A stretch of DNA of 64,000 nt from a virus: the IMG/VR virus record IMGVR_UViG_3300044213_000051, positions 1 through 64,000 of that record. One strand, written 5' to 3'. Shown piece after piece: positions 1 to 64,000 of the stretch (positions are counted from its first letter, which is position 1; the number at the start of each line of letters is the position of its first letter). The translations under genes and the position numbers were made by a program. Below the pieces are notes generated by a model. That model did not search any database. It had not been told where the DNA came from and saw nothing but the letters and a program-made list of their open reading frames with translations.

Positions 1-1318
1 CTTCTGGGTGATACTTCAACAGTTCTTCACGACCAAGTTTCTTTTCGCAGTAATCATACCATTCTTGGCTAGTCCACATACCTTCAGAAACACCATTCCA
101 AAGTTTCTTCCACAATTCGTGTTCTTTATTGTTCTTACGATCTTCAACAAACTGGAATCTGCAGTCTTCATACTCTTTAGATCCAAGTTCAAGCATCTTT
201 TCGCGCAAGTAGCAAACAAGAGAGATACGCTCAGCGTCACCAACACATTCAATCTGTGTATTACCGTGAATAACTTCGTGATTGTTAATCAACAACAAGT
301 CACCTGGACGAACGTTGACAGCAACACGATACTCAGGTGCCACCAAATAGCAACCAGTATAGTTACCATTGTTAGACAATGTTAACAGATTAGACAAACC
401 ATTAGAAAAGTCACCAGCGTCACGGTGGCAAGCTGTACGGAAAGATTTGTTAACAGTAACAGTGGTAAATGGTGTTCCAGGAACAACAAATGCTGGGTCA
501 ATTTTACTTACAGCTTCCATCTGATTGTTATAACGCCAAGGAAGCAATTCCTTAAAACCCTTAGCCAGAGTTTGTAAGAAAGGATATGCCATAGCAAACT
601 TTTCAGGATTCTTGGCAGTAAAAGCAGTTGCTCTACCATAAGGAATGCGAGGGTAACGATCAAACCAACCAGCGATTCCAGAGAATACAGAGTTAGCGTA
701 TGTAGTTGCGCAAACTAAATTGTCATCAACGAACTTACCTGCTTCTTGCTGTTTATCAAGTGGAAGTTTGCGTGTTTCTTCAACCCAAGCATCAAAGTCG
801 AAATCGTTTTCTTTTGTTCTCTCAATAGACCAAACATTGTTACGATTAGAAACAACATCTTTTGCTACAGCATACTTCTTTTTAATTTCTTCAACAGGGT
901 CGTCTGCGATACCAGCCAAACCTGCACGTGGATTCTTGAAGTATTCAATAATCTCAGTTTGATAAGCAGTCACCCATTCACGATTACCCAGCTTTTCAGC
1001 ACGTGGACCAGCTGCAGCTCCACGATTTTGAGTTTCAGTTGCTGCGTCTCGTAAACCAGCATATGCTTGGTCTTGTTGTTCTTTGGTGAAGAAGTTCTTG
1101 CGGAACTTAAACACGATGCGACGTTCATCCATTCCATGAGAACAAGATGAACAATCTTTTGGAACATCACACGCAGCTTGAGTCGCCAGATCGCAATCTG
1201 GTGGCGCATAAACATCATAATCTTCTTCAATAAGCAAGTCATAGTCAGCTTCGGTTGGAAACTGTCCAATCATATGCTCCATATCAAGTTTTCTATCAGC
1301 AACTAAAACCTTTACCAT
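1..1318 (-). CDS. TET/JBP-family 2-oxoglutarate/Fe(II) dioxygenase, 3' end outside window
   Basis: An open frame of 439 codons starts at the ATG at 1318-1316 and continues off the left edge without a stop. The metal/2OG set is visible as H298-x-D300 (in CHRDAGD), H351 (VIHGN) and R364 (ERISL), the layout of the TET/JBP family that oxidises methyl groups of thymine or 5-methylcytosine in DNA. The N-terminal part has a Cys cluster (residues about 41-60, with CSSC) that may bind metal. It is the last gene of the thioredoxin-uvsX-gp41 unit, 9 bases after the helicase stop. A role in making hydroxymethylated or further modified phage DNA is an inference; substrate base and any downstream glycosyltransferase are not visible here. 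Confidence 0.75.
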   Translation of the reverse strand, partial: MVKVLVADRKLDMEHMIGQFPTEADYDLLIEEDYDVYAPPDCDLATQAACDVPKDCSSCSHGMDERRIVFKFRKNFFTKEQQDQAYAGLRDAATETQNRGAAAGPRAEKLGNREWVTAYQTEIIEYFKNPRAGLAGIADDPVEEIKKKYAVAKDVVSNRNNVWSIERTKENDFDFDAWVEETRKLPLDKQQEAGKFVDDNLVCATTYANSVFSGIAGWFDRYPRIPYGRATAFTAKNPEKFAMAYPFLQTLAKGFKELLPWRYNNQMEAVSKIDPAFVVPGTPFTTVTVNKSFRTACHRDAGDFSNGLSNLLTLSNNGNYTGCYLVAPEYRVAVNVRPGDLLLINNHEVIHGNTQIECVGDAERISLVCYLREKMLELGSKEYEDCRFQFVEDRKNNKEHELWKKLWNGVSEGMWTSQEWYDYCEKKLGREELLKYHPE

Positions 1319-1327
1319 TTCATTCTC

Positions 1328-2722
1328 CTAAAACTTAAATCCACTAAATTGATCTTCATTATGTATTCGTTTTCCAAAATCACTTTTGTCGAATAGTGGC
1401 TTATCGTCATTCTTACCTGCGTCAGATAAACCTGTTTGAGCAGAAACTTCAACATCATATAGTTTCATCTTAGCTCTATCAATACCAATAACGAATCGTT
1501 TAAAGTAGTTCGGGTCACTATAACGATTCTTCAACTGCTTAACAATAATCTGATTTAACTGCTCTAATTCTTCATTACTAACCAACGCAAACATAAAGTC
1601 GGCTGTTGCTGGAAGACCAAATGACTCAGAAGTATCTTCAAGTCCTGGATCTGAGTTTGTAAAACCAGATCGAGTAGTTTGAGTTGCTGATACAATAGGA
1701 ACATTATACTCAACAGCCAAACCACGTAGTTCTTCAGCGATAGCCTTAATATATGTATAAGAGTTTACAGAAGCTCCCATTTTCATACGTTGACTTGCGC
1801 AAATATTCAGATAATCAATGAAGATAATATCAGGAAGAAATTCACGCTTCATCTTCAACTCTTCAAGCAACGCACGGAAGTGACCCGCATGAGCAGAAGC
1901 AGTTGGATATTCTTTAACGATCAACTTACCTTGCGTTTTCTTTGAGATCTTTTCAAGACGAGAATCAAAAATATCTTTATCAATAACCTTTAACTCGTCC
2001 ATGGTAAGATTTAATAAGTTCGCATCAATACGCTCAGCGATTCTTTCTTCAGCCATTTCCATAGTCACATAGAGAACATTCTTACCCTGCATTAAAGTTG
2101 AAGCTGCCACGTGACACATAAACAAAGACTTACCAACACCAGTACCTGCCAAAGCAATGTTCAAAGTTTTCTTCGAGAGTCCACCTTTGGTAATTTTGTT
2201 GAACATTTCCAAGTCGAAAGCCAGCTTCTCTTCAATCCTGTGATAAAAATCGTAACGAGCATCAGCATCCTGAAGATAGTCATGACCAACGTGATTATCG
2301 AAACAAACGCCAAGTGCTTCAGAGAGAATAGATGGGATAGCATCTTTCTGGTAGTTTTTATCTCGTCCCTCAGCAATTTTAATTGATTTAAGAATCGCAT
2401 TATATACAGCCCTATCTTTACAGAAGTTTTCTGTTTCGCTTAGCAACCATTCTTGATTCTTTTCTGTGTGTGTAAGTTCTTTAACATACTGCTCATATTC
2501 GGGAACTTCTTTATCAGTTAGCCCTGTTAAATTACCAACCTCAATAGATAGAATATCTTGAGAAGCTGGCTTGTTGTATTTTTCAAAGAATCCAAGTAAC
2601 AAGGAAGCAATTGCTGCTTCCTTTCTGTCAGTAAAATATTCAGTCTTTAAATGTGGAACTACCTTACGACAATATTCCTCATTGTGAATCAGGTTCGATA
2701 GGATCGCCTGTTCTATTCTCAT
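1328..2722 (-). CDS. 41: Replicative DNA helicase, T4 gp41-like (DnaB family)
   Basis: Hexameric 5'-3' replicative helicase that unwinds the fork with the gp43 holoenzyme and primase. The protein has a DnaB-like N-terminal domain followed by a RecA-like motor with Walker A GTGVGKS and a Walker B region (IIFIDYLN). A longer frame begins at a GTG at 2731, but the ATG at 2722 has an AGGTGG Shine-Dalgarno 5 bases upstream and aligns better with T4 gp41, so 464 residues is preferred. The start lies inside the 3' end of the gp40-like gene. Gene order uvsX-40-41 is that of T4. Confidence 0.93.
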   Translation of the reverse strand: MRIEQAILSNLIHNEEYCRKVVPHLKTEYFTDRKEAAIASLLLGFFEKYNKPASQDILSIEVGNLTGLTDKEVPEYEQYVKELTHTEKNQEWLLSETENFCKDRAVYNAILKSIKIAEGRDKNYQKDAIPSILSEALGVCFDNHVGHDYLQDADARYDFYHRIEEKLAFDLEMFNKITKGGLSKKTLNIALAGTGVGKSLFMCHVAASTLMQGKNVLYVTMEMAEERIAERIDANLLNLTMDELKVIDKDIFDSRLEKISKKTQGKLIVKEYPTASAHAGHFRALLEELKMKREFLPDIIFIDYLNICASQRMKMGASVNSYTYIKAIAEELRGLAVEYNVPIVSATQTTRSGFTNSDPGLEDTSESFGLPATADFMFALVSNEELEQLNQIIVKQLKNRYSDPNYFKRFVIGIDRAKMKLYDVEVSAQTGLSDAGKNDDKPLFDKSDFGKRIHNEDQFSGFKF

Positions 2723-3008
2723 CAACACCACCTGTATAAGTTATTTCATTTTTAATCAATCCATAAGTGATAAACTCTACAAGCATATCACCTAGGTATT
2801 GCTCAAGTTCTTCTTTGATGTAGTCCACACCAGCGTCATCAATAATGTCGTATTCGAAGTGCAGTTTGAGACGATCGCCCTGCTCATCAAAATCAACCTT
2901 TCCATAATTAAAAATTATACCTGAATATGGACTTTCTGTCAACTTTATCGCTTGAACACCATTGCGTTTGTTTTCCAAAACTTTGTGGGGTCTTACAATA
3001 TTATTCAT
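2679..3008 (-). CDS. Small protein between uvsX and gp41; positional equivalent of T4 gp40
   Basis: A 109-residue acidic protein that overlaps the uvsX stop by 8 bases and the helicase start by about 44. In T4 this position holds gene 40, a head-vertex assembly chaperone of similar length (about 114 residues). The central part has SPYSGIIFNYG and the C-terminal half has GLIKNEITYTGG. Homology with gp40 is suggested by position, length and general look, not by a recognised motif, so function is tentative. Translation is probably coupled to UvsX. Confidence 0.7.
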   Translation of the reverse strand: MNNIVRPHKVLENKRNGVQAIKLTESPYSGIIFNYGKVDFDEQGDRLKLHFEYDIIDDAGVDYIKEELEQYLGDMLVEFITYGLIKNEITYTGGVDENRTGDPIEPDSQ

Positions 3009-4071
3009 CTACATCAATCTCTGCAAGTTCAGCATCAATTTCATCATCACTTAGAATAGAATCAGTTCCAACTGAATATTTGTTTTTAACAAAATTAAAG
3101 AAAGATGGTTGTTTAAGAACTGGCAACCAGAAATCTTTTGTATCAGTTTCTTTTAGGCGATACTTCTTCTCATCAATTTCACCTGATTCTTTATCTACCT
3201 TTTGATACCAACCATTGGAAGGTTTGATGACGTGTCCAGATTCGAGTGCGATATCGAGTAAACCAGACCAACGGCTAATACCACCATCAAAAGATACGCT
3301 AACAGGTATCTTAGATTTTTCTTTAACATAACGAGATTTTTCCACATTGATAATAAAGTTATAACCAACAACCTCACTACCCTCTTTTTCTTGTTGTCGT
3401 CCAAGAATGAAGATGTTGTCGGCAGAATAATATGAACCAGTGCCACCACCAACGATGGCTTTAGGGAACATACCAATTTCCATATATGTATGATTCACAA
3501 CAACCATAGGAATATCCTTGATTGTAAGATGTGGAGTTACCATACGGAACAATGACTTCAGCTGTTTAGCACGTGTCATATCAGCAGCAGATTTTTGCTC
3601 TAGAGCATCCTCAACTTCTTTCTTCGAAGCAAGGTTACCAATAGAATCAATGATAATCATAACGTGATCACCACGTTCGATTTGACTAAGTTGATTCATT
3701 GCATCAAACTTCAACTGCTCAACATCGGTAATTGGTGTGTGAATGACACGATCCGATGCGATTCCAAAAGAATCAAAGTAAGATTGTGGTGTACCAAACT
3801 CACTGTCATAGAATAAAATTACACCATCTTCATACTTGTCAAGATATGCCTTAGCCATAAGCAAACTGAAGGCAGTCTTAAAGTGTTTTGATGGACCAGC
3901 CCACATAGTCAGACCTGGAGTTAGACCGCCATCTAGGCGACCAGACAGAGCTACGTTAATTACTGGAATAGAGGTGGGGATCATGTCCTTCTTGGTGAAG
4001 AACTTTGATTGAGAAAGAATTGCTGTATCTTTGATAGTGGAATTCTTTTTTAGTTTTTCTAGTACGCTCAT
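3001..4071 (-). CDS. uvsX: UvsX RecA-like recombinase
   Basis: Forms filaments on single-stranded DNA and drives strand invasion for recombination-dependent replication and repair, loaded by UvsY. The Walker A motif at residues 59-66 is GPSKHFKT, the unusual form found in T4 UvsX, followed by Walker B-like MIIIDSIGNL and an acidic C-terminal tail as in the family. At 356 residues it is close to the usual length (about 390 in T4). It lies 2 bases after the thioredoxin gene and shares its promoter. Confidence 0.95.
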   Translation of the reverse strand: MSVLEKLKKNSTIKDTAILSQSKFFTKKDMIPTSIPVINVALSGRLDGGLTPGLTMWAGPSKHFKTAFSLLMAKAYLDKYEDGVILFYDSEFGTPQSYFDSFGIASDRVIHTPITDVEQLKFDAMNQLSQIERGDHVMIIIDSIGNLASKKEVEDALEQKSAADMTRAKQLKSLFRMVTPHLTIKDIPMVVVNHTYMEIGMFPKAIVGGGTGSYYSADNIFILGRQQEKEGSEVVGYNFIINVEKSRYVKEKSKIPVSVSFDGGISRWSGLLDIALESGHVIKPSNGWYQKVDKESGEIDEKKYRLKETDTKDFWLPVLKQPSFFNFVKNKYSVGTDSILSDDEIDAELAEIDVDE

Positions 4072-4073
4072 AA

Positions 4074-4334
4074 TTATTCACCTTTCACAAAAGAAATAAA
4101 CTCTGCTTCGGACATGTATCCAATTTTTCTTGAGATTTCTTTGTCGTCATCATCAACGATAACCAAAGTTGGAACACCTCGGACGCCCATTTGTTGGGTC
4201 ATGAAAAGGTTTTCATCAATGTTTACATCTTCGACTGGGATATCAATTTTATCTTTCGCATCTTCTACAACACGAGCAAGCATCTTGCAAGGTTGGCACC
4301 AGTCAGCATAAAATTTTAGAACTCGTTTAGCCAT
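4074..4334 (-). CDS. Thioredoxin
   Basis: An 86-residue thioredoxin-fold protein with the redox motif WCQPC near the N-terminus and the cis-proline segment GVPTLVIV, so both functional halves of the fold are present. It is shorter than bacterial TrxA (about 108 residues) and has Gln where TrxA has Gly (WCGPC), which suggests a different redox potential or partner. First gene behind the promoter at 4356-4384 and placed directly ahead of uvsX. Likely roles are reduction of ribonucleotide reductase or another phage enzyme; the sequence does not identify the client. Confidence 0.93.
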   Translation of the reverse strand: MAKRVLKFYADWCQPCKMLARVVEDAKDKIDIPVEDVNIDENLFMTQQMGVRGVPTLVIVDDDDKEISRKIGYMSEAEFISFVKGE

Positions 4335-4355
4335 TATTATCTCCTATATTGTATT

Positions 4356-4384
4356 AGTTTACTATGTATGTTAATATTTGTCAA
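4356..4384 (-). promoter_or_regulatory. sigma70-type promoter of the thioredoxin-uvsX-gp41 unit
   Basis: Minus-strand -35 TTGACA (4379-4384) and -10 TAAACT (4356-4361) are separated by exactly 17 bp. The first gene starts 22 bases downstream of the -10, with AGGAG before its ATG. Confidence 0.8.
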
Positions 4385-4390
4385 ATATAT

Positions 4391-4942
4391 TTACGGATTT
4401 TTCTTGTGGTGAGGAACGTCAAATACAAAGGTTATGCGCACGCAGTCGCCAATATTCTCTGTACCATGTGGTAATTTATTGTTGAACCAAAGTAGTGTTC
4501 CTGGCTCCACAATAACAGATTCATCACCTACCGTATACTTATAAGTGCCCTGTATTGACAAATGATAACGATCTTTTGTTTGGTAGTAAGACCCAACGTC
4601 AATGTGAGTTCCAACTTTACCACCTACAGGTAAAGATAAAAATCCACATCGACGGAATGAGTGAAAGTGTCTTGTTAGAAATCCAACAATTTCTGTGTGA
4701 TTGTAAAATGCTTTAGTTGGCATACACAATTCAGTGTCGCCAACATACTCCTCTGGTTTTGTTACGCCACCAATAACTAATTGAAGAACGCCAGCATCGA
4801 TAGAGGGAAACCCATGTTCATCGTGGACATTTTTAATTCCCTCGATGTTCTTTTGAGCACCCCAATCGTCTTTATGTTCTTTCAACTGTTTTAGGTAACG
4901 TGAAACATTGATTCCAGTTTTAATAATTCTAATGTTATCCAA
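4391..4942 (-). CDS. Aspartyl/asparaginyl beta-hydroxylase-like 2OG oxygenase
   Basis: Cupin-fold iron/2-oxoglutarate oxygenase of the Asp/Asn beta-hydroxylase family. Counting from the TTG at 4942, H113-x-D115 (in THID), H159 (LPHGT) and R169 (VRITF) form the metal and 2OG site, and the sequence between them (LSIQGTYKY...EPGTLLWF) is typical. The frame is open to a TTG at 4993, but the TTG at 4942 has GGAG 7 bases upstream and overlaps the polymerase stop by 8 bases, so the 183-residue form is preferred. Last gene of the polymerase unit. The target is unknown; Asn residues in the Cys-Asn repeat protein at 60833-61204 are one speculative option. Confidence 0.82.
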   Translation of the reverse strand: MDNIRIIKTGINVSRYLKQLKEHKDDWGAQKNIEGIKNVHDEHGFPSIDAGVLQLVIGGVTKPEEYVGDTELCMPTKAFYNHTEIVGFLTRHFHSFRRCGFLSLPVGGKVGTHIDVGSYYQTKDRYHLSIQGTYKYTVGDESVIVEPGTLLWFNNKLPHGTENIGDCVRITFVFDVPHHKKNP

Positions 4943-7424
4943 AGAAATTCTCCAAGGATGATTGTTCTTCTGTCTTCCAACCCAAAGGTTCAATTACAGT
5001 TTGCAGAGCATCAAGGAATGTCTTCTTAAACTGTAAATCATAATCAATAAAGTCGTGTAACCCAAATTCCTTCGGTAACTTTTGAGGAAACGCAACTACG
5101 TCCTCGTTAAATGGATTTGGTTTCTTGACATACACAAACTTAATCTTCTCACCCTCTTTGATAGGTTGGTATCGTTTTTCGAGTCCAAGACGTTTCAAGT
5201 GATGGTTGAATAACAAAGAACCTCGAACGTGAATAGGTGTTCCTTTCGCATAGATCGGAGAACCAGCATAAGTCTTCAGACCATTCACGCCACGTGGGAA
5301 AGCAATATCTTCAACGGACATCTGATTGAATTCTTTTTGAAACTCTAACACATATGTATGCAGAATCTTTTCATCACCTGCCAGAATAACATCCAGAGAA
5401 TCTTTCAACTTATCACGGATAACTGCAGGTGTTGAAGACTTAACCATCTCCAGACCCATCACCTTGAGTTTTGGTTTGGCATATTGAACACCCTCAGAGT
5501 TGTGTACGTTCAGAACATAACGCTTCTTCGCAGTCCAGATACCCTTGTCGGCAAGAACCTCACGCTTCATAATCATCTTCTGACTATAAGCATTCATATA
5601 TTCGGCAAGTTCTTGATAACCTTTATCAATGAATGGTTGGAATACATCCTCGCAAATCTTGTCCATAAATTTGATCTTCTGTTCGTCAGTCTTACCTGCG
5701 CAAACAGATTCAACTAACTTCTCGAGAGTCAAATAAATTGAGTCGGTGTCAATCGCGATAACAAAGTCAAGACCTTCTGTCTTCAGAGTTTTGTTTAGGA
5801 ATGCGTTTAGTTTATTCGCCATCCAACGAATCGACAACTGACCAGAAGTAGTAATTCCCTCAGCCATACGAATATCAAAGTAACGGAAATATTGGTTACC
5901 CATCGCACCATAAGCAGAGTTCAACGCAATCTTCATTGCCATCTGAAGGTTATTCAGACGAGAGATCTCTTTCAACAGATGCTTTTGCGACTTGTCGTTC
6001 TGATATTCCTGCTCAACTTTCAACATCTGCTTCTTAAACTTGCTTCGGTTGGCGTACATCTGTTCCATCAACTCAGGCATAAAACCTTTGACGTCTTTGC
6101 GATAACACCATCCATTGGCAGTAAGAGACAGATCCCTACGTTTACAATATGAAGTATCTACTTCTTGGTTGAGTAACTTGTCAACAGAAACAGACAACTT
6201 CTCACTGGTCAAAGTTTCAGGACTGATGTTATATTGCATAATCAAGTGCGGATATAGACTGTTCAAGTCGAAAGAAGCAACCCACTTATGCAATCCAATC
6301 AATGGATCTTTAACGAACGCACCTTCAAATGCCTCAGATTTAGATGAACCTTTGGTTGAAGGAATTGCGATCTTCTTTTTACGCAAATGATTATAGATGA
6401 TAGCATCCCACATACGAACTTGTGAGAACACATCCTCATAATTAATCTTTGCGTTATACGCCATCGTCAAACACAACTCAATCAAACGCATCTTGTCTTC
6501 GAGACGATCAACAAGTTCAGTATCTTGAATGTTATAGTCAACGAAATCTTGCCAATAGTTGGTATAGAATTCCTTGAAGGTATCTCCAGGGTTTTCTTTC
6601 TTCTTGTCACCAAGTTCTTGCTCGGCGATATAATCGAGACGATATGATTCCTGCTTCTGATAAGTAAACTTCTTATATAAGTCAAGGTAATCTAGCTGTG
6701 CGATACCACCAATATCGTATGTTATTTCTTCGTTACCCATGATGAAGATCTTACGTTCATTGGTAAATCCCCATGGTGAAATTTTAGAAGCCAGTGTTTC
6801 ACCAACCTCACGTTCAAGTCGTTTAATCAAATATGGAATGTCGAACAATCCAGTATTCCAACCTGTGATAACATCAGGATAGTTCTGTTGCCAGAATATC
6901 ATAAACTCTTTTAACAGATGCTGCTCGTCTCGACACAAAACATAGCGAACGTCCTTACGCTTATTCTCATATTCACGTGAACCGAACGTAATAATTTGTT
7001 TTGTTTGGGAATCTTTAATTGTGATAAGAAGAACTTCTTCGTTGGCAGTTTTCAAATCTGGGAAACCAGATTCAACTGCCGTCTCAATATCAAGTGAGAA
7101 TACACGGATCTTTTCCATATCGAAACGAATATCGCTTTCGAATGTGTCCGAGATATATTGAGAAACGTAATTAGTATTACCATACACGCTGAATCCCTGA
7201 ACGTCTTTATATCGTTCAACAAAGTCACGTGTTTCTTTTATACTTCCTGGCTTCACCTCGTCAACAACAGAACCATCAAGTGTGCGCCACTCGCTTTCTT
7301 CTTTGTTAGAAGTTACGTATAGAGTTGGAAAGAATTCTATTTTGCGTTGATAAGGTTTACCATTTTCAATTCCCCTAACAAGCATACGATTACCGTAGGG
7401 AAATACATTGGTGTAAAAATTCAT
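4935..7424 (-). CDS. 43: Family B DNA polymerase, T4 gp43-like
   Basis: Replicative polymerase with proofreading exonuclease, 829 residues (T4 gp43 is 898). The exonuclease I motif has D112 and E114 in SLDIETAVE, the same residue numbers as in T4. Polymerase motif A is DLNSLYPH (about residue 387), motif B is KIALNSAYGAMGN and motif C is DTDSIYL (about residue 558). The gene is uninterrupted, with no intron, intein or split. DexA lies 3 bases upstream and the Asp/Asn hydroxylase overlaps its stop. The C-terminal residues LENFFG are probably the clamp-binding peptide for gp45 (inference). Confidence 0.97.
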   Translation of the reverse strand: MNFYTNVFPYGNRMLVRGIENGKPYQRKIEFFPTLYVTSNKEESEWRTLDGSVVDEVKPGSIKETRDFVERYKDVQGFSVYGNTNYVSQYISDTFESDIRFDMEKIRVFSLDIETAVESGFPDLKTANEEVLLITIKDSQTKQIITFGSREYENKRKDVRYVLCRDEQHLLKEFMIFWQQNYPDVITGWNTGLFDIPYLIKRLEREVGETLASKISPWGFTNERKIFIMGNEEITYDIGGIAQLDYLDLYKKFTYQKQESYRLDYIAEQELGDKKKENPGDTFKEFYTNYWQDFVDYNIQDTELVDRLEDKMRLIELCLTMAYNAKINYEDVFSQVRMWDAIIYNHLRKKKIAIPSTKGSSKSEAFEGAFVKDPLIGLHKWVASFDLNSLYPHLIMQYNISPETLTSEKLSVSVDKLLNQEVDTSYCKRRDLSLTANGWCYRKDVKGFMPELMEQMYANRSKFKKQMLKVEQEYQNDKSQKHLLKEISRLNNLQMAMKIALNSAYGAMGNQYFRYFDIRMAEGITTSGQLSIRWMANKLNAFLNKTLKTEGLDFVIAIDTDSIYLTLEKLVESVCAGKTDEQKIKFMDKICEDVFQPFIDKGYQELAEYMNAYSQKMIMKREVLADKGIWTAKKRYVLNVHNSEGVQYAKPKLKVMGLEMVKSSTPAVIRDKLKDSLDVILAGDEKILHTYVLEFQKEFNQMSVEDIAFPRGVNGLKTYAGSPIYAKGTPIHVRGSLLFNHHLKRLGLEKRYQPIKEGEKIKFVYVKKPNPFNEDVVAFPQKLPKEFGLHDFIDYDLQFKKTFLDALQTVIEPLGWKTEEQSSLENFFG

Positions 7425-7427
7425 TAA

Positions 7428-7994
7428 TTATTTTCCATACATTAGCATCATTGCGTCAAGTGCGCAATCGTGAACAGGATGATGTTTAATTACAGCAGCA
7501 CGTTCAAATCCAGGATAATCAACATCGCAGTAACCATTCTTCGAACCAGTGAAACAATCGACAGCTGTTCTCACATCACGATATACATTATACCCTGTTA
7601 GGAGTTGCATGTCAACTTTTTTACACAGAGAATCTATTGCCATCTGATCAAGAGAGCCACGTGTCCACATCGTAAGGTTTCTTGCGTTTGGAATTCTGTT
7701 CATATAATCATGCAACATTTTGATTCCATCTTCTGCCAGAACATCACTGGTGCTCGGCTCAAGAGAAACACTCTTAACATATGGATGTTGATTCTGCCAC
7801 CACTCTAATGTACTAAGATCAAGAGTTCGCCCCAATCGTTTAGCTTGGTCTTTGGCGTCAAACTTAACGAACAATGCACCATCCAACAAATCTTGATAGG
7901 ATGGGTTCTTTTCTGGATCGAAATATACAAGTGCTGCTGATAGAATCACAGTAGTAGATTCTACCCCAAGAGTTTCAACGTCAAATACAAACAT
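7428..7994 (-). CDS. dexA: DexA-like 3'-5' exonuclease
   Basis: A 188-residue DEDD-family exonuclease. Exo I is FDVETLG at the N-terminus. The block TLEWWQNQ, the middle WTRGSLDQ and the C-terminal HDCALDAMMLMYG match T4 exonuclease A, which has the same order of motifs over 227 residues. In T4 DexA degrades DNA from 3' ends and helps break down host DNA. It lies directly ahead of gene 43 in the same unit. Confidence 0.9.
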   Translation of the reverse strand: MFVFDVETLGVESTTVILSAALVYFDPEKNPSYQDLLDGALFVKFDAKDQAKRLGRTLDLSTLEWWQNQHPYVKSVSLEPSTSDVLAEDGIKMLHDYMNRIPNARNLTMWTRGSLDQMAIDSLCKKVDMQLLTGYNVYRDVRTAVDCFTGSKNGYCDVDYPGFERAAVIKHHPVHDCALDAMMLMYGK

Positions 7995-8003
7995 AATAAT
8001 TCC

Positions 8004-8555
8004 TTATTCAGTGTGGCTGAACCAGCCAGTAACTACATACTTCTCTTTTGTTTGAGAAACTTGACCACGATGAGTAAACGTCCAGTCTGTTGGCCAGATT
8101 AAGGTCAACCCCTTTTTAGCTGGACAAATCCAATTCTGATGTTTGAATTCAGTACCACCATCATCAACATCGTTTAGATAAGTCATAAAGACTAAGTGCC
8201 TTGCTCCAACTCTACCATAACCAGAATGTCGTTCTGTGTGCCAAACTTTAAATCCGCCACCAACAGGATACCATTGAATGCCGATTGATTCAGTTATAGC
8301 CCATCTAGAATTTCCACCTGCTTCTGGATATTCTTCTAGATATTTTTTAACAACACCCATTAATTGAGAATAATAGTCAACCATGAGAGGAACACCCCTC
8401 TCAAGTGGAACATCAATCGATTCTTTTATTTTAGGATCGAATAATGACTTAACATTATCTTTACGTTCTGAATGATATTGAATTATCCTATCACAGATAT
8501 TAATATCGTTCAGAAAATAAGCACCAGCAAATTGTGGTGTTTGAATGTCACCCAT
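8004..8555 (-). CDS. Prolyl-4-hydroxylase-like 2OG-Fe(II) oxygenase
   Basis: A phage-type 2OG oxygenase of 183 residues. The core reads WHTER...LVFMTYLNDVDDGGTEF...WPTDWTFTHRGQ...KYVVTGWF: an H-x-E in place of the usual H-x-D, a second His (THRG) and the C-terminal K/T segment that binds 2OG. The frame can be read from 8675, but those 40 residues overlap the upstream gene; the ATG at 8555 overlaps that gene's stop by only 8 bases. Related proteins are common in T4-like cyanophages. Substrate unknown. Confidence 0.85.
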   Translation of the reverse strand: MGDIQTPQFAGAYFLNDINICDRIIQYHSERKDNVKSLFDPKIKESIDVPLERGVPLMVDYYSQLMGVVKKYLEEYPEAGGNSRWAITESIGIQWYPVGGGFKVWHTERHSGYGRVGARHLVFMTYLNDVDDGGTEFKHQNWICPAKKGLTLIWPTDWTFTHRGQVSQTKEKYVVTGWFSHTE

Positions 8556-8838
8556 TAGGTTGTTGCTCTTTCCAAGTTGTGAAAAATACTTCTTTCTTTT
8601 TATCAGAAGTCCAAGAAGAACAATAATCGTTGTCCTCATCACAAATCGCCAACGCTTCTTCTTCAGAAACGGCACGACGACTTACGATTGTCTCACCCAA
8701 ATGTTCTTGAGAGAATTCTTTGGCTTCGTTCATCGTTACAGTGTCCATCGCCCAATCGATATGTTCCTCAGGAACTTCAACCATGTAACGCATACGAAAC
8801 ATTGAGACACACTCAACCATTACCCACTTATTCGTCAT
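8548..8838 (-). CDS. Conserved phage hypothetical protein (96 aa)
   Basis: Small acidic protein with no recognised domain. Features are a hydrophobic N-terminal strand (RMRYMVEVPEEHIDWA), a helical acidic middle and a C-terminus rich in Glu, Lys and aromatic residues. It overlaps both neighbours by about 10 bases, so it belongs to the tightly packed early operon between ligase and dexA. Function unknown. Confidence 0.7.
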   Translation of the reverse strand: MTNKWVMVECVSMFRMRYMVEVPEEHIDWAMDTVTMNEAKEFSQEHLGETIVSRRAVSEEEALAICDEDNDYCSSWTSDKKKEVFFTTWKEQQPNG

Positions 8839-9172
8839 AATCTAACTCCATCCAATTTGTATCTTCAGGCATAACTTCAATAGTAACACCATTTTCTGCT
8901 GATCGCTCAATCAAACCTTCTAGAACAGTATGACCATAGAAATTAGTTCCATATAAATCTTTGTGGCAGTCATATGCAGAACCAGAGTAACCATCAAAAG
9001 AATATACATTTCCCTCAAGAGTTACCTTGGTGATACCACTATTTAATTTCCAAGAATCCCCATTGAGATAACCACCATACCAGCAAGCAAAAACTTTATA
9101 GACAGGTTTCTTTTGATCTGTATAACCAGTGATCTTAACAACTATCCACTTATCAGGAATATAATTAGACAT
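8828..9172 (-). CDS. Hypothetical protein (114 aa)
   Basis: Unrecognised protein rich in Tyr, Gly and Asp (WYGGYLNGDSW, YSFDGYSGSAYDC), with predicted beta character and an acidic C-terminus. It overlaps both neighbouring genes by 8-11 bases. The start KWIVVKITGY looks like a beta strand, and the whole resembles small phage proteins of unknown role in other T4-like aquatic phages (impression only). Confidence 0.65.
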   Translation of the reverse strand: MSNYIPDKWIVVKITGYTDQKKPVYKVFACWYGGYLNGDSWKLNSGITKVTLEGNVYSFDGYSGSAYDCHKDLYGTNFYGHTVLEGLIERSAENGVTIEVMPEDTNWMELDYDE

Positions 9173-9701
9173 CTACTTCACCCCTTCCTTTGGCGTGTTC
9201 ATCGCACAATGTTTGAATCCAACCACCACCTCTACTTTTACCAACATTACCACAAGTTTCGCAACTACGACCAGCCCAAACTTCAGCCATAGTTACCATA
9301 CCACCGATCGTGTCATCACCACCAGAATAGTAGAATCGAAGTCCACCGAACTTCTCTTTAATCTGTTCAATGCAAATATAATCTACACGTGGTGTAATAT
9401 CTACACCAGCCATAATTTTATCGGCACGTTCTTCTTCCCAAGAGAATGCTGAAGGACGCCCACGAGTAAGTTTAGCCATAACTGCGTCGCGACCCTTACG
9501 AGCCAGACGTTGGTTACGTAGATCTTCGGCACGCATGCGGCGACGCCACTTAGTATATGAATCAATTTGCCCAATCAGAGCTTCTAGGATAGGATACCAT
9601 CCTGGTCCAACTGCAAATCCACCAAAGTGTCTACCCTCACCACAATAGCGAGGATATTTCTCAGCCATGTGTTTACTAAATTGTTCGTAATTATCATCCA
9701 T
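9165..9701 (-). CDS. Hypothetical protein with C-terminal zinc-ribbon-like motif
   Basis: A 178-residue protein. Its middle is Arg-rich (KWRRRMRAEDLRNQRLARKGRDA). After FGGLRFYYSGGDD the C-terminus has CETCG and, 18 residues on, LCDEH, which could form a C-x2-C/C-x2-H zinc site. The frame is open from a TTG at 9713, but the ATG at 9701 has GGTGG 5 bases upstream. Basic character plus a possible zinc site suggests nucleic-acid binding; this is inference. Confidence 0.65.
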   Translation of the reverse strand: MDDNYEQFSKHMAEKYPRYCGEGRHFGGFAVGPGWYPILEALIGQIDSYTKWRRRMRAEDLRNQRLARKGRDAVMAKLTRGRPSAFSWEEERADKIMAGVDITPRVDYICIEQIKEKFGGLRFYYSGGDDTIGGMVTMAEVWAGRSCETCGNVGKSRGGGWIQTLCDEHAKGRGEVDV

Positions 9702-9930
9702 GTTCACCACCAAATGCTTCGATTAAAAGATTACAAGCACGAATGTATTTTTTATTACCAACTACATCATCTGGATGTAGCCAGTACCCATCAGGGTTCA
9801 ATTCGTCTTTCGGATTTGCTTCCCAATGATCTAACTCAGATTGAAGATAATTTCTCCAATCAACTAGGGTTGCCTTTGTGATACCAGAAGCAACATCGTA
9901 AGGAATTTCAAGTTTAGTTTCAGTCGTCAT
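9694..9930 (-). CDS. Hypothetical protein (78 aa)
   Basis: Short acidic protein with ATG at 9930 and an end that overlaps the next gene by 8 bases. It contains a helix with VDWRNYLQSELDHW followed by a loop rich in Asp, Pro and Asn and a C-terminal helix. No recognisable family. Its place in the ligase-dexA operon suggests an early accessory role. Confidence 0.6.
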   Translation of the reverse strand: MTTETKLEIPYDVASGITKATLVDWRNYLQSELDHWEANPKDELNPDGYWLHPDDVVGNKKYIRACNLLIEAFGGEHG

Positions 9931-9931
9931 A

Positions 9932-10366
9932 TCAACTCCATGTTCTATGTTTTTCAGCTACCCACTCTTTACCATCATACTCTTCAATTTGCCATTCAAC
10001 GCCATCAGGAATATTCACGATCTTTAGAGATGCGTGATCGCCGTTTGCTTCTTCTCCCAATTCCTCAATTACTTGGATTAGAATTGAATCATCACGAGAA
10101 ACGTCATGAGGATACCAAGTGTTATTCGAATATTCCTCATTGTATGCCTTACGGTCATCCATGGTCATGGCATAGAATGCTTCGCCTTCTTTTGATTCTG
10201 GTCGTTGCTCTGGTGGAACAAGCCAAACAGTGTACAATCCGAATGACTTAAACTTAGTATCCTCAGTGATCCAATATGGTGTGCCTTTGATTTCTAAATA
10301 ACGTTCAACAGCTTTTCTAGAAATACCAAACCCACCATAACAACAATTAATAACAACTTTAGCCAT
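9932..10366 (-). CDS. Conserved phage hypothetical protein (144 aa)
   Basis: Protein of unknown function. The N-terminus (KVVINCCYGGFGISRKA) and C-terminus (IPDGVEWQIEEYDGKEWVAE) are patterns I associate with a widespread phage family of unknown role. The ATG at 10366 is preferred over the TTG at 10369 because AGGAG lies 7 bases upstream. Its ATG overlaps the TGA of the previous gene. Confidence 0.7.
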   Translation of the reverse strand: MAKVVINCCYGGFGISRKAVERYLEIKGTPYWITEDTKFKSFGLYTVWLVPPEQRPESKEGEAFYAMTMDDRKAYNEEYSNNTWYPHDVSRDDSILIQVIEELGEEANGDHASLKIVNIPDGVEWQIEEYDGKEWVAEKHRTWS

Positions 10367-10566
10367 CAATTTACTCCTAAAACTTTATGAATAACCTTGT
10401 CTTTGATCATATCTGGAATCGTCAGATATGGAAACTCCAGGATATATGGGCAACCATTCGTATGCTTCCAAGAATATGTTTTCAAAAACTCTGCATACGC
10501 ATTAATATCTTTCTTATCGCGAACATTAAAAAATCGTTTTGGTCGAATAATTGTATCAAGAATCAC
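10366..10566 (-). CDS. Hypothetical protein (66 aa)
   Basis: Small basic protein with a GTG start at 10566 that overlaps the ligase stop by 4 bases; AAGGA lies upstream. It ends by an overlap with the following gene. No known motif; it contains ILEFPYLTIPD and several aromatic residues. Judged real because both ends are coupled to neighbours. Confidence 0.6.
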   Translation of the reverse strand: MILDTIIRPKRFFNVRDKKDINAYAEFLKTYSWKHTNGCPYILEFPYLTIPDMIKDKVIHKVLGVN

Positions 10567-11873
10567 TTTATGTCCTTATCACTATCAGCTACATCTTTAT
10601 CATCGCGAAGTTCAATAAACACTGGAAGGAACAGAGATTCCTCACCAAGTTTATTTCTAATACGACAATTATACTTTACAGCTACGATTTTGTCAACTAA
10701 ATTTTCACCCCAGTAGTTCTTGCGTTGCGAATCACTGAACCCTGAACCAACACGAACCTTTACAACACCATCTGAGGATTCGCAAATAATCGCACCCAGA
10801 CTACCTGCAGCTTTTCCATTACCTTCTTCGACAGCAACAATCTTCAGGTCACATTCCAACTCACCTTTGAATTTAATCTGGTGCTTGGCACGTTTGTCTT
10901 CCCATGGACCTGAACCATCCTTCAGAATAATTCCCTCAAGACCCTGAGTCAGATACTGCTCGAAGATCTCGGTAGCCTGTTCTTGAGTCTCAACAATGTC
11001 GCTGGCCACAAGCCATACACGTTTGTCCTTGACCTTTTGGTTATCAATCAAACCTTTGAGTGTAGAAAACCTTTGTGAGTATGGAGCAGCACAGTAGCCA
11101 GTCTCAAACATCACATATGGGATAACGTCCCAAACAGTTGCGTGAACCAGTGCAGCTTCTTTCTCAGAGATAGTTCCCTTGTTCGCTTTGTTCAAAATAC
11201 CATTACCAGTCTGACGATCAGCGAACTGATGGTCGCCTTCGAACATAACAAGCAACTCACCATCAAAGACGCAATCAATATCACCAGCAAGAGCTGCGAA
11301 GTCAGCTTCAAGGTTACCCAACAGATGAATCTGTTTACCATTACGAGAACGGAACTCTACCTTTCCATCACGAACGATTGCGTTGAAACGCATACCATCC
11401 ATCTTTAGCTGAGCATAAGCAGGGAAACTAATTTTGTCTACCAGCTTTTGTTCAAATGGAGAACACAACATACATGGGTACTCGTGAATCAACCCCATCC
11501 AAACTTTGTTGGCAGTTGACACATCAACACCACACTTCAGATCCTTCTGAATAATACGCTCAATCACCTTTGCGTCATCAGCCGAGAGAACCTCAAGCAA
11601 CGAACGAAGGTGATCGATTGCTGCGTTACCAGTCACCAGACGTGACGACAGATCATACAGCGAATCAAGGGCAAACTTCAACGTAACGTTGGTTGGCTCT
11701 GTCCTTGGTGTATACGCAGGGATCTTTCGTTGATAGAACTGCGTAAATGGGTCGAGAGCCTTACGAACTACCTCACGCAGAACCTCGTTATCGCTGTTCG
11801 CTTTTAGTTGATCGATTTTGAAGTTGCGTGAATTGTTTGCCGCAAGACTCTCGAGAAAGACGTTTATATTCAT
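10563..11873 (-). CDS. 30: ATP-dependent DNA ligase, T4 gp30-like
   Basis: Seals nicks in Okazaki fragments. Nucleotidyltransferase motif I is K157-M-D-G, with the lysine that becomes adenylylated (T4 ligase uses K159). Motif III appears as FDGELLVM, motif IV as EGIILKDG and motif V as HQIKFK, followed by the OB-fold domain. At 436 residues it is slightly shorter than T4 ligase (487). ATG at 11873 overlaps the upstream small gene by 4 bases. Confidence 0.95.
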   Translation of the reverse strand: MNINVFLESLAANNSRNFKIDQLKANSDNEVLREVVRKALDPFTQFYQRKIPAYTPRTEPTNVTLKFALDSLYDLSSRLVTGNAAIDHLRSLLEVLSADDAKVIERIIQKDLKCGVDVSTANKVWMGLIHEYPCMLCSPFEQKLVDKISFPAYAQLKMDGMRFNAIVRDGKVEFRSRNGKQIHLLGNLEADFAALAGDIDCVFDGELLVMFEGDHQFADRQTGNGILNKANKGTISEKEAALVHATVWDVIPYVMFETGYCAAPYSQRFSTLKGLIDNQKVKDKRVWLVASDIVETQEQATEIFEQYLTQGLEGIILKDGSGPWEDKRAKHQIKFKGELECDLKIVAVEEGNGKAAGSLGAIICESSDGVVKVRVGSGFSDSQRKNYWGENLVDKIVAVKYNCRIRNKLGEESLFLPVFIELRDDKDVADSDKDIK

Positions 11874-12058
11874 TTGTGTTTCAATTCTTTAAAGGTTCTG
11901 TGACGCATGTCGAAACGGATCTTCTTACTAAACTTAGTAATCTTCTTCGTCTTTACATTATAGAAGGCAACCATGTACTCTTTAGTATCAGTAAGATAGT
12001 AGATGTGGTTTGGGAAGTCGCCCACCCAATCCTTGGTTGTTTCTTGGAAAACTCTCAT
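11870..12058 (-). CDS. Small basic phage protein (62 aa)
   Basis: A 62-residue lysine- and arginine-rich protein with WVGDFPNHIYYLTDTKEYMVAF and a basic C-terminus. It overlaps genes on both sides by 4 bases. No function can be assigned; the composition fits a nucleic-acid- or protein-binding accessory protein. Confidence 0.65.
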   Translation of the reverse strand: MRVFQETTKDWVGDFPNHIYYLTDTKEYMVAFYNVKTKKITKFSKKIRFDMRHRTFKELKHK

Positions 12059-12258
12059 ATGAAAGACTTACGTGGAAAACCAACAGCGAAACCAGCAGTA
12101 CCAGTGGAAGCAACACGGGTATTCTTACACTTCATTGTTTGTTTTGGAGCTTTGCGAGATTTTACAACCTCAATTGACCCACCACGTTTCAGGAACAAGG
12201 CAACTGCATCGGCAGTTTCTTGACGGATCTGGGACTTAGACTTGTAAACTACAGACAT
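12055..12258 (-). CDS. Small basic protein, first gene of the ligase-polymerase unit
   Basis: A 67-residue protein rich in Lys, Arg and Ser. An upstream ATG at 12282 is in frame, but the ATG at 12258 has AAGGAG 6 bases away, and the promoter at 12289-12317 would start transcription at about 12282. It contains SQIRQETADAVALFLKRGG, probably one helix, and a glycine-rich end. Function unknown. Confidence 0.65.
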   Translation of the reverse strand: MSVVYKSKSQIRQETADAVALFLKRGGSIEVVKSRKAPKQTMKCKNTRVASTGTAGFAVGFPRKSFI

Positions 12259-12288
12259 TTCAATCTCCTTTTCAATCATCATACATTA

Positions 12289-12317
12289 ATTATACCCCAA
12301 AGGTGAATATTTGTCAA
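12289..12317 (-). promoter_or_regulatory. Consensus sigma70 promoter of the ligase-gp43 unit
   Basis: Exact TTGACA (12312-12317), 17-bp spacer and exact TATAAT (12289-12294) on the minus strand. It would drive the genes from 12258 down to the Asp/Asn hydroxylase at 4391. Confidence 0.9.
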
Positions 12318-12386
12318 GCATTTTGTATGAATACCCCTACTCCCAGTAGGGTTTTACAACCCTTACCTGTAGGGACTTTTGAAAGG

Positions 12387-12411
12387 AAAAACCCCACGTG
12401 GATAGTGGGGT
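12387..12411 (-). terminator. Rho-independent terminator
   Basis: Perfect 7-bp stem ACCCCAC/GTGGGGT (12391-12397 with 12405-12411), 7-base loop, then TTTT on the minus strand. It follows the LSm-like gene that ends at 12425 and closes the gp45-regA-Hsp20 unit. Further CCCTAC/GTAGGG-type inverted repeats lie at 12340-12375. Confidence 0.85.
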
Positions 12412-12424
12412 CTGGGAAGGTTTT

Positions 12425-12727
12425 TTAGCCTGTAACTATTGATCCAGCTGGGGCGATTTGGATACCAGAACCAAACAGACGTCTGTACTCGTTTTCCATC
12501 TTAATGTCGGGGTTACCCTCAGATGCGATTGCAGACTTATACAGGACGACCTGACCATCCGCATAGGGCATGTATGGAGCAATACCCACACCTACACCCT
12601 TTTCGGTCTGTTGCATTACGATGGTTGCTGGAGAAGTCAGTTCATATGTATCTGAGACCTGAATCGTCTCCTTAACTTCACTAATAATCTCTTCACCACT
12701 AATCATCTTAAAAACTTTCACTGTCAT
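12425..12727 (-). CDS. LSm/Hfq-like small protein
   Basis: A 100-residue protein that begins VKVFKMISGEEIISEVKE, the Sm1-like strand pattern of phage LSm-like proteins, and continues with LTSPATIVMQ and IAPYMPYADGQVVLYKSAI, which resembles an Sm2-like region. A role in binding RNA or in an oligomeric ring is inferred from this fold pattern only. Last gene before the terminator. A larger protein with the same pattern is encoded at 28154-28627. Confidence 0.65.
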   Translation of the reverse strand: MTVKVFKMISGEEIISEVKETIQVSDTYELTSPATIVMQQTEKGVGVGIAPYMPYADGQVVLYKSAIASEGNPDIKMENEYRRLFGSGIQIAPAGSIVTG

Positions 12728-12870
12728 ATTGAATCCTTGTCAACTATCATGTTAATAAAATCTGCAGCTAAATCTTGATTTGTGAATTGTTTTATAACAA
12801 ACTTTTCAACATCAAAGATATGCTGAGCCACAACTAAAACATCTTTCTTTTTGTATACAGAAATTTTCAT
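12724..12870 (-). CDS. Hypothetical protein (48 aa, start uncertain)
   Basis: Short frame whose stop overlaps the start of the LSm-like gene by 4 bases. The ATG at 12870 has a GGGGA Shine-Dalgarno about 8 bases upstream and gives MKISVYKKKDVLVV; the longer version from 12933 (69 residues) has only a poorly spaced AAAGG. No known domain. Confidence 0.5.
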   Translation of the reverse strand: MKISVYKKKDVLVVAQHIFDVEKFVIKQFTNQDLAADFINMIVDKDSI

Positions 12871-12930
12871 GAGCCAATCCCCACGTCGTATACATACAAA
12901 CGAAATTAAATTCTGGGAGATCTTAGCATT

Positions 12931-12950
12931 CATACCTTTATTTAGGTATG
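12931..12950 (-). promoter_or_regulatory. Hairpin containing a CTAAATA late-promoter-like box
   Basis: A 6-bp inverted repeat CATACC/GGTATG (12931-12936 with 12945-12950) encloses CTAAATA on the minus strand, at the 3' end of the GNAT gene. The box fits the late-promoter motif seen elsewhere in the window; the hairpin may be incidental. Confidence 0.35.
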
Positions 12951-13492
12951 TGATTCACCCAGAATGTATTCTTAAACAGTTTCATGTTATTTTTAACAAG
13001 CATATCATATAAAGCAAGTCTGTCTAGATATGCGTCTCTAAACTTAGTTATCGGTGTCGGTGGTTCGACCTTAACCGTAGCGTCTGTTTCACCATAAGAA
13101 GAAACAACAGTCATGTCGTTCTTTCTGGCGATATGTTTCATCGCATCGTTCTCAGTTAAACAATGCATATACACTGTTTCAATACCCAGACTTCTAATAT
13201 GAGTAACTGCTCGCTCAAACATTATCTGAGCCAAACCAGCTCCACGATAATCTTTATCGACTGAACATCCAAGTTCAGCTTCATTATTACTAACTGATAC
13301 GTGACACGCAGAGATAAGTTCGTCATCGAAACAGCCAAACCAAACGTCACCAATTGTATCATCTACATACTTCTCAATGATATAATCAGATACGACTGCG
13401 CCAAAACGCAGCCTACGGTCTTCACCTTGTAGTCTGAGTAAGTGTTTCTTTAATTGGTCTTTTTCAAACCCGATTAATCTTCTTGGTACCAT
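12938..13492 (-). CDS. GNAT-family N-acetyltransferase
   Basis: A 184-residue protein with the GNAT core: the strand AELGCSVDKDYRGAGLAQ holds the acetyl-CoA pyrophosphate loop (R/Q-x-x-G-x-G/A), followed by the helix IMFERAVTHIRSLG and the strand IETVYMHCLTEN. The C-terminal 60 residues are an extra helical segment. Substrate unknown; phage GNATs modify host proteins or small molecules. A stable hairpin (13500-13519) lies just upstream of its start. Confidence 0.88.
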   Translation of the reverse strand: MVPRRLIGFEKDQLKKHLLRLQGEDRRLRFGAVVSDYIIEKYVDDTIGDVWFGCFDDELISACHVSVSNNEAELGCSVDKDYRGAGLAQIMFERAVTHIRSLGIETVYMHCLTENDAMKHIARKNDMTVVSSYGETDATVKVEPPTPITKFRDAYLDRLALYDMLVKNNMKLFKNTFWVNHIPK

Positions 13493-13499
13493 AATTGCT

Positions 13500-13519
13500 G
13501 AAGGGGAGTTTCCTCCCCT
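13500..13519 (-). other. Intercistronic GAAA-tetraloop hairpin
   Basis: On the minus strand AAGGGGAG-GAAA-CTCCCCTT forms a perfect 8-bp stem with a GNRA loop, between the 61-residue gene and the GNAT start, 8 bases before the ATG. There is no U-run, so it is not a clear terminator; an mRNA stability or translation-control element is more likely. It contains the only Shine-Dalgarno-like GGGGAGG near the GNAT start. Confidence 0.6.
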
Positions 13520-13524
13520 TGTTT

Positions 13525-13710
13525 TTAGAGACCTCTAGCTTGTCCGTCGTAATATTTACGAGTCCAATGCTCAACATCTGATGCAGATGTTGGTTTCTTG
13601 CTGTTAATATAATTCTCTAGTGGAGATCTTTTATATTGTTCAGCTTGAAGTCTGCGAGTTTCTTGGATAACCTCAACTACAGCCATCATAAACTTTTTGA
13701 TGGTTTTCAT
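13525..13710 (-). CDS. Small basic protein (61 aa)
   Basis: An N-terminal amphipathic helix (KFMMAVVEVIQETRRLQAEQ) is followed by a second segment, LENYINSKKPTSASDVEHW. The layout recalls small bacterial DUF3563-type proteins, a weak resemblance. It lies 1 base after the Hsp20 gene and is co-transcribed with it. Function unknown. Confidence 0.6.
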   Translation of the reverse strand: MKTIKKFMMAVVEVIQETRRLQAEQYKRSPLENYINSKKPTSASDVEHWTRKYYDGQARGL

Positions 13711-13711
13711 A

Positions 13712-14176
13712 TTAGGTTCTCGCTTTCACATTAACTTTCTTTGGTTTCTTTTCTTCTGGAACTAAACGCTCCAAGAAGATCTTCAACATACCATTGAATA
13801 GTTCAGCATTTGAAACTTCGATGTGATCGTCGATACCAAAGGAACGAGTGAATGCACGATTAGCGATACCCTTGAATACAAAGTTATCTTCGCTATCTTC
13901 GGTGCTTGATTGAGTATTACCTTTAACGATCAATTTACCACCATCGATTTCGATATCAAGATCAGCTTGACCGAATCCAGCTACAGCCATTTCGATGACG
14001 TAGTGTGTATCGTCTACTTTCTTGATATTGTATGGAGGATAGTTAGGGATGTTTTTGGTAACATCGTTGTGTAGTTTTTGGAATTGAGCGATTGGTTCTT
14101 CAAATCCAACGAAGAATCGATCAAAATCCTTAAACACGTCTTGACTAAAAAATGCAGGTACGAACTGTTTGTTCAT
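13712..14176 (-). CDS. Small heat-shock protein, Hsp20/alpha-crystallin family
   Basis: A 154-residue ATP-independent holdase. The alpha-crystallin domain runs from about residue 45 (YPPYNIKKVDDTHYVIEMAVAGF) through the central strands (DIEIDGGKLIVKG) to the conserved GIANRAFTRSFGI and ELFNGMLKIFLERL block, like bacterial IbpA. Such proteins are core genes of many T4-like cyanophages and are thought to help virion assembly. AGGAG lies 7 bases before the ATG. It has an unusually long and structured leader (14177-14359). Confidence 0.95.
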   Translation of the reverse strand: MNKQFVPAFFSQDVFKDFDRFFVGFEEPIAQFQKLHNDVTKNIPNYPPYNIKKVDDTHYVIEMAVAGFGQADLDIEIDGGKLIVKGNTQSSTEDSEDNFVFKGIANRAFTRSFGIDDHIEVSNAELFNGMLKIFLERLVPEEKKPKKVNVKART

Positions 14177-14359
14177 GTTGTTTCTCCTATTAAGCGAGTT
14201 GAAAAACTCTCAAGCAAATCCCCGAAGGCGAAATGAAGAGAGCCATGTTAAAATACTGGTTACGGGATCCAGCGACATCGTACGTCATGTCCGCTTTAAA
14301 ACGCTTCGTATACTTAGCGGTCCTAAGGTGAAGCCATTATACGTCCCATCCCGAGGGAT
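14177..14359 (-). ncRNA. Structured leader RNA upstream of the Hsp20 gene (possible RNA thermometer or novel RNA)
   Basis: No coding frame is convincing here. Read on the minus strand, nested complementary segments are visible: CGGGAT (14348-14353) pairs with ATCCCG (14263-14268) and closes a junction. Hairpin A inside it is CGTATA/TATACG (14307-14312 with 14338-14343) with CTTAG/CTAAG (14313-14317 with 14323-14327). Hairpin B is AGCG(G)ACAT/ATGTCGCT (14271-14278 with 14287-14295). Outside it are CTCTC/GAGAG around a UUCG loop and GAGTT/AACTC just before the Shine-Dalgarno. Position ahead of an Hsp20 gene suggests temperature or translation control; this is inference. Confidence 0.55.
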
Positions 14360-14364
14360 AGATT

Positions 14365-14371
14365 TATTTAG
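14365..14371 (-). promoter_or_regulatory. Late-promoter-like box CTAAATA upstream of Hsp20
   Basis: CTAAATA on the minus strand overlaps the stop codon of the 64-residue gene. Transcription from it would begin at about 14359, just ahead of the structured leader. Confidence 0.45.
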
Positions 14372-14562
14372 GCAGCAGGTGTAGCTGGAGCCTCTGCTTG
14401 AGCAGCTTGTGCTGCTTCAATTTGCTTGATGATTTCTTGTGCTTGTGGATCGCCTTGCTCTTTGATCTTACTGATAACAGCAACGACTTCCTCAAAAGGA
14501 TGCTTACCCAAAACGCGAAGAATCATATTTACTTCATCGATAGTCAATTCAATTTTAATCAT
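14368..14562 (-). CDS. Hypothetical protein with Ala/Glu-rich tail (64 aa)
   Basis: Begins IKIELTIDEVNMILRVLGKHPFEEVVAVI, a compact strand-helix-helix of a kind common in phage genomes, and ends with a low-complexity Ala, Gln, Glu and Pro tail. Its start overlaps the end of regA by 8 bases. No function known. Confidence 0.65.
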   Translation of the reverse strand: MIKIELTIDEVNMILRVLGKHPFEEVVAVISKIKEQGDPQAQEIIKQIEAAQAAQAEAPATPAA

Positions 14563-14977
14563 TTCGTTTTTTTCCTATGTTGTATTTCGGCACTAATTCC
14601 CACTCAGCTTTCTCTTTGTAGGAAACCACTTTAATTTGCGAGAGAGACGCTTTTTGGTCCACTGTTGTTGGAACTAAAATCTTTAGAAGATCCCAGTCTT
14701 GCAACAGAGAAGCGATTGCGTTTCTTCGCTCTATATCACCAGAGGTAATATTCGATTCTTTACCATCCAAAGCAAAGAGTTCTTTGAAGTGAACGATAAA
14801 GTACCTACCTTGCTTATGTAAAATATGGCAAGATTGGTATAATTTCTTTTCTTTTCTGGAAGCGATGCCAATGCGAGTCAGTGTTTCACGAACCTTCAAA
14901 AAATTATCGGGTTCAGGTAGAGTCACTTCAAGCATGGAATCTGGCGTCCAGTCGTAATAAATCATTTCAACAGTCAT
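14555..14977 (-). CDS. regA: RegA translational repressor
   Basis: A 140-residue homologue of T4 RegA, which binds the start regions of early mRNAs and blocks translation. The core KVRETLTRIGIASRKEKKLYQSCHILHKQGRYFIVHFKEL (residues about 29-68) matches T4 RegA closely, as does the C-terminal EWELVPKYNIG. There are 14 extra residues ahead of the T4-like start (MLEVTLPEPDNFL); an internal ATG at 14935 would remove them but lacks a ribosome site. Order 44-62-regA is as in T4. Confidence 0.95.
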   Translation of the reverse strand: MTVEMIYYDWTPDSMLEVTLPEPDNFLKVRETLTRIGIASRKEKKLYQSCHILHKQGRYFIVHFKELFALDGKESNITSGDIERRNAIASLLQDWDLLKILVPTTVDQKASLSQIKVVSYKEKAEWELVPKYNIGKKRND

Positions 14978-14979
14978 TA

Positions 14980-15366
14980 TTATTTTCCACCCTTATATAA
15001 TTTTTCTTCTATCATAGCCAGTTGTTCTTGGGTAAGAACACTTAATGCTTGTTTAGCCTTTTCAGCAGAGTATTTATAATACTCCATAACAAGTTTCAAA
15101 GAATCAGATTTGGCTTCTTTTTTAGCCCAGTCCTTTTTGAACCTCTTTTTCTTTGGTATACTATTTAGGTAAAATGAAAATTGCCACTCGGGTGGAATGT
15201 AATAATGCTGGTTCATCTGATTCACATACATAATTGTATCTGGAAACTCAGACAACCCCTTGTTTACTATAAATGCTGCCTTTCTATAATCTTTAGCTGC
15301 TTGTGGGTCTACGAATAGGTTTTCCTTGGAATAGTTAATCGCATTTAAAAAGTCAAAGGGATTCAT
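14980..15366 (-). CDS. 62: Clamp-loader small subunit, T4 gp62-like
   Basis: Works with gp44 to load the gp45 clamp. It is 128 residues, shorter than T4 gp62 (187) as in cyanophages. The segment AAFIVNKGLSEFPDTIMYVNQMNQ and the downstream IPKKKRFKKDWAKK are the conserved gp62 features. Assignment also rests on position between gp44 and RegA. GGGTGG of its 3' end serves RegA. Confidence 0.88.
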   Translation of the reverse strand: MNPFDFLNAINYSKENLFVDPQAAKDYRKAAFIVNKGLSEFPDTIMYVNQMNQHYYIPPEWQFSFYLNSIPKKKRFKKDWAKKEAKSDSLKLVMEYYKYSAEKAKQALSVLTQEQLAMIEEKLYKGGK

Positions 15367-15538
15367 GTAGCACCCAATCCTCGGCTACATCTTCGGCTTC
15401 GTCAATTGTTGGAAATGATTTAAATTCATTATAATCATCCTGTGCGTCAAATAACAAAACTCCATATTCGCCATTCGCAGTTCTATAAACTCGTGCGTTA
15501 CGAGTTCCTTCAGTATATTCACTTATAATCGGTGTCAT
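15353..15538 (-). CDS. Hypothetical protein (61 aa)
   Basis: Acidic protein with TRNARVYRTANGEYGVLLFD followed by a helix with IDEAEDVAEDWV, the look of a small alpha/beta phage protein. It overlaps gp62 by 14 bases and its upstream neighbour by 4. Function unknown; it is inserted between gp44 and gp62, which are adjacent in T4. Confidence 0.6.
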   Translation of the reverse strand: MTPIISEYTEGTRNARVYRTANGEYGVLLFDAQDDYNEFKSFPTIDEAEDVAEDWVLHESL

Positions 15539-15849
15539 TTGTCAAACCCCAAACTCTTCAAATTGTCTGGTTCGGCACCAAACAACTTTCCTGGATAACG
15601 AGAAGCTAAATTCTTCTCAAGTTCTTTACGAGTATTTCCCTGAGCCATAAAAGATTTATTCTCTGCATTATACACGTAGTATGTATCGTTTTCGTGCTCG
15701 ATAATAATACGAATAATGTTTGCCTTGACATCATCAACTACAGCAGTTTCAATTTTACCCATAAAACTTTTGACTCTGTATTGAGCATACAACTCTCGAA
15801 GAAGCCAACCTAAAGCAAATGATACGAAGAATGTAATAATAATGTCCAT
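15535..15849 (-). CDS. Putative membrane-anchored protein (104 aa)
   Basis: The first 18 residues (DIIITFFVSFALGWLLREL) form one hydrophobic segment that could be a membrane anchor or uncleaved signal. The rest is a soluble domain with strands (IIRIIIEHENDTYYVYNAENKSFM) and a helix RKELEKNLASRYP. Located between the clamp-loader subunits. Function unknown. Confidence 0.65.
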   Translation of the reverse strand: MDIIITFFVSFALGWLLRELYAQYRVKSFMGKIETAVVDDVKANIIRIIIEHENDTYYVYNAENKSFMAQGNTRKELEKNLASRYPGKLFGAEPDNLKSLGFDK

Positions 15850-15856
15850 ATCATCC

Positions 15857-16810
15857 TCACTTAAACTTACAGTTGACCATAATCTCAGTCATAGCAGCCA
15901 TGATATTTATCTCTTGGTCAGCCACGAAAGCAGCTTTATATTGATAATCAGCAAGAACAAGAATCAATTGTGGAATACTAGATTCTTGTAATGTGTTGAT
16001 TGCGTTATCATAAAGTTCTTTGAATAATGCAGCAGTTCCAAGTTCAGAGTTTTTACCAACCCATTTCCGCACTTCAGAGAAATTCTTTTCCTTCAGATTC
16101 TTAATCAACTCTTTATATGATTCAGCAGAAGTATTTAGAAGGATTCCAGAATCAATCTTACCTGAAACTGAATAACGTTGTAGTTCGTTTAGAATACGAC
16201 GATAATCAGGGAAGTGTTTGATGATTAGTTCAGAAACAACCTTTGGATCAAAGTCAATGTTCTCTTGTTTCAGAATCTGAGTTGCACGCTTAAAGAACGT
16301 GGCAGCGATTTCTTGTTTATCTTTATTGTCGATCTTAAACTCAACAACAGCACAACGAGAATGTAATGGTTCAATAATACGATTCTTGAAGTTACACGTA
16401 AAAATAAAAGAACAATTGCTAGAGAACTGCTCAATGAAATTGCGCAAAGCTGGTTGAACCGACTCAGCGTTCATATAGTCTGCTTCATCGATAATAACAA
16501 CCTTCTTTGAGTCAGTCAAAGAAACTGTTGAGGCGAAGTTCTTAATTGTTGTGCGAAGAGTATCAATTGACCGACCTTCGTCAGATCCGTTAATAATAAT
16601 CCAGTCGGCACCAACTTCATTACAAAGTGCCTTCGCAATTGTAGTTTTACCAACACCAGCTGTTCCACAGAACAAGAAAGTTGGTAGTTGACCCTTGGCA
16701 ACATACTCCTTAAATGTTTTCTTTAAGGATTCGGGTAGGACACAGTCATCAATTTTCTGTGGGCGATATTTCTCAACCCACAGAAATTGTTCATCACGAG
16801 ATTCAATCAT
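15857..16810 (-). CDS. 44: Clamp-loader ATPase subunit, T4 gp44-like
   Basis: AAA+ ATPase of 317 residues that opens and loads the sliding clamp. Walker A is GTAGVGKTT (residues about 49-57), Walker B is VVIIDEADYMN, sensor 1 is FIFTCNFKNRI with the arginine finger in LHSRC (SRC motif of clamp loaders). The N-terminal WVEKYRPQKIDD is the standard start of the family. ATG overlaps the previous gene's stop by 4 bases. Confidence 0.96.
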   Translation of the reverse strand: MIESRDEQFLWVEKYRPQKIDDCVLPESLKKTFKEYVAKGQLPTFLFCGTAGVGKTTIAKALCNEVGADWIIINGSDEGRSIDTLRTTIKNFASTVSLTDSKKVVIIDEADYMNAESVQPALRNFIEQFSSNCSFIFTCNFKNRIIEPLHSRCAVVEFKIDNKDKQEIAATFFKRATQILKQENIDFDPKVVSELIIKHFPDYRRILNELQRYSVSGKIDSGILLNTSAESYKELIKNLKEKNFSEVRKWVGKNSELGTAALFKELYDNAINTLQESSIPQLILVLADYQYKAAFVADQEINIMAAMTEIMVNCKFK

Positions 16811-17391
16811 ATATACTCCAACGGTAAAGTGGATTTCAAGTCATACATATAATCTTGTTTAACTGGAAGACCTGTATAAACAAAACTATATTTTTCTAAT
16901 ACAGGATAATACATTTCAATAGTATCCCGTTTTCTTTTGGCGTCAGTAAAAAACTTATCTCGTTCTTTTATTATTTCATTCTTTAAACCCTTTAGAGATT
17001 CTCCGTAAGAAAATAAAACTAGAACTGGATATGGGTGGTTGACGCTATCTCTATCATACATAGCAAACATAAACCCATCAATCTGATCAAAATGTTTAAA
17101 TCTAGACTCAGAAACGTCAAACTCAAAATATAAATTTTCAAGATTATATTTGTTTGTTGTTTTTCTGATAGTAGCGTTGACAGATTTATGTTCTACAGAA
17201 ATTAGACCAAGCTCTGGGCAAATACCATCTGCACCATATCTACCTTTCTTTTTAAGAATACTCGGAAAAACTGCCCGCATGTATTCAAATGACATAAATT
17301 CCCTCCAAGCATAATTGTCGTGGGGGTTTATGCCATATTTTAGTCTAAATTCTTCGGTCTGCTTTAATAGAGTTATTAAATCAGTAATCAT
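16807..17391 (-). CDS. Possible PD-(D/E)XK nuclease-like protein between gp44 and gp45
   Basis: A 194-residue protein not found between genes 45 and 44 of T4. It contains GADGICPELGLISVEHK (residues about 54-70): a D-G, then strand, then E-x-K, as in the active site of PD-(D/E)XK nucleases such as restriction and mobile endonucleases. The rest is basic alpha/beta sequence. Both ends overlap neighbours by 4 bases, so it is a stable member of the operon. The nuclease reading is inference from one short motif. Confidence 0.6.
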   Translation of the reverse strand: MITDLITLLKQTEEFRLKYGINPHDNYAWREFMSFEYMRAVFPSILKKKGRYGADGICPELGLISVEHKSVNATIRKTTNKYNLENLYFEFDVSESRFKHFDQIDGFMFAMYDRDSVNHPYPVLVLFSYGESLKGLKNEIIKERDKFFTDAKRKRDTIEMYYPVLEKYSFVYTGLPVKQDYMYDLKSTLPLEYI

Positions 17392-18047
17392 CCAGAGAAA
17401 GTAGAATCTGCTTCAACAGCTACGTAGTAAACTAAGTCACCAGCACCTTTGAAACGAGAGATCTTCTTGCTAGAGATGCTGACAGAATAGTCACCAGGAA
17501 GCATCTTCAAGTTTTCAACTTTCAAATTAACCTTGAATGTCTTATCAGTTTTACCAACAGGTTCGCTGAAATTATTACCAGTGGCATTTTTCTTATCACC
17601 AACAACTGCAGTGATAGTAGTACCATCACCAACGATAGACAAATCCTCAGAACGAAGAACGCCAGCAGTCTTACGAATCATATCCAACTGTTGGCTGGTT
17701 AACGTAAAGTCGATGTCAGAATCAGGGAATGTGATAGACTTAGTTGGAGCAACCAAAACGTCTGGAGCTGCACCAAAGTATTTGATGCTTTGACCATTCT
17801 GAGAGATTGTAACGAACTTATCATTGAACGTCAACTCAGGGTCTTCGAACACAGACATCGCACCCAAGAACTCATTCAAGTCGTAGATACCAAAATCTGC
17901 TGGGAAGGTTTCAGTTACAGTTGTATCAGCCATTACGTTTTTCTGAGACGAGATAGTTGACACTTTGTTACCAGACTTCAAAAGAAGATTGCTGTTAATA
18001 CCAGCAAAGTTTTTAATAAGGGTAACAGTTTCTTTAGAAAGTTTCAT
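17388..18047 (-). CDS. 45: Sliding clamp, T4 gp45-like
   Basis: Trimeric DNA polymerase clamp, which in T4 also activates late transcription with gp55 and gp33. The start KLSKETVTLIKNFAGINSNLLLKSG and the segment GIYDLNEFLGAMS are clearly gp45. The upstream frame extends to 18071, but the ATG at 18047 has TGGAG 7 bases upstream and matches the T4 start (219 residues). It is preceded by a consensus promoter, which fits high expression. Confidence 0.95.
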   Translation of the reverse strand: MKLSKETVTLIKNFAGINSNLLLKSGNKVSTISSQKNVMADTTVTETFPADFGIYDLNEFLGAMSVFEDPELTFNDKFVTISQNGQSIKYFGAAPDVLVAPTKSITFPDSDIDFTLTSQQLDMIRKTAGVLRSEDLSIVGDGTTITAVVGDKKNATGNNFSEPVGKTDKTFKVNLKVENLKMLPGDYSVSISSKKISRFKGAGDLVYYVAVEADSTFSG

Positions 18048-18087
18048 TATATTTCTCCATGTAATTAACACATAATATGTATAAAAA

Positions 18088-18116
18088 ATTATACTTCATT
18101 TGAATCATTTTGTCAA
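18088..18116 (-). promoter_or_regulatory. Consensus sigma70 promoter of the gp45 unit
   Basis: TTGACA (18111-18116), 17-bp spacer and TATAAT (18088-18093) on the minus strand. The leader to gp45 is about 35 bases and AT-rich. Confidence 0.9.
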
Positions 18117-18162
18117 ATTTTTATATTCTTTAAACTTGTCAACCAATTCTTGGTGACGTTTA

Positions 18163-18513
18163 TCACTCCTTTGAATATTTCACATCATGTTCATACAGAA
18201 ACATCAGACAACACATTGCATGCGCCAAATGGTTCTTACCAGTTTCAGGGTCGTTTTGTTCACCCTCTTTCCATGCCCAGAGATGCCTTTGCATTGCGTC
18301 AAAGTATCTACGTTTTGAGTCAGGAACCACCTTCCAATTATCTGGTTCGTATTTCTCCGCACCAAATGTCAGGATTTCTACAGTAGCTTTCAAAGCCAGT
18401 GGCGGGACAAGACCATATTGTAACTTACCACCATCAAACTTTCTACCGCCAGTCGTAGCGTTTTGACTCGCCTTAACCTTATCTTTTACTGTAACAATCG
18501 TATCTTTTGCCAT
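18163..18513 (-). CDS. dATP/dGTP diphosphohydrolase-like protein (DUF5664/MazZ-type)
   Basis: A 116-residue protein with GGRKFDGGKLQYGLVPPLAL, FGAEKYEPDNWK, FDAMQRHLWAWKEGE and NHLAHAMCCLMFLYEHD, the motif order of the phage DUF5664 family (dATP/dGTP diphosphohydrolase N-terminal domain), related to MazG and MazZ. The helical EKY and HLAH motifs would supply metal ligands. In phage S-2L a member supplies precursor for 2-aminoadenine DNA, but the family is widespread and no PurZ is seen here. ATG at 18513 is chosen for its GGAGG at 5-6 bases. Confidence 0.8.
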   Translation of the reverse strand: MAKDTIVTVKDKVKASQNATTGGRKFDGGKLQYGLVPPLALKATVEILTFGAEKYEPDNWKVVPDSKRRYFDAMQRHLWAWKEGEQNDPETGKNHLAHAMCCLMFLYEHDVKYSKE

Positions 18514-18533
18514 TATTCCTCCAGTGAAATGAC

Positions 18534-18560
18534 GAATGGACACTCAGAGAATGTCCATTC
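18534..18560 (-). other. Perfect 9-bp intercistronic hairpin
   Basis: GAATGGACA (18534-18542) and TGTCCATTC (18552-18560) are exact inverted repeats around a 9-base loop, between the helix-turn-helix gene and the diphosphohydrolase gene. There is no U-run, so a processing, stability or attenuation role is more likely than termination. Confidence 0.6.
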
Positions 18561-18572
18561 ATAACTCACTGA

Positions 18573-18836
18573 TTAGCGTTGTGCAGTGAACACTTGTGCA
18601 CCACCAACAGCATTGGCGATAGCAACAATACGCTTGCTTGGTGCACCGATACGGTACTTAGTAGTCTTAGTACCATTCGCCAACTTAGCAGGATTTGCAT
18701 AGATGCAATGACCTTGACTGCGCAATTGGTGGATTGCGTCATGTGGATTCTTCAAACCAAATGAACCAGCAATCTGTTTAGCTGTAACTTGCGCACCTGA
18801 TTGCAAATAAGACAACAACTTTGCTTGTTTAGACAT
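18573..18836 (-). CDS. Helix-turn-helix DNA-binding protein
   Basis: An 87-residue protein: KLLSYLQSGAQVTAKQIAGSFGLKNPHDAIHQLRSQGHCIYA is a winged-helix module with the recognition helix at NPHDAIHQLRSQG, and the wing contains TKTTKYRIG. Similar small proteins occur in T4-like aquatic phages, and a regulatory role is likely but no operator can be named. ATG at 18836 has GGAG at 7 bases. It sits downstream of a terminator with no own promoter visible, so it may depend on read-through. Confidence 0.8.
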   Translation of the reverse strand: MSKQAKLLSYLQSGAQVTAKQIAGSFGLKNPHDAIHQLRSQGHCIYANPAKLANGTKTTKYRIGAPSKRIVAIANAVGGAQVFTAQR

Positions 18837-18863
18837 AATATCTCCATAATTAACCATCGTAAA

Positions 18864-18904
18864 ATAAAAAATCGGAAAGGGCGATGGCAGTTACCCAATC
18901 CGAT
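18864..18904 (-). terminator. Rho-independent terminator
   Basis: On the minus strand ATCGGA-tt-GGG ... CCC-tt-TCCGAT pairs (18899-18904 with 18871-18876, and the inner GGG/CCC), followed by TTTTTTATTTT. It directly follows the stop of the 144-residue gene. Confidence 0.8.
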
Positions 18905-18912
18905 CGAAAAAC

Positions 18913-19347
18913 TTAAACCTCGATACCGTTCTCACGGAGAATTTGATTGAAGTCTTCAACTTCCTCATCTTCAATGTAAGATTCATCTACGATTTTTTGT
19001 AGGCGAGATTGCTCTAGTTCAGTATCTGTTTTAACAGAAACTTTCTTAGCCTTAGGAGTTTTCACAATTTTAGTTTTAGGTTGCGCAGGTTGAGCGAAGC
19101 TAGACAACTGCGCATCAGTTGGCCAAGGCATTTCGTATTGACCACGACCAACACGATTGCTTGACTGCAACCAATTAGGATAACCCAACTTCTCACCAGA
19201 AGCAGAACGAGAGTCCTTCATCTTGTAGTAAGCAGCATGAATCTGCTTGGCTCCAAGGGTTTTCTCAGAACGATACTCAGGGAAAAGTTCCAGAGTACGA
19301 ACGATAAAGGTCTTTTGGGATTTGGTAAGATCAGCAAATTTCAACAT
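18913..19347 (-). CDS. Hypothetical protein with its own strong promoter (144 aa)
   Basis: N-terminal half: LKFADLTKSQKTFIVRTLELFPEY then YPNWLQSSNRVGRGQYEMPWPTD, which resembles the N-terminal extension of the CobS-like protein next door (FPSWLMVNKAGRGLYTID); both may be a small DNA- or protein-binding module. C-terminal half: Lys/Thr linker and an acidic helix (ESYIEDEEVEDFNQIL). It is a single-gene unit between a consensus promoter and a terminator, so it is probably made in quantity. Function unknown. Confidence 0.7.
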   Translation of the reverse strand: MLKFADLTKSQKTFIVRTLELFPEYRSEKTLGAKQIHAAYYKMKDSRSASGEKLGYPNWLQSSNRVGRGQYEMPWPTDAQLSSFAQPAQPKTKIVKTPKAKKVSVKTDTELEQSRLQKIVDESYIEDEEVEDFNQILRENGIEV

Positions 19348-19389
19348 AATATATTTCCTTTTCAACAAAGAGTTTCAACTACAATAATA

Positions 19390-19418
19390 ATTATACTACA
19401 AACAGGGTTATTTGTCAA
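19390..19418 (-). promoter_or_regulatory. Consensus sigma70 promoter
   Basis: TTGACA (19413-19418), 17-bp spacer and TATAAT (19390-19395) on the minus strand, serving the 144-residue gene; AAGGA lies before its ATG. Confidence 0.9.
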
Positions 19419-19453
19419 GTCTTTTTTCAAATAACCTTGCAACCTGTAGGGGA

Positions 19454-20617
19454 TTAGAATGGCACCTCTGCACTAGGAGCTACAGGGACTTCCTGAACCA
19501 CAGGTGGAACTGGTTCTGGGTTTGATACCTTCTCGAACAGATCCAAGAACGCAGCTTTTGTTGCAACATCAAAACGATTGCAGCAAAGTTCAACAGCTTT
19601 CTTAGTGTTTTTGAAGATTGCAAAGGCACGAACGATGTGGATCATACGACGAGTAGTGATAGTTTCATCAACACCACCATCCTCGAAAGTGCGACGAATT
19701 GCTTCAGCCCACTTGACGAGAGTTTCAGCAAACTCTTGATTCTCACATCCATAAGTCTGCATAAGGTTTGTGATAATCTTCACTTCTACCTTTGCGTTTG
19801 GATATTCTTGGTTGAAAGTCACAGCGAATCGTTCCAAGAATGCTTCGTTCAACACGTTGGTACCAATGTAACGACCATCATCGCTACCTTTACCTTTAGT
19901 GTTGGCAGTAGCCATAATGTTAAAACCCTCGGCAGGAACAATCATCTCATTCTTCAGTTTGAAGTAATAAGGTTTACCCTCGAGAACAGGTTGTAAACAC
20001 AACAGAGTGTTAGCTGAACCAGCATCAATCTCATCAAGCAATAGAGTGCAGCCAGTACGCATAGCGATTAGCACTGGACCCTCAACGATTTCTACGTTAC
20101 CGTCTTCAAGGGTTTTAGAACCAATCAACTGATCTTCGTCAGTCATCATGTTCAAGTTTACACGAATCAAAGGACGTTTGTGTTTCGCACAAATCTGTTC
20201 AACCATAGTAGACTTACCGTTACCTGTCGGACCAGAGATATATGCTGGGTAGAAAATCTTAGACTTGATAATGTTCTCAAGATCTGAGTAGTTTCCGAAT
20301 GGCACAAAATTTGGATCCTTCTTAGGAATCAAAGAGCTGACGTTAGTATAATCCACAGTAAAAGATTCCACAGGTTCAACAGGTTTCAAAGCAGTATTTC
20401 CAACAGCAGGCGCAGTTTTGCCGCCATCAATCGTATACAATCCACGACCAGCTTTATTTACCATTAGCCAGCTTGGGAATTTTTTGGTGCCAAGGGCATC
20501 CATAGTTTCCATAAGTTGCGCACGAGAAACTACACCATTGGTAAAAACATCAGGATGTAGTTCGGTCAACTTAGACTCGAAAGAACTAACAAAACCAGAA
20601 TCAAAATTTGCCATCAT
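19454..20617 (-). CDS. cobS: CobS-like MoxR-type AAA+ ATPase
   Basis: A 387-residue ATPase. Walker A is GPTGNGKST (129-137), Walker B is CTLLLDEIDAG, followed by sensor 1 (FNIMATANTKGKG) and the arginine finger region (LNEAFLERF). Annotated as CobS, the cobaltochelatase subunit, in cyanophages, but no other cobalamin gene is present. The next gene encodes a metalloprotease/VWA protein, the same pairing as MoxR-VWA chaperone systems, so remodelling of a protein complex is at least as likely as cobalt insertion. The N-terminal 60 residues form an additional module with GRGLYTID. Confidence 0.85.
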   Translation of the reverse strand: MMANFDSGFVSSFESKLTELHPDVFTNGVVSRAQLMETMDALGTKKFPSWLMVNKAGRGLYTIDGGKTAPAVGNTALKPVEPVESFTVDYTNVSSLIPKKDPNFVPFGNYSDLENIIKSKIFYPAYISGPTGNGKSTMVEQICAKHKRPLIRVNLNMMTDEDQLIGSKTLEDGNVEIVEGPVLIAMRTGCTLLLDEIDAGSANTLLCLQPVLEGKPYYFKLKNEMIVPAEGFNIMATANTKGKGSDDGRYIGTNVLNEAFLERFAVTFNQEYPNAKVEVKIITNLMQTYGCENQEFAETLVKWAEAIRRTFEDGGVDETITTRRMIHIVRAFAIFKNTKKAVELCCNRFDVATKAAFLDLFEKVSNPEPVPPVVQEVPVAPSAEVPF

Positions 20618-20667
20618 TCACTCACTTTCATAATAAAACAACTTACAATTCAACTTTCCATACAATA

Positions 20668-20696
20668 ATTATACCTGATTATTGAATTATTGTCAA
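20668..20696 (-). promoter_or_regulatory. Consensus sigma70 promoter of cobS
   Basis: TTGACA (20691-20696), 17-bp spacer and TATAAT (20668-20673) on the minus strand. The spacer ends AATCAGG, as does that of the cobT promoter. Confidence 0.9.
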
Positions 20697-20726
20697 TACC
20701 CCATGGGATCCTTTACAGGTAAGGGT

Positions 20727-20752
20727 CTAAAAGACCCTACACCCTGTAGGGT
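20727..20752 (-). terminator. Rho-independent terminator after cobT
   Basis: 8-bp stem ACCCTACA/TGTAGGGT (20734-20741 with 20745-20752), 3-base loop, then CTTTT on the minus strand. The stem begins inside the cobT stop codon. Confidence 0.8.
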
Positions 20753-22926
20753 TATGCAACATAGCCAATAAACTGGTTCAGTAAAACTCGGCTGGTCTTT
20801 TTACCAGACATAACCTTTGTAAACTGACGAGCAATTTGCTTGGCTGTATGCTTTTCTTCAACTTCCACTTCAGCATCTTCCGTTTTCAAAGAGTTGATTG
20901 GAATGATAAACAAATCATCACGACCACTGTTCTTGATAGAAGAAAACCCCTGATCACGAAAATCTTTTCTCATATTTTCAATCATGTTGAACATACTACC
21001 GTTGAATCCTGGGATATTAGAATTAACAACAGCTTGTAAATCATTACGATGGTTTCTTGTGACGTAGAAACCAACAGTCGTAACACCATAACGATCTTTA
21101 ATCATACGAATCAACGATTCAGTTTGAATATTAGAATACCGTGAGAAGTTATAAGTTTTCTTCGTAACTGGATCCACCAGAAAATGTTTCTGTTGAATCT
21201 TAGTATACTTACCTTGATCATCATAAACATAACGATGATCGTCCAAAGCATAACGAGAAGAACTGTGTGGATATAAAGGACTACCCTCACCATCGGTCAA
21301 CGTGATGAACGAAAGTTTCTCCACATTATTTGCGGAAACAAACTTAGGAATATACTTTAACATATACGCAAGTGCTTCGTTAAGTGGAGTTCCACTCAAA
21401 CTATAATCGAAAGATTTAGAACGTTGGAATTTCCAGAAACACAACAATCTACGAACCATTGTATTAAACTCAACACTACTCATCTTGTTAGACAACAATT
21501 CAAGCAAAGCAAATGTTTGTCTACCATTATTCAAAGTTCCATCAGCACGTCCTTGGCAGCCGAGTTCTGCTTGTTTAACCCTTTCTTCGTATGTAAAATC
21601 GCGGAAAATGTCATACTGCGAACTAAAGGCAAATACCTGATATGGAATCTGAGCACGATGACAGAACATAGCCAAGGTAACAACCTGTTCGATTGTTTCT
21701 TGAATCACGTTTTGCATAGAACCAGACCAATCGAGTAAGAAAACCATGCCATGGTTTTTACCTTGTGGAATAGTAGTAACACGTTTGAACAAATCGTCGT
21801 TTAGTTTGTAAGACCAAACCTTACGCATGTCCAACTGACCAATCTTCGATGTTTGAGCACGTTTGTATAAAGTCGCACTCTTACGCATCTCAAACTCTTT
21901 GATTAGATAGTTAACAATACGTGAAGAATTCAATTTGAATTTGTCAAGAGTTTCTTTCTGTTTATTACCATAGTCAGGGTCTGTGTATATTTCATCGGTT
22001 TCAGTGGTTTCAGAAATAACTTTCTTGAATGGGACAATTGGGTCGAACGTGTAAGAATCATCAACTTGATAATACAAGATTTCTGTTTTATCGTCAGCCA
22101 ACTCTTCAAGTTTCTTAGACAACATTTTGTCTGTCTTGGTTTCCAACTCAGAGTCAAGTTTCTGTTCTATTTGTTCTTCAGAAGATCTACCCAAAGAAGG
22201 TTGTTTTTTATCGTTATTATCGAAACCATCGTCCTCAGAAGTTTCGTTTGTGTCTTCAATATCAGAGTCGTCAAATGATCCAGAGAAATCTTCATCAATT
22301 TCGTCAAGGTCACCAAAATCGTCATCACCCTCTAACAGTTCTGGTTCTTCAGCAAGACCCTGTTCAATTTTCTTGCGCAACTCTTCACGTGAATACGCAT
22401 AAATTTCGTTGGCCAATTCAAGAACATCATCAACAGTTTCAGTGCGTTCGGCACGATCAACGAAATTCTTTTCGCCGATGCTGAATTTTACACCACAACC
22501 ATATCCAGCTTTAAAGTAAAGGTTGATTTTATCAATCAACAACATCGCATTCATGTCAGATTTCTGAACACCAAAAAAGTCTTTCTCGTTGAGTTCTTTG
22601 TAACCCTCGGACATTGTTTTGCGAATACCAGGATATTTACGCTTGATCAACTTCTCGATGCGAACGTCTTCGAGGATGTTTAGATAACCCATAATCTTAG
22701 GGTTGTTTTTGATCGGCTCGAAATACTCTTCAGTTGTATACAATGCATGACCAACTTCGTGACCAACAAGCATACCCTCTACCACAGGGGACATTTCTTT
22801 CCACATAGGTAGGGTTAGCACACGGGACTTAACATCGAACGATGCAGTTTGGGTTCTTGCTCGGCGAACACTGATGTTCTCAGTGGCGAGTAGTTTTGCA
22901 GAAAGGTCAACAGCGTTTATTTTCAT
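20752..22926 (-). CDS. cobT: CobT-like protein: zinc-metallopeptidase motif plus von Willebrand A domain
   Basis: A 724-residue protein. Near the N-terminus GHEVGHALYT contains HExxH (about residues 56-60), as in zinc peptidases. A long acidic linker follows (about residues 210-260, Asp/Glu/Ser-rich). The C-terminal third is a VWA domain with MIDAS motif DWSGSM, then SGTPLNEALAYM and ITLTDGEGSP. This is the partner type for MoxR/CobS ATPases. The ATG at 22926 with GAGG upstream is preferred to the TTG at 22932. It has its own promoter and terminator, so the pair is separately controlled. Substrate unknown. Confidence 0.85.
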   Translation of the reverse strand: MKINAVDLSAKLLATENISVRRARTQTASFDVKSRVLTLPMWKEMSPVVEGMLVGHEVGHALYTTEEYFEPIKNNPKIMGYLNILEDVRIEKLIKRKYPGIRKTMSEGYKELNEKDFFGVQKSDMNAMLLIDKINLYFKAGYGCGVKFSIGEKNFVDRAERTETVDDVLELANEIYAYSREELRKKIEQGLAEEPELLEGDDDFGDLDEIDEDFSGSFDDSDIEDTNETSEDDGFDNNDKKQPSLGRSSEEQIEQKLDSELETKTDKMLSKKLEELADDKTEILYYQVDDSYTFDPIVPFKKVISETTETDEIYTDPDYGNKQKETLDKFKLNSSRIVNYLIKEFEMRKSATLYKRAQTSKIGQLDMRKVWSYKLNDDLFKRVTTIPQGKNHGMVFLLDWSGSMQNVIQETIEQVVTLAMFCHRAQIPYQVFAFSSQYDIFRDFTYEERVKQAELGCQGRADGTLNNGRQTFALLELLSNKMSSVEFNTMVRRLLCFWKFQRSKSFDYSLSGTPLNEALAYMLKYIPKFVSANNVEKLSFITLTDGEGSPLYPHSSSRYALDDHRYVYDDQGKYTKIQQKHFLVDPVTKKTYNFSRYSNIQTESLIRMIKDRYGVTTVGFYVTRNHRNDLQAVVNSNIPGFNGSMFNMIENMRKDFRDQGFSSIKNSGRDDLFIIPINSLKTEDAEVEVEEKHTAKQIARQFTKVMSGKKTSRVLLNQFIGYVA

Positions 22927-22950
22927 AATCAATTCCTCATTATAAGAGTA

Positions 22951-22979
22951 ATTATGCCTGATTATGTGTTTTTTGTCAA
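22951..22979 (-). promoter_or_regulatory. sigma70 promoter of cobT
   Basis: TTGACA (22974-22979), 17-bp spacer and CATAAT (22951-22956) on the minus strand. Confidence 0.85.
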
Positions 22980-23018
22980 GGACTATTTTTAGCCCTCGTA
23001 AGTCGTTGATTTATAATG

Positions 23019-23046
23019 AAAAAATAACCCTACAGGACGTAGGGTT
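23019..23046 (-). terminator. Rho-independent terminator after gp46
   Basis: 8-bp stem AACCCTAC/GTAGGGTT (23026-23033 with 23039-23046), 5-base loop and ATTTTTT on the minus strand; it overlaps the gp46 stop and ends the gp55-gp47-gp46 unit. Confidence 0.88.
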
Positions 23047-24757
23047 ATACAATTACGGAGAACTCGTTTCTCTTCTCAAATCTGATTACAGACCTGAATT
23101 TGTCGAAAAGTTGGTCACCCTTGTGACTTATAACGAAGATGTTGGACTTGTCACCGAACTGGTTCATAAGGTTTAGGAAGTAGTCGGTTCCAGCTGTATC
23201 CAATGATGAGTCAAAAATCTCATCCAGCAGCAATAGGTTTGTATTGACTGAGTTCTTCATCTTGGCAATTTGTCTCCATGTAAAGAGGATGGCTAAGTCA
23301 ATACGCATCTTCTCACCCTCTGAGAAACTTGCGTAAGTAAACTCGTCACGATGGCGTGACTTAACGATCTCGTTAAACGACTCATCAAGTTCAAAATGAA
23401 TATAAGCATCCATTGCATTAAGATACTTATTGATCAACTTGTTCATCGCTGGTAAATACTCACGAATGATCGCAGTCTTAATCCCAGTGTCTTTCAACAA
23501 AATAGAAGCAACTTCCTCAAGGTTTCGTTTCTCGTTAAGTAATGTTTTCGCAGTAATCTTATCGAGTGCATCTTGAGCCAAATCTTTTAACTTACGTTTC
23601 TCTTCATCAATGTTTGTTGTATCATTCTTCGCTGTTTGAATCTCTGATTCAAGGCTACCATTTTGTTTATTGAGTAACGTGATTGTGGAATTTTTTGTTG
23701 ATAGCTCAATGTTTTTCTCTGTGATTTTTTCAACGATGGAGTTAATACGCTCCAGGTCAGCATTAAGTTTTTGTAAGACTGTGGTAAGATCTTCGACTTT
23801 TGAATTATTCTCCGCAAGTTTACTCTCAAGATCTTGAATGATTTTCGACTTATGATCTTCTGGGATGTCTTGACTGCATGACGGACATACTTCATGCTCT
23901 GAAAAAAATTCACTGTGTAGTTCACAGGTTTCGACTTTTTGTAACAACTTTGACTTAAGAGTTTTTGCCTTTTCGATATCTTCAGCAATTCGTTTCTTAT
24001 CCGCAATCCCTGTTTTAAGTGACTCGATCTCCGAAACGATTTGCTCAATCTCGCTCTCTGTCTTAGCCACTTCAGCATTGTTAGCAACAATCTTTGCTTG
24101 GATGCTTTCGATTGCTGTGGTCTTGGCTTCGGTAATCGTTTTGATGATTGTTTGCTGAGACTCAACTTTATCTTTTGCGCTCTTGATTTCACTCTCTGTT
24201 CTGTTAATAGCATCTTTAGTTTCCTGCGCTTTCTCTTTCAATAACTGATTCATTATTGAAAAGATTTTAATATCCAAGATATCTTCAATAACTTCTCTAC
24301 GTTGGTGAGATGGAAGTTGCATGAATGGAACAAATGAAGCTGATCCGAGGATAACAACTTGTGTGAAGGTCTTGTAATTTAGACGTAGAATTTGTTGCTC
24401 AAGAACTTTCTGATAGTCACGTGATGCAGCATCTTGATTGAGCATGACGCCATCACACCAAATTTCAAATACGTTTGGTTTGATACCACGAATGATTTTA
24501 TATTCTTTGTTCCCAACATTAAATTCAATGGTGACTAAACAGTTCTTCCCATTGATTGAGTTAATCAACTGTCCCTTGTTAATGTTACGAAATGGTTTTC
24601 CAAACAACGAAAAACACAATGCGTCTAAGATTGTGCTCTTACCTTCGCCATTCTTACCAATGATTAAAGTTGTTGGTGACTTATCTAACAGTACTTTATT
24701 AGCAGAGTTACCAGTAGATAAAAAATTTTTCCACTGAACAGAACGAAAAATGATCAC
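23045..24757 (-). CDS. 46: Recombination nuclease subunit, T4 gp46-like (SbcC/Rad50 family)
   Basis: ABC-type ATPase that with gp47 resects DNA ends for recombination. Walker A is GKNGEGKST near residue 35. Long coiled coils flank a zinc hook CPSC (about residue 290), and the C-terminal ABC signature SEGEKMRIDLAI and Walker B LLLLDEIFDSSLD complete the second ATPase half. 570 residues, as in T4 (560). Gene order 47-(small gene)-46 is conserved. Confidence 0.96.
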   Translation of the reverse strand: MIIFRSVQWKNFLSTGNSANKVLLDKSPTTLIIGKNGEGKSTILDALCFSLFGKPFRNINKGQLINSINGKNCLVTIEFNVGNKEYKIIRGIKPNVFEIWCDGVMLNQDAASRDYQKVLEQQILRLNYKTFTQVVILGSASFVPFMQLPSHQRREVIEDILDIKIFSIMNQLLKEKAQETKDAINRTESEIKSAKDKVESQQTIIKTITEAKTTAIESIQAKIVANNAEVAKTESEIEQIVSEIESLKTGIADKKRIAEDIEKAKTLKSKLLQKVETCELHSEFFSEHEVCPSCSQDIPEDHKSKIIQDLESKLAENNSKVEDLTTVLQKLNADLERINSIVEKITEKNIELSTKNSTITLLNKQNGSLESEIQTAKNDTTNIDEEKRKLKDLAQDALDKITAKTLLNEKRNLEEVASILLKDTGIKTAIIREYLPAMNKLINKYLNAMDAYIHFELDESFNEIVKSRHRDEFTYASFSEGEKMRIDLAILFTWRQIAKMKNSVNTNLLLLDEIFDSSLDTAGTDYFLNLMNQFGDKSNIFVISHKGDQLFDKFRSVIRFEKRNEFSVIV

Positions 24758-24760
24758 TGT

Positions 24761-25120
24761 TTATTTACCTTTAATAATATTATCTTTCCACTCCCAACCA
24801 AGAATTAACTTAGTAAAGATTCTATGTAAAAAATTCGGTTTGGTTTTACGACCAACAGACATATTTGGTGTCACTTTCCAAGAACCAACAGCACCATCTG
24901 GTAATACTTGGAAGTCCTGATAATTTGGACTAACAGTAGCCCAAGTGACAGCACCATTAGCAGCAAGAGTTAATCCTGTTCCAGATGTAAGAGTAATAGA
25001 ACTCGCTGCCCATTGCTTACGTTGTTCCTCTTGATATCGTTCACAAGGTGTATAATCTAAATCAAGATTTACTTGCTCAGTTAATGGCCAAAAGAACGGG
25101 ATCTCTTGTTGATGCATCAT
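24761..25120 (-). CDS. Hypothetical protein inserted between gp47 and gp46 (119 aa)
   Basis: Begins MHQQEIPFFWPLTEQVNLDLDYTPCERY, with a middle rich in Thr, Gly and Ser (SSITLTSGTGLTLAANGAVTW) that looks like a beta structural or fibre-type repeat, and a C-terminus basic and aromatic (FLHRIFTKLILGWEWKDN). It overlaps the gp47 stop by 4 bases and lies 3 bases before gp46. In T4 this position holds other small genes. Function unknown; the beta-rich middle is odd for a replication operon. Confidence 0.65.
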   Translation of the reverse strand: MMHQQEIPFFWPLTEQVNLDLDYTPCERYQEEQRKQWAASSITLTSGTGLTLAANGAVTWATVSPNYQDFQVLPDGAVGSWKVTPNMSVGRKTKPNFLHRIFTKLILGWEWKDNIIKGK

Positions 25121-26172
25121 TGAACCTCTAAATTGATAGCTTCCGTATAAAGCGATTTCATGAACGATTTTACTTGTTCTTTATCGCTATCAGTTTCAAT
25201 CGAATCAATAAAATGAGAAAGAACACTTACAGTGTCTTCCAAATTAATCTCTTCTCCAATCTCTCCGTCCTCAAACTCAGAAAGATCTTCAATAATTTTT
25301 ACTTCAGTACATCCTTTATTATACAGCTTTTGAGTAAATCTGTCAAATTTATAATAATCAGTTTTATTAACTACTACAAGTTTAACATATTTGTCTTTCA
25401 AGTCAACAGTATCTAAGTCCAACGGCTCTTTTTCTTTGTCGTCGTATTCGATTCTGGCGAACATTGTATAAGGATTTTGGATGAATTCGAGTTCTCTTGA
25501 TTCAAGATCGAACAAGTGAAATCCTCGGGGATCGTTATAATCTTGCCATGTGAGTTCGTACGGATTTCCCAGATAGTATATGTGAGAATCATTGCTGCGA
25601 TGATGGTAGTGACCAGAAAACACAAGATCAAACTTTTCAAACAAATCTTTAGATAAACCTTCATGGCTTTCCATTCCTCTATACATTGCAAAGCCAGCGA
25701 TTTCAAAATGCCCCATACATACAACAGCTGATGTTGTTTTCATATGTTCAATACTTTCAGTATAATTCTCTGGACAAATCCAAGGTATCATGGCAATCTT
25801 CATACCATCAACCTCAATATCAACAGGAGAATCAATTACGTTGATATTATCATACTCTTGTAACAATAAATCTGGCGAATTTATTTCATTAGTGTTTTTA
25901 AAGTAAGTATCATGATTACCAGCAAGCATATGTACGCTAATACCTTTATCCTTAAGCTGGTCGAAGAACATCTTTTTTGCTCTGTCAAGTGCGTAAAAAT
26001 TGACATACTTTCTTCTATCAAAGGTATCACCAAGAATAAGAACAGTGCTAATACCAGCTGAATCGAGAATAGGGAAAAAAGTATTGTCATAAAACTTTTG
26101 GTAGAAATCTAGAAATGCTACGCTATCATTCCTCGCACCAAAATGCTGGTCTGTTATTATCGCTACTTTCAA
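25117..26172 (-). CDS. 47: Recombination nuclease, T4 gp47-like (SbcD/Mre11 family)
   Basis: Calcineurin-like phosphoesterase. Motifs visible: DQHFG (motif I), LGDTFDRR (II), AGNHDTY (III), GHFEIAG and SGHYHHR (IV-V), which bind two metals. The frame opens at a TTG at 26178; the TTG two codons later (26172) has GGAGG 6 bases upstream and gives the expected start K-V-A-I-I-T-D-Q-H-F-G, so it is preferred (351 residues). Forms the nuclease complex with gp46. Confidence 0.95.
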   Translation of the reverse strand: MKVAIITDQHFGARNDSVAFLDFYQKFYDNTFFPILDSAGISTVLILGDTFDRRKYVNFYALDRAKKMFFDQLKDKGISVHMLAGNHDTYFKNTNEINSPDLLLQEYDNINVIDSPVDIEVDGMKIAMIPWICPENYTESIEHMKTTSAVVCMGHFEIAGFAMYRGMESHEGLSKDLFEKFDLVFSGHYHHRSNDSHIYYLGNPYELTWQDYNDPRGFHLFDLESRELEFIQNPYTMFARIEYDDKEKEPLDLDTVDLKDKYVKLVVVNKTDYYKFDRFTQKLYNKGCTEVKIIEDLSEFEDGEIGEEINLEDTVSVLSHFIDSIETDSDKEQVKSFMKSLYTEAINLEVQ

Positions 26173-26296
26173 TATCAACCTCCAATGTTTTAATGTTAAC
26201 TGAATACTTCTCTATATACTCACTCAATTCTTGAATATTATCATATGATCCTTCGGTAGTAATACCATCGATCATCATAGCTCGTACACGGATCAT
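26126..26296 (-). CDS. Short protein (56 aa) between the AAA ATPase and gp47
   Basis: Starts ATG at 26296 in an ATGA overlap with the preceding gene, with GGTAGG upstream, and ends TGA at 26126 inside the gp47 start region. Sequence features: IRVRAMMIDGITTEGSYDN, then an acidic helix (IQELSEYIEKY) and a strand. It fills an otherwise empty 120-base gap in a dense operon, which supports it as real. No family recognised. Confidence 0.55.
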   Translation of the reverse strand: MIRVRAMMIDGITTEGSYDNIQELSEYIEKYSVNIKTLEVDIESSDNNRPAFWCEE

Positions 26297-27468
26297 AGGA
26301 AACCTACCTTTCTTTCTTTTGGTTTGTTAACTTGAGTGTTGAAAATTTCAGCGATAGAGAAAGTGATAGTCTCACCACCCTTACGTTCGGGTACAACACC
26401 ACCAAGTTTATCGGCAAGTTTTTTCGCATCACCGATTTGTAGTGGTTTGAACTCTACGATGTCAAAACAACGTCCAGGACGAACCAACGCTGAATCAATA
26501 TCGCGAATAGAAGGCAGGTTTGTTGAGAAAATCATTTTCTTACCTTTGGTAGTTACCAGACCATCGCCCACATTAAGGAAACGATGCATCATTGTATTAC
26601 CATCGCTGCGTGATTTTAAGAACGCATCGCTGTCTTCAAGAATCATAATGTTATCATCTGATTCAATGAAACGTGCAAAGAAACCATCTTTATCCAAAAT
26701 GTTTGAATCGTAAGAAACAACAGCTGATGAGTTTGTGTGCGCAAGCAAACCTCGGATAAAGGTAGTCTTACCAGTTCCAGGTGGTCCAATTAAAAGGAGG
26801 ATGTTTGCTGAAGATTCCATGTATCGATCATAATATGATTCTAAACTTTCTCCATTCAAGAAAGGATACATTTCTTCAACTGGAAGGCGATCGCGATTCA
26901 ACGGAACATTAACAGAGTTTCCGTCTGCGCTATACACCCATTCGATGTGACAAGTAACAACTGAAAAGTTATTCTCTACCAAAGAAATTACACCATCACA
27001 GAAGTCAGCATCACCATAAGCACGAACGCTTGTTGTGTTACTGTTTACATCATAACGAATGTAATTATTCGTTTCTTGTTCAATGATCATACCACTAGAA
27101 CTGTTTGGCTGAATATACAATTCTTTTGTGAATGTAGCTTCTGCCCATTTCGCCCAGTGTTCTCTGTTACAAAGAACATTAGTTTCACGATGTACTGTTT
27201 TTTGATTTGCGTCAAAACGTCTCTTAAGAAGTTCTGATACAATCAAATCATCAAAATCACTACAGCCTAAAAAGATTTTTTGGTTTTCAGTTTCGTTCAT
27301 AATTTTATTCAAGTTAAACATGTTATCAGTGGCATCCCAAGTATGCCTACGAAGAGTTCTATCTTTTCTTCTAGCTCTCCCTCGTCTTCTTCTTACAGGA
27401 AATGGGCGAACTCCGTCAGCAATTAAGCTGTTAATCCAACTGCGGACGCTCGTCGGTCTTGCTGTCAT
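26293..27468 (-). CDS. AAA+ ATPase (BCS1/FtsH-like module)
   Basis: ATPase domain: Walker A GPPGTGKTT, Walker B NIMILEDSDAFLKS, sensor FSTNLPSI and arginine finger LVRPGRCFD, all in the C-terminal half, with a wide N-terminal domain of unknown fold. The true start is unclear: ATG at 27468 (AGGTG upstream) overlaps gp55 by 38 bases and yields a very basic N-terminus (RRRRGRARRKDRTLRR); the ATG at 27321 would remove it. Such ATPases are found next to recombination genes of T4-like cyanophages. Role inferred only as protein remodelling. Confidence 0.85.
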   Translation of the reverse strand: MTARPTSVRSWINSLIADGVRPFPVRRRRGRARRKDRTLRRHTWDATDNMFNLNKIMNETENQKIFLGCSDFDDLIVSELLKRRFDANQKTVHRETNVLCNREHWAKWAEATFTKELYIQPNSSSGMIIEQETNNYIRYDVNSNTTSVRAYGDADFCDGVISLVENNFSVVTCHIEWVYSADGNSVNVPLNRDRLPVEEMYPFLNGESLESYYDRYMESSANILLLIGPPGTGKTTFIRGLLAHTNSSAVVSYDSNILDKDGFFARFIESDDNIMILEDSDAFLKSRSDGNTMMHRFLNVGDGLVTTKGKKMIFSTNLPSIRDIDSALVRPGRCFDIVEFKPLQIGDAKKLADKLGGVVPERKGGETITFSIAEIFNTQVNKPKERKVGFL

Positions 27469-27997
27469 TCTCTTCACCTATAAAATCATCTAGAGACGCT
27501 TTCTTTTTCGCAACCTTTTCTTTTTTCTTGGTCACAAATGAATCGTCATAATTACTATTGTTTTGCATAAAGTCAATGTAAGCATTATGATAATGCCCAT
27601 CTTCGTCATGTTCTTGTATATCAAATGATTCAAACGACATGTCTTGAATCAACTTACCTTTAATATACGACTGTTTCTTTTCCTTCGAAATTCTTCGCAA
27701 GAAAGCAAAGTAAATAATCTGAGTAAAATATGCAAAAGGATTGCTTGACTTACTTGGGTCGAAGTTATCAATATAATGAATACAGTTCTCGATGCCATCA
27801 AGAATCATATCATCTTTGTAACTATAGTTAATAAAATTCGGTTTGTATGATAAGTGCGTTGCGATCTTTAAAATACACTCGCCGATATAATTACTAACGA
27901 TCGGTTTCGGTAAGCCATTCTCTTCAGCGTGTTTTACCTTTTCTTTATAATCTTTTATTGCGACTAAAAAGTCAGCGTTATTTACATATTGTGCCAC
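27431..27997 (-). CDS. 55: Late sigma factor, T4 gp55-like
   Basis: Minimal sigma70-family factor that directs host RNA polymerase to late promoters. The region YKDDMILDGIENCIHYIDNFDPSKSSNPFAYFTQIIYFAFLRRISKEK (residues about 62-109) corresponds to sigma region 2 and is typical of gp55. The C-terminal tail is Lys- and Asp-rich. Start is GTG at 27997 with AGAGGA upstream. It matches the ATAAATA-like late boxes found ahead of structural genes. Confidence 0.94.
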   Translation of the reverse strand: MAQYVNNADFLVAIKDYKEKVKHAEENGLPKPIVSNYIGECILKIATHLSYKPNFINYSYKDDMILDGIENCIHYIDNFDPSKSSNPFAYFTQIIYFAFLRRISKEKKQSYIKGKLIQDMSFESFDIQEHDEDGHYHNAYIDFMQNNSNYDDSFVTKKKEKVAKKKASLDDFIGEENDSKTDERPQLD

Positions 27998-28034
27998 ATT
28001 CGTATCCTCTGTTAATTAATAACAGCTAAGAGTA

Positions 28035-28063
28035 AGTTTACTTCTAAAGGGGAATTTTGTCAA
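28035..28063 (-). promoter_or_regulatory. sigma70 promoter of the gp55-gp47-gp46 unit
   Basis: TTGACA (28058-28063), 17-bp spacer and TAAACT (28035-28040) on the minus strand. The -10 is the same weak version as at the thioredoxin promoter. The rest of the 27998-28153 gap is AT-rich with no gene seen. Confidence 0.75.
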
Positions 28064-28153
28064 ATCTTTTTTCTTGTATATTTACAAAGAAATAAATTTG
28101 CTTTTTATTTGACGAAAGAGTAAAGTTACGGTGTAGGGTTTGATGTGAGTAAA

Positions 28154-28627
28154 TTAATGAATCGTATCATTACCATCAACGAAGTTCTTGTTCTCATCAA
28201 TTATGCTCTTTAGCATATCAAGACGTTTCTTTACTTCTTCCATTGTTAATTCAGACAGCTCTTCATTAACACCCTCCTGATCATCTTCCCACTGCAGATC
28301 TTCTGCTTTATTTCCCTGAGTTGCAAGCACCTCTCGAGAGTTTTCCTCTACGATGCGATTGAAGTGGGGAATTAAAATATGATGGAGATTTTTGATAAAC
28401 AGGATTTTACTTTTGTCAATGACCAGTGATTGATCATCGGAGAATTTTGAATATGGAGTTGCGGTAACGTGTTCTTTACCGTTGTTCCCTTCCATAACAG
28501 GAAACAATCTAATTAACATCGGATTTAAAATTTTGATCTGGTCTGCAGTTTCAGCTTCCAACACAGCCATTACTTGTTCACCAGAAACAAATTTTACAAT
28601 TACGTAGTGCTCGTTACCAGTTAACAT
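28154..28627 (-). CDS. LSm-like protein with acidic C-terminal extension
   Basis: A 157-residue protein. The N-terminus HYVIVKFVSGEQVMAVLEAE and KILNPMLIRLFP follow the Sm-fold pattern also seen in the protein at 12425-12727. The C-terminal half is acidic and helical (EELSELTMEEVKKRLDMLKSIIDENK). It overlaps the uvsW stop by 7 bases and ends the uvsY-uvsW unit. RNA binding is inferred from the fold pattern only. Confidence 0.6.
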   Translation of the reverse strand: MLTGNEHYVIVKFVSGEQVMAVLEAETADQIKILNPMLIRLFPVMEGNNGKEHVTATPYSKFSDDQSLVIDKSKILFIKNLHHILIPHFNRIVEENSREVLATQGNKAEDLQWEDDQEGVNEELSELTMEEVKKRLDMLKSIIDENKNFVDGNDTIH

Positions 28628-30105
28628 AAATTTACCTCTACCAATTTTAAATCAAATTGTTCTTCAGCATAAGTTTTGTATCTTTCTGCTGCGTGATTCA
28701 ATGTATGATTTTTCCAAGATTTCCAATGCAGATCGTCAGCAATATCATATAGATTACAATGCGTTTTTCCATCTTTCAAACGCAACCCTCTACCGATTGA
28801 TTGTAAGTTTCGTATCTTACTTTTCGAGGGAGATGCAAAGATAACATTTTCCAACGAAGGTATGTTAATACCAGTTGAGAAAGTGCCAAACGAAGCTACA
28901 ATAATAGCGTCGTCTTCTCCCTCTGTTATGTGTCTAATAGACTCACGATCTGCAGTTTCTGTTCCACCATAAACGAAAAATACTTTTCGATCTTCGTGAA
29001 CTTTACTTTTAATCATATCGTATAGGACTTTGCCGTGCTTTTCAACGTATTGAAAAAGAACCAGCGTATTGCCGTTAGATTTTACTGCCAAGTTTCGAAT
29101 AAACTTGTTTCTTGGTTCACAAGTAACTAGCCAATCCATTTCTTCTTGGTACGTGTTATTCTTTCGTCCTTTACGAATCTCATCATTATATTTCAGAACT
29201 ACACATGTAATATTTAGTTGTGCGAGTTTCTGTGTTTCCATCAACTGTTTAGTAGTGGTAACCCTGTGAACTGGACCAAACATACCCTCAAGAACTAAAC
29301 GATGAACCTTTTTGTTATCAAGTGTTCCTGTTGTTCCGATGCGATAGCGAATGTTATCCATTTTTTCCATTACAGTAGATAATGACTTCGCTTTAAACTG
29401 ATGCGCTTCGTCTCCGAAAATTACATCGAACTGTTTGAACCAAGCACGTGGTTGTAAATAAACAGATTGCCAAGTTGTAATAAGAACATCTTTGGTAAAA
29501 TCTTTTGAGAATCCACTGTATAATTTTTGACAATGACCAGAAACACTCCATTTATTTTCAGTTGAGTAATCTTCAAAGTCAGCGTATAATTGTTCTACTA
29601 AAGATGTTGTTGGAACAATAATAATACATTTACGATTGTGAGCAAGGTGCCATCTCATCGTAGTGTAGATGATAAACGATTTACCTGATGCTGTTGGAGA
29701 AAGAAGTAGAGTACGTTCTTTATCAAGAGCAGTCTTTACTGCTTCTACTTGATAGTCACGAATTTCAATAGGTTGCCCACGACCCATTGGTTTCAAAATT
29801 TTTGCGAATCCTTCAACTTGTTCGTGAGTGATTCCATTTTGATATGTTACTTGATTTAAATATTCAACCGCATAGCCATTGCGTGTTGCGAATTCTTCCA
29901 CGTATGAAACCAAACCTACATAGAGTGTTTTTCTCACTTGATCATATAAACGAACTTTACCATCCCACAAACGTGCTCTATACTGTGGAGTAAATCTTGC
30001 TCCTGGATACTCGTATGTGAAAAAGTCCGATAGTTCTTGTTCGACACTTGGGTCGCTGAACACTCGGACATAAACCTCATCTAATTTTTCAATTTTAATT
30101 AACAT
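28621..30105 (-). CDS. uvsW: UvsW superfamily 2 helicase
   Basis: RecG-like helicase that processes branched DNA and R-loops and helps the switch from origin to recombination-dependent replication. Motifs: SPTASGKSF (I), FGDEAHQFK (II, DEAH), TGTLDN (III), GINIPSLENVIFASP and QSIGRGLR (V-VI). The ATG at 30105 sits in a TAATG overlap with uvsY and matches the start of T4 UvsW; an upstream in-frame start at 30132 lies inside uvsY. Confidence 0.94.
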   Translation of the reverse strand: MLIKIEKLDEVYVRVFSDPSVEQELSDFFTYEYPGARFTPQYRARLWDGKVRLYDQVRKTLYVGLVSYVEEFATRNGYAVEYLNQVTYQNGITHEQVEGFAKILKPMGRGQPIEIRDYQVEAVKTALDKERTLLLSPTASGKSFIIYTTMRWHLAHNRKCIIIVPTTSLVEQLYADFEDYSTENKWSVSGHCQKLYSGFSKDFTKDVLITTWQSVYLQPRAWFKQFDVIFGDEAHQFKAKSLSTVMEKMDNIRYRIGTTGTLDNKKVHRLVLEGMFGPVHRVTTTKQLMETQKLAQLNITCVVLKYNDEIRKGRKNNTYQEEMDWLVTCEPRNKFIRNLAVKSNGNTLVLFQYVEKHGKVLYDMIKSKVHEDRKVFFVYGGTETADRESIRHITEGEDDAIIVASFGTFSTGINIPSLENVIFASPSKSKIRNLQSIGRGLRLKDGKTHCNLYDIADDLHWKSWKNHTLNHAAERYKTYAEEQFDLKLVEVNLC

Positions 30106-30542
30106 TACATCCCAGCTAAAAATCTCTTCCATTCTACAGCTGTTTTAATTTGCCAGTCACGTGCTTTAATTTGGCTGAGAACAGATTCCAAAAAGTATAT
30201 CATTGTTTCAAGATAATCAATCTTCACCTTCAATGTATTTAGATCAGTGTCACCAGAGAGAAACTCATCCATTTCATTTTTAAGTGGCTTAACACCTTGC
30301 CATTGTAACCAACCAAGATCTGTCAATTCATCTCGAGACAATTCTCCACGATAATAACGAAACTTGTTTTTACGCAGAATGTTATAATCAGAACTTAATT
30401 TTGTGTGTTTGAGTTTAACATTAACAAGTAATCTTACATACTTGGCGTGTAGTTTTGGTGTTGCTGTAGAATTTTCGCCCAGATAGTTATCATCAATTTG
30501 GGAATCAACATCCCACATGTCCTGCATTTCTTCAAGTGTCAT
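30105..30542 (-). CDS. uvsY: UvsY recombination mediator
   Basis: A 145-residue helical protein that loads UvsX on gp32-coated single-stranded DNA. Assignment rests on length, helical basic middle (VNVKLKHTKLSSDYNILRKNKFRYYRG), the C-terminal segment IYFLESVLSQIKARDWQIKTAVEWKRFLAG that matches T4 UvsY, and location next to uvsW and upstream of gene 23, as in T4-like phages. First gene after the promoter at 30567-30595. Confidence 0.88.
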   Translation of the reverse strand: MTLEEMQDMWDVDSQIDDNYLGENSTATPKLHAKYVRLLVNVKLKHTKLSSDYNILRKNKFRYYRGELSRDELTDLGWLQWQGVKPLKNEMDEFLSGDTDLNTLKVKIDYLETMIYFLESVLSQIKARDWQIKTAVEWKRFLAGM

Positions 30543-30566
30543 AATATCTCCAATGTTCGTAGTATA

Positions 30567-30595
30567 ATTTTACTACGAATCTGCAATAATGTCAA
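30567..30595 (-). promoter_or_regulatory. sigma70 promoter of uvsY-uvsW with overlapping palindrome
   Basis: TTGACA (30590-30595), 17-bp spacer and TAAAAT (30567-30572). An inverted repeat CGTAGTA/TACTACG (30558-30564 with 30571-30577) spans the -10 and could be an operator or a leader hairpin. The -35 overlaps the stop codon of the gp19-like gene. Confidence 0.78.
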
Positions 30596-31122
30596 GCGAA
30601 ATTAAAGTAAGAAAACTTAAAAGTTGCATTACCAACAATATATGGAACATCAGTATTTGTAGACTCGAACATAACTGCGTCAATGGAAGCAGGGAATATA
30701 TCGTAGAAATTTACAGTTTGGCTAACGTTGTTGGAATGGTCAAGAATTAATAATGTTGCGTTTGATAAGTTTTTTGCAAGTTCAGATAAAGCTGTAACTG
30801 CGTTTGCGTCTACAAGATTAATGTATTGTTGATATGTTTCAGGAAACCCCAACGCAACAATCCAATTGTAAATTGCTTTGTAGTTCGCCATCGATTCATC
30901 AATTTGAAACTGAATGTTCAAAGTGTCATACGTCAAGTGATCGCCTGGAATTGGGATGTTAGCAAATGGGTTACCGAAATCTGGAGAACCAAGAGTTATC
31001 CCTGGAAGATTTACTTGCTGACAGAAGTAAGACATCTCTGGCAATGATGCGATCGTAAACAAAAACCCATTAGGCGATAATGGAGTTATTTTTTGCGGAA
31101 TTGGGTTAGATGTAATAGTCAT
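30592..31122 (-). CDS. Second gp19-like tail tube-fold protein
   Basis: A 176-residue structural protein. N-terminal FLFTIASLPEMSYFCQQVNLPGITLGSP and the middle GDHLTYDTLNIQFQIDESMANYKAIYNWI follow the tail-tube (gp19) fold, and the end VGNATFKFSYFNF is similar to tube proteins. The true gp19 lies at 37335. This copy could be a tube initiator/terminator or baseplate tube protein like gp54 or gp48 (inference). A GATAAATA late box is only 6 bases upstream of the ATG and there is no ribosome site, so the mRNA may be nearly leaderless. Confidence 0.75.
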   Translation of the reverse strand: MTITSNPIPQKITPLSPNGFLFTIASLPEMSYFCQQVNLPGITLGSPDFGNPFANIPIPGDHLTYDTLNIQFQIDESMANYKAIYNWIVALGFPETYQQYINLVDANAVTALSELAKNLSNATLLILDHSNNVSQTVNFYDIFPASIDAVMFESTNTDVPYIVGNATFKFSYFNFA

Positions 31123-31127
31123 AATAG

Positions 31128-31135
31128 TATTTATC
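31128..31135 (-). promoter_or_regulatory. Late promoter GATAAATA
   Basis: GATAAATA on the minus strand, directly after the gp23 terminator and immediately ahead of the gp19-like gene. It matches the T4 late consensus TATAAATA at 7 of 8 positions. Confidence 0.65.
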
Positions 31136-31143
31136 TTATGAAA

Positions 31144-31169
31144 AAAGAGGGATCCGAAGACCCCTCTTT
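31144..31169 (-). terminator. Strong Rho-independent terminator after gp23
   Basis: 11-bp stem (AAAGAGGG plus inner GTC/GAT with a G-U pair) around a UUCG tetraloop, followed by T residues on the minus strand. It ends the capsid transcript. Confidence 0.9.
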
Positions 31170-31206
31170 AAATACCGTTCTTACGTCGGTTTAATTAAAA
31201 ACTTGA

Positions 31207-32511
31207 TTACATCAAGTTAGTAACAGCAACCTTACGGTAGTAGTAGTTTTGACCAGCGCCAAGGTTAGTATTGCCATTGTCCAATTGAACGAATGGGTTA
31301 GAAACCATACCGTAGCGAGTCTTGAAACCGATCTTAGGTTGGAAGCTGTTAGGATCAACTGCACGAACCAATTGTAGTGGAACGTATGGGCAGTAGAACA
31401 AACCAGCGTCGAATGCTGAAGTACCTTTGTAACCAGCTACGAAGAACTGAGTAGAAGATTGGTTAGCAGCATATGGATCGATATACACTTTATATTTGCC
31501 GTTTAATACACCAGCGAAAGTAGTTGATGCTTCATCAACATTTAGACCATTGTTACGGTCAAGAGCTGGAGTATAGTCAAGAACTCCCGCCATCGCTAAA
31601 GCAGATGCAACATCGCTTGAGCAGATTAGGAAGTTAGCACGACCACGACGAGTTTGTTGAGCAATCGCATTGGCTTCACGTTCGATTTGGAACATTAGAC
31701 CTTTGAATTTTTCAACAGACCAACGACCATTTGAGTCGATATCTAAGTCGAAAGTACCAGCAGTAGCAGTACCAACTTGAGCACCAACTTTAGCAGAAGA
31801 GTAAACTGTACGAACAACTTCACGGTTGATCTCAGTCATAATCTCAGCAGAAAGAATGTTGCTCAATTCGCCTTCAGCGTCAAGACCATGAACAGCTTTC
31901 AAGTCTTGTGCTAATTCAACTGTGTATTCAGCTTTTAGAGCACGAGTTTGAGCAGTTACGCTAGTCTTTTCGATTGAGAAAGCCATTTCAGCAAAAGCAC
32001 CACCACCAGAAGTACCTAGAGCTTCTGCGTTAGCAGTAGTCATACCAGTACCAGTAGTGTAAGCACCGCTCACTGGGTTAGAACCAGTTTGAGTACCAGT
32101 ACCAGAGAAAGCGTCGTTAGCTTCGTTGAACAATGCTTCAGTACCGTTTTGGCTGCTGTAGCGTGATTTCATTGCGAAGATCAAACCAGTTGGTTGAGTC
32201 ATTGGCTGAACACCGCAAATATCGTAAGCGATAAGTTGTGGCATAGCACGACGTACTAGGCTGATCAATACTGGATCGTAGCCAGCTACGGTACCAGTAG
32301 CAGCACCAGAACCACCAAGGGCTAGACCAGTACCACCAGAGTTAGTTGGAGCATTTTCGAAAAGAGCTTCAGCTTGTTTGCTCATTTCGCGTTCTTGGTT
32401 CTCTAAAAGAACCGCAGTCACTTCTTTACGATAGTGATCTTTAATTTGTGGTAGCGATTCGTGTTCAAGAATCGGTGCCCACTTTTTAAGTAAGTCTTGA
32501 CGTGCAGTCAT
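31207..32511 (-). CDS. 23: Major capsid protein, T4 gp23-like
   Basis: 434-residue HK97-fold capsid precursor. N-terminal delta region (to about residue 60) is helical with KKWAPILEHESLPQIKDHYRKEVTAVLLENQE; the mature part carries RRAMPQLIAYDICGVQPMTQPTGLIFAMKSRYSSQ, diagnostic of gp23, and the end PFVQLDNGNTNLGAGQNYYYRKVAV. Shorter than T4 gp23 (521), as in cyanophages. A Gly/Thr-rich segment lies at about residues 135-170. Cleavage by gp21 is expected after an I/L-x-E site in the delta region. Confidence 0.97.
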   Translation of the reverse strand: MTARQDLLKKWAPILEHESLPQIKDHYRKEVTAVLLENQEREMSKQAEALFENAPTNSGGTGLALGGSGAATGTVAGYDPVLISLVRRAMPQLIAYDICGVQPMTQPTGLIFAMKSRYSSQNGTEALFNEANDAFSGTGTQTGSNPVSGAYTTGTGMTTANAEALGTSGGGAFAEMAFSIEKTSVTAQTRALKAEYTVELAQDLKAVHGLDAEGELSNILSAEIMTEINREVVRTVYSSAKVGAQVGTATAGTFDLDIDSNGRWSVEKFKGLMFQIEREANAIAQQTRRGRANFLICSSDVASALAMAGVLDYTPALDRNNGLNVDEASTTFAGVLNGKYKVYIDPYAANQSSTQFFVAGYKGTSAFDAGLFYCPYVPLQLVRAVDPNSFQPKIGFKTRYGMVSNPFVQLDNGNTNLGAGQNYYYRKVAVTNLM

Positions 32512-32526
32512 GGTTTTTCCTTTTAA

Positions 32527-33576
32527 TTACTTGATGTTGTTAAATACATGCATGTAGCGTTTAACAGAAGGGTCAATTACTTTCTCTTCAGTTAAAGTTT
32601 CTACAGGAGTGTCAGTTACTACAGAACTAACTGTAGCTGCCTTGGTAGTGAAATAATTTTCACGAATTGTCTGAACTTTTGCAGCAAAAGTATCAGCGTC
32701 CTCATATGACAATTCTTCAGCTAGACCTTTTAGTTTCTCAACTTGAGTATCAGACAAACCAACACATGCTTCGCTTACTAGTTCAGCACGCTTCATTTCG
32801 CTGATTGATTTTTTCAATTCAACGTTAGAAGCTAATTGTTCGTTTAACTTTTCTTCAAGTTCAGCAACACGATCTTCCATCTCAGCCATTACATCGAACT
32901 TCTCTTCAGGCATATCGATATAATGTTCTTCGAAAAGACCTTTAAGTCCAGAAACGAATCCTTCGAGGATTTCGGACTTCATACCACGCTCAAGGGCTAA
33001 TTCATTCTGTGCAATCCACTGCTCGACAACGTAGTCGAGATATCCATCAACTTTTTCAACAAGACCCTCTTGATTCTGTGCCGCAGCTTCTTCTAGCTTG
33101 GCTTCGAATTCTTCTTCGATTCGTGCAACTTCAGCTTTTACACGAGCCATAACCGCAGCTTCAAAAATAGTAGCAGCTTTGGTTTTAAATTCTTCAGTAA
33201 GTTCTTCGCCATTCAACATAGCGTCGATATCTTCTTTCATACCAGCGATATGGCTTGCTTCTGGAGCAGACTCTTTATCGTTAGCTTTGTTCTTTTTCTT
33301 AGCTTGACCTTTAGCGATTGCTTCGTCTTGGTCGCGAGCATCGTTACGAGCATTGTCAGGGTTTGCGTTTTCGCCTTGGGCTTTAACAGCGTCACCTTGA
33401 CGAATAACATCTTCAGATGGTTCGTTTTCGCTATTGCCAGTTGGCTCAGATTTGTTCATTTTTTCCAAATGATTTTCTTCTGCAGCAGAGGCATTAGCTG
33501 TTACGGGATTTGATTCGTCCAACTGGGCTTTGCGAGACTCAGCAAGCAACTCAGCGATTTTTTGTTCGATTGACAT
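32527..33576 (-). CDS. 22: Prohead core scaffold, T4 gp22-like
   Basis: A 349-residue strongly acidic, helical and coiled-coil-rich protein upstream of gp23, as expected of the main scaffold. It includes KAEVARIEEEFEAKLEEAAAQN and LEEKLNEQLASNVELKKSISEMKRAELVSEA, many Glu-containing sites for gp21, and the C-terminus DPSVKRYMHVFNNI, like gp22. Residues 20-110 are a low-complexity Asn/Asp/Glu linker. TTAGGAG lies before the ATG. Confidence 0.92.
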   Translation of the reverse strand: MSIEQKIAELLAESRKAQLDESNPVTANASAAEENHLEKMNKSEPTGNSENEPSEDVIRQGDAVKAQGENANPDNARNDARDQDEAIAKGQAKKKNKANDKESAPEASHIAGMKEDIDAMLNGEELTEEFKTKAATIFEAAVMARVKAEVARIEEEFEAKLEEAAAQNQEGLVEKVDGYLDYVVEQWIAQNELALERGMKSEILEGFVSGLKGLFEEHYIDMPEEKFDVMAEMEDRVAELEEKLNEQLASNVELKKSISEMKRAELVSEACVGLSDTQVEKLKGLAEELSYEDADTFAAKVQTIRENYFTTKAATVSSVVTDTPVETLTEEKVIDPSVKRYMHVFNNIK

Positions 33577-33616
33577 CGTTTTCTCCTAACTGGATAAGTT
33601 CTATTTAATTATTTAT

Positions 33617-33624
33617 TATTTATC
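33617..33624 (-). promoter_or_regulatory. Late promoter GATAAATA upstream of gp22
   Basis: GATAAATA on the minus strand overlaps the gp21 stop and is followed by further ATAAATA/TTAAATA repeats down to 33601. Leader of about 35 bases to gp22. Confidence 0.6.
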
Positions 33625-34273
33625 TGATTTTACTCAGGAAATTTTGGAAAGCACGAATTTTGGCTTCCTGTAAATTCTTAGAAGATGCGTTTCTAATTAA
33701 AGTCTTCGCTTCCTCAATATTTCTCTCCACAAACTTTCCATCAACGAATACCCATTCTTTATTCTCCATAATACCACGTACGTAAGCATCTGGAGCAGAT
33801 GGGTCGGCAACGATGTCTGCTGCAGTAGACAGCATAAAATCGTCCTGAACGACTTGGACACCTTCTTTGTTTAATCGAAGAGAACCTAGTGCTCGTGAAG
33901 ACACGCCAAGATTCGCACCACCTTCTAAAAGACCTTTAGCGATTTGACCCATTGGAGTATCTAAAATTTTGGCACGACCGATATAGTTAGTGCCTTCTTT
34001 ACGCAAAGAAGTGATTAGGTGAGAAACACGATCTAAGTTAATAGATGGGTTTTCTGGATGACCCAATTCGCCGTAAGCACGGTTCTTCTCTACATATTCT
34101 TTAATGTAACGATCAACTTCACGATCCATAACTGATTCTGGATACATGCGTCCGTTACGATTTTTTAATTCTGATTGAAGGAAAACACCTTCAATAAAAT
34201 ATTGTTTTGGTTTGCCTAACTTTTCTTCAACGATTACGTTGGAAGTTTCGACAACTTCTCTAATCAGTTTCAT
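33620..34273 (-). CDS. 21: Prohead core protease, T4 gp21-like
   Basis: Serine protease (U9/S78-type herpesvirus-like fold) that cleaves scaffold and capsid proteins at maturation. H72 is in GELGHPENP and the serine is in GVSSRALG (residues 123-130), with the aspartate in VADPSAPDAYV. 217 residues against 212 in T4. N-terminus KLIREVVETSNV is typical of the family. Confidence 0.95.
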   Translation of the reverse strand: MKLIREVVETSNVIVEEKLGKPKQYFIEGVFLQSELKNRNGRMYPESVMDREVDRYIKEYVEKNRAYGELGHPENPSINLDRVSHLITSLRKEGTNYIGRAKILDTPMGQIAKGLLEGGANLGVSSRALGSLRLNKEGVQVVQDDFMLSTAADIVADPSAPDAYVRGIMENKEWVFVDGKFVERNIEEAKTLIRNASSKNLQEAKIRAFQNFLSKIR

Positions 34274-34275
34274 TT

Positions 34276-34737
34276 TTATACCTTACCTGGAGAACCAGAC
34301 TGAGTTGTTGAAGCACCAACGATAGTTGGATCATCGTAAGCACCGTAAGTAGCATTCTCAACTGTAGTATCCCAACCAGCAACTTTACGTAGTACTAGAT
34401 AACCATTAACTGCTTTAGCAGCATCATTAACGATAACGATGTCAGCAGTGTTGTTTGTTGTATCAGACCAACCATTCTGAGTAAAATCGAAAAATGGTGC
34501 GTTTTCTGGAGCAGCTGAAATAATGTTCTTACCACTACGAGTAATTCTAGTGCCAGCCCCAAGTTCACCTGTGATCAAAACTTTAGTGATGTTCACTGTT
34601 GGCGCATCAGAGTTTCTTGCCTGAGTTGCGCAACCTAATGACGCAAGAGAAATAGTACCAGATTCAGCAGCGACTGTGTCGAAGTGAATAACTGTCTCTT
34701 GGTTTGTATTTTTAATTGTTGTGAATAAAACAGCCAT
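34276..34737 (-). CDS. Putative virion protein between gp21 and core genes (153 aa)
   Basis: Beta-rich protein of unknown role: AVLFTTIKNTNQETVIHFDTVAAESGTISL, then strands rich in Thr, Asn and Gly, and a Gly/Ser/Thr tail. It lies 2 bases upstream of gp21 within the head block, where T4 has no equivalent. A decoration or minor capsid protein is plausible from place and composition; no family is recognised. Confidence 0.65.
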   Translation of the reverse strand: MAVLFTTIKNTNQETVIHFDTVAAESGTISLASLGCATQARNSDAPTVNITKVLITGELGAGTRITRSGKNIISAAPENAPFFDFTQNGWSDTTNNTADIVIVNDAAKAVNGYLVLRKVAGWDTTVENATYGAYDDPTIVGASTTQSGSPGKV

Positions 34738-34741
34738 TTGA

Positions 34742-35284
34742 TTATTCCTTAATCTTATTGATTACATAGAAAAAATTATTTTTTGATTCTCTCATGTATT
34801 CAACGACTTCTAAATTGTTTGCCAATAAATTATTTAGCTCTTGTTGTGTTTCTTCATTTATTGCAACAACAGTTCCATCAGCTAAAACATAATCAAGTTT
34901 ATTTTCTATGATCGAATCCAATTTGTTTAAAGCACGAATTTTTTGAACAACTGGATCTACTGTAAATAGTTTAGAAGAAGCAAGCTCTACGTATGATTCA
35001 ATTAACTGTTCTGTAACTTTAATGTCGTAATATTCTTTAATGATAGTAGCGATACGAGATTCAGACATCTCTTCGTATATTTCCTGAGCGACTTCTTTTT
35101 CTAAATTTTCTGAGTAATGTTTATTCTTAACAAATATTCTTGCTTCTTCTAACTCTTTAAACTTTGTCTCTTCACCATCAATTAAGATAGAACCTTCGGT
35201 AGTCTTTTCAATAAGACTACCAAAAGAACGGATCGACTCAGCGATTCCTGTTTTTAGAGATTTCTTAAACTGGGTAAAATACAT
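34742..35284 (-). CDS. Possible prohead core component (gp68 position)
   Basis: A 180-residue helical, charged protein (EKEVAQEIYEEMSESRIATIIKEYYDIKVTEQLIESYVELASSKLF). T4 gene 68, a minor core protein, occupies the equivalent place between 67 and 21. Sequence identity with gp68 is not obvious to me, so the assignment is positional. It overlaps gp67 by 1 base. Confidence 0.6.
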   Translation of the reverse strand: MYFTQFKKSLKTGIAESIRSFGSLIEKTTEGSILIDGEETKFKELEEARIFVKNKHYSENLEKEVAQEIYEEMSESRIATIIKEYYDIKVTEQLIESYVELASSKLFTVDPVVQKIRALNKLDSIIENKLDYVLADGTVVAINEETQQELNNLLANNLEVVEYMRESKNNFFYVINKIKE

Positions 35285-35712
35285 TACTTGTTTAATTTTT
35301 TTAGTGTTAATGCTAAACGAGCACGTTTCCCAGCTTTACCTGAGTCGTGTTCATGTTTGTGTTCATATTCAGAAGTAGATTCGCCAGCACGTTTTGCTGC
35401 ACGAGTTAAAGCACCTGGATGTTTGATAGCACCCGCGATCCAATTTTTAGCTTCGTATACCAACTGTTGTTCTTCTTCATCCAAAACAGAAATTTCTTCT
35501 TCTGTTAAAGAAGTAATAGCAAGCATTTCTTCTTCTGATAGATCGAAACTTTCTTCAACAACTGGAGTAGTGAACATACTCTTAGCCATATCAATGCGCA
35601 TATCATCTAAACGAGCAGCAATTTTTTCTGCCATTGCAGCGTTAAATGATGTTTCAATAGCATCAGCATTACCACTTGCCAGTGCGCTTACTAAATTTTT
35701 AGTTGCTTCCAT
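35284..35712 (-). CDS. 67: gp67-like prohead core protein with extra C-terminal domain
   Basis: Residues 1-50 (LVSALASGNADAIETSFNAAMAEKIAARLDDMRIDMAKSMF) resemble T4 gp67, a small core protein. The protein then continues through an acidic helix (LSEEEMLAITSLTEEEISVLDEEE) to a basic domain with IKHPGALTRAAKRAGE and KAGKRARLALTLKKL. At 142 residues it is much longer than T4 gp67 (80), so it may be a fusion with a separate basic module. Located next to gp20. Confidence 0.75.
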   Translation of the reverse strand: MEATKNLVSALASGNADAIETSFNAAMAEKIAARLDDMRIDMAKSMFTTPVVEESFDLSEEEMLAITSLTEEEISVLDEEEQQLVYEAKNWIAGAIKHPGALTRAAKRAGESTSEYEHKHEHDSGKAGKRARLALTLKKLNK

Positions 35713-37313
35713 TATTTACTCCCTTTGTTATTACCGTTAGTTTGCTGTGGTGGTTCAGGTTCTAAATTTGGATCAGGAATAGCATTCTGAACCGCATAAT
35801 TCTGAGCAGCCACTTGTTGAACACCTTGAATTTGACCTTCGTGTTCAGCGAAACTTAGTTGTTCATCACGATCTTCTTCCATTTCACTTTCCATCTGTTC
35901 GATGTCATCATCAGTTTGCATTAATACATTTTTACGAACCCACATTGAAGAATAGTATCTACCAATGTATGGTTCAATTTGTTGTAAAGCAGCGATTCTC
36001 TGCAACAAAATTTCATTGTCTTTTAATTCAGAGAAATGATTATCTTCTTGATAATCATAATAGATTGAATCTTCAACCTGTTCCCACTCATCAGCAGCAA
36101 TAATACCTTTAGCGATAAGTTGTACTCTTAAAGCACCGCTAAACAAATATGAAAATTTCTTACGAATACGATTGATGAACTTATTAAACTTAATTTCATC
36201 ACGTGTAATTTCAGTGCTACGACCAAGAGCAAAACCAGATGACTCTTGTAGTCTAGACAATGGCACATTAAGTGCTTGATATAACTTCTTCTGGAAATAC
36301 TGAATATCTTCAATATCGCCAAGATTCTGTCCACCTGGAAGTGTTGTAATTTCTGTACCTTTACCACCTTCACGACGTGGCATCCAGAAATCTTCCATCA
36401 TACTTAAGTGACGACGATCGTCACGAACTTCACCAGTGGTAGCATCATAAACAATCTTATTACGGAACTTATTCATAATGTCCGCAACATATTGTTCAGC
36501 TTTAATCTTTGGTAAGTTACCTACGTCTACATAGAATACACGTCTTTCAGGAGCACGTGAAATACGATAGATAACAACCGCATCTTCAATCATTTTTAAC
36601 TGGTTCGTTGGCTTAATTGCTTTATGCAAATAAGACATCATAATACCAGTGTTATTGTCTATCAAACCAGATGGTGCATAGACAATAGAATCTAGTGACA
36701 TTTTAATACCCTGAGTAGATGCCTCAGTAATACCTTTGTCGTTATAAATGTAGTATTCTTCTACTTTCTTTACAACTTCAATACCCTTTGCGTCTTTCTG
36801 TTTGTCAATCGTTTTAACTTTGCGGATTTTTCTTGGGTCCACATAACGCATTTCTTGAATACCAGCTTTGGGATTCTTTGGGTCTATCAATACATTATAA
36901 TACAAACGACCATCTACGTACCAATTCTTAAATATATCATGGCCACGATGGTCGAATTTTAATAACTTTAATATGTAAGCAAATTCTTCACGAATTTTAC
37001 TTTTAATTTTTTCCGATACGTCTAATTTATCAAGATTAATTTTAACCGTGCTATCATCGTTTTCAGAAATAATCGCTTCATTGATAATGTCCTCAATAGC
37101 CATATCACAATCGGCATATTGAGAAACTTCTCTATATCTACGAATAAGGTCGTTTTCGTTCTTGATAATTGTATCAAGATCCATAACCATACCGTAGTAT
37201 GACGCAGTTGATGCGGATACTACGGTTGATCCATCTTCGGATGTTGGAGGTATTACGCTACCAACATCACGAATTTCGTCCTTACGTTTTATTTCAAAAC
37301 CAAATAATTGCAT
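35712..37313 (-). CDS. 20: Portal protein, T4 gp20-like
   Basis: Dodecameric vertex portal (533 residues, T4 524). Signature segments: YADCDMAIEDIINEAIISEND, GRLYYNVLIDPKNPKAGIQEMRYVDPRKIRKV, VYRISRAPERRVFYVDVGNLPK and FWMPRREGGKGTEI, followed by LPGGQNLGDIEDIQYFQKKLYQALNVPLSRL. The tail is Gln- and Asn-rich. Confidence 0.97.
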   Translation of the reverse strand: MQLFGFEIKRKDEIRDVGSVIPPTSEDGSTVVSASTASYYGMVMDLDTIIKNENDLIRRYREVSQYADCDMAIEDIINEAIISENDDSTVKINLDKLDVSEKIKSKIREEFAYILKLLKFDHRGHDIFKNWYVDGRLYYNVLIDPKNPKAGIQEMRYVDPRKIRKVKTIDKQKDAKGIEVVKKVEEYYIYNDKGITEASTQGIKMSLDSIVYAPSGLIDNNTGIMMSYLHKAIKPTNQLKMIEDAVVIYRISRAPERRVFYVDVGNLPKIKAEQYVADIMNKFRNKIVYDATTGEVRDDRRHLSMMEDFWMPRREGGKGTEITTLPGGQNLGDIEDIQYFQKKLYQALNVPLSRLQESSGFALGRSTEITRDEIKFNKFINRIRKKFSYLFSGALRVQLIAKGIIAADEWEQVEDSIYYDYQEDNHFSELKDNEILLQRIAALQQIEPYIGRYYSSMWVRKNVLMQTDDDIEQMESEMEEDRDEQLSFAEHEGQIQGVQQVAAQNYAVQNAIPDPNLEPEPPQQTNGNNKGSK

Positions 37314-37334
37314 AATTAAATTTTCAAGTTAATA

Positions 37335-37931
37335 TTAAACTGGGATTGGGAAAGTGCCAATCGGAGTGCTTACGCTAGCATTCAATCCAAATCCGTTAGT
37401 ACCGCTTGCAACATCAGATACGAAGTAGTTGTATTGGAACTCAACATCAAACTGTTCGATCTGGTTTTGTTGGTCAAAATCTAATGCGATTGGACCAATG
37501 TTAACAGGGAAAGCATCGTGGAATGTGTAAGTCTTAATAACATTACCAGCACGATCTAATTGACGAATGTTCAAGTCAACTTGATAGTCACGTGGGTTAG
37601 TGATACCGTCCGTGCTAGCATAGTTTTGAATACCATTCTGCCATTGTTCAAACGCATTACGGATGTTGAAAGAAACATCGTTGTAAATTGTTACAGTCCA
37701 TGGTGCGTAGTTACGTTCACCAGCGAAGTTCACTGGACGACCACGATAAAGAACAGAGATGTTCTCGATAGTGGAAGCAGGCATCTGAGCAGCTTTACAT
37801 AAAAACTGCGCACGAGTACCAGCGATTACACCCAATGGAACAAACGATGGGAATGTTAACTCTGCTCTAAACTGGTTAGGGCGAGCACCACCCCCAAGCA
37901 TCTGGGCTTTAAAATCAGCAATATTTGCCAT
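37335..37931 (-). CDS. 19: Tail tube protein, T4 gp19-like
   Basis: 198 residues. N-terminal FKAQMLGGGARPNQFRAELTFPS, central SVLYRGRPVNFAGERNYAPWTVTIYNDVSFNIRNAFEQW and the C-terminal strand FDVEFQYNYFVSD are typical of gp19. It precedes gp20 and follows gp18, the T4 order. A CTAAATA late box lies at 37957-37963 and GGAG before the ATG. Confidence 0.95.
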   Translation of the reverse strand: MANIADFKAQMLGGGARPNQFRAELTFPSFVPLGVIAGTRAQFLCKAAQMPASTIENISVLYRGRPVNFAGERNYAPWTVTIYNDVSFNIRNAFEQWQNGIQNYASTDGITNPRDYQVDLNIRQLDRAGNVIKTYTFHDAFPVNIGPIALDFDQQNQIEQFDVEFQYNYFVSDVASGTNGFGLNASVSTPIGTFPIPV

Positions 37932-37956
37932 TTAATTCTCCTTTATTGTTCTTTAC

Positions 37957-37963
37957 TATTTAG
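37957..37963 (-). promoter_or_regulatory. Late-promoter-like box CTAAATA upstream of gp19
   Basis: CTAAATA on the minus strand 26 bases ahead of the gp19 start and just beyond the gp18 stop. Confidence 0.5.
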
Positions 37964-37966
37964 CTC

Positions 37967-40132
37967 TTATGCGCCAATTTCTGAGAAATTAACACCAGTA
38001 CGGGCAGCCACAAAGTTAAGAGTAATGTAGTTGATAGAACGAGCTGGCTTAATAAAGATATCAGCAACGAATTGGTTCTCGTCGATAATCTGAGGAGTGT
38101 TGTTAGTGCTATCACACTTAACAACGAAGTCAGTAATACCACGGCGACCTTGAACGTCGCGTAGGAATGGTTCTACCAAGTTCTTAAATTGAGCTTGAGT
38201 GAATGGGTCGTTAAATTCAAACAACTGGAATTTAGCAGCTGTAGCAATTGCTTTTTCAAGAACAATAAACAGACGACGCACGTTGATACGATCAAACGCA
38301 CTTGGCTTAGCCAACATAGTTTTATCGCCGAACAATACAGTACCTTGTCCTGGGAAAGTAACAACTGGGTTAATTCCAGCGTTGTAAAGATTGTCGCGAT
38401 CTGTTTTATTTGGTTGAACAGCAAGTTTAACAACGTTCTTAATTTGACCACGATTTAAACCACCTGGAGAATACCATGGGTCATTAGTCAAATCAGTACG
38501 AGCGCACAAACCAGCGATATCGCCATTCAATGGAACCCAACGATATGTGTCGCTGTAACGATCGTATTGATATTTATAACCTGAATCAAGAACAGCATAA
38601 GAAGTGCTTGGTAGCGCATTGCGATACGCAACTAACTCATTAACAGCATTAGCTTGTTGTTGATTGTTAGTAATCAAGCTGCCATCAGTAACGTTCTCTG
38701 GTGATAGGAATGCCACGCAATCAGCACGACTTTCAACCATAGCGATAACTGCTTCTGCCACAGCAACTGAAGCTGGACCAACTGGAACTAAAGAGATGTC
38801 ATACAAAGTAGCATCGCCGTAAAGATTCCAAGCAGTAATTGTTTGACCATCAGTAGCAATAATATCATCAACACCACCACTTAATACTGTTGTAATTGGA
38901 GCAACAGCATTGAACGCATGGTTAAGAGCTGGAACACCCCAAGTTGCGCCAACTGGATGATCCATCCACCAGATGAATTTTGAGCTGCTGTTTAATACGT
39001 TTTTGTAGTAGTTGTTTGAACCATCTGCGTTCTTAGCATCAGATGCTTTAGAAACATAAGCAAATTTTTCTAGAACAGAACCTGCTTGACCAGTCCAACG
39101 ACCATCATTGTCAATAATAACAATGTGCATTTCGTCATTTGAACCACCAACACTAGCAACATACTCAGATGTTGTAGGAGCAGATTGGAAATAACCAGCA
39201 TATGCCCAAGTAGCAAAATCTGAAGTGCCAGAGCAAACAGAAACTAATAGAGAGTTACCTAGTGTTCCTGGATATTTCGCAGCGAATGGACCAACAACAC
39301 CTTCACCATCGATCCAGTTATTGATGTAATCGTTTTCGTTTAGAACTTTAACACCGCCAACAACGATAGTAGCATCAGCAACAGCACCAGTACCAGCACC
39401 ACCAGTTATAACTACTGTTGGGTTGTTAATGTAACCAGTTCCTGGATTTGTAATTGTGATACGAGAGATAGAAGATGTTGCGATACTTACAACACCAACA
39501 GTTGCGCCAGTACCAGTACCAGTAATAGTTACTGTTGGGCGAGTTACGTAACCTGAACCACCATTAGTAATAACGATACCAGTGATAGCACCAGCAACGA
39601 TAGTTGCAGTACCAGTAGCTTGAACACCACCTGGAATTGTTGGAGCAGAGAAGCTAATTGTTGCGTTGCTATAACCAGAACCACCAGCAGCGATAGTTAC
39701 GGCAGTAACTGCACCACCAGTCAAGAATGCTGAAGCAGTAGCTTGTGTACCACCAGCTTCATCTGGAGCAGATAATGTTACAGTTGGGTTAGTTGTATAA
39801 CCAGAACCAGCATTGTCTAAGTTAATAGCAGAAACTGAACCCGATTGGATCGCAACAGCGTTTCTGTGATTAACAGTGTCAATACGAGTAACCAATAGGT
39901 TGCTTGCATACGACAAGAAATTTGCGGCAGTAAACCATGACTGAGCATTGTCAGCAAATGGGCGACCGAAACGACTAACTAACTCGTTTTCGGAACTAAT
40001 TGTCACAGGTTGAAGAACTGGACCCCATACAAAAGTTCCAACAGTTGCGCCAGCAGAAGTTGATACAGCTGGAATGATGGAAGTGAAGTCTTTTTCTACG
40101 ACTGCAACGCCAGGACTTAATTGAAAAGGCAT
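37967..40132 (-). CDS. 18: Tail sheath protein, T4 gp18-like, with inserted Gly-Tyr repeat domain
   Basis: Contractile sheath, 721 residues. N-terminus LSPGVAVVEKDFTSIIPAVSTSAGATVGTFVWGP and C-terminus ARTGVNFSEIGA are typical, with the conserved core (SPGGLNRGQIKNV, NLYNAGINPVVTFPGQGTVLFGDKT). Residues about 100-260 are four repeats with G-S/T-G-Y-x4-P-T-V-T-I at about 109, 151, 192 and 231, which would be an exposed domain on the sheath exterior. The insertion has no equivalent in T4 gp18. Confidence 0.96.
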   Translation of the reverse strand: MPFQLSPGVAVVEKDFTSIIPAVSTSAGATVGTFVWGPVLQPVTISSENELVSRFGRPFADNAQSWFTAANFLSYASNLLVTRIDTVNHRNAVAIQSGSVSAINLDNAGSGYTTNPTVTLSAPDEAGGTQATASAFLTGGAVTAVTIAAGGSGYSNATISFSAPTIPGGVQATGTATIVAGAITGIVITNGGSGYVTRPTVTITGTGTGATVGVVSIATSSISRITITNPGTGYINNPTVVITGGAGTGAVADATIVVGGVKVLNENDYINNWIDGEGVVGPFAAKYPGTLGNSLLVSVCSGTSDFATWAYAGYFQSAPTTSEYVASVGGSNDEMHIVIIDNDGRWTGQAGSVLEKFAYVSKASDAKNADGSNNYYKNVLNSSSKFIWWMDHPVGATWGVPALNHAFNAVAPITTVLSGGVDDIIATDGQTITAWNLYGDATLYDISLVPVGPASVAVAEAVIAMVESRADCVAFLSPENVTDGSLITNNQQQANAVNELVAYRNALPSTSYAVLDSGYKYQYDRYSDTYRWVPLNGDIAGLCARTDLTNDPWYSPGGLNRGQIKNVVKLAVQPNKTDRDNLYNAGINPVVTFPGQGTVLFGDKTMLAKPSAFDRINVRRLFIVLEKAIATAAKFQLFEFNDPFTQAQFKNLVEPFLRDVQGRRGITDFVVKCDSTNNTPQIIDENQFVADIFIKPARSINYITLNFVAARTGVNFSEIGA
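39353..39835 (-). repeat. Four tandem Gly-x-Gly-Tyr beta repeats inside gp18
   Basis: About 40-residue repeats, each with G-x-G-Y followed by P-T-V-T-I/L and an Ala/Thr-rich strand. The same motif occurs twice in gp14 (42679-42892). DNA copies have diverged, so this is an old protein repeat, not a recent duplication. Confidence 0.8.
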
Positions 40133-40190
40133 TGTAATTCTCCTTATTACGTTATTCTATTTTGCTTCGAGGAGCACTTGAAAGCACTAA

Positions 40191-40201
40191 TTTATTTATT
40201 G
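40191..40201 (-). promoter_or_regulatory. Late-promoter-like CAATAAATA upstream of gp18
   Basis: CAATAAATAAA on the minus strand, between the gp17 stop and the gp18 start about 60 bases downstream. AAGGAG precedes the gp18 ATG. Confidence 0.5.
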
Positions 40202-40212
40202 AAAACCTAATT

Positions 40213-41790
40213 TCAGAAGTTCAATAAGTTCTCTTTTTCTATTCCATCATCTATAAAACCAAATGGGGTCAATTCTTCCTCCATGGCTTGAATCTTTTTC
40301 TCGTACATTAATTGTCTTAGATTTATATTATTTAGCTCTTTAAAATAACTCGTACTTGTGAGCCAAGAGAACAAAACGCAACACATAACCAAGTCATCGT
40401 GGTATCCATCATCTGCTTTGTATGTACCTTTGGTTTCAATAAAGGTTGATATTTCAGAGATAATATCTGGATCTTCGATGATAAATTTGTTTTCTTCAAC
40501 TAATGCTTTGAAATTATGACAACCTGTGCGCTTAACTTTTTTATCAGTTTGTACACCAAGTTGCGTTTTACCACCACCAAAACCACCCGAAACTGTCTGA
40601 GACTGTGTAGTTCTGTTTACGAAAATTATGTTCTCATACTCCAATTCGTTATGTAAAATGTACGGAACTTGCTCACTAAAGTTGGTTTCGACCAATACCC
40701 ATGCTTCATTAAATTGTTTTCCAACGTGAGCAATTACGTTTGGATACATCAATGGGCTAATAGTTGTATTTTTATATTTACCAACCAATCTGTATGGAGC
40801 TTCAGTGATATCAGCAATCACGAATGCTGAAGCATCACCACCAACACCTTCTGCCGTATCAGCAACAATAACATAACTGTGCCCTTTCTTTGGATTTTCA
40901 TAAAGATCTAAACCATCTTTACTAAACACAGTTACAGCTGTTGACATTTTGGCAATAACGTCAGCATTAATAAGCGTCAAACTAGAACCAAGGAATTTAC
41001 ATAATACTTCTTGGTTATATTTTAATTCGCCCAACATTCCTTTCTGTTCAGCTGCCCATTTCTCATCACGTCCTGGAATTTTCCAGTATGGAATGTACAA
41101 TGGAACGAACCCATTTCTACCTTTTTCTGCGTCGTTCCAGAATTTCCAGAAGTGATTATAACCAAGTGGTGTTGAACTTAAAAGAATTTTAGTTGTTTCA
41201 CCAGCAGAAATTGTAGGATAAACTGAAGTAAAGAACTGCTCAGCAACAGTATTAGGAATAATCGCAGCCTCGTCAACATATAAAAGGTTAACAGATTTAC
41301 CTCGAATACCACTAGCAGAAGTCGCAGCAGTAAATACTTTTGATCCATTTTCGAGTTCTACGTCACCCTTGTTCCAAGTAGTGACCCCTTGTTTTAGCCA
41401 GTTAGGTAAATGTTCAAACATTAATTGATAACGATCTAAAACTTCACGAGCAGCTGTAGCTTTGTTTGCCAGAATAGCTACGTTCTTATTTTCTTGGAAG
41501 TTTGTGTACCACAAAATATAAGCAGCAGATGTAGTTGTTTTACCCTGCTGACGACCTTCCATAAGAATAACCCTACGATTTTCGTGGATTACTTTAACCT
41601 TATCTCGTTGGCAATCATATAACTTAAATGGTATTAATCCGTGGTCAAGTGAAACAATTTTACAATAATTTTCAATAAAATATATTGGATCCTGGGAACA
41701 TTTAACCCATTCTTCAATTTGTTCTTGTGTGAATTGAACTGCCACATTGGCAGCTTTCAGGTTCACATTTGCATTATAAATTTGTGCCAT
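40213..41790 (-). CDS. 17: Terminase large subunit, T4 gp17-like
   Basis: DNA-packaging motor, 525 residues (T4 610). N-terminal ATPase: Walker A EGRQQGKTT (about 78-86), Walker B VNLLYVDEAA, coupling motif LLSSTPLGYNHFWK. C-terminal RNase H-like nuclease: VIVADTAEG with further Asp residues (DDGYHDDLVMCCVLFSW). Upstream neighbour is gp15, 2 bases away, so gene 16 is missing from its usual place. Confidence 0.97.
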   Translation of the reverse strand: MAQIYNANVNLKAANVAVQFTQEQIEEWVKCSQDPIYFIENYCKIVSLDHGLIPFKLYDCQRDKVKVIHENRRVILMEGRQQGKTTTSAAYILWYTNFQENKNVAILANKATAAREVLDRYQLMFEHLPNWLKQGVTTWNKGDVELENGSKVFTAATSASGIRGKSVNLLYVDEAAIIPNTVAEQFFTSVYPTISAGETTKILLSSTPLGYNHFWKFWNDAEKGRNGFVPLYIPYWKIPGRDEKWAAEQKGMLGELKYNQEVLCKFLGSSLTLINADVIAKMSTAVTVFSKDGLDLYENPKKGHSYVIVADTAEGVGGDASAFVIADITEAPYRLVGKYKNTTISPLMYPNVIAHVGKQFNEAWVLVETNFSEQVPYILHNELEYENIIFVNRTTQSQTVSGGFGGGKTQLGVQTDKKVKRTGCHNFKALVEENKFIIEDPDIISEISTFIETKGTYKADDGYHDDLVMCCVLFSWLTSTSYFKELNNINLRQLMYEKKIQAMEEELTPFGFIDDGIEKENLLNF

Positions 41791-41792
41791 GA

Positions 41793-42548
41793 TTAAAAAT
41801 TAGTTGTCCAGTCTTCTTGACTAACTGTGGCATTAACCACATTTCCTGTTGCCGTATAAACTCTATTCGGAGCACTAAAATCTTTATTTTCTCCGATATT
41901 CGCATCAACCTTAGTAATAATACCTTGACCAGTAACAGGTCCAAATAGATTTAGTTTCATTTCAAAATTAAGTGTATGTGTTACGTATCTTCTATCTTGA
42001 AAATCGCCATCATATTCGTCTACAACAGAAACGCTATTTAAGATAACAGGAACAGGCATCGTAACTCCCAACTCTGGTACCATCTCTACTTGCATAGTAT
42101 ATTCTGGTGTGAATGTTGGAAGAATCTGTTCAATAATCTGCATACCGTCTTCTTGTGTTTTAGTAATAACATAAAGAGAGATGTCTAGATTATACGGAAC
42201 AGGTGTGTATGCTGTCGATAAATTGTTCGCATTGGTTGTATCTGTTGCTGTAATTTTATTCATACGATTAACCTTACGAGTTGAATCGTAAACATACCCA
42301 ATAATTTCAAATGACATTCTTGGCAACGTAACCATTGTTACATTATTTTCTATGTCTGGTTGCTGATCAATACGAACTAACCATTTCTCTTTCGGAGCAT
42401 ACGAAATTGGAATTTGTAAACGCTGAACAGTTGTTCCGTTAACAGAATCACCCTGTTTACGATCGATGTAAATGCTGCTGAACAAACGACCGAACGAAAC
42501 GATCGCTTTTCTTATCGAGCCATGGTAATAAACATTTCCGCCAAGCAT
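41793..42548 (-). CDS. 15: Tail sheath stabiliser/terminator, T4 gp15-like
   Basis: 251 residues. The start GGNVYYHGSIRKAIVSFGRLFSSIYIDR and RLQIPISYAPKEKWLVRIDQQPD...LPRMSFEI are signatures of gp15, which caps the contracted tail and joins it to the neck. It overlaps gp14 by 1 base. Confidence 0.94.
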   Translation of the reverse strand: MLGGNVYYHGSIRKAIVSFGRLFSSIYIDRKQGDSVNGTTVQRLQIPISYAPKEKWLVRIDQQPDIENNVTMVTLPRMSFEIIGYVYDSTRKVNRMNKITATDTTNANNLSTAYTPVPYNLDISLYVITKTQEDGMQIIEQILPTFTPEYTMQVEMVPELGVTMPVPVILNSVSVVDEYDGDFQDRRYVTHTLNFEMKLNLFGPVTGQGIITKVDANIGENKDFSAPNRVYTATGNVVNATVSQEDWTTNF

Positions 42549-43474
42549 TAAGTTACATCTCCGAATGGGTTAGATTCACTAAAGTCTAAGAAATTAGTAG
42601 ACTCAAGTTTGAATTCATTATTTTGTCCAACATTGCCTTGTTTGTCGATATCGGTGTGTAGAACAGCTGTAGCAGTTGCGACGTCAGCAGCATTTCCAGT
42701 TCCTGGAGAACTAAACGTAATTGTTGGGGCAGCTTGATAACCATGACCAACGTTGGTAATATGTATTGCTGTAACTTTACCGTTTGTAATATCGCAAGTT
42801 GCCGTAGCACCTTTACCACCATCACCTGCAGCAGCACTAATAGTTACGCTAGGAGCAGTTTGGTATCCATTACCTGGATTTGTTAAAGTAATATCGAAAA
42901 CTCCACCAGCATCGCTGCGAGTAACGTTAGTAGTAAATGATTTTAATGTTTCAAAATTATCAATTTCAGCAACACCAGTGTCCAACAACTCTGACGCATA
43001 TTGGAACAATTCTATTTGTAATTTGTAAACATATAGTTTACCTAACTGATAGAATGGGTCTTGGTGTTGAACAAATTTAATTTCAAACAATCCCTTAGTT
43101 AATGGGAAATAAATTAAATCGCCTTCGTTTGGTCTATTCGGTAATGTTGTCATTCCATATTGACCAACAAGTTGATCCCAACGGCGACGAGCTACAACCA
43201 AAGTAGCTGACTGTTCTATTACCAAACCAAATTTCTGAATAAATGCGCCTTGACCAGCAAGGGAATCCACATTTTCAAAATACATTTCAATAGGAAACGC
43301 AGATTTAAATGTGCTTAAACGATCTTCACCAAGAATATCGTCTTTGGAAACTAATGAACGTGGGATGTACATTACCTCATTACCATAAATCTTTAAAGAT
43401 TCAATAATAATGTCTTCGATAAGGAACTGTTCGTTCTCAGTTCCTTGCGTAAAATATACGTTTACTGTACTCAT
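42548..43474 (-). CDS. 14: Neck protein, T4 gp14-like, with Gly-Tyr repeat insertion
   Basis: 308 residues. Typical gp14 segments: IEDIIIESLKIYGNEVMYIPRSLV, DDILGEDRLSTFKSAFPIEMYFENVD and FGLVIEQSATLVVARRRWDQL. Residues about 195-265 carry two G-N/H-G-Y-Q-x-A-P repeats, the same kind inserted in gp18. It joins the head to the tail together with gp13. Confidence 0.93.
   Translation of the reverse strand: MSTVNVYFTQGTENEQFLIEDIIIESLKIYGNEVMYIPRSLVSKDDILGEDRLSTFKSAFPIEMYFENVDSLAGQGAFIQKFGLVIEQSATLVVARRRWDQLVGQYGMTTLPNRPNEGDLIYFPLTKGLFEIKFVQHQDPFYQLGKLYVYKLQIELFQYASELLDTGVAEIDNFETLKSFTTNVTRSDAGGVFDITLTNPGNGYQTAPSVTISAAAGDGGKGATATCDITNGKVTAIHITNVGHGYQAAPTITFSSPGTGNAADVATATAVLHTDIDKQGNVGQNNEFKLESTNFLDFSESNPFGDVT
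42679..42892 (-). repeat. Two Gly-x-Gly-Tyr beta repeats inside gp14
   Basis: GNGYQTAPSVTI and GHGYQAAPTITF, about 40 residues apart, related to the four repeats in gp18. Confidence 0.75.
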
Positions 43475-43475
43475 G

Positions 43476-44453
43476 TTAACCCATTATGAATTCTAACGGA
43501 GCAGACTTATTTCTCAAGTCGTCTTCAAGATCTTTAATTTCTTGAATTGCTTCTGCGTATAATTTGTCTCCATCTAAAGTAACGCCACCTGGAAGTTGTA
43601 GTCCAGAAAACTTTTTAAGGTTTGTTGCCCATTGTCGTTTGAATAATGCAGTTGTATACAATTTTAACCACCCATCATTCCACATTGCAGTCCAAACATT
43701 CGGATCAAGAATCGCATAACACTCAGCGACAATCCAGTCACCTATGTTTACGTTCTGTTCCCAATTCATATCCAACCAAATTTGTTGCTGCATTCTATTA
43801 AATCTAAACTGAATTTTACCATTTAATGTAAAATCTAATAAATCCAAATGATTCATTACTGTTTTATAGTAAATAATAGAAGTGGCAGTTAAATCATACA
43901 AGTCATTCAAACGCAATTGGTATTGAATGTCGAACATATTTTTAGAACTTGATGTTCCAGCCAAAGGAAGGATCTGAGTTACACCATACACCAGTGGACT
44001 AACTGGAATAGATTTCGTATAAAAATCTCCAGGAATAAAATAATCTGATGTCGATTCTAAAACTGCTGATAAACCAGCACCAGTAATAGTTTCACCTGGA
44101 AGGAAAATAGAAGTATCAGCAAGTTTTGGGTTTTGAATATCACCAACTTGAATTGTTGACGCATCAAATGGATCGTTAATTAACGCAGTGGCGCCAGAGG
44201 TTTCTCCTGTAATAACAGTACCCTTGATCCATTGAGAAGCAACTGGAGTTGTTAATTTTAACCCCGAACCAGTTAACTTATGCTTCATCCAAATTTTTTC
44301 TATACCATCCCAATGGTATAGACTATACATAGCTAACGCTTCGTCAATACGATCTTCTAATTGATCATCGTCCACGTTAATTTCAAGAACAGGTGCGCCA
44401 AGGTTTCTCAGCGCATACTGTTTTAAATCTTCTCTAGATGCTAAAGCAGCCAT
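43476..44453 (-). CDS. 13: Neck protein, T4 gp13-like
   Basis: 325 residues with the characteristic start SREDLKQYALRNLGAPVLEINVDDDQLEDRIDEALAMYSLYHWDGIEK and C-terminal YTTALFKRQWATNLKKFSGLQLPGGVTLDG. A Ser/Thr/Gly-rich insertion occupies about residues 60-145. It lies 1 base upstream of gp14. Confidence 0.94.
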   Translation of the reverse strand: MAALASREDLKQYALRNLGAPVLEINVDDDQLEDRIDEALAMYSLYHWDGIEKIWMKHKLTGSGLKLTTPVASQWIKGTVITGETSGATALINDPFDASTIQVGDIQNPKLADTSIFLPGETITGAGLSAVLESTSDYFIPGDFYTKSIPVSPLVYGVTQILPLAGTSSSKNMFDIQYQLRLNDLYDLTATSIIYYKTVMNHLDLLDFTLNGKIQFRFNRMQQQIWLDMNWEQNVNIGDWIVAECYAILDPNVWTAMWNDGWLKLYTTALFKRQWATNLKKFSGLQLPGGVTLDGDKLYAEAIQEIKDLEDDLRNKSAPLEFIMG

Positions 44454-44461
44454 GTTTTCCT

Positions 44462-45031
44462 CTAAGTAAATTTCGGTCCTTCAAACCAACCGACTAAACT
44501 ATATCTTTTACCCTTAGTCACTGGTGTTAATCTATGATAAACAAAGGAAGGGAATGTTAACAATGTTCCTTGTTTTCTTACTATTTCTGCAGGTGGTGTT
44601 TCAGTAAGATTTTCCAAAACTAAATCGCCACCTTCATATGTTTGTTCATCTGATAATTGAAGAACGAATGTAACTTTTCTATGGTTGTTTGATGGATTAA
44701 TCCAAAAAACATCTTGGTGAGATTTATACTCACCTTTATAAGACTCATCATATTCAGTAAACTGTAAATATGGTAAAGAATTGATATTAAATCCATACCA
44801 ATTTTTATTTACATTAAGTAACATTTTCCAGTAATCTTCAAATACCATCCAGAAATCTTGATTCTCTGGATGAATCCATCTAACTTTAGATCTTCTATAA
44901 TTATCATCACCAACTTTACCTTCATATCCCAAAGTTGGATCTTCTGGAGTAATCTTTAATGCTTTTTCTATAATAAAATCGCACTGCTCTTTTGTATAAA
45001 AAGATTCATTATATACCCATTCACCTTTCAT
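44462..45031 (-). CDS. PKHD-type 2OG-Fe(II) hydroxylase in the late region
   Basis: 189 residues. The iron and 2OG site is visible as H-x-D in YKSHQDVFW, distal His in VYHRLTPV and Arg in KGKRYSLVGWF, with GGDLVLEN and LTFPSFV between them, as in PiuC/YbiX-type hydroxylases. The ATG at 45031 has TTGGAG 7 bases upstream. Placed between neck and fibre genes, it is probably made late and could hydroxylate Pro, Asn or Lys in a structural protein such as the collagen-like fibre; this is inference. Confidence 0.85.
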   Translation of the reverse strand: MKGEWVYNESFYTKEQCDFIIEKALKITPEDPTLGYEGKVGDDNYRRSKVRWIHPENQDFWMVFEDYWKMLLNVNKNWYGFNINSLPYLQFTEYDESYKGEYKSHQDVFWINPSNNHRKVTFVLQLSDEQTYEGGDLVLENLTETPPAEIVRKQGTLLTFPSFVYHRLTPVTKGKRYSLVGWFEGPKFT

Positions 45032-45042
45032 TATATCTCCAA

Positions 45043-45282
45043 TCAAATTACGTTAAGAATAATACCTTGTTCTATTTCCCTTTGAATTTGCGCAGTTAAT
45101 ATAGAAATTACATTATTTTTCATTTCTGTATTAAATTGAATTCCTTGTTTCGCCAACTGCAAATTAGTTCCTGGAACAACAGCAATCAGATTATATGTAT
45201 CTTCATGCACAACATCGTTATGTGTAAACCTGATTGTCGCAGTCCAAGACACATCATCTTCAGTAATAATTTCAACTTGCAT
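45043..45282 (-). CDS. Hypothetical protein between fibre and oxygenase (79 aa)
   Basis: Beta-rich small protein ([28 protein letters not shown]) with a C-terminal helix. It overlaps the end of the 1364-residue fibre gene by 11 bases, which suggests coupled translation and perhaps a fibre-associated role. No family recognised. Confidence 0.6.
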
Positions 45283-48200
45283 TATTTTCTCCAGTTAATT
45301 TAGAAATAATATTTTCTAGTTGTGCGATTCTCGCTTCAAGAGCTGCAACTTTGTCGTCAGTTTGTTTAGAAGCAACTGCAAGAATTGCTGTAGTTTCGCC
45401 GTAAGCAACAGAAAGAGTTCCAGTTCCAGTAGTTAATTTCAAACTGTCGTCAGCTTCTGCTACAAACTCAGAGCATCCATTATCACGTAGAGTTTGTGCT
45501 CCATAACCAATAGAAGTTCTACCTTCACGTTCATATTTAATCGCTGCAGCAGCAAGGGTATTTCTTCTTTCTGTTACATTATCAATCTCACGAACATTAT
45601 CTTTTAGACGTAAGTCAGAATATGTTTGAACGAAACCACCGAAAGTAGTGTTGCCATTCATATCTGAGATCATTAACCAACCCCACTGAGGGTTGTAAAC
45701 ACCCCAAGTTCCACCGTTGGCCATTAATATACAGTTGTTTGGATAAACACCGAAACCACGCCAACCATTTAAACCTGAGCCATATGTTCCCACGTTACCA
45801 TAACTATATTCGTTATCAGAAGCACGAATACCACGACCGTAATCTTCCCAGTAAACACCAGTAGCACCTTGACATCTATGCCAGTCGTTTGCGTAAATTC
45901 TTGTTCCGTAAACATAACCAGTAAATGTTCCACCACCCCATGGCGAGCCAGATGGACCAGTAGGACCTGTTGGACCAGGAGAACCAGCAGGACCTGTCGG
46001 ACCAGTTGAGCCAGTAGGACCTGTCGGACCAGGACTACCAGGAGCACCAGTTGGACCAGCCGAACCAGTCGGACCTGTTGGACCTGTTGGACCAGGAGAA
46101 CCTGTTGCGCCTGTTGGACCTGTTAATCCTGTTGGACCAGGAGAACCAGCAGGACCTGTTGGACCTGTTGGACCAGGAGAACCTGTTAATCCTGTTGGAC
46201 CAGTAGGACCAGTAGGACCTGTTGCACCAGTAGGACCTGTCGGACCTGTTGCACCAGTGGCACCAGTTACACCTTGAATACCTTGAGAACCAGTATCAGT
46301 GATTGTCCAAGTAGACAATGTTCCACTACCACCAACATAATCAACACTGATTGTTAATGTAGTTGCGCTATATGCAGTAATAGCACCAGCGACAAAGTTT
46401 GTTGGAGCAGCTGTGTTAAACGCACGAACGTACTGACCAACAACGAAAGCATTAGTTCCTTGCGCTTGGTTAACTGTAAATGTTTTAGAACCAGTTCCGA
46501 TAAGAACTGAAGAAGTAGAAGTTAAACCACCATATCCTAAACCATTGGCGCCAGTTGGACCTGTTGCACCAGCAGGACCTGTTGCGCCTGTTGCGCCTGT
46601 TGCGCCTTGTGGACCTGTTGGACCTGTTGGACCTGTTGCACCAGTGGCACCTGTAGATCCTGTCGGACCTGTTGCACCAGTGGCACCTTGTGGTATAGTA
46701 AAGTTTAAAACTGCAGCAGAAGTTGTTCCGCTATTTGTAACTGTTACGCTTGTTCCAGAAGCACCTGTTGTTACTGTTCCTACAGTAACAGTGGCAGCAC
46801 TTCCTGTTGGACCTGTTGCGCCAGTAGGACCTGTTGGACCAGGAGCTCCTGTTGGACCAGTAGGACCTGTTGGACCAGTAACACCAGAAGTGTTTGTCCA
46901 TTTACTTGTTGTTGAATTATAAACAAGTACTTGATTGTTTGTTGGAGATGTTATGCTTACATCTGATAAGTTAGCAACTGGAATAGAAATATTCGCACTA
47001 CCATCAAATGACACACCAGCAATGGTACGAGCAGTTGCTAGCTTAGTAGCTGTATCAGCATTACCTGTCAAAGCACCAACGAAGCTAGTAGAAGTAACAG
47101 AAGTTAAACCAGCAAGTGTTGTGCTAGAAGATCCCAGTGCAATCGCAGTAGTACCAACAGTAACAGAACTGTTGGCAAGTGCTGTATTTGGAATAGAACT
47201 TAAACGAGCATTCGGTAAAGTTCCACTAGTAATATTTGATGCGTTGGTAGTATCAGTTGTAGCTGATGCTGCTAGACCAGTAATCTTGCTAGTTGCGATA
47301 GAACCAGCAAGCATTGTATTTGTTACGGTGCCAGTATCACCTGTTGTAACAACAGTACCAGTGACTGCTGGTATAGTGATAGTATTAGTACCAGCAACGG
47401 CAGGAACTTGAACTGTTATAGTACCAGAAGTTGATCCGTTAAGTAATAATGTTTTACCTGCTGCTAAAGCTAAATGCTCAGAAGAAGTCCAAGCACCAGT
47501 GGCATTATACCAGTTGAATGTCTTATCAGTAGTTCCGTGTAGTTTTAAACCACCACCATCAGCTGTAGTATTAGTTGGAGTTGTTACTGTACCAAGTTCG
47601 ATATTTTTATCTGCAATCTGAACAGTTACAGAATTTAGATATTCTGTTGTACCATTAACTGTTAGGTTGCCCGTTACGACTAAGTTTCCACCAAGACTAG
47701 TATTTCCTGTTGTAGTAAGCGCAGCAAATGTCGGAGATGCAGTAGTAGAAATATCTTGAACAGTACTAATAACACCAGTAGTGCTATTATAAGAAATACC
47801 AGTACCAGCTGATAGAGCAGCACGTGCACGTGTATCTGTATAGTAAAGGTTTGTTCCTTCAGCAATATCGCTTGTTGTAGCTGACGCACCAACAGTTGCA
47901 CGACCCTTAGCATCAACAGTAATCTTAGTATAAGTACCAGCAGTTACACCAGAAGAAGCAAGAGTTAAGACAGACGAACCAGCAGAAGTAGTAGCATCAC
48001 CAGTAAATGCTGGTAAACGAGCATTCGGTAAAGTGCCAGAACTAATATTAGAAGCATTAGTAGTATCAGTTGTAGCTGAGGCAGCTAAACCAGTAATTTT
48101 ACTTGTTGGAATAGAACCAGCCAACATAGTGCTAGTAACAGTACCACTGTCAGCTGACGTGATAACAGTACCAGTAACTGCTGGTAGAGTGATAGTATTA

Positions 48201-49366
48201 GTTCCAGCAATTGCTGTTGCTAATAAAGTAACTCCTCCACTTGTTGAACCATTGAATAAAGCACCAGTTCCACCAATCGCTGGTAGAGTTAAAGTTTTAT
48301 TTAATAGAGTTTGTGTTCCAGTTAATGTAACAACAGTAGAGTCAATAGAAACTGTTTGACCTGATACAGTAATACCAGTACCTGAGCTAGTAACTACTAT
48401 ATTAGAAGTGCCATCAAAAGTTACACCGTTAATTGTTCTTGCTGTTGCTAGCTTAGTCGCAGTATCTGCGTTGCCAGTAAGAGCACCAACGAAACTTGTT
48501 GATGTTACGCTAGTCAAACCAGCAAGTGTTGTGCTCGCAGCACCGAGAGAAATAGTTGTTGTACCAACTGTTACAGAACTGTTGATCAGTTTACCGTTGG
48601 CAATAGAACCAGCCAACATTGCGTTGGTAACAGTACCAGCGTCGCCAGTTGTGATAACAGTACCTGTTGTAGCAGGCAATGTGATAACAGTACCAGTACC
48701 AGCAGTTGAACTTGGAATAAGCTGGATAGAACCTGAAGTTGATCCAGGTAATGTTACTGAAGAGATACCAGTTAATGCTAAGTTTGCGCTTGCTCTGTTT
48801 AAAGCTACAGCAGTAGTACCAATATAGTGGGTATCAGTGGAGTTAGCGATACCAGTGATCGCACCATTAACGCCATTGACAGAAAGAACACCAGTGTTAG
48901 CAATAGTTACTGCGCCAGAACCATCGAAACTTGTGCCACTTAAACCAGTACCAATAGTAAGAGCATTAGTAGTACTGGCTTTAATTGTGATAGCTGCACT
49001 ACCATCGAATGCTACGCCATTAATATTAGCTGCAGTTAATAGTTTAGTAGCTGTACTTGCGTTGCCAGTAAGAGCACCAACGAAACTAGTAGAAGTAACA
49101 GAAGTTAAACCAGCTAAGGTTGTCGAAGAAGAACCTAATGAGATTGTTGTAGTACCAACAGTAACAGAACTGTTTGCTAATTTAGTATTAGGGATTGACG
49201 ATACGTTACTTAAATCTGCTCTAGCAAGTTGATAACCACCAGCAGTAACACCATCGTGAACGTGTAAAGTATTAAGTGTTGTATTGAATGTAGCTTCAGC
49301 CAACTGACCTGTAAAAGTCGAATGTTGGGTAGCAGTACCTCTTCTTAGTTGTATTTGAATTGACAT
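45272..49366 (-). CDS. Giant tail fibre with collagen-like repeats and S74 chaperone domain
   Basis: 1364 residues. N-terminus [37 protein letters not shown] is a common phage fibre start. Up to about residue 810 are Ser/Thr-rich modules with repeated [20 protein letters not shown]-type units. Collagen-like Gly-Pro-Thr runs occupy about 829-856, 893-941 and 1036-1141. After a globular, aromatic-rich receptor-type domain comes [12 protein letters not shown] (about 1243), the start of a peptidase S74 intramolecular chaperone that folds the trimer and is then cleaved off, ending in a coiled coil. Confidence 0.92.
45945..46260 (-). repeat. Collagen-like Gly-X-Y repeat (main block)
   Basis: About 105 residues of nearly uninterrupted G-P-T, G-A-T and G-S-P triplets (residues about 1036-1141) before the fibre C-terminal domain. 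Short DNA units are repeated many times, so copy-number change is likely. Confidence 0.9.
46545..46880 (-). repeat. Collagen-like Gly-X-Y repeat (two smaller blocks)
   Basis: Two further G-P-T/G-A-T blocks at about 46545-46690 and 46800-46880, separated by a beta segment. Confidence 0.85.
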
Positions 49367-49376
49367 TGTTTACCTT

Positions 49377-50507
49377 TTACACTATCGTTCCGCCATCTAC
49401 TTGCGCAGAAGTATTTATTTGATCTGTAATAGAACCAGCATCTACATAAGGGAATCCACTACTACCACCGCCACTAACAGTAGCCCACTGAACACCAGTT
49501 CCTGTTGATTGAAGAACTTGACCAATCGTACCAATCGTACCACCAGCAGTAACAGTTCCTATTAAAGTTAAATTATTTTCAGTAGCACTATTTATTGTTG
49601 GACTTGTTAATGTCTTATTAGTTAAAGTCTGAGAACCAGTAAGTGTTGCTACTGTAGAATCAATACTTACTGCAGTTCCACTAACAGAAATACCTGTTCC
49701 AGCTGTGGTTACTGTTACGTTTGCTGAACCATCAAAAGAAACTCCATTGATTGTTATAGCTGTCGCTAATTTAGTAGCAGTTCCAGCATTGCCTGTTACT
49801 GATGTTTGTGGACCAGTATATGCAGTAGTTTGTTGCGTAGAATCTGGAAACTGAATACCAGTAGTTAAAATCTTAACACTATACGGACTAGTCATAGTAC
49901 CGTCAGAACCGAAATTCCAGATGTTACCGTTTGCGTTAAGTAAGACGTTACCTGCCGCAACAAGAACACCGCCAGTAGTAGATCCCTGAGTAATAACTGG
50001 CAATTGTAACTGGCCAGTAGAAGTGAATGAAGCAGTAAAGCTACCATTCACTAAGGTATTGATAGAAGCAGATCCTCCTAAACTAACTGCAGCAGAGTTA
50101 ATAGTAATGCTACTATTAGTTAAAGCAGAGTTTGGAATATTAGTTAGCGTATTTGATGCGCCACTAATTGTTTTATTTGTTAGTGTTTGAGTACCAGTAA
50201 GCGTAGTTACTACTGTTGTATCAATTGCAACAGTACCAGAAGAAGTTATTGTTCCACCAGTAAGACCTGTACCTGCAGTTATTGAAGTTACTGTTCCAGT
50301 AGAACCACCACTGGTAGTTACGTTAGCCCATTGAAGACCAGTACCAGTAGACTGAAGAACTTGACCAGCGGTACCAGTAGAACCACCAGCAGTTAACGTT
50401 CCAGTTAATACTGCGCTGTTTAATGTTTTATTGGTTAGGGTCTGTGTTGCGCTTGATGTGACAACACTACTCGGAGCAACAATATTTGATAGTAAAGTAT
50501 TAGACAT
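49377..50507 (-). CDS. Tail fibre-like protein of Ser/Thr-rich repeats (376 aa)
   Basis: Composed of TQTLTNKTL- and TAGGSTGTAGQVLQSTGTGLQW-type repeats, found twice or more along the protein, with the QFPDSTQQTTAYTG element common in phage fibres. No S74 domain. It overlaps the upstream fibre gene by 1 base. Probably a fibre segment or shaft protein. Confidence 0.8.
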   Translation of the reverse strand: MSNTLLSNIVAPSSVVTSSATQTLTNKTLNSAVLTGTLTAGGSTGTAGQVLQSTGTGLQWANVTTSGGSTGTVTSITAGTGLTGGTITSSGTVAIDTTVVTTLTGTQTLTNKTISGASNTLTNIPNSALTNSSITINSAAVSLGGSASINTLVNGSFTASFTSTGQLQLPVITQGSTTGGVLVAAGNVLLNANGNIWNFGSDGTMTSPYSVKILTTGIQFPDSTQQTTAYTGPQTSVTGNAGTATKLATAITINGVSFDGSANVTVTTAGTGISVSGTAVSIDSTVATLTGSQTLTNKTLTSPTINSATENNLTLIGTVTAGGTIGTIGQVLQSTGTGVQWATVSGGGSSGFPYVDAGSITDQINTSAQVDGGTIV

Positions 50508-51781
50508 TATCTAACCACCTGTACGTGTAGAATTGGGGTATCTTCATTACCATTACCATATCGAGCAACAGTTAAAGAGAATCCAGTAGTTGATGGTGTA
50601 GTTCCGTTTGTAATATTAACTGCACAATCAGAATTTGATCCAGGAGTCTGAGCAGTGGCAGTAATAGCATAATTACCATCTGGCATTGCAGTTCCAAATG
50701 TAAAGGTATAGACACCAGCAGAAGAACGAGAAACAGAAAGGTTTCCGCTCGCTCTAGTAGTCATAGAACTGCCATTCCAACCACAGTTAATCCATGCACG
50801 AACACCGTAAACTGGCGCAACTGAACCATACCCACTATTCATTGATGTTACACCACCAAGATTAACCCCACCAGAGGTTTGAGTATTAAGATTAACTGTG
50901 CTACCATCAGTAGCATTCAACCATAGAGAACCAGCAGTGCTGTGTATATGGAAGTTTCCATCATCAAATAAGTTACCAGTAGATCCTACTGTAATACCAT
51001 TAGTTGATATGCCACCAGCTGCAATACTAAGTTTAGTTAATGTGCCAACAGAAGTTAAACTAGAAGAAACAACTGTAGAGTTTAGTGATGTTCCAGTAAG
51101 TGTTGTTGCTGCTGCCGCAATAGTAATCGCAGCAGAACCATCAAATGCCACACCATTAATATTTCGAGCAGTAGCCAACTTAGTAGCAGTTGCTGCGTTA
51201 CCGCTTGCAGTAATATATCCAGAATCGTTAGTGAACGCTGATAGTACAGTTGGAACTGTTGGTATAGTTGGTTTATTCGTTATATTAGACCAGTCAACAA
51301 CACCAGAACCATTACCACCACTCGCTCCAACCTGCGTATAAACTAACCAAGTAGTTCCATTAAAAGTTAATGTGACTGAAACACCTTGAATGTCTAGGTT
51401 TAGATCTTGCGCAATACCATCAATTGTTTGAGAATTTCTAGCAACAGTAAGTGGGGTTGTGCTAAAATTAGAACCATCAGCAATAACTACCCAATCTCCA
51501 GAATTTGGAGAAGCTGGTAGGGTAATGGTAAATGCGCCACCTGAGGTATTGGCGATGTATGATTGACGAGCAACTGCAGTTGTATTTGCAGTAACTGTAA
51601 TATATGAAAGAAGATTACCGTTAGTTGAAACGGAAATTAAAGAATCTGTCCCGTTTGGGGATTTTTTGAAGAATAAGTTGCCGTCGTATGTGTTTAGTGC
51701 CAACTCACCGAGCTGTAAAGACGCAGTAGTTGGTATTTTCCCTTGAACGCTAGAGCGTTTTAGTAAAACATTATTTGACAT
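50507..51781 (-). CDS. Tail fibre protein (424 aa)
   Basis: Begins NVLLKRSSVQGKIPTTASLQLGELALNTYDGNLFFKK, the standard N-terminal attachment module of these fibres. The middle has [23 protein letters not shown] repeats. The end, YGVRAWINCGWNGSSMTTRASGNLSVSRSSAGVYTFTFG, is a small beta C-terminal domain found at the tips of many phage fibres. A structured leader (51810-51846) lies ahead of it. Confidence 0.85.
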   Translation of the reverse strand: MSNNVLLKRSSVQGKIPTTASLQLGELALNTYDGNLFFKKSPNGTDSLISVSTNGNLLSYITVTANTTAVARQSYIANTSGGAFTITLPASPNSGDWVVIADGSNFSTTPLTVARNSQTIDGIAQDLNLDIQGVSVTLTFNGTTWLVYTQVGASGGNGSGVVDWSNITNKPTIPTVPTVLSAFTNDSGYITASGNAATATKLATARNINGVAFDGSAAITIAAAATTLTGTSLNSTVVSSSLTSVGTLTKLSIAAGGISTNGITVGSTGNLFDDGNFHIHSTAGSLWLNATDGSTVNLNTQTSGGVNLGGVTSMNSGYGSVAPVYGVRAWINCGWNGSSMTTRASGNLSVSRSSAGVYTFTFGTAMPDGNYAITATAQTPGSNSDCAVNITNGTTPSTTGFSLTVARYGNGNEDTPILHVQVVR

Positions 51782-51809
51782 TATAACCTATTCTATGTAG
51801 AAATTGATA

Positions 51810-51846
51810 CTCAGTATATACTGAGGGGTGGGAATTTCACCCACCC
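51810..51846 (-). other. Two-hairpin leader ahead of a fibre gene
   Basis: GGGTGGG/CCCACCC (51826-51832 with 51840-51846, 7-base loop) is directly followed by the 16-bp palindrome CTCAGTATATACTGAG (51810-51825). A CTAAATA late box lies just upstream (about 51852-51858), so both hairpins would be near the 5' end of the mRNA. No U-run follows on the minus strand. Confidence 0.6.
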
Positions 51847-51859
51847 AATTATTTAGCTA

Positions 51860-54553
51860 TTAGTATGTGCCACCATCAATTGTAAAGCCATCAAGAGTAG
51901 AAGTGGAAGCACCAGATCCAGTAATGTTACCAGAAGCACTGATGTTACCAGTAAATGACGAAGTAGAAGTTACGCTTAATGTTCCACCAATACTTGCGTT
52001 ACCAGAAGTAGTAACAGTAGTACCACTGAAGCTAGAAGAAGTAATTGTTTTGTTACTTAAAGTTTCTGTTCCAGCTAATGTAGCAAGAGTACCGCTATTA
52101 GGTAATGTTACAGATGTAGAACCTGTAGCTGTTAACGAGATTCCATAAGCACCAATAGTAGTAAACGCACCAGCAGTGTTAATATTACCACCAAGAGTGA
52201 TAGTATTTGAGCCGTTGTTTACACCAGTACCACCATAAGTAGCACCAAGAACAGTACCTTGCCAAGTACCAGTAGTAATAGTACCTAGAGTATTGATAGA
52301 TGTTTGACCAACATATGTTGATTTAATTTGTAGTTGGTTAGCTACGATAGCAAGTGTTGTATTATCAACAACAGCACTTAACGTGTTACCAGATTTAGAT
52401 AAACCAGCACCAGCAGTAATCTCACCAGCACCAGAGAATTGAATCCAGTTTTGAGCATTAGTATCAACAGTAATTGTTGCTACATCGGCAGAGAACTCAG
52501 CTAGAACATAACCAGAGTTAGCGTTCTGTGTACCTTCTGTGGTAAACACGAACATACCTGGAGTAACTGTACCAGTAGTAGTTGCACCGTCAGCATCAGT
52601 AGCACGAGTCAATACCCAGTTAGTAGAAACAGAACCAATACTAGTAACAACGTAAATACCATTATCTTTAGTAGTTGTCTGATCTTTAACAAGAACACGG
52701 TCACCAACAACAGCTGGAACAGAGTCAATGGTCAACGCAGCTTGAGTGCCAGAGTTAGTAAGTGTTTTACCTGCACCAGAACCAGAAGCAGTTGCAGTTA
52801 AGTTTGAACCAGTAGTCGCTAAACGAACTGGGTATTTAATATCTAAACCTGATTTTAGACCATCAACATATGCTTTGTTAGCAGCGTCAGTAGCTTGAGT
52901 TGGAGTTCCAACAGAAGTAATTCTGGCACCAGCAACGTCAACAGTACCAGTACCAGTCGGTACTAAGTTTACGTTATTATTGCCAGAAGCAGCAGTAATT
53001 GATAGGCTACCAGAAGCACCAGTTAAACTTGTTACAGTTGCAGCACCAAGAGTTGGTGTAGTGAAAACTGGGCTAGTTGTTAAAGCAACGGTATTTCCAG
53101 AACCAGAGGTGCCAGTAATTGAAGTTCCATTAACTTTTAATACGTTGCCAGTTGCAGCAGTATCAAATGTCTTGTTAGTGAACGTATCAGTTGTTGCTTT
53201 ACCAACCAAAGTATCAGTTGTTGCTGGTAGAGTTAATGTACCAGAAGCTGTTGCTGATGCTTGTAGGGTTGTTTGACCAGTTGTAGAACCACCATAGTTA
53301 ATACCACCAGTAATAGATGGTGTTGCAGACAACATAACAACAGCACCAGAACCAGTGTAACTATTAATTTGGTTGCCATTGATTTTTAATACGTTACCAG
53401 TTGCGGCAGTATCAATTGTCTTGTTAGTTAGGGTATCGGTAGTTGCTTTACCGATTAAAGTATCAGTAGCAGCTGGTAGAGTTAAAGTGTTTGTTCCTGC
53501 AGTGGCAGAAGCAACAACAGTAATCTGACCAGAAGTAGATCCCTTAAAGATTGCGCTGGTACCAAGAGTTACAGCACCAGTTAATGTCGAAGTACTAGAA
53601 ACAGATAAAGTACTTGATAAAGTAGTTGCGCCAGTTACACCTAGTGTACCTGCGATTGTTGTATTACCAGAAGCAGTATCTACTTGGAATGTAGTAGAAG
53701 TACCGTTATTGATTGTTAAATATTCAGTTCCAGGTGTTGCAGAACCAGATAATGTTAAACCATTCTGGAATGTTACACCACCAATAGAAGTTTCAGTTCC
53801 AGTAAGAACTAAGTTGCCGCCAACATACAAGTTACCAGCAACACCAACGCCACCAGAAACAACCAATGCGCCAGTAGAAGTTGATGTAGAAGCAGTAGTA
53901 TTAAGAACTGCTAGTTTAGTATTATCCCAAGTACCAACTTGAGTAGAAGTGCCAGAAGAACCTGAATAGAAGTGAAGAACATCATCACCAGCACCTGGAG
54001 AAGTTTCTGCGATGATATATGTTTTACCATCAACAGAACGAACACCACCTAGTGATGTCCAGTTAGTGCCATTATAACCTTCGAACTGTACGTTAGTAGT
54101 ATTGAAACGAACAGCTGCAGTTACTGCTGGACCTTGCTGAGCAGTAGTACCAGAAGGAATAACTAATCCGTTTGTTCCAGAGACAGAAACGTAACCAGTA
54201 CCATTAGGTGTTAAAACGATGTTACCGTTAGTATTCTGTGCTTGAATAGTGTTACCTGATAGGTATAAGTTACCTACGTACCACTTATCGATTGTACCAG
54301 TTGCGGAAAGAACTGGAATAGATGATTGGTTTGTTGTTAATGTACCAGCAACTGATGCGTCAACTAAACCTGTGTAGTATTGACCACCAATGATAATGTG
54401 GTTTGCAGCGTTACCGCTGGTTTCTGTGCCCATACCGATGTATAAGCGATTACCACCTGTACCTGCAAACGCTGAATATGCTAATTCACCTGCGGCAAGG
54501 GTACTTGGATTCCCTGCGGTAGACGAACGTTTAATTCTGATTGTTGATGCCAT
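51860..54553 (-). CDS. Large tail fibre protein (897 aa)
   Basis: N-terminus STIRIKRSSTAGNPSTLAAGELAYSAFAGTGGNRLYIGMG is the attachment module shared with the other fibres. The body has repeated units such as TATGNVLKVNG/TDTLVGKATTDTLTNKT and a segment with GDRVLVKDQTTTKDNGIYVVTSIG (about residue 600), a beta-helix-type element of phage fibres. The C-terminus is a short Ser/Thr-rich end with no chaperone domain. Confidence 0.88.
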   Translation of the reverse strand: MASTIRIKRSSTAGNPSTLAAGELAYSAFAGTGGNRLYIGMGTETSGNAANHIIIGGQYYTGLVDASVAGTLTTNQSSIPVLSATGTIDKWYVGNLYLSGNTIQAQNTNGNIVLTPNGTGYVSVSGTNGLVIPSGTTAQQGPAVTAAVRFNTTNVQFEGYNGTNWTSLGGVRSVDGKTYIIAETSPGAGDDVLHFYSGSSGTSTQVGTWDNTKLAVLNTTASTSTSTGALVVSGGVGVAGNLYVGGNLVLTGTETSIGGVTFQNGLTLSGSATPGTEYLTINNGTSTTFQVDTASGNTTIAGTLGVTGATTLSSTLSVSSTSTLTGAVTLGTSAIFKGSTSGQITVVASATAGTNTLTLPAATDTLIGKATTDTLTNKTIDTAATGNVLKINGNQINSYTGSGAVVMLSATPSITGGINYGGSTTGQTTLQASATASGTLTLPATTDTLVGKATTDTFTNKTFDTAATGNVLKVNGTSITGTSGSGNTVALTTSPVFTTPTLGAATVTSLTGASGSLSITAASGNNNVNLVPTGTGTVDVAGARITSVGTPTQATDAANKAYVDGLKSGLDIKYPVRLATTGSNLTATASGSGAGKTLTNSGTQAALTIDSVPAVVGDRVLVKDQTTTKDNGIYVVTSIGSVSTNWVLTRATDADGATTTGTVTPGMFVFTTEGTQNANSGYVLAEFSADVATITVDTNAQNWIQFSGAGEITAGAGLSKSGNTLSAVVDNTTLAIVANQLQIKSTYVGQTSINTLGTITTGTWQGTVLGATYGGTGVNNGSNTITLGGNINTAGAFTTIGAYGISLTATGSTSVTLPNSGTLATLAGTETLSNKTITSSSFSGTTVTTSGNASIGGTLSVTSTSSFTGNISASGNITGSGASTSTLDGFTIDGGTY

Positions 54554-54567
54554 CTTTTATTCTCCGA

Positions 54568-54795
54568 TTAAAATTCTCCACCTTCCATGTCCTGCGCATC
54601 TAACGTAGTAGTCGCAGTCCATAAGGCGGTGTTATTCTTATAAACTAATACTGCTCCATCTGTTAACCCAGTCAAGTTAACATCAGCCATTGCTTCTATA
54701 GAATTTGGAGGTACTGATGTAGGTGATGCAGTTACGGCAGTTCCACTAGTGGAAACACCATAAGGATTTGAAACGACTGCTATAATGTCTGCCAT
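54568..54795 (-). CDS. Small fibre-associated protein (75 aa)
   Basis: Short Thr/Ser/Ala-rich protein containing NLTGLTDGAVLVYKNNTALWTATTTLDAQ, a repeat unit otherwise seen in fibre proteins, and the end DMEGGEF. It lies 1 base downstream of the 110-residue gene. It is probably a connector or minor fibre component. Confidence 0.6.
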   Translation of the reverse strand: MADIIAVVSNPYGVSTSGTAVTASPTSVPPNSIEAMADVNLTGLTDGAVLVYKNNTALWTATTTLDAQDMEGGEF

Positions 54796-54796
54796 A

Positions 54797-55129
54797 TTAT
54801 TGGGTAATCTCTGGGCTTATTGTTACTATACCTTCAACAACTCTTGTACTTTCGCCAGTAGGGTTTGTCACTCTAATGTCATACAAATATCTGCCTGGAG
54901 GTATAACTCTTGATTGCGCAGAATCTAATTCGATCTGCACTCTACCGTTGATTGGATTACTGATAACAGCAGTGAAATCGTAAGAAGTCGATGACTGGTA
55001 CGATTTTCTCATTTGAGAAGCTACAGTGAAACCTGTCAAGTCCAATGGAACACCATTAGTACCCGACACAGTCACATATGTCCTAAAAAAAGCACCTTGA
55101 TCTACATAAAGGTTGGAAATTGTAGCCAC
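54797..55129 (-). CDS. Putative baseplate/fibre connector (110 aa)
   Basis: Beta-sandwich-like protein: GAFFRTYVTVSGTNGVPLDLTGFTVASQMRKSYQSS, then RVQIELDSAQSRVIPPGRYLYDIRVTNPTGESTRVVEGIVTISPEIT. This matches the general pattern of the small Ig-like upper-baseplate/fibre-anchoring domains (BppU type) in many phages. GTG start at 55129 with GGGAG upstream. First gene of the fibre transcript. Confidence 0.72.
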   Translation of the reverse strand: MATISNLYVDQGAFFRTYVTVSGTNGVPLDLTGFTVASQMRKSYQSSTSYDFTAVISNPINGRVQIELDSAQSRVIPPGRYLYDIRVTNPTGESTRVVEGIVTISPEITQ

Positions 55130-55155
55130 TTGTTTAATCTCCCGATATACATTCT

Positions 55156-55163
55156 TATTTATC
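55156..55163 (-). promoter_or_regulatory. Late promoter GATAAATA of the fibre operon
   Basis: GATAAATA on the minus strand, about 27 bases ahead of the GTG of the first fibre-operon gene. Divergent from the plus-strand box at 55177. Confidence 0.6.
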
Positions 55164-55176
55164 TTATTTTGGAACG

Positions 55177-55183
55177 CTAAATA
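55177..55183 (+). promoter_or_regulatory. Late-promoter-like box CTAAATA for the plus-strand gene
   Basis: CTAAATA on the plus strand, 14 bases from the divergent minus-strand box. Predicted start of transcription near 55189, leader of about 38 bases. Confidence 0.5.
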
Positions 55184-55227
55184 CTATTGAGCTGCGAGGC
55201 GATTTTTAACTATTATGGAGTTATTAT

Positions 55228-55869
55228 ATGGACAATATTCAAGCACCCCAAAATGGAACAGGTTCAGCGACTGAAGTTCCATCAGATAAACAGTTAGTTA
55301 CAAAAACTTTCGAAAAACTGTTATTCCCAACCGATATTAAAAGTTTCCAAATTTCGGATTTTGAGGATTTTCAACAGAAACTTTTGACATTTATTCAAAG
55401 TGAAGAATGTCAACCAAAAGATTCTTTAGAGCCGATCGACCCGATTTTTAAAGAAGATGACAGTATCTTCAAACTTCGCGAAATTGTATACTCTATTTGT
55501 GAACAATTACCAGAGTTTAATATACCAGAGCTTCAATACACACCAACTATTATTGGCTCACAGATATTTTATCAACAACAATACGAACACATTCCACCGC
55601 ATGCGTATGAATTTGTTCCGTTGGTATTTTCGTTCATTTTGTCATGCCCAGAATCACCCCCAGTAACTTATTATCCAGATACTCGTGGAGCAGTTCAAAC
55701 AGTTAGAGATACAGTATCTCAAAACTTAGTTGCTACTAGTTTCTCTCTGCGTGGATGGCAAGGTGAAGTTATTGTCACACCTGGATATCTACAACGTTAT
55801 GTGGAAACAAACTTGTCTGAAAGAACTTACGTTGTTCTTAATGTCAAAATTGGTTTTGCTTCCTATTAA
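55228..55869 (+). CDS. Unknown protein, the only plus-strand gene (213 aa)
   Basis: ATG at 55228 with GGAG 7 bases upstream. N-terminal 40 residues are disordered and polar, then a helical region (DFEDFQQKLLTFIQSEE; KLREIVYSICEQLPEFNIPEL), and a C-terminal beta domain (EFVPLVFSFILSCPESPPVTYYPDTRGAVQTVR...GYLQRYVETNLSERTYVVLNVKIGF) with PDTRG as the most striking motif. No family recognised and no obvious H-x-D for an oxygenase. It overlaps the PP-loop gene tail-to-tail by 26 bases. Confidence 0.75.
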   Translation: MDNIQAPQNGTGSATEVPSDKQLVTKTFEKLLFPTDIKSFQISDFEDFQQKLLTFIQSEECQPKDSLEPIDPIFKEDDSIFKLREIVYSICEQLPEFNIPELQYTPTIIGSQIFYQQQYEHIPPHAYEFVPLVFSFILSCPESPPVTYYPDTRGAVQTVRDTVSQNLVATSFSLRGWQGEVIVTPGYLQRYVETNLSERTYVVLNVKIGFASY

Positions 55870-56917
55870 ATTTAGCAGTTCGAGGAATGTAGCGTAAGCT
55901 ATAATCTTCATATAAAAATAACCAAGTCGGTATGGGGTTTCCTAAATTGGAAACCCCTTTTGGTTTGTTCCAAGCATAGTAAGAATCTCCACTATACTCC
56001 TCAATCAATTGACGCATAACCCATCTGTGAGTTAGTGCGTTTCCAACTTCTTTCGTAAATGGTTCTTTGGTTGTAATAACATAACGCTGAAAATCGTCAG
56101 TATTAAAAAAGTGATATATGTTATCTTGACGTTTCGTACTAACCATTGACGCAAACTGAGAAGTATACCAATCATAGTTAAAAATACACCACCATCTTAA
56201 ATCACGCAAAGTTTCAATTTTTTTAGGACTTGCCTTTATTGACGGAAGAATAAACTCGTGTAGCTCTGGGTTTATACATTTGGTGTAATCCATCAGTGGA
56301 TCTGGACCTTTGAACTGATGATGGAAAAATGATATATCAGTTTTCACAGTTCCAGTTGTAAAGTCGTCTGTCGGACCAAACAGTTGGTTACCAAAAAACC
56401 CTGTTACAAAAATCTCATCTTCAGGACAGTCATCAAACTCTCTTCTGGAAGTAACCTTAATTTTATGGTTTACGCCAGATGGTAAGATAACTTTATCAAA
56501 CATCGAGCCAGATTCTAATACAGAACTGTAAGTTCCATAAACAGTAATTCTTGATGGATCTTTCGCGTAGTGAATCAGCGCAAACAGAACCAATGTGCTG
56601 TCAATACCACCACTCCAAACAACGTTAATTTTCTTACCTGTTGCAAGAAGCTCTTCGCAACGTTCTTTAACTATCTGCTCGAACGACTTGTTAAAACCTT
56701 CTGGAATTTCTGGTATCTGTAGCAACCCACCCTTCATATTAAGGTAATGTGGAGTATTACCAGTTCTATCAAACACAACATTCAAATTCATGTTATGTTT
56801 CTCATAGAAGTTAAACAACTCTATAGCATTATCCGATAGATCGTCAGCAATCGTATCTGGATATTGAGCCATTACTTGTTTAACGTACCCTGTATTATAA
56901 AATAAAATTTGTTTCAT
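55844..56917 (-). CDS. PP-loop ATP pyrophosphatase, asparagine-synthase-like (no glutaminase domain)
   Basis: 357 residues. WSGGIDSTLVLFAL (residues 101-114) is the SGGxDS/T P-loop of N-type ATP pyrophosphatases, used to adenylate a carboxylate or carbonyl. Unlike asparagine synthetase B there is no N-terminal Cys glutaminase; the first 75 residues are a different small domain. The C-terminal half has HRWVMRQLIEEYSG and many aromatic residues. Candidate activities are amide-bond formation or amidation of a peptide or nucleotide. It follows a terminator after the DctP-like gene. Confidence 0.78.
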   Translation of the reverse strand: MKQILFYNTGYVKQVMAQYPDTIADDLSDNAIELFNFYEKHNMNLNVVFDRTGNTPHYLNMKGGLLQIPEIPEGFNKSFEQIVKERCEELLATGKKINVVWSGGIDSTLVLFALIHYAKDPSRITVYGTYSSVLESGSMFDKVILPSGVNHKIKVTSRREFDDCPEDEIFVTGFFGNQLFGPTDDFTTGTVKTDISFFHHQFKGPDPLMDYTKCINPELHEFILPSIKASPKKIETLRDLRWWCIFNYDWYTSQFASMVSTKRQDNIYHFFNTDDFQRYVITTKEPFTKEVGNALTHRWVMRQLIEEYSGDSYYAWNKPKGVSNLGNPIPTWLFLYEDYSLRYIPRTAKFNRKQNQF

Positions 56918-56936
56918 TATATCCTCAAAATAAAAA

Positions 56937-56956
56937 TGGGGAGCTTAGGCTCCCCA
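56937..56956 (-). terminator. Rho-independent terminator after the DctP-like gene
   Basis: Perfect 8-bp stem TGGGGAGC/GCTCCCCA (56937-56944 with 56949-56956), 4-base loop, then TTTTTATTTT on the minus strand. Confidence 0.9.
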
Positions 56957-56957
56957 A

Positions 56958-56965
56958 TATTTATC
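56958..56965 (-). promoter_or_regulatory. Late promoter GATAAATA next to the terminator
   Basis: GATAAATA on the minus strand directly before the terminator stem; a transcript from it would start within the hairpin and escape termination, then read into the PP-loop gene (ATG at 56917). Confidence 0.5.
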
Positions 56966-56975
56966 ACGCTACAGA

Positions 56976-57923
56976 TTAATGTAATTGAATCTTGCTTACA
57001 AGACCTGGAGTGAAGTAGTCAGCAAACTTCTCGTAAACTGCAGAAGTAACTTCTTTGAATTTCTTCTGTTCAGTTTCATCCATGCGAACAACCATAACAC
57101 CCTTTTCTTCACATTCAGCTAGAATGTTTGGAATGTCAGCAACTGATTCACGACGCTCTGCACGAGCAGCGTTGAAAGCAGCAGTAGCCATAATTTCTTG
57201 AGTTTCTTCATCGAACTGAGCCATGAAGTCTTTGTTAACAATAATAGAAGTCAAGAACAAGCTGTGGGCAGTGTCATTAACAACCTTGAAAGACTTATAT
57301 TGGTCAAGTGGGAAAATACGAACGTAAGTAGATTCGCCAGCAGCAATTTCGCCACGATCAGCAAATTCGTTCATTTCTTCTAGAGCGATGTGCTCTTTTG
57401 GTTCTGCTCCAAGCAACTTAAATGTTTCAACAGCAACAGGGCTACGGCTAGTACGAACAGCTTGACCTTTCCAAGCATCTACAGTGTCAGCCTTAAAGTT
57501 AGCTGGAACAACACGATAGCCACCAGAGTAAGTGAAAGACATAGCGTGGATATTACTATTCTTAGAAACACCAGCTAACAACTCAGCACCAACTTCACCT
57601 TCCAAAACAGCGTCAGCATGGGCGTGGTCACGGAATAGGAATGGTAGGTCTAAAGCGTGTAGATCTTTGTTGTAATCAGCCAACCAAGTAGTGTAGATGT
57701 GGCTCATTTCGATAGTGCCATCATCGATCATCTGCATTAGGTCGTTCTTGCTGATTTTCTTGCCATCGTTATACTTAGCTGCATAGTCTGATAAAGAAAG
57801 AACTTCAATGTTAAACATACCATTGGTTTTTTCGTTAACTTCTTTAGCAAAGTGCTCAGCAACTTTCAAAAACAAGCCAATAGGCTCGTGGGCGATAACC
57901 CATTTTACATGTTTTTGTTCCAT
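56976..57923 (-). CDS. DctP-type (TRAP) solute-binding protein without signal peptide
   Basis: 315 residues covering the whole fold: VKWVIAHEPIGLFLKVAEHFAKEVNEKTNG, then DLPFLFRDHAHADAVL, SFTYSGGYRVVPANFKA and the family hallmark GQAVRTSRSPVAVETFKLLGAEP, whose Arg binds the ligand carboxylate. Host DctP proteins are secreted; this one begins MEQKHVKWV with no hydrophobic signal, so it should stay in the cytoplasm or be packaged. No TRAP membrane subunits are nearby. Preceded by a late box at 57998-58005. Role unknown: a ligand sensor, metabolite sink or virion part. Confidence 0.85.
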   Translation of the reverse strand: MEQKHVKWVIAHEPIGLFLKVAEHFAKEVNEKTNGMFNIEVLSLSDYAAKYNDGKKISKNDLMQMIDDGTIEMSHIYTTWLADYNKDLHALDLPFLFRDHAHADAVLEGEVGAELLAGVSKNSNIHAMSFTYSGGYRVVPANFKADTVDAWKGQAVRTSRSPVAVETFKLLGAEPKEHIALEEMNEFADRGEIAAGESTYVRIFPLDQYKSFKVVNDTAHSLFLTSIIVNKDFMAQFDEETQEIMATAAFNAARAERRESVADIPNILAECEEKGVMVVRMDETEQKKFKEVTSAVYEKFADYFTPGLVSKIQLH

Positions 57924-58250
57924 TTAAATCTCCTTTTTGTTTCTATGTAGTAGGTACCCAAGTTTAGTTAGGTCCAATATCCAGCTTTCTTCACTACTAT
58001 TTATCTTATGGTAGATTACTGGAATGTTATTTTCGACAATTATTCTTATATATTTATGAACAACTGCTTTTTGCTCCTCACTTCCAACCAACTTAAATTC
58101 TGGGATCTGGATAGATACATTGTTGTTTTGAAACGACTCTGTAGTTTCTGAATTATGATAGAAAATCCTAGAGATAGTATGTCTATCATAATTCGATCCA
58201 TATCTTGGAAATTTATTAACTTCCCAAATATAACAATCTAAAAAAGCCAT
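57924..58250 (-). CDS. Unknown protein between radical SAM and DctP-like genes (108 aa)
   Basis: ATG at 58250 is 1 base past the stop of the radical SAM gene, with no ribosome site, so translation is probably coupled. Features: FLDCYIWEVNKFPRYGSNYD, then EFKLVGSEEQKAVVHKYIRIIVENNIPVIYHKI and ESWILDLTKLGYLL. It is an alpha/beta protein of unknown family. Candidate accessory subunit or recognition element for the maturase (inference from place). Confidence 0.65.
   Translation of the reverse strand: MAFLDCYIWEVNKFPRYGSNYDRHTISRIFYHNSETTESFQNNNVSIQIPEFKLVGSEEQKAVVHKYIRIIVENNIPVIYHKINSSEESWILDLTKLGYLLHRNKKEI
57998..58005 (-). promoter_or_regulatory. Late promoter GATAAATA inside the 108-residue gene
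   Basis: GATAAATA on the minus strand, 75 bases upstream of the DctP-like start, which would allow its separate late expression. Confidence 0.5.
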
Positions 58251-58251
58251 A

Positions 58252-59721
58252 TTATTGAATAGTCGTTGGAATGCTAACAACTGGAATGTTTACAGGTTTG
58301 CGAACTTTCCAAGATTTCTGTGTACCACCAGATTTCACAAAATCAATGTCAATAACAGGTTGGCTTGTTTGTCCGTCGAATCTGATTTTTTCGCCTTGTA
58401 TTTCAACCAAAACCAATCCATCAGTCATGATAAACATAGAAGCTGCCAGTATTGCCAAATTATACCAATAGAGATTCTCGCATGCTTGACTCCAATATTG
58501 ATCTTCTAAGAACAGGCACGCACCTTGACATAGTTGAACAACTGGACAAGAAGGGCATTCTGCACGAGTTGACCAGTGATATGAGTTCTTCAAACGAACA
58601 TCTTCTAACTGATCGATATTACCAAGGTTGTGTTTAGTTAGAGAAGAAGTGTTTTGGCAAGTAGTTACGTTACCTTTCATATCGATGGCAATCGTATCTT
58701 CTTTATCCATACCACACTTTTGACCAACAACAGTAGCTGGTCTTTGGTAAACTAACGATTCAAAAAACCCTTGGATTTTCTGATTAATTGTCCAACTAAA
58801 CTGATTCTTAAACTCAATAGTTTCCCAGAACAACGAATGTAGAATTTCTTTCTTCTCATCTGGCGTTTGAATAGAGTGAGCCATGCCACTATCATCATAT
58901 GGTAACATCAATTCTTCTGTTGTTACCTGCAATTCAGTCTGTCCAATTTCAACATAATCATATCCAAGATCTTTACGATTTAATTTTTCTTGAATAAAAT
59001 CACGAACAGCTGCAATTGAAACATTCTGACGTGTCAATACACAGTTAAACGTAAATCTCATCTGACCCATTGTTTTTAAAGCATAAACAACAGCATCTTT
59101 TGCTTCTGGTTCATCCAAAGGATCTGGTCCACGGTTCTGAGCATGCAGTGGTCCATCGTGAGACATACCAATAGAGAATCCCATTTGATTGAACCAATCA
59201 ATCTTTTCTCGTGTTAATAGTGAGCCATTAGTCACCATCATAAACTGCGCATTAGGATAAACCTTACGAATCTTTTCCGCCAATGGTTTTAGAGTTTTCC
59301 AATAAACCATTGGTTCACCACCCCAAAATTCCAAACGGAATCTATCATAAGTGCTAAACTTAAAATTATTTTTAATCTTTTGAACAAGTTCTTCAGCATC
59401 CTCTGGACCACCAACTGGATCGTGTGGTTGATGTGCCTGATTGCAATATGAGCAAGCGTAGTTACACTTAAGACCCATAGTAATTTTTAGAGTTGCTGGT
59501 TTATCTGACTTCTTACCCCAGAGATCTGGGTTATGTGGATTGGTTATTTTAGCAGGTTCCCATTTTTTAGCAGTTACCTGATATTCTAATCCGTTTGAAA
59601 TGTGAGTCAATGTAGGTTTAGTGCCATCCGATTCCCAATAAACTTCAGAAGTCATTGGATCATACACTAATGTTTCTTTCACATCATTTGATCCTTGTAG
59701 GATCAACTTATATTTACTCAT
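58252..59721 (-). CDS. Radical SAM/SPASM peptide maturase-like enzyme
   Basis: 489 residues. The radical SAM cluster motif is C86-x3-C90-x2-C93 in GLKCNYACSYCNQ, followed by WGGEPM (the GGE SAM motif, about 140). The C-terminal SPASM region has many Cys residues (KCGMD, TTCQN, ECPSCPVVQLCQGAC, QACEN) to bind auxiliary Fe-S clusters, as in anaerobic sulfatase maturases and RiPP-modifying enzymes. Residues 1-75 form an extra N-terminal domain, perhaps for peptide recognition. Not a QueE (too long, SPASM present). Confidence 0.9.
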   Translation of the reverse strand: MSKYKLILQGSNDVKETLVYDPMTSEVYWESDGTKPTLTHISNGLEYQVTAKKWEPAKITNPHNPDLWGKKSDKPATLKITMGLKCNYACSYCNQAHQPHDPVGGPEDAEELVQKIKNNFKFSTYDRFRLEFWGGEPMVYWKTLKPLAEKIRKVYPNAQFMMVTNGSLLTREKIDWFNQMGFSIGMSHDGPLHAQNRGPDPLDEPEAKDAVVYALKTMGQMRFTFNCVLTRQNVSIAAVRDFIQEKLNRKDLGYDYVEIGQTELQVTTEELMLPYDDSGMAHSIQTPDEKKEILHSLFWETIEFKNQFSWTINQKIQGFFESLVYQRPATVVGQKCGMDKEDTIAIDMKGNVTTCQNTSSLTKHNLGNIDQLEDVRLKNSYHWSTRAECPSCPVVQLCQGACLFLEDQYWSQACENLYWYNLAILAASMFIMTDGLVLVEIQGEKIRFDGQTSQPVIDIDFVKSGGTQKSWKVRKPVNIPVVSIPTTIQ

Positions 59722-59744
59722 GCTATTCCTTTAATATAAATGAA

Positions 59745-59774
59745 AATACCCTGCTTTATCTTACACAGGGTATT
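59745..59774 (-). terminator. Rho-independent terminator after the 343-residue gene
   Basis: 9-bp stem AATACCCTG/CAGGGTATT (59745-59753 with 59766-59774), 12-base loop, TTTC on the minus strand. A CTAAATA late box (59771-59777) overlaps its upstream arm, so termination and late re-initiation occur at the same place, before the radical SAM gene. Confidence 0.75.
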
Positions 59775-59787
59775 TAGCCACTAGAAA

Positions 59788-60819
59788 TTAAACCAGTGTA
59801 ATCATTAACTCAGCAAAAGTTAATTGTGGTCCACAGTTTAATTTAAATTTGATAAAATCACCAGCTGAAAGTTTGTTGTCAACGATAACGTCTTCGTATC
59901 CAGCAAATCTTGAGGGAAGATTATTTAGACCAAGATATGTGAAATCTGGAGCTACTTGACCAGTTCGTACCCCAGAAGTTAATCGAGTTTTAGATGGTGT
60001 TCCATTTACACAATTTATATCGAATGTTACTGGTAAAGTTTTATCTGGTATTCCACTCTGATATACAACTCTAAACTTATATTCAGGATTGGTCGGTAAA
60101 GAAATTGCAAATTGTCCGCCAGCAAATTTTTGTGGATCTACCCCAGGCATAACGAATGTTGATGGAACCATACTTAAAGGGACTTCAGTGGTAACAACAT
60201 TATTATTAGCGTCAAGAATTTGGAAAATGATATTTACTATATAGTTCATAGCGATATCTTTAATTCTGTCTTTGGTAGACATTTCAACTGGTGCTGGTGT
60301 AGTAGCAGAGTCTATTACTGTTGCGTGTGGTGATCCATCTTCAATAACATGGAATGTTAAAACACTAGCAGAAAAATCAGTTACTGTTCCATAAAATGAT
60401 TCAATTTGAAAACATGGAAACAATTTTTCGCTTTGTCTTGCTTGAATGTCACTCCAAATAGTATGATGAGATGTACTAGAATTTATTAGTGTTTGAGTAT
60501 ACGATAGAACATTAAATGGGTCGTTGATCGTTTCAGTTTCAGCGTCAAACTCAACGATCCAAGCCATATTGTCTGTATACTGAACAAAATCTGCTGGAGT
60601 GAACGCTCTTGTAGCTACAGTTGTATATGTAATTGGAGCGTCTACAGCAGAATTTAAGTCTGGTTTAACTAGTTTATCAACAGTAAGGTTGATTGTTTTA
60701 GTACTATCAACATATCCCATTGTTACTCTATAGTTAGAATTAACCGCAAGAACACCCTGTGGGTATGATGTTTGACTAGGATCAAATCCTACGATTGGTG
60801 TTTTATAGATTTTATACAT
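59788..60819 (-). CDS. Unknown late protein, probably structural (343 aa)
   Basis: Beta-rich and Thr/Val-rich sequence without a recognisable motif. The N-terminus YKIYKTPIVGFDPSQTSYPQGVLAVNSNYRVTMGY and C-terminus SAGDFIKFKLNCGPQLTFAELMITL look like virion surface or fibre-associated domains. It lies 13 bases after the Cys-rich gene, so the two are co-transcribed and may assemble together. No enzyme motif seen. Confidence 0.65.
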   Translation of the reverse strand: MYKIYKTPIVGFDPSQTSYPQGVLAVNSNYRVTMGYVDSTKTINLTVDKLVKPDLNSAVDAPITYTTVATRAFTPADFVQYTDNMAWIVEFDAETETINDPFNVLSYTQTLINSSTSHHTIWSDIQARQSEKLFPCFQIESFYGTVTDFSASVLTFHVIEDGSPHATVIDSATTPAPVEMSTKDRIKDIAMNYIVNIIFQILDANNNVVTTEVPLSMVPSTFVMPGVDPQKFAGGQFAISLPTNPEYKFRVVYQSGIPDKTLPVTFDINCVNGTPSKTRLTSGVRTGQVAPDFTYLGLNNLPSRFAGYEDVIVDNKLSAGDFIKFKLNCGPQLTFAELMITLV

Positions 60820-60832
60820 TTATATTCCCTAA

Positions 60833-61204
60833 TTAGCAGTTACAGTTGCATGCGCAGTTACAGTTGCAATTACAGTTGCAATTACAGTTTACGCGATAGT
60901 AACGGAACATACCAAGAGACTGTTCTTGAGAATCGTGACGCATACCAGCACCATTATATGCACCATTGGCGAAGATGTTAATACGCCAGTCTGTAGTATA
61001 TATGTTTAAGGGGATTGGTCCTGGATTACAGTTACCACAGTTACAGTTACAAGCTGTGTTACATGCGTTACATGCGCAGTTCCAGTTACAGTTACCGTTA
61101 GAATCATTCACATAACGTGCGCCAACGTCACCCTGCCATCCCCAGAAAATACCGTTAAGGTCGGTACCACCCGAATTTCTAAATCCAACCGCTGCTACTG
61201 GCAT
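60833..61204 (-). CDS. Cys-Asn repeat protein with 17 cysteines (123 aa)
   Basis: Two Cys clusters are visible: residues 39-59 (eight Cys in C-N/A-rich sequence) and 107-123, where nine Cys alternate strictly with Asn or Ala and Cys is the last residue. Between them lies a normal, Gly/Asn/aromatic domain (residues 62-104, PIPLNIYTTDWRINIFANG...GMFRYYR), and the N-terminal 35 residues look like a fibre-associated domain. It lies 1 base after an S74 fibre gene. Possible roles: metal- or Fe-S-binding tail, disulfide-linked virion protein, or substrate of the radical SAM/SPASM enzyme (inference). Confidence 0.85.
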   Translation of the reverse strand: MPVAAVGFRNSGGTDLNGIFWGWQGDVGARYVNDSNGNCNWNCACNACNTACNCNCGNCNPGPIPLNIYTTDWRINIFANGAYNGAGMRHDSQEQSLGMFRYYRVNCNCNCNCNCNCACNCNC

Positions 61205-61205
61205 A

Positions 61206-62396
61206 TTATTTCTCCAAGTTTTCTAATCGAGTATTTAACTCTTTAATAGTTTCGTTTTGTTCTTTAATTGCTTCAATCAGTAAACCAACGATGTTAGCAT
61301 AGGCAACAGATTTGAATCCCTCGGAGTCTTCTCCGACTAAGAAAGGCATAACTCTTTCTACTTCCTGGGCGATTAAACCGATTTCTGGTTTACCTTGTTT
61401 CAGATAGGAAACGCCACGCAATTGTAAAACAGTGTCTACGGCATTATTTAGCGTTTGTACGTTCTCTTTTAATCGTTGGTCAGAAGAAATCTGGAATCCG
61501 CCAGCATAAACAGTTCCACCAACACTTTCGTTACCATTAACAGTATTGCTTCCTGTAAAGGTGTTATTAGCGTTTAGACGTGGAATATTAGAACCAACGT
61601 TAATTGTTGGATTACCAGCAACACCATCTGGATTGCTAATAGTAATATCTGATCCAGCAGCCAAAGTTCTTGGAACGATTGTGTTAGTTGCTGTTCTGGC
61701 AACCAAGCCAGTTGTAGATAAGTTAGCGTAAGCTGTTAACTCTGCGCTGAATGGTTGAACGTCTGTACCAACACGAGTACCTAAAACTGCCTGAGCACCA
61801 GAAGTCGATGTTGTGGCAATAAGAGATCTGGCATAAGAAGTTAGCGATGCTGTTGTTAGGGTATTAGCACCATTAAAATAAACAACCTGATCAGCTGCAC
61901 CAGAAATCCCTGATAATGAGTCTAGTTTTGTGTTCCACGCTTGGACGTTTGTTCCGATAATCAATCCAAGATTGGCACGAGCATTTGACGCATTAGTTGC
62001 GCCAGTACCACCAACGGATACAGGAATAGAACCACCGCTAATTGAAATTGAACCAACCGACAAAGAACCAGTAAATGTAGCATTTACACCAGTAATGTTA
62101 TTTGTTGAGGTTAAATTGTAGAATGTAGAGCTACCTGTAGAATCGCGAGTAACTACAGAACTGTAATTTGGACCAGTTGGTAATGATGGATTGGATTGCA
62201 ATCCTTGTAACAAATCAGCGTCTAAACCAGATCCAACACCATCAACAGTCTCCAATTGCGTAATAATGTTATGCGCATTAAAGTCTGTGATTAATACTCT
62301 TGTCTGAATATCTGCGTTTAGGTTTGTGAAGTTGGCATCAACTTCATTATTTGTTAGGGGTGAACCCTTAGATTGTCTTAAAACGAGTGTCGCCAT
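61206..62396 (-). CDS. Tail fibre protein with S74 chaperone domain (396 aa)
   Basis: Starts ATLVLRQSKGSPLTNNEVDANFTNLNADIQTR, a common fibre N-terminus. The middle is Ser/Thr-rich repeats. From about residue 310 (SSDQRLKENVQTLNNAVDTVLQLRGVSYL) to KPEIGLIAQEVERVMPFLV is a peptidase S74 domain with Ser-Asp at the cleavage site, then a coiled coil (EAIKEQNETIKELNTRLENLE). Distinct from the giant fibre, so the phage carries at least two self-cleaving fibres. Confidence 0.9.
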   Translation of the reverse strand: MATLVLRQSKGSPLTNNEVDANFTNLNADIQTRVLITDFNAHNIITQLETVDGVGSGLDADLLQGLQSNPSLPTGPNYSSVVTRDSTGSSTFYNLTSTNNITGVNATFTGSLSVGSISISGGSIPVSVGGTGATNASNARANLGLIIGTNVQAWNTKLDSLSGISGAADQVVYFNGANTLTTASLTSYARSLIATTSTSGAQAVLGTRVGTDVQPFSAELTAYANLSTTGLVARTATNTIVPRTLAAGSDITISNPDGVAGNPTINVGSNIPRLNANNTFTGSNTVNGNESVGGTVYAGGFQISSDQRLKENVQTLNNAVDTVLQLRGVSYLKQGKPEIGLIAQEVERVMPFLVGEDSEGFKSVAYANIVGLLIEAIKEQNETIKELNTRLENLEK

Positions 62397-62410
62397 TGTT
62401 TTCCCTTAGT

Positions 62411-62653
62411 TCAGCGATCTTTAATTAACAGCAAAAGCATCTGTTTAATCTCAGAAATATCTGCCTTTATATTATTTATTTGTTCTGTATGTTGAGAAAG
62501 AACCTCTGATTCGCGTAAACGCTTCTCGTGTTCTTCTTTCATTTTTAGATAATTTTCATACTCGGTCTTGTTAGTATTTAGGATTGCTCCTGTACTTGTA
62601 TCTCTAACAAGACCCGTATGACCCTCAACCTTCAAAAATTTAACATTATGCAC
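62411..62653 (-). CDS. Short coiled-coil protein (80 aa)
   Basis: N-terminal HNVKFLKVEGHTGLVRDTSTGAILNTNKTEYENYL is a small conserved phage domain and the rest a charged coiled coil (KEEHEKRLRESEVLSQHTEQINNIKADISEIKQ). Start is GTG at 62653, overlapping the upstream stop by 8 bases. Such proteins are common beside structural genes of cyanophages; probably an assembly or connector protein. Confidence 0.7.
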   Translation of the reverse strand: MHNVKFLKVEGHTGLVRDTSTGAILNTNKTEYENYLKMKEEHEKRLRESEVLSQHTEQINNIKADISEIKQMLLLLIKDR

Positions 62654-64000
62654 AAGAAATTACTCTAAAATCTTTTAGTTTAGGAACCGCACAAGTATTT
62701 GTGGATTGTAGAACAATCTTAACAACAATTGTGTCATATGGTGCAGTATTTTGAGCTGTGTATGTAACATCCGTAAACGATGGGTCGCCGAACTGAACAT
62801 TAGGTAATGTGCCAGCGTCTGGAGTCAACAATGTGTATGGAGTTGTAGCCAATTGACTGCTATCACCTAAACAAGTCTTATAGTAAACCAATACGTTAGC
62901 CTGTGTAGGAATGTTCGCACCGAACATAACACGAGTATAAGTCGATTGTGCCGCCAACTTAATAGGAGTTGTTACATATTTGCTTATTGTAGAACTTCCA
63001 GTTGGAGCAATCTCATCAACGAACAACTGTTTGTAAGAAACTGTTGTTCCAGTTGCACCAGCTTCGCTAGTGAAAGTTCCGCTAACAGTTAAAGTACCTG
63101 TTCCGCTAGAACCAGAAGCAAAGTTTCCAGGATTTGTGTCACTGTAACCAGTAACTAGAACAGTCTGACTATTGCTTGACGTTGTAGCACCACTGATAAC
63201 AACATAACTACCAACAGGAATAGTTGCTAAAGCAGCACGAACTGCGTAGTTAGTAGAAGTTATTGTGTTACCAGAGAAACTAAATGCTCCAGTTGCGCCA
63301 GTAAACACAGGAAGAATATCAAGAACAGCAAGGTCAGTTGTTGCTGGATTTGGTACGTTTACGCTATTAGAAATAGCAATCATACTTGTTCTAGTTGTAT
63401 CAATAACAGGAGATACTGCGTCATTTGATGTAGTCAATTGAGCAGAGAATGTTAATGATTTGGCACCAGACAAATATGTTGTTTCATTAATCTTAGAAGC
63501 AATAATTCTTGGAGCAGTAAAGTTATTGTTATTGTAAGTCAAACAAGGGCTAAAGTTAGAATCAACAACATATGGAGTTTCACTACCACTAATTGATTGA
63601 CCAGAAGTAGTCTTAACTGAGAACGTACTTGTTGTCAATGGGAATGTCTGCATTTGAACTGTTGGATTGATAACATCAAACTTGATGTTCTTAGATGCAC
63701 GATATCCATTGCCACCAACATAACCAGCAATCGTTGCGTTAGTTGTTGATGTAATAGTATAGCTATCTTTCAACACGTTACTAATTGAATGAGTTCCTAG
63801 AATCTGAGAAGCAGGAATTCCGTTTAGAGGATTGATGAAATTACCTAAAGTATATGATGATAATGCTTCAGTTGCATTTGCTGTTAGTGTTAAAGTAGTG
63901 TTATTAGCAATAGCAGCAACCTGACCGATTAAAGTCATATTGTTGTCGTATAAACAAGAACCAACAACTAATTGGGTAGTGAAAGAAGTTCCAGTTCCAG
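62646..64000 (-). CDS. Large structural protein, 5' end outside window
   Basis: The frame is open to the right edge: upstream of the ATG at 63938 the codons continue without stop (reading GTSFTTQLVVGSCLYDNN), so that ATG is an internal residue and 451 codons at least are coding. The protein is Thr/Ser/Asn-rich with LTLTANATEALSSYTLGNF, SSGTGTLTVSGTFTSEAGATGTTV and a final domain ending NTCAVPKLKDFRVISCA. It resembles large virion/baseplate structural proteins of marine T4-like phages; exact role not known. Confidence 0.8.
   Translation of the reverse strand, partial: GTGTSFTTQLVVGSCLYDNNMTLIGQVAAIANNTTLTLTANATEALSSYTLGNFINPLNGIPASQILGTHSISNVLKDSYTITSTTNATIAGYVGGNGYRASKNIKFDVINPTVQMQTFPLTTSTFSVKTTSGQSISGSETPYVVDSNFSPCLTYNNNNFTAPRIIASKINETTYLSGAKSLTFSAQLTTSNDAVSPVIDTTRTSMIAISNSVNVPNPATTDLAVLDILPVFTGATGAFSFSGNTITSTNYAVRAALATIPVGSYVVISGATTSSNSQTVLVTGYSDTNPGNFASGSSGTGTLTVSGTFTSEAGATGTTVSYKQLFVDEIAPTGSSTISKYVTTPIKLAAQSTYTRVMFGANIPTQANVLVYYKTCLGDSSQLATTPYTLLTPDAGTLPNVQFGDPSFTDVTYTAQNTAPYDTIVVKIVLQSTNTCAVPKLKDFRVISCA

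Follow-up and report, generated by a model that had tools for sequence, protein, structure and literature searches.

The DNA analyzed here, hereafter the window, comprises bases 1–64000 of an 87,217 bp virus record (IMG/VR IMGVR_UViG_3300044213_000051). Its start coincides with the contig end (base 1), to the left of which no sequence exists, and a comparison of the two ends of the 87,217-bp contig found no overlap between them. An open reading frame of 439 codons without a stop codon (minus strand, 1318..2) occupies this end and is truncated by it. Given that full-length relatives have about 449 aa, approximately 10 C-terminal residues, the stop codon and the genes that follow are located beyond the contig end.

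This frame (2–1318, minus strand) encodes a TET/JBP-family Fe(II)/2-oxoglutarate (2OG) dioxygenase with an intact active site, in agreement with the preliminary description, which had assigned the family and reported a complete H-x-D...H...R set within the visible codons. Pfam Tet_JBP (PF12851) matched residues 224–373 with an E value of 3.9e-29 and a score of 101 bits, about three times the cut-off of 34.9, and phrog_24024, a PHROG family without a function label, spanned the whole protein (E 1.4e-153). In an alignment of 33 sequences with identities down to 33%, the H and D of the HxD metal-binding motif (H298-R299-D300; 419–427, minus strand), the distal metal-binding H351 (266–268, minus strand) and R364 (227–229, minus strand), which we take from family knowledge to be the 2-oxoglutarate-binding residue, were all invariant. 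When the family profile was compared with the PDB, TET2 structures were the only significant solved relatives, and H351 aligned with the TET2 region in this match. With a structure model of moderate confidence (pLDDT 60), all 19 Foldseek matches at E ≤ 0.001 were TET/JBP-family DNA dioxygenases (NgTET1, CcTet, CMD1 and TET2). Kinship with amino-acid hydroxylases, against which the preliminary description had cautioned, was not found in Pfam, profile and Foldseek searches, prolyl hydroxylases appearing in Foldseek only above E 0.1.

The replicative helicase of T4 gp41/DnaB type, which had been named earlier as the neighbor of the dioxygenase gene, was located 9 bp upstream of it (1328–2731, minus strand; DnaB_C E 1.9e-20). 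Further upstream, and all in the same orientation, lie a small conserved ORF (2679–3008, minus strand), whose family occupied rank −2 in 63 related loci, the UvsX recombinase (3001–4071, minus strand; T4_UVSX_C E 7.7e-17), a thioredoxin (4074–4334, minus strand; PF00085 E 9.1e-17) and a family B DNA polymerase (4935–7424, minus strand; DNA_pol_B E 4.9e-28). The TET gene is thus set in a T4-type replication operon, and the virus is T4-like and infects bacteria. A second, unrelated 2OG-Fe(II) oxygenase gene was found between the polymerase and ligase genes (8004–8675, minus strand; PF13640 E 7e-8), and small 2OG oxygenases of PF13759 adjoin TET in some relatives (loci L030 and L084). A dATP/dGTP diphosphohydrolase domain (PF18909, E 2.5e-34) is encoded at 18163–18543 on the minus strand, and is also found near TET in Caulobacter phage Cr30; this nucleotide-pool enzyme could be part of another base-modification or pool-control system. 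Among the structural genes of this T4-like phage, a TRAP-type solute-binding protein DctP is encoded (56976–57923, minus strand; PF03480 E 3.1e-41).

A search of IMG/VR obtained 191 related stretches, most of whose records may be incomplete, and 80 of these were fetched together with four isolate loci. In the fetched relatives the gene order was constant as UvsX-gp41-TET followed by a variable slot, and the helicase family was the immediate upstream neighbor of TET in 80 of 82 loci (fetched IMG/VR and isolates). Downstream of TET, recurring sets of genes were found on the TET strand in the fetched loci, and the slot was occupied by one of three mutually exclusive cassettes, designated A, B and C.

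Cassette A encodes a class II glutamine amidotransferase (PF13522), a GNAT protein, an amino acid:DNA transferase (ADDT; PF18724 "Amino acid:DNA transferase", E 1.5e-20) and a P-loop nucleotide kinase (PF18751, E 2.8e-11), with variants that carry either an extra radical SAM protein or a weak amidoligase-like protein plus GNAT. In locus L047 (12870–16354), as in some relatives, radical SAM/B12-binding proteins are inserted beside the amino acid:DNA transferase. Cassette B encodes a GT4-type glycosyltransferase (PF00534 E 2.1e-9), with or without a cytidylyltransferase. In the cassette B of the focal clade, TET and the glycosyltransferase are separated by a cytidylyltransferase-like protein with kinship to solved glycerol-3-phosphate cytidylyltransferases; in one group of relatives a conserved protein of about 280 aa is found between these two genes (L141 3987–4835, L157 4163–4996 and L172 4128–4988). 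For the GT4-type protein, no solved relative was detectable by sequence. Cassette C encodes a 335-aa unannotated protein; behind it, most loci encode a 150-aa protein in which we read a putative HAD-like DxDG motif. The 335-aa protein had no Pfam or PHROG match and no significant PDB sequence match, and profile comparison found no link between it and the GT4-type protein. Its model (pLDDT 83), however, matched T4 beta-glucosyltransferase best among PDB structures (1bgu, E 3.5e-9, TM 0.66) at 12% sequence identity, with T4 alpha-glucosyltransferase also among the structure matches. The predicted structure therefore assigns the 335-aa protein to the T4 beta-glucosyltransferase (BGT) fold.

A fourth arrangement was seen in isolates, in which PF20691, the "TET-Associated Glycosyltransferase" (TAGT), is encoded near TET: two genes before it in Stenotrophomonas phage DLP6, whose TET orthologue is 44% identical, and directly after it in Synechococcus phage S-CBWM1. 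TAGT was found in isolates only and in none of the metagenomic relatives searched. In Cr30, TET is accompanied by ADDT, directly after which come a weak TAGT-like glycosyltransferase gene and a myo-inositol-1-phosphate synthase gene (L004, 24238–26474), a combination hinting at an inositol-containing DNA modification. Behind TET of phage C48C1 (Kyanoviridae; L006, 16353–18385), two uncharacterized proteins of 344 and 336 aa are encoded, the first without a Pfam match; this pair is possibly a further cassette.

The exclusivity of the cassettes was evaluated in 159 loci in which TET is nearly complete, among which 60 carried A, 51 carried B, 41 carried C, seven carried none of these and not one carried two; part of this set was obtained through searches for cassettes B and C, so the counts do not represent abundances. 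On the TET tree the cassettes changed at least 10 times, compared with 48 times when the labels were shuffled. The cassette B glycosyltransferases had a flat identity of 81–84% even while the accompanying helicases dropped to about 62% (about 40% different), which fits horizontal spread of this gene. Because slow evolution of the protein would also produce a flat identity, the claim of exchange rests on the mutual exclusivity and the tree changes. TET enzymes accompanied by tailoring enzymes are already known, but a fixed hydroxylase with an exchangeable tailoring slot appears to be new.

Modification on the polymer, at either thymine or methylcytosine, had been put forward in the preliminary description together with the observation that no pre-replicative hydroxymethylase was visible. 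Both were supported by the wider search, which for the first pointed to thymine. The thymidylate-synthase family PF00303, which includes the dCMP and dUMP hydroxymethylases, was absent from the entire 87-kb contig and, with the sole exception of Cr30, from the relatives searched. ThyX was present in eight of 12 records, so thymidylate synthesis is conventional. The C5-cytosine methyltransferase family PF00145 matched none of the 24 records, several of which are 146–174 kb, whereas among 14 control genomes it matched 10. The amino acid:DNA transferase and kinase were present in cassette A relatives and in Cr30 (where the kinase match was weak), but searches of the focal contig and of cassette B and C records found neither; these two are enzymes of the 5-hydroxymethyldeoxyuridine (5hmdU) pathway (PMC6449724). 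Since no source of 5-methylcytosine (5mC) is visible and the sister cassettes are of 5hmdU type, thymine in the polymer is considered the likeliest substrate.

The main alternative is that TET oxidizes 5mC to 5-hydroxymethylcytosine (5hmC), which is then glycosylated. Characterized phage TETs of the methyltransferase/TET/glycosyltransferase kind act on 5mC, TET2 is the best PDB match of the sequence profile, and the cassette C protein resembles a 5hmC glucosyltransferase. D303, the position after HxD, is presumably aligned with residues of TET2 and NgTET1 that contact the cytosine amino group, and by this analogy may favor cytosine. The methylated base could be supplied by a host methyltransferase or by one too divergent for PF00145. 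Nevertheless, the lack of PF00145 in all 24 records, and the presence in cassette A of two enzymes familiar from thymidine hypermodification (the amino acid:DNA transferase and the kinase), make oxidation of cytosine unlikely, and thymine was retained as the preferred substrate.

To place the focal phage among the cassette types, its TET was positioned on two trees, in which it was nested within a clade with support of 0.997 and 0.986, respectively. All five fetched members of this enclosing clade, whose TETs are 75–77% identical to that of the window, carry cassette B with the cytidylyltransferase-like protein and the glycosyltransferase, and in this clade a partner glycosyltransferase, as a base J-type pathway would need, is present, the focal flank being beyond the contig end. 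By phylogenetic bracketing, the cytidylyltransferase-like and GT4-type pair most likely follows TET past the contig end. It might instead be that an amino-acid cassette or a BGT-fold cassette stands behind the focal TET, as the switches on the TET tree and the predominance of A or C in most fetched neighbors outside the focal clade would allow. The nested position of the window TET among five cassette B carriers argues against such a switch, which we regard as rather improbable for this phage.

Taken with the GT4-type pair predicted for the focal phage, these results suggest a mechanism in which the phage TET/JBP hydroxylase would use Fe(II) and 2-oxoglutarate to convert thymine in replicated DNA to 5-hydroxymethyluracil (5hmU) by oxidation of its 5-methyl group. 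A nucleotidyltransferase encoded beyond the contig end would activate a sugar or polyol phosphate, and the GT4-type glycosyltransferase would attach the activated sugar or polyol to the new 5hmU hydroxyl. The resulting glycosylated thymine would resemble base J and protect the phage genome against restriction. In related phages the same slot holds the amino acid:DNA transferase and kinase set or the T4 beta-glucosyltransferase-fold enzyme. We consider this whole sequence, from thymine hydroxylation through GT4-type glycosylation to the restriction shield, to be probable. The preliminary description had taken the dioxygenase as a sign of a hypermodified, restriction-resistant genome. Consistent with the first, the genes that immediately follow TET in related loci encode glycosyltransferases, an amino acid:DNA transferase and a kinase; as to the second, a review records that the DNA of DLP6, an isolate with a TET orthologue, resists restriction enzymes (PMC8228603 Table 1). 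With slightly better than even confidence, the mechanism is extended to a large group of T4-like phages, in which one conserved TET with exchanged cassettes would yield post-replicative glycosylated (base-J-like) or aminoacylated thymine, and relatives sharing this hydroxylase would have chemically different genomes.

The usual acceptors of GT4-type enzymes are glycans or lipids, and sequence searches detected no solved relative of the present one; it is conceivable that the pathway ends at 5hmU or 5hmC and that the adjoining glycosyltransferase modifies another target, such as surface sugars. This is made quite improbable by two observations: TET is upstream of the cassette B glycosyltransferase in all 54 loci whose upstream DNA exists, and the glycosyltransferase is swapped one for one with cassettes of DNA-modifying families. 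Action of TET on RNA, protein or a small molecule rather than on phage DNA, which the functional diversity of 2OG dioxygenases and a weak PHROG match labeled queuine tRNA-ribosyltransferase might suggest, can hardly be credited when all significant structure and sequence matches are DNA-base dioxygenases, the regular neighbors of TET are DNA-tailoring families and the gene lies inside a replication operon.

The proposed glycosylated thymine resembles kinetoplastid base J, made by the thymidine hydroxylases JBP1/JBP2 and the J glucosyltransferase, in that a TET/JBP hydroxylase acts on the polymer, thymine is the proposed substrate and a sugar is later placed on 5hmU. It differs in its setting in a phage replication operon, in glycosyltransferases of GT4 type or T4-BGT fold, and in that the phage mark is expected to be abundant and protective, whereas base J is a rare epigenetic mark. 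A sugar on phage thymine in this form was unreported in the literature as of 2019. Phage systems combining a C5-methyltransferase, TET and glycosyltransferase were reportedly described by experiment by Burke et al. in 2021, and share with the present loci a phage TET with adjacent glycosyltransferases acting on the polymer; they differ in their methyltransferase, the counterpart of which was found in none of the 24 records here. Iyer et al. are said to have predicted in 2013 TET/JBP-dependent phage systems in which TET-made hydroxymethyl pyrimidines are the start for further modification, a starting point shared by our proposal; to our knowledge, neither the BGT-fold protein nor a constant slot in the replication operon that is filled by mutually exclusive cassettes was part of that prediction.

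Most described phage thymine hypermodifications begin with a modified nucleotide pool. The thymidine hypermodification of phages M6, ViI and phi W-14, which involves a 5hmdU DNA kinase and transferases, is paralleled by PF18724 and the P-loop kinase of cassette A; in those phages 5hmdU arises in the nucleotide pool, ahead of replication, whereas here TET would make it afterwards, and a homologue of their thymidylate-synthase-family hydroxymethylase was found only in Cr30. The glucosylation of hydroxymethylcytosine in T4 and T6 by beta-GT, alpha-GT and TAGT is similar in that the cassette C model matches T4 beta-glucosyltransferase, despite the low sequence identity, but here there is no dCMP hydroxymethylase and TET would supply the hydroxyl. 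In T-even phages, too, beta-GT and TAGT replace each other at a single syntenic site (PMC13390438).

If the proposal is correct, hydroxylation follows DNA synthesis, as it does for trypanosome base J, and the step after it resembles a plug-in slot, which would explain how related phages can rapidly change their DNA chemistry against restriction and modification-dependent nucleases. The cassettes offer several new candidate DNA-acting transferases, including the putative T4 beta-glucosyltransferase-fold protein that lacks sequence annotation. The family assignment also corrects GenBank entries to TET: three loci (L004 20001–21329, L005 15001–16347 and L007 3729–5165) name the TET/JBP protein "putative SNF2 DNA repair protein", a misannotation that has apparently been carried from record to record.

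Follow-up and report, generated by a model that had tools for sequence, protein, structure and literature searches.

A RiPP-like radical SAM maturase of phages probably modifies the alternating-cysteine tails of fibre-region proteins

The question raised by this locus is why a tailed phage should encode, among its fibre genes, a small protein that ends in an uninterrupted alternation of cysteine with other residues. The stretch of DNA analysed here, referred to as the window, comprises 64 kb of a source record of 87,217 bases, and the virus is a T4-like myovirus, with strong PHROG matches for portal, tail sheath, tail tube, terminase, major head protein and DNA polymerase. The protein, designated CysX, has the following features:

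60833..61204, minus strand: CysX ORF, ATG start, 123 amino acids (aa), a fibre-region protein.
60836..60886, minus strand: C-terminal tail of CysX, residues 107-123, CNCNCNCNCNCACNCNC, with invariant Cys and mixed synonymous codons.
61028..61090, minus strand: central Cys block of CysX, residues 39-59, with 8 Cys, five of them invariant in an alignment (n=19).

Cysteine accounts for 17 of the 123 residues of CysX. Nine of these were claimed in the earlier note to alternate with Asn or Ala at residues 107-123 up to the C-terminus, and translation of the ORF shows this to be exact, with Cys at 107, 109 and every second position to 123, arranged as CN or CA; the eight further Cys that it placed at residues 39-59 are likewise confirmed, at positions 39, 43, 45, 48, 52, 54, 56 and 59. 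Translated in all six frames, the 64 kb window has no other run of at least four alternating Cys, and a DNA pattern for six alternating Cys matches the whole 87,217-base record only within the CysX tail (at four overlapping places), with 0 matches in the record to the reversed pattern that served as a control. Nine homologues of CysX are found in IMG/VR. In an alignment of 19 CysX sequences, including that of the window, 14 of the 17 Cys are invariant, namely all nine of the tail and C39, C43, C45, C54 and C59 of the central block, and in 21 members of the family (again counting the window's own) the tail ends at the stop codon or one residue, a Lys, short of it. Both TGT and TGC are used at each of the nine tail Cys columns (14 sequences), and thus it is the amino acid, rather than a DNA repeat, that is conserved. 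Judged by this codon usage, the tail is under selection at the protein level, and a DNA microsatellite is ruled out as its origin, the Cys being kept while the codons mix. An AlphaFold model of CysX had a pLDDT of 43 and no confident fold, and was set aside; a tblastn search of INPHARED with CysX, run with the low-complexity filter on, gave no match.

The earlier note also placed CysX among fibre genes, and the neighbouring genes agree with this. Transcription of the minus strand passes through genes for a 430-aa protein, an 80-aa virion protein, a fibre and CysX, and then through a 343-aa gene, a radical SAM gene, a 118-aa gene, a DctP-type protein and a PP-loop protein, with a 213-aa gene (p213) opposite in direction to the block of CysX and the radical SAM gene. 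The upstream fibre contains a Peptidase_S74 domain (PF13884; 51.5 bits, cut-off 22), CysX starts 1 base past the fibre stop and ends 13 bases short of the next gene, and this gene context suggests that CysX is a component of the virion. The features surrounding CysX are:

61206..62396, minus strand: tail fibre with a Peptidase_S74 domain, directly upstream of CysX with 1 base between.
59788..60819, minus strand: 343-aa gene between CysX and the radical SAM gene, described by its position and by a fold search.
58252..59721, minus strand: radical SAM/SPASM protein of PHROG 1802, 489 aa, the proposed tail-modifying enzyme.
59443..59466, minus strand: radical SAM core motif CxxxCxxC (C86, C90, C93), present in 63/63 enzyme sequences.
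58480..58716, minus strand: seven-Cys SPASM stretch, C336 to C414, present in 61-63 of 63 sequences.
57924..58280, minus strand: 118-aa gene, kept in 7/9 relatives.
55228..55869, plus strand: p213, a distant relative of a 2OG-Fe(II)-oxygenase-like family, present in 9/9 relatives.

For the 343-aa protein, a predicted-fold search of the PDB gave no match at E <=0.001, and a search of BFVD gave seven matches at this threshold, of which the top six are phage proteins that are unnamed or uncharacterised.

The assignment of the enzyme to the radical SAM/SPASM group is based on matches to PF04055 (40.3 bits, cut-off 29.5), to the SPASM model TIGR04085 (36.5 bits, cut-off 27) and to the PHROG 1802 profile (E 1.8e-63 over residues 69-418 of 489). 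The Pfam SPASM model scores 13.9 bits, under its cut-off of 21.5, and Pfam gave no match to a PqqD/RRE domain in the window enzyme. The top-scoring curated models are mostly those of peptide maturases, with the PapB ranthipeptide maturase first (NF047865, 66.6 bits, far under 340) and the anaerobic sulfatase maturase (anSME) model close to it (TIGR03942, 65.7 bits, under 349). Because all curated models are far under their cut-offs, and because anSME scores nearly as well as PapB, the PHROG 1802 enzyme is best regarded as a separate subgroup. A second radical SAM gene adjoins the first in some of the phage loci (L148, L155, L171, L178 and others).

One feature of the SPASM region bears on what the enzyme might do. 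The anSME chain 4k37_A has extra Cys between its first two SPASM Cys, one of which presumably is an Aux I ligand, whereas no extra Cys is found at this place in any of the 63 enzyme sequences, nor in CteB (5wgg). The Aux I cluster of CteB has an open site, according to the available text of PMC6231123, and the absence of the extra Cys in the phage enzyme, as in CteB, speaks for a direct handling of Cys thiols but does not prove it. A ligand could also be supplied by another residue, like the Asp that serves as a cluster ligand in PqqE, and the Cys of CteA that is bound in CteB is not the one that forms the thioether (both from the same portion of PMC6231123).

If the tail and the enzyme belong together, they should be found together. 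In the close family the association is complete, the radical SAM gene being present in 9/9 loci of CysX homologues, and in loci L010 and L012 it is kept at about 5 kb from CysX despite swapped intervening genes, fatty-acid desaturases among them. Close relatives of the enzyme, in turn, number 27 IMG/VR loci, 22 of which have a CysX homologue; two (L015 and L031) include only 0.3 and 1.8 kb of upstream sequence, and the remaining three, with enzymes 43-45% identical, encode frames of 622-711 aa that end in or near CNCNCNCNCNCDC or a shorter form of it. The one tail-bearing protein of these three that was tested, that of L034, has Collagen repeats.

A wider set of 160 enzyme loci consisted of 80 of 98 relatives on GTDB contigs and the best 80 of at least 565 relatives in IMG/VR (E 0.001). 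Those with less than 6 kb of upstream sequence (47/160) were dropped, leaving 113, and a tail was called strict if it has at least 4 alternating Cys and is either no more than 30 aa from the end or followed by a Hint-like start. Of the 113 loci with 6 kb upstream, drawn from the 160-locus set that includes the best 80 of at least 565, 95 have a strict tail, a figure that counts the doubtful L289 (CECQCEC in an 82-aa frame). Five of the 18 loci without a strict tail have a looser Cys tail (L263, L265, L312, L385 and L379), and in 13 of the 113 no Cys tail, strict or loose, was seen. When the enzymes were clustered at 80% identity, 53 clusters with 6 kb upstream were obtained, of which 41 are strict (L289 included) and four more are loose (L263, L265, L379 and L385); L312 is strict under the slightly wider Hint rule of this dereplicated count and loose in the 113-locus count. 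Without L289 the two counts become 94/113 and 40/53. The nearest tail gene is upstream of the enzyme and on the same strand in 41/41 strict clusters, at a median distance of 1.4 kb. Across the 160 loci, the strand of the radical SAM gene has 7309 open frames of at least 60 aa, 131 of which contain a run of at least 4 alternating Cys (117 within 30 aa of the end), compared with 6 of 7503 open frames on the opposite strand, where none is within 30 aa of the end.

The count was also made from the side of the tail. A first, wide pattern (at least 120 matches) found mostly microsatellites (CTCT, CACA, CRCR), and was replaced by a pattern requiring Asn codons, which misses tails that do not start with CN and have fewer than six Cys. 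A scan of viral contigs with this pattern gave 87 loci, of which 65 were taken; each of these is an open frame of at least 60 aa whose run either falls within 10 aa of its end or precedes a Hint-like start. For 57 of the 65 tails a radical SAM gene was found (56 in the locus or record, and one more in its record), although for five of the 57 (L169, L180, L188, L200 and L224) it is a distant one only (E 1e-19 to 1e-37), which may represent another branch of radical SAM enzymes. Seven of the eight tails without a radical SAM gene are within 1.5 kb of a record end, and the eighth, L236, a CTCT-rich frame of low complexity, has no radical SAM gene in its 31.6 kb. A radical SAM gene is also present in L167, L215 and L227, which are outside the 65 and were left uncounted.

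As a control, 299 whole genomes of a single family (centre G023), not chosen for the enzyme, were used. The radical SAM gene is present in five (E 1e-40), in four of which a fibre-like tail is encoded on the same strand no more than about 3.2 kb away; the tail of G023 is the L266 locus of the wide enzyme set, and the fifth genome, G122, has no tail near the enzyme. In the 294 genomes free of the enzyme, the DNA pattern is present in 27, and no credible fibre tail was seen at the 31 places inspected, with the limit that tails not matching the DNA pattern would be missed in this control. Three of the 31 places (L403, L418 and L427) pass the mechanical tail rule, each lying under a longer ORF in another frame. 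The Fisher p for the 299 genomes is 1.5e-8, or 5e-7 if these three are counted as tails. As far as gene content can tell, tail and enzyme occur together in the great majority of the approximately 170 loci tested from either side. The co-occurrence of Cys-X homologues with a radical SAM gene, which the earlier note had proposed to check, was borne out in both directions (9/9 close loci, 57/65 tails, 95/113 enzyme loci), and the outcome that it had named as contrary, homologues widespread without any radical SAM gene, was not seen.

The tail is not confined to CysX. A blastp comparison of 150 tail-bearing frames, made with the tails masked, gave 13 components (E 1e-4), two of which (L306_3972 and L289) look spurious, and the largest of which (100 frames) is chained by single linkage. 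The CysX family of the window makes up 18 of the 150 frames; other carriers include DGTD-type and collagen-like proteins, a GNCNNGNC group, short 'IDWS' proteins of Rhodobacteraceae and Rhodoplanes (12 frames), and others. By sequence comparison, then, the tail is found on proteins without detectable mutual similarity, either in the C-terminal position or close to it, or immediately ahead of a Hint-like start, and the Cys-X trait is a general one, borne by many different proteins. Homology of CysX to the larger tail-bearing proteins was considered and dropped, the best E beyond 18 close members being 0.015. In two loci (L179, 5156-6514; L394, 5681-6563), three tandem small paralogues, each with its own Cys-X tail, precede one radical SAM gene.

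The runs share a simple grammar, which is NCNC followed by an X that is mostly N, A or D. The residue preceding the run is Asn in 138/157 runs, the first X is Asn in 148/157 and the second in 129/157; across the runs, Asn fills 486 of 795 X positions, with A, D, R, Q, T, S and others also found. Run length varies from 4 Cys, the search threshold, to 11, and NCBIfam models of Cys-peptide precursors gave no match at E 0.1 in the five tail proteins tested. In 11 distinct cases the run is associated with a Hint-like motif (...CS-CFPAGT...), the opening Cys of which ends the run or follows it by a few residues. Of seven tested, two reach the Pfam Hint cut-off of 32.1 (JWF gp28 at 47.5 and L397 at 35.3), three give hits under it (L203, L254 and L365), and two give none (L341 and L204). 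By the known mechanism of Hint domains, self-cleavage would leave the tail at a new C-terminus. Achromobacter phage JWF is a case from an isolated phage, as is its relative 2-1: gp28 of JWF has NCNCDCNCNCS directly before the Hint domain, and is encoded two genes upstream of gp30, the radical SAM enzyme. When one enzyme of the family was searched against the 50,697 records of INPHARED at E 1e-20, only JWF (two records) and 2-1 matched, and at E 1e-5 the window enzyme matches 28 further records, all at less than 29% identity.

Certain other genes recur between the tail and the enzyme. One family (245-341 aa) is found there in 24/41 dereplicated loci, and a tested member, that of L241, gave no Pfam hit; the second commonest family is found in 12/41. 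The 343-aa protein of the window is not claimed as a member of the family that holds the same position in 24 loci, the match being at E 0.03. In addition, a 2OG-oxygenase-like family is present in 15/41 tail loci, and the one member tested (L247) reaches PF13759 (2OG-FeII_Oxy_5; 41.7 bits, cut-off 27). The p213 protein matches the profile of this family distantly (E 2.5e-7 in a search of 15 proteins), and does not keep its WHE motif, which we take to hold the second iron-ligand His. In L010 (9457-13173) and L012 (9261-13698), two desaturase-like genes (tested in L010) have taken the place of the cassette between CysX and the radical SAM gene, accompanied by genes that read like 2OG-oxygenases and had no Pfam hit of note.

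The relatives of the enzyme that have no tail are informative as well. A tree of 62 enzymes contains 47 labelled as having a tail (the doubtful L289 among them), 8 with none and 7 with too little upstream sequence. The 8 tail-less enzymes occupy three places, namely a clade of five (four Comamonadaceae and one gammaproteobacterium), one Sulfuricella and two Bdellovibrionota, and presence or absence of the tail requires three changes on the tree, as against 7.6 in shuffles. No phage genes were recognised by eye around the five tail-less enzymes examined. Among the loci tested, a YcaO gene is just upstream of the enzymes of L271 and L282, both in the clade of five, L282 also having a nitroreductase domain, and PqqD is just downstream of the enzyme of L290, a tail-less chromosomal relative. 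Just upstream of the enzyme, L271, L282, L284, L297 and L307 encode short peptides in which a Cys is conserved (SDC, TDC or GDC, mostly followed by xxISPxP), and these loci are candidate RiPP clusters; the upstream peptide of the tail-less L300 ends similarly but lacks the Cys, and NCBIfam precursor models fit neither the L297 nor the L307 peptide. Because YcaO, PqqD and short conserved-Cys peptides adjoin them, these chromosomal kin outside phages look like RiPP maturases.

The arrangement in phages, a candidate substrate encoded beside a SPASM enzyme, has the form of a RiPP gene pair, and it is very likely that the CysX tail is the substrate of the phage's radical SAM enzyme. The best explanation overall, with a probability of roughly 0.6, is that the enzyme modifies the tail by forming thioethers; in more general terms, a RiPP-like phage maturase would modify the Cys tails of fibre proteins, probably as thioethers, a chemistry favoured and rated first on the kinship of the enzyme and the Cys pattern. 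According to this model, CysX would be a small tail-fibre-region protein of a T4-like phage, and its nine-Cys tail, perhaps with the central block, would be the substrate of the enzyme encoded 1.1 kb downstream. The enzyme would act on the tail Cys and form C-S thioether bonds along the tail, giving a rigid and oxidation-proof fibre end, in the manner of the RiPP maturases of sactipeptides or ranthipeptides. The Hint forms would expose the tail by self-cleavage, and the modified tip may serve host attachment or particle stability. The Cys are the likely site of modification because X is variable while Cys defines the run, and a varied X would suit a bond to a backbone carbon better than one to a single kind of side chain. 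Against reading the enzyme as such a maturase are its failure to reach any curated maturase model (PapB, 66.6 of 340) and the equal score of anSME (65.7). PapB forms its thioether at Cys-X3-Asp/Glu of the substrate, and the alternating CXCX does not fit a Cys-X3-Asp spacing, which likewise counts against this reading.

Known systems provide partial precedents. PHROG 1802 proteins, for instance gp30 of JWF (36% identical to the window enzyme), belong to the same enzyme family, and the records consulted label them as radical SAM or sulfatase-maturating enzymes only and name no substrate. PapB, CteB with SCIFF, and AlbA are likewise cases of a SPASM radical SAM enzyme beside a Cys-rich substrate, CteB resembling the phage enzyme in its lack of extra Cys between the first two SPASM Cys. 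However, the known substrates of ranthipeptide and sactipeptide maturases are short peptides with a leader, whereas the end of a phage fibre-region protein is proposed here, and CX3D or nested hairpins are found in the known peptides in place of the alternating CX. The His-Xaa-Ser system (HxsA/HxsB/HxsC) also combines a repeat-bearing protein with SPASM enzymes, its two-enzyme set recalls the phage loci with two radical SAM genes, and the HxsB and HxsC models match under cut-off; its repeat is His-X-Ser, rather than Cys-X, and is not known from phage fibres.

The first alternative is that the same enzyme makes some other modification, such as conversion of Cys to formylglycine after the manner of anSME, epimerisation, or alteration of the Asn or Ala residues, with the 2OG-oxygenase-like genes perhaps adding hydroxyls. 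This is unlikely, if the most credible of the alternatives. The anSME enzyme, which acts on a single Cys, aligns with the phage enzyme over the core and SPASM region and its model equals that of PapB in score, one JWF record labels the enzyme an anaerobic sulfatase-maturating enzyme, the 2OG-oxygenase-like family is present in 15/41 dereplicated tail loci, and X is mostly Asn (486/795). Yet the extra SPASM Cys of anSME is absent in 63/63 sequences, and the variation of X, with Cys defining the run, would again point to Cys as the site.

A second alternative, which must be called doubtful, is that alternating Cys point inwards in a fibre trimer and bind a column of Fe, Zn or Fe-S, the radical SAM enzyme being otherwise engaged or helping in the loading. 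CxC motifs bind soft metals, and strict alternation is what an inward-facing beta-strand would need. HxH iron sites have been described in T4 gp37 and other phage fibres (PMC11705849), and these too place alternating ligand-X in a fibre; they consist, however, of His in separated motifs, with no enzyme named in the available part of that source, whereas contiguous Cys and a radical enzyme are found here. A dedicated SPASM enzyme would be superfluous for a simple metal site, yet 57/65 tails are accompanied by a radical SAM gene, and the two commonest families between tail and enzyme (24/41 and 12/41) are not obviously metal-loading.

It is very improbable that the tail is a docking or assembly signal, or a disulfide ladder, while the enzyme acts elsewhere on the fibre. 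The NCNC start is the most constant part of the run (first X Asn in 148/157), as a recognition motif might be, but runs of 4 (the threshold) to 11 Cys would suit an iterated reaction better, and most carriers of different groups share no other detectable sequence. Mere co-inheritance in a tail module, for which the synteny of the whole block among the close relatives of the window could speak, is the least credible reading and is largely refuted, in that the pair persists in L010 and L012 while intervening genes are replaced, persists at 36-50% enzyme identity and on dissimilar carriers, and that CP20 and ChrisDB, the two other phages with a radical SAM gene that were examined, have no run of at least 3 alternating Cys within 8 kb of their distant radical SAM gene.

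Enzyme-made backbone or thioether chemistry has been thought of as belonging to peptide natural products. If the thioether reading is correct, virions carry such chemistry at the point of host contact, PHROG 1802 gains a substrate and a testable role (at least 565 IMG/VR stretches encode a relative at E 0.001, the best 80 of which were examined), the Hint domains on some fibre-region proteins are explained, and new enzymes for cross-linking protein ends become available. In its boldest form, for which the odds are about even, the proposal is of a widespread modification of viral structures, in which a dedicated radical SAM maturase of phages and prophages, mostly of Pseudomonadota as judged by contig titles, would join the alternating Cys at the tips of fibres into an unbroken ladder of thioether bridges, in some cases with exposure by Hint domains, giving an adhesive or piercing tip of a chemistry new to viruses. 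No earlier report of the tail or of the tail-enzyme pairing was found in searches of the open-licence PMC literature directed at the tail and at phage radical SAM enzymes. Pelagimyophages have radical SAM cassettes in their host-recognition cluster, a substrate not being named in the available portion of PMC7029224.

Other genes of these loci are also of note. L153 (7615-10834) encodes a different protein that has a CECECTCTCT... stretch close to its end; next come a distant radical SAM gene (E 2.5e-8) and a further gene with a CxxxCxxC motif, perhaps an instance of the same strategy served by another enzyme family. In the window, the phage tail-region cassette includes a TRAP-type DctP solute-binding protein (56976-57923, minus strand), with no signal peptide recognisable by eye, which 7/9 relatives keep. 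The PP-loop protein (SGGIDS; 55844-56917, minus strand), weakly like asparagine synthase, LarE and TilS, is also kept in 7/9 relatives, and another 2OG-Fe(II) oxygenase (phrog_61) is encoded at 44462-45046 on the minus strand, among structural genes.
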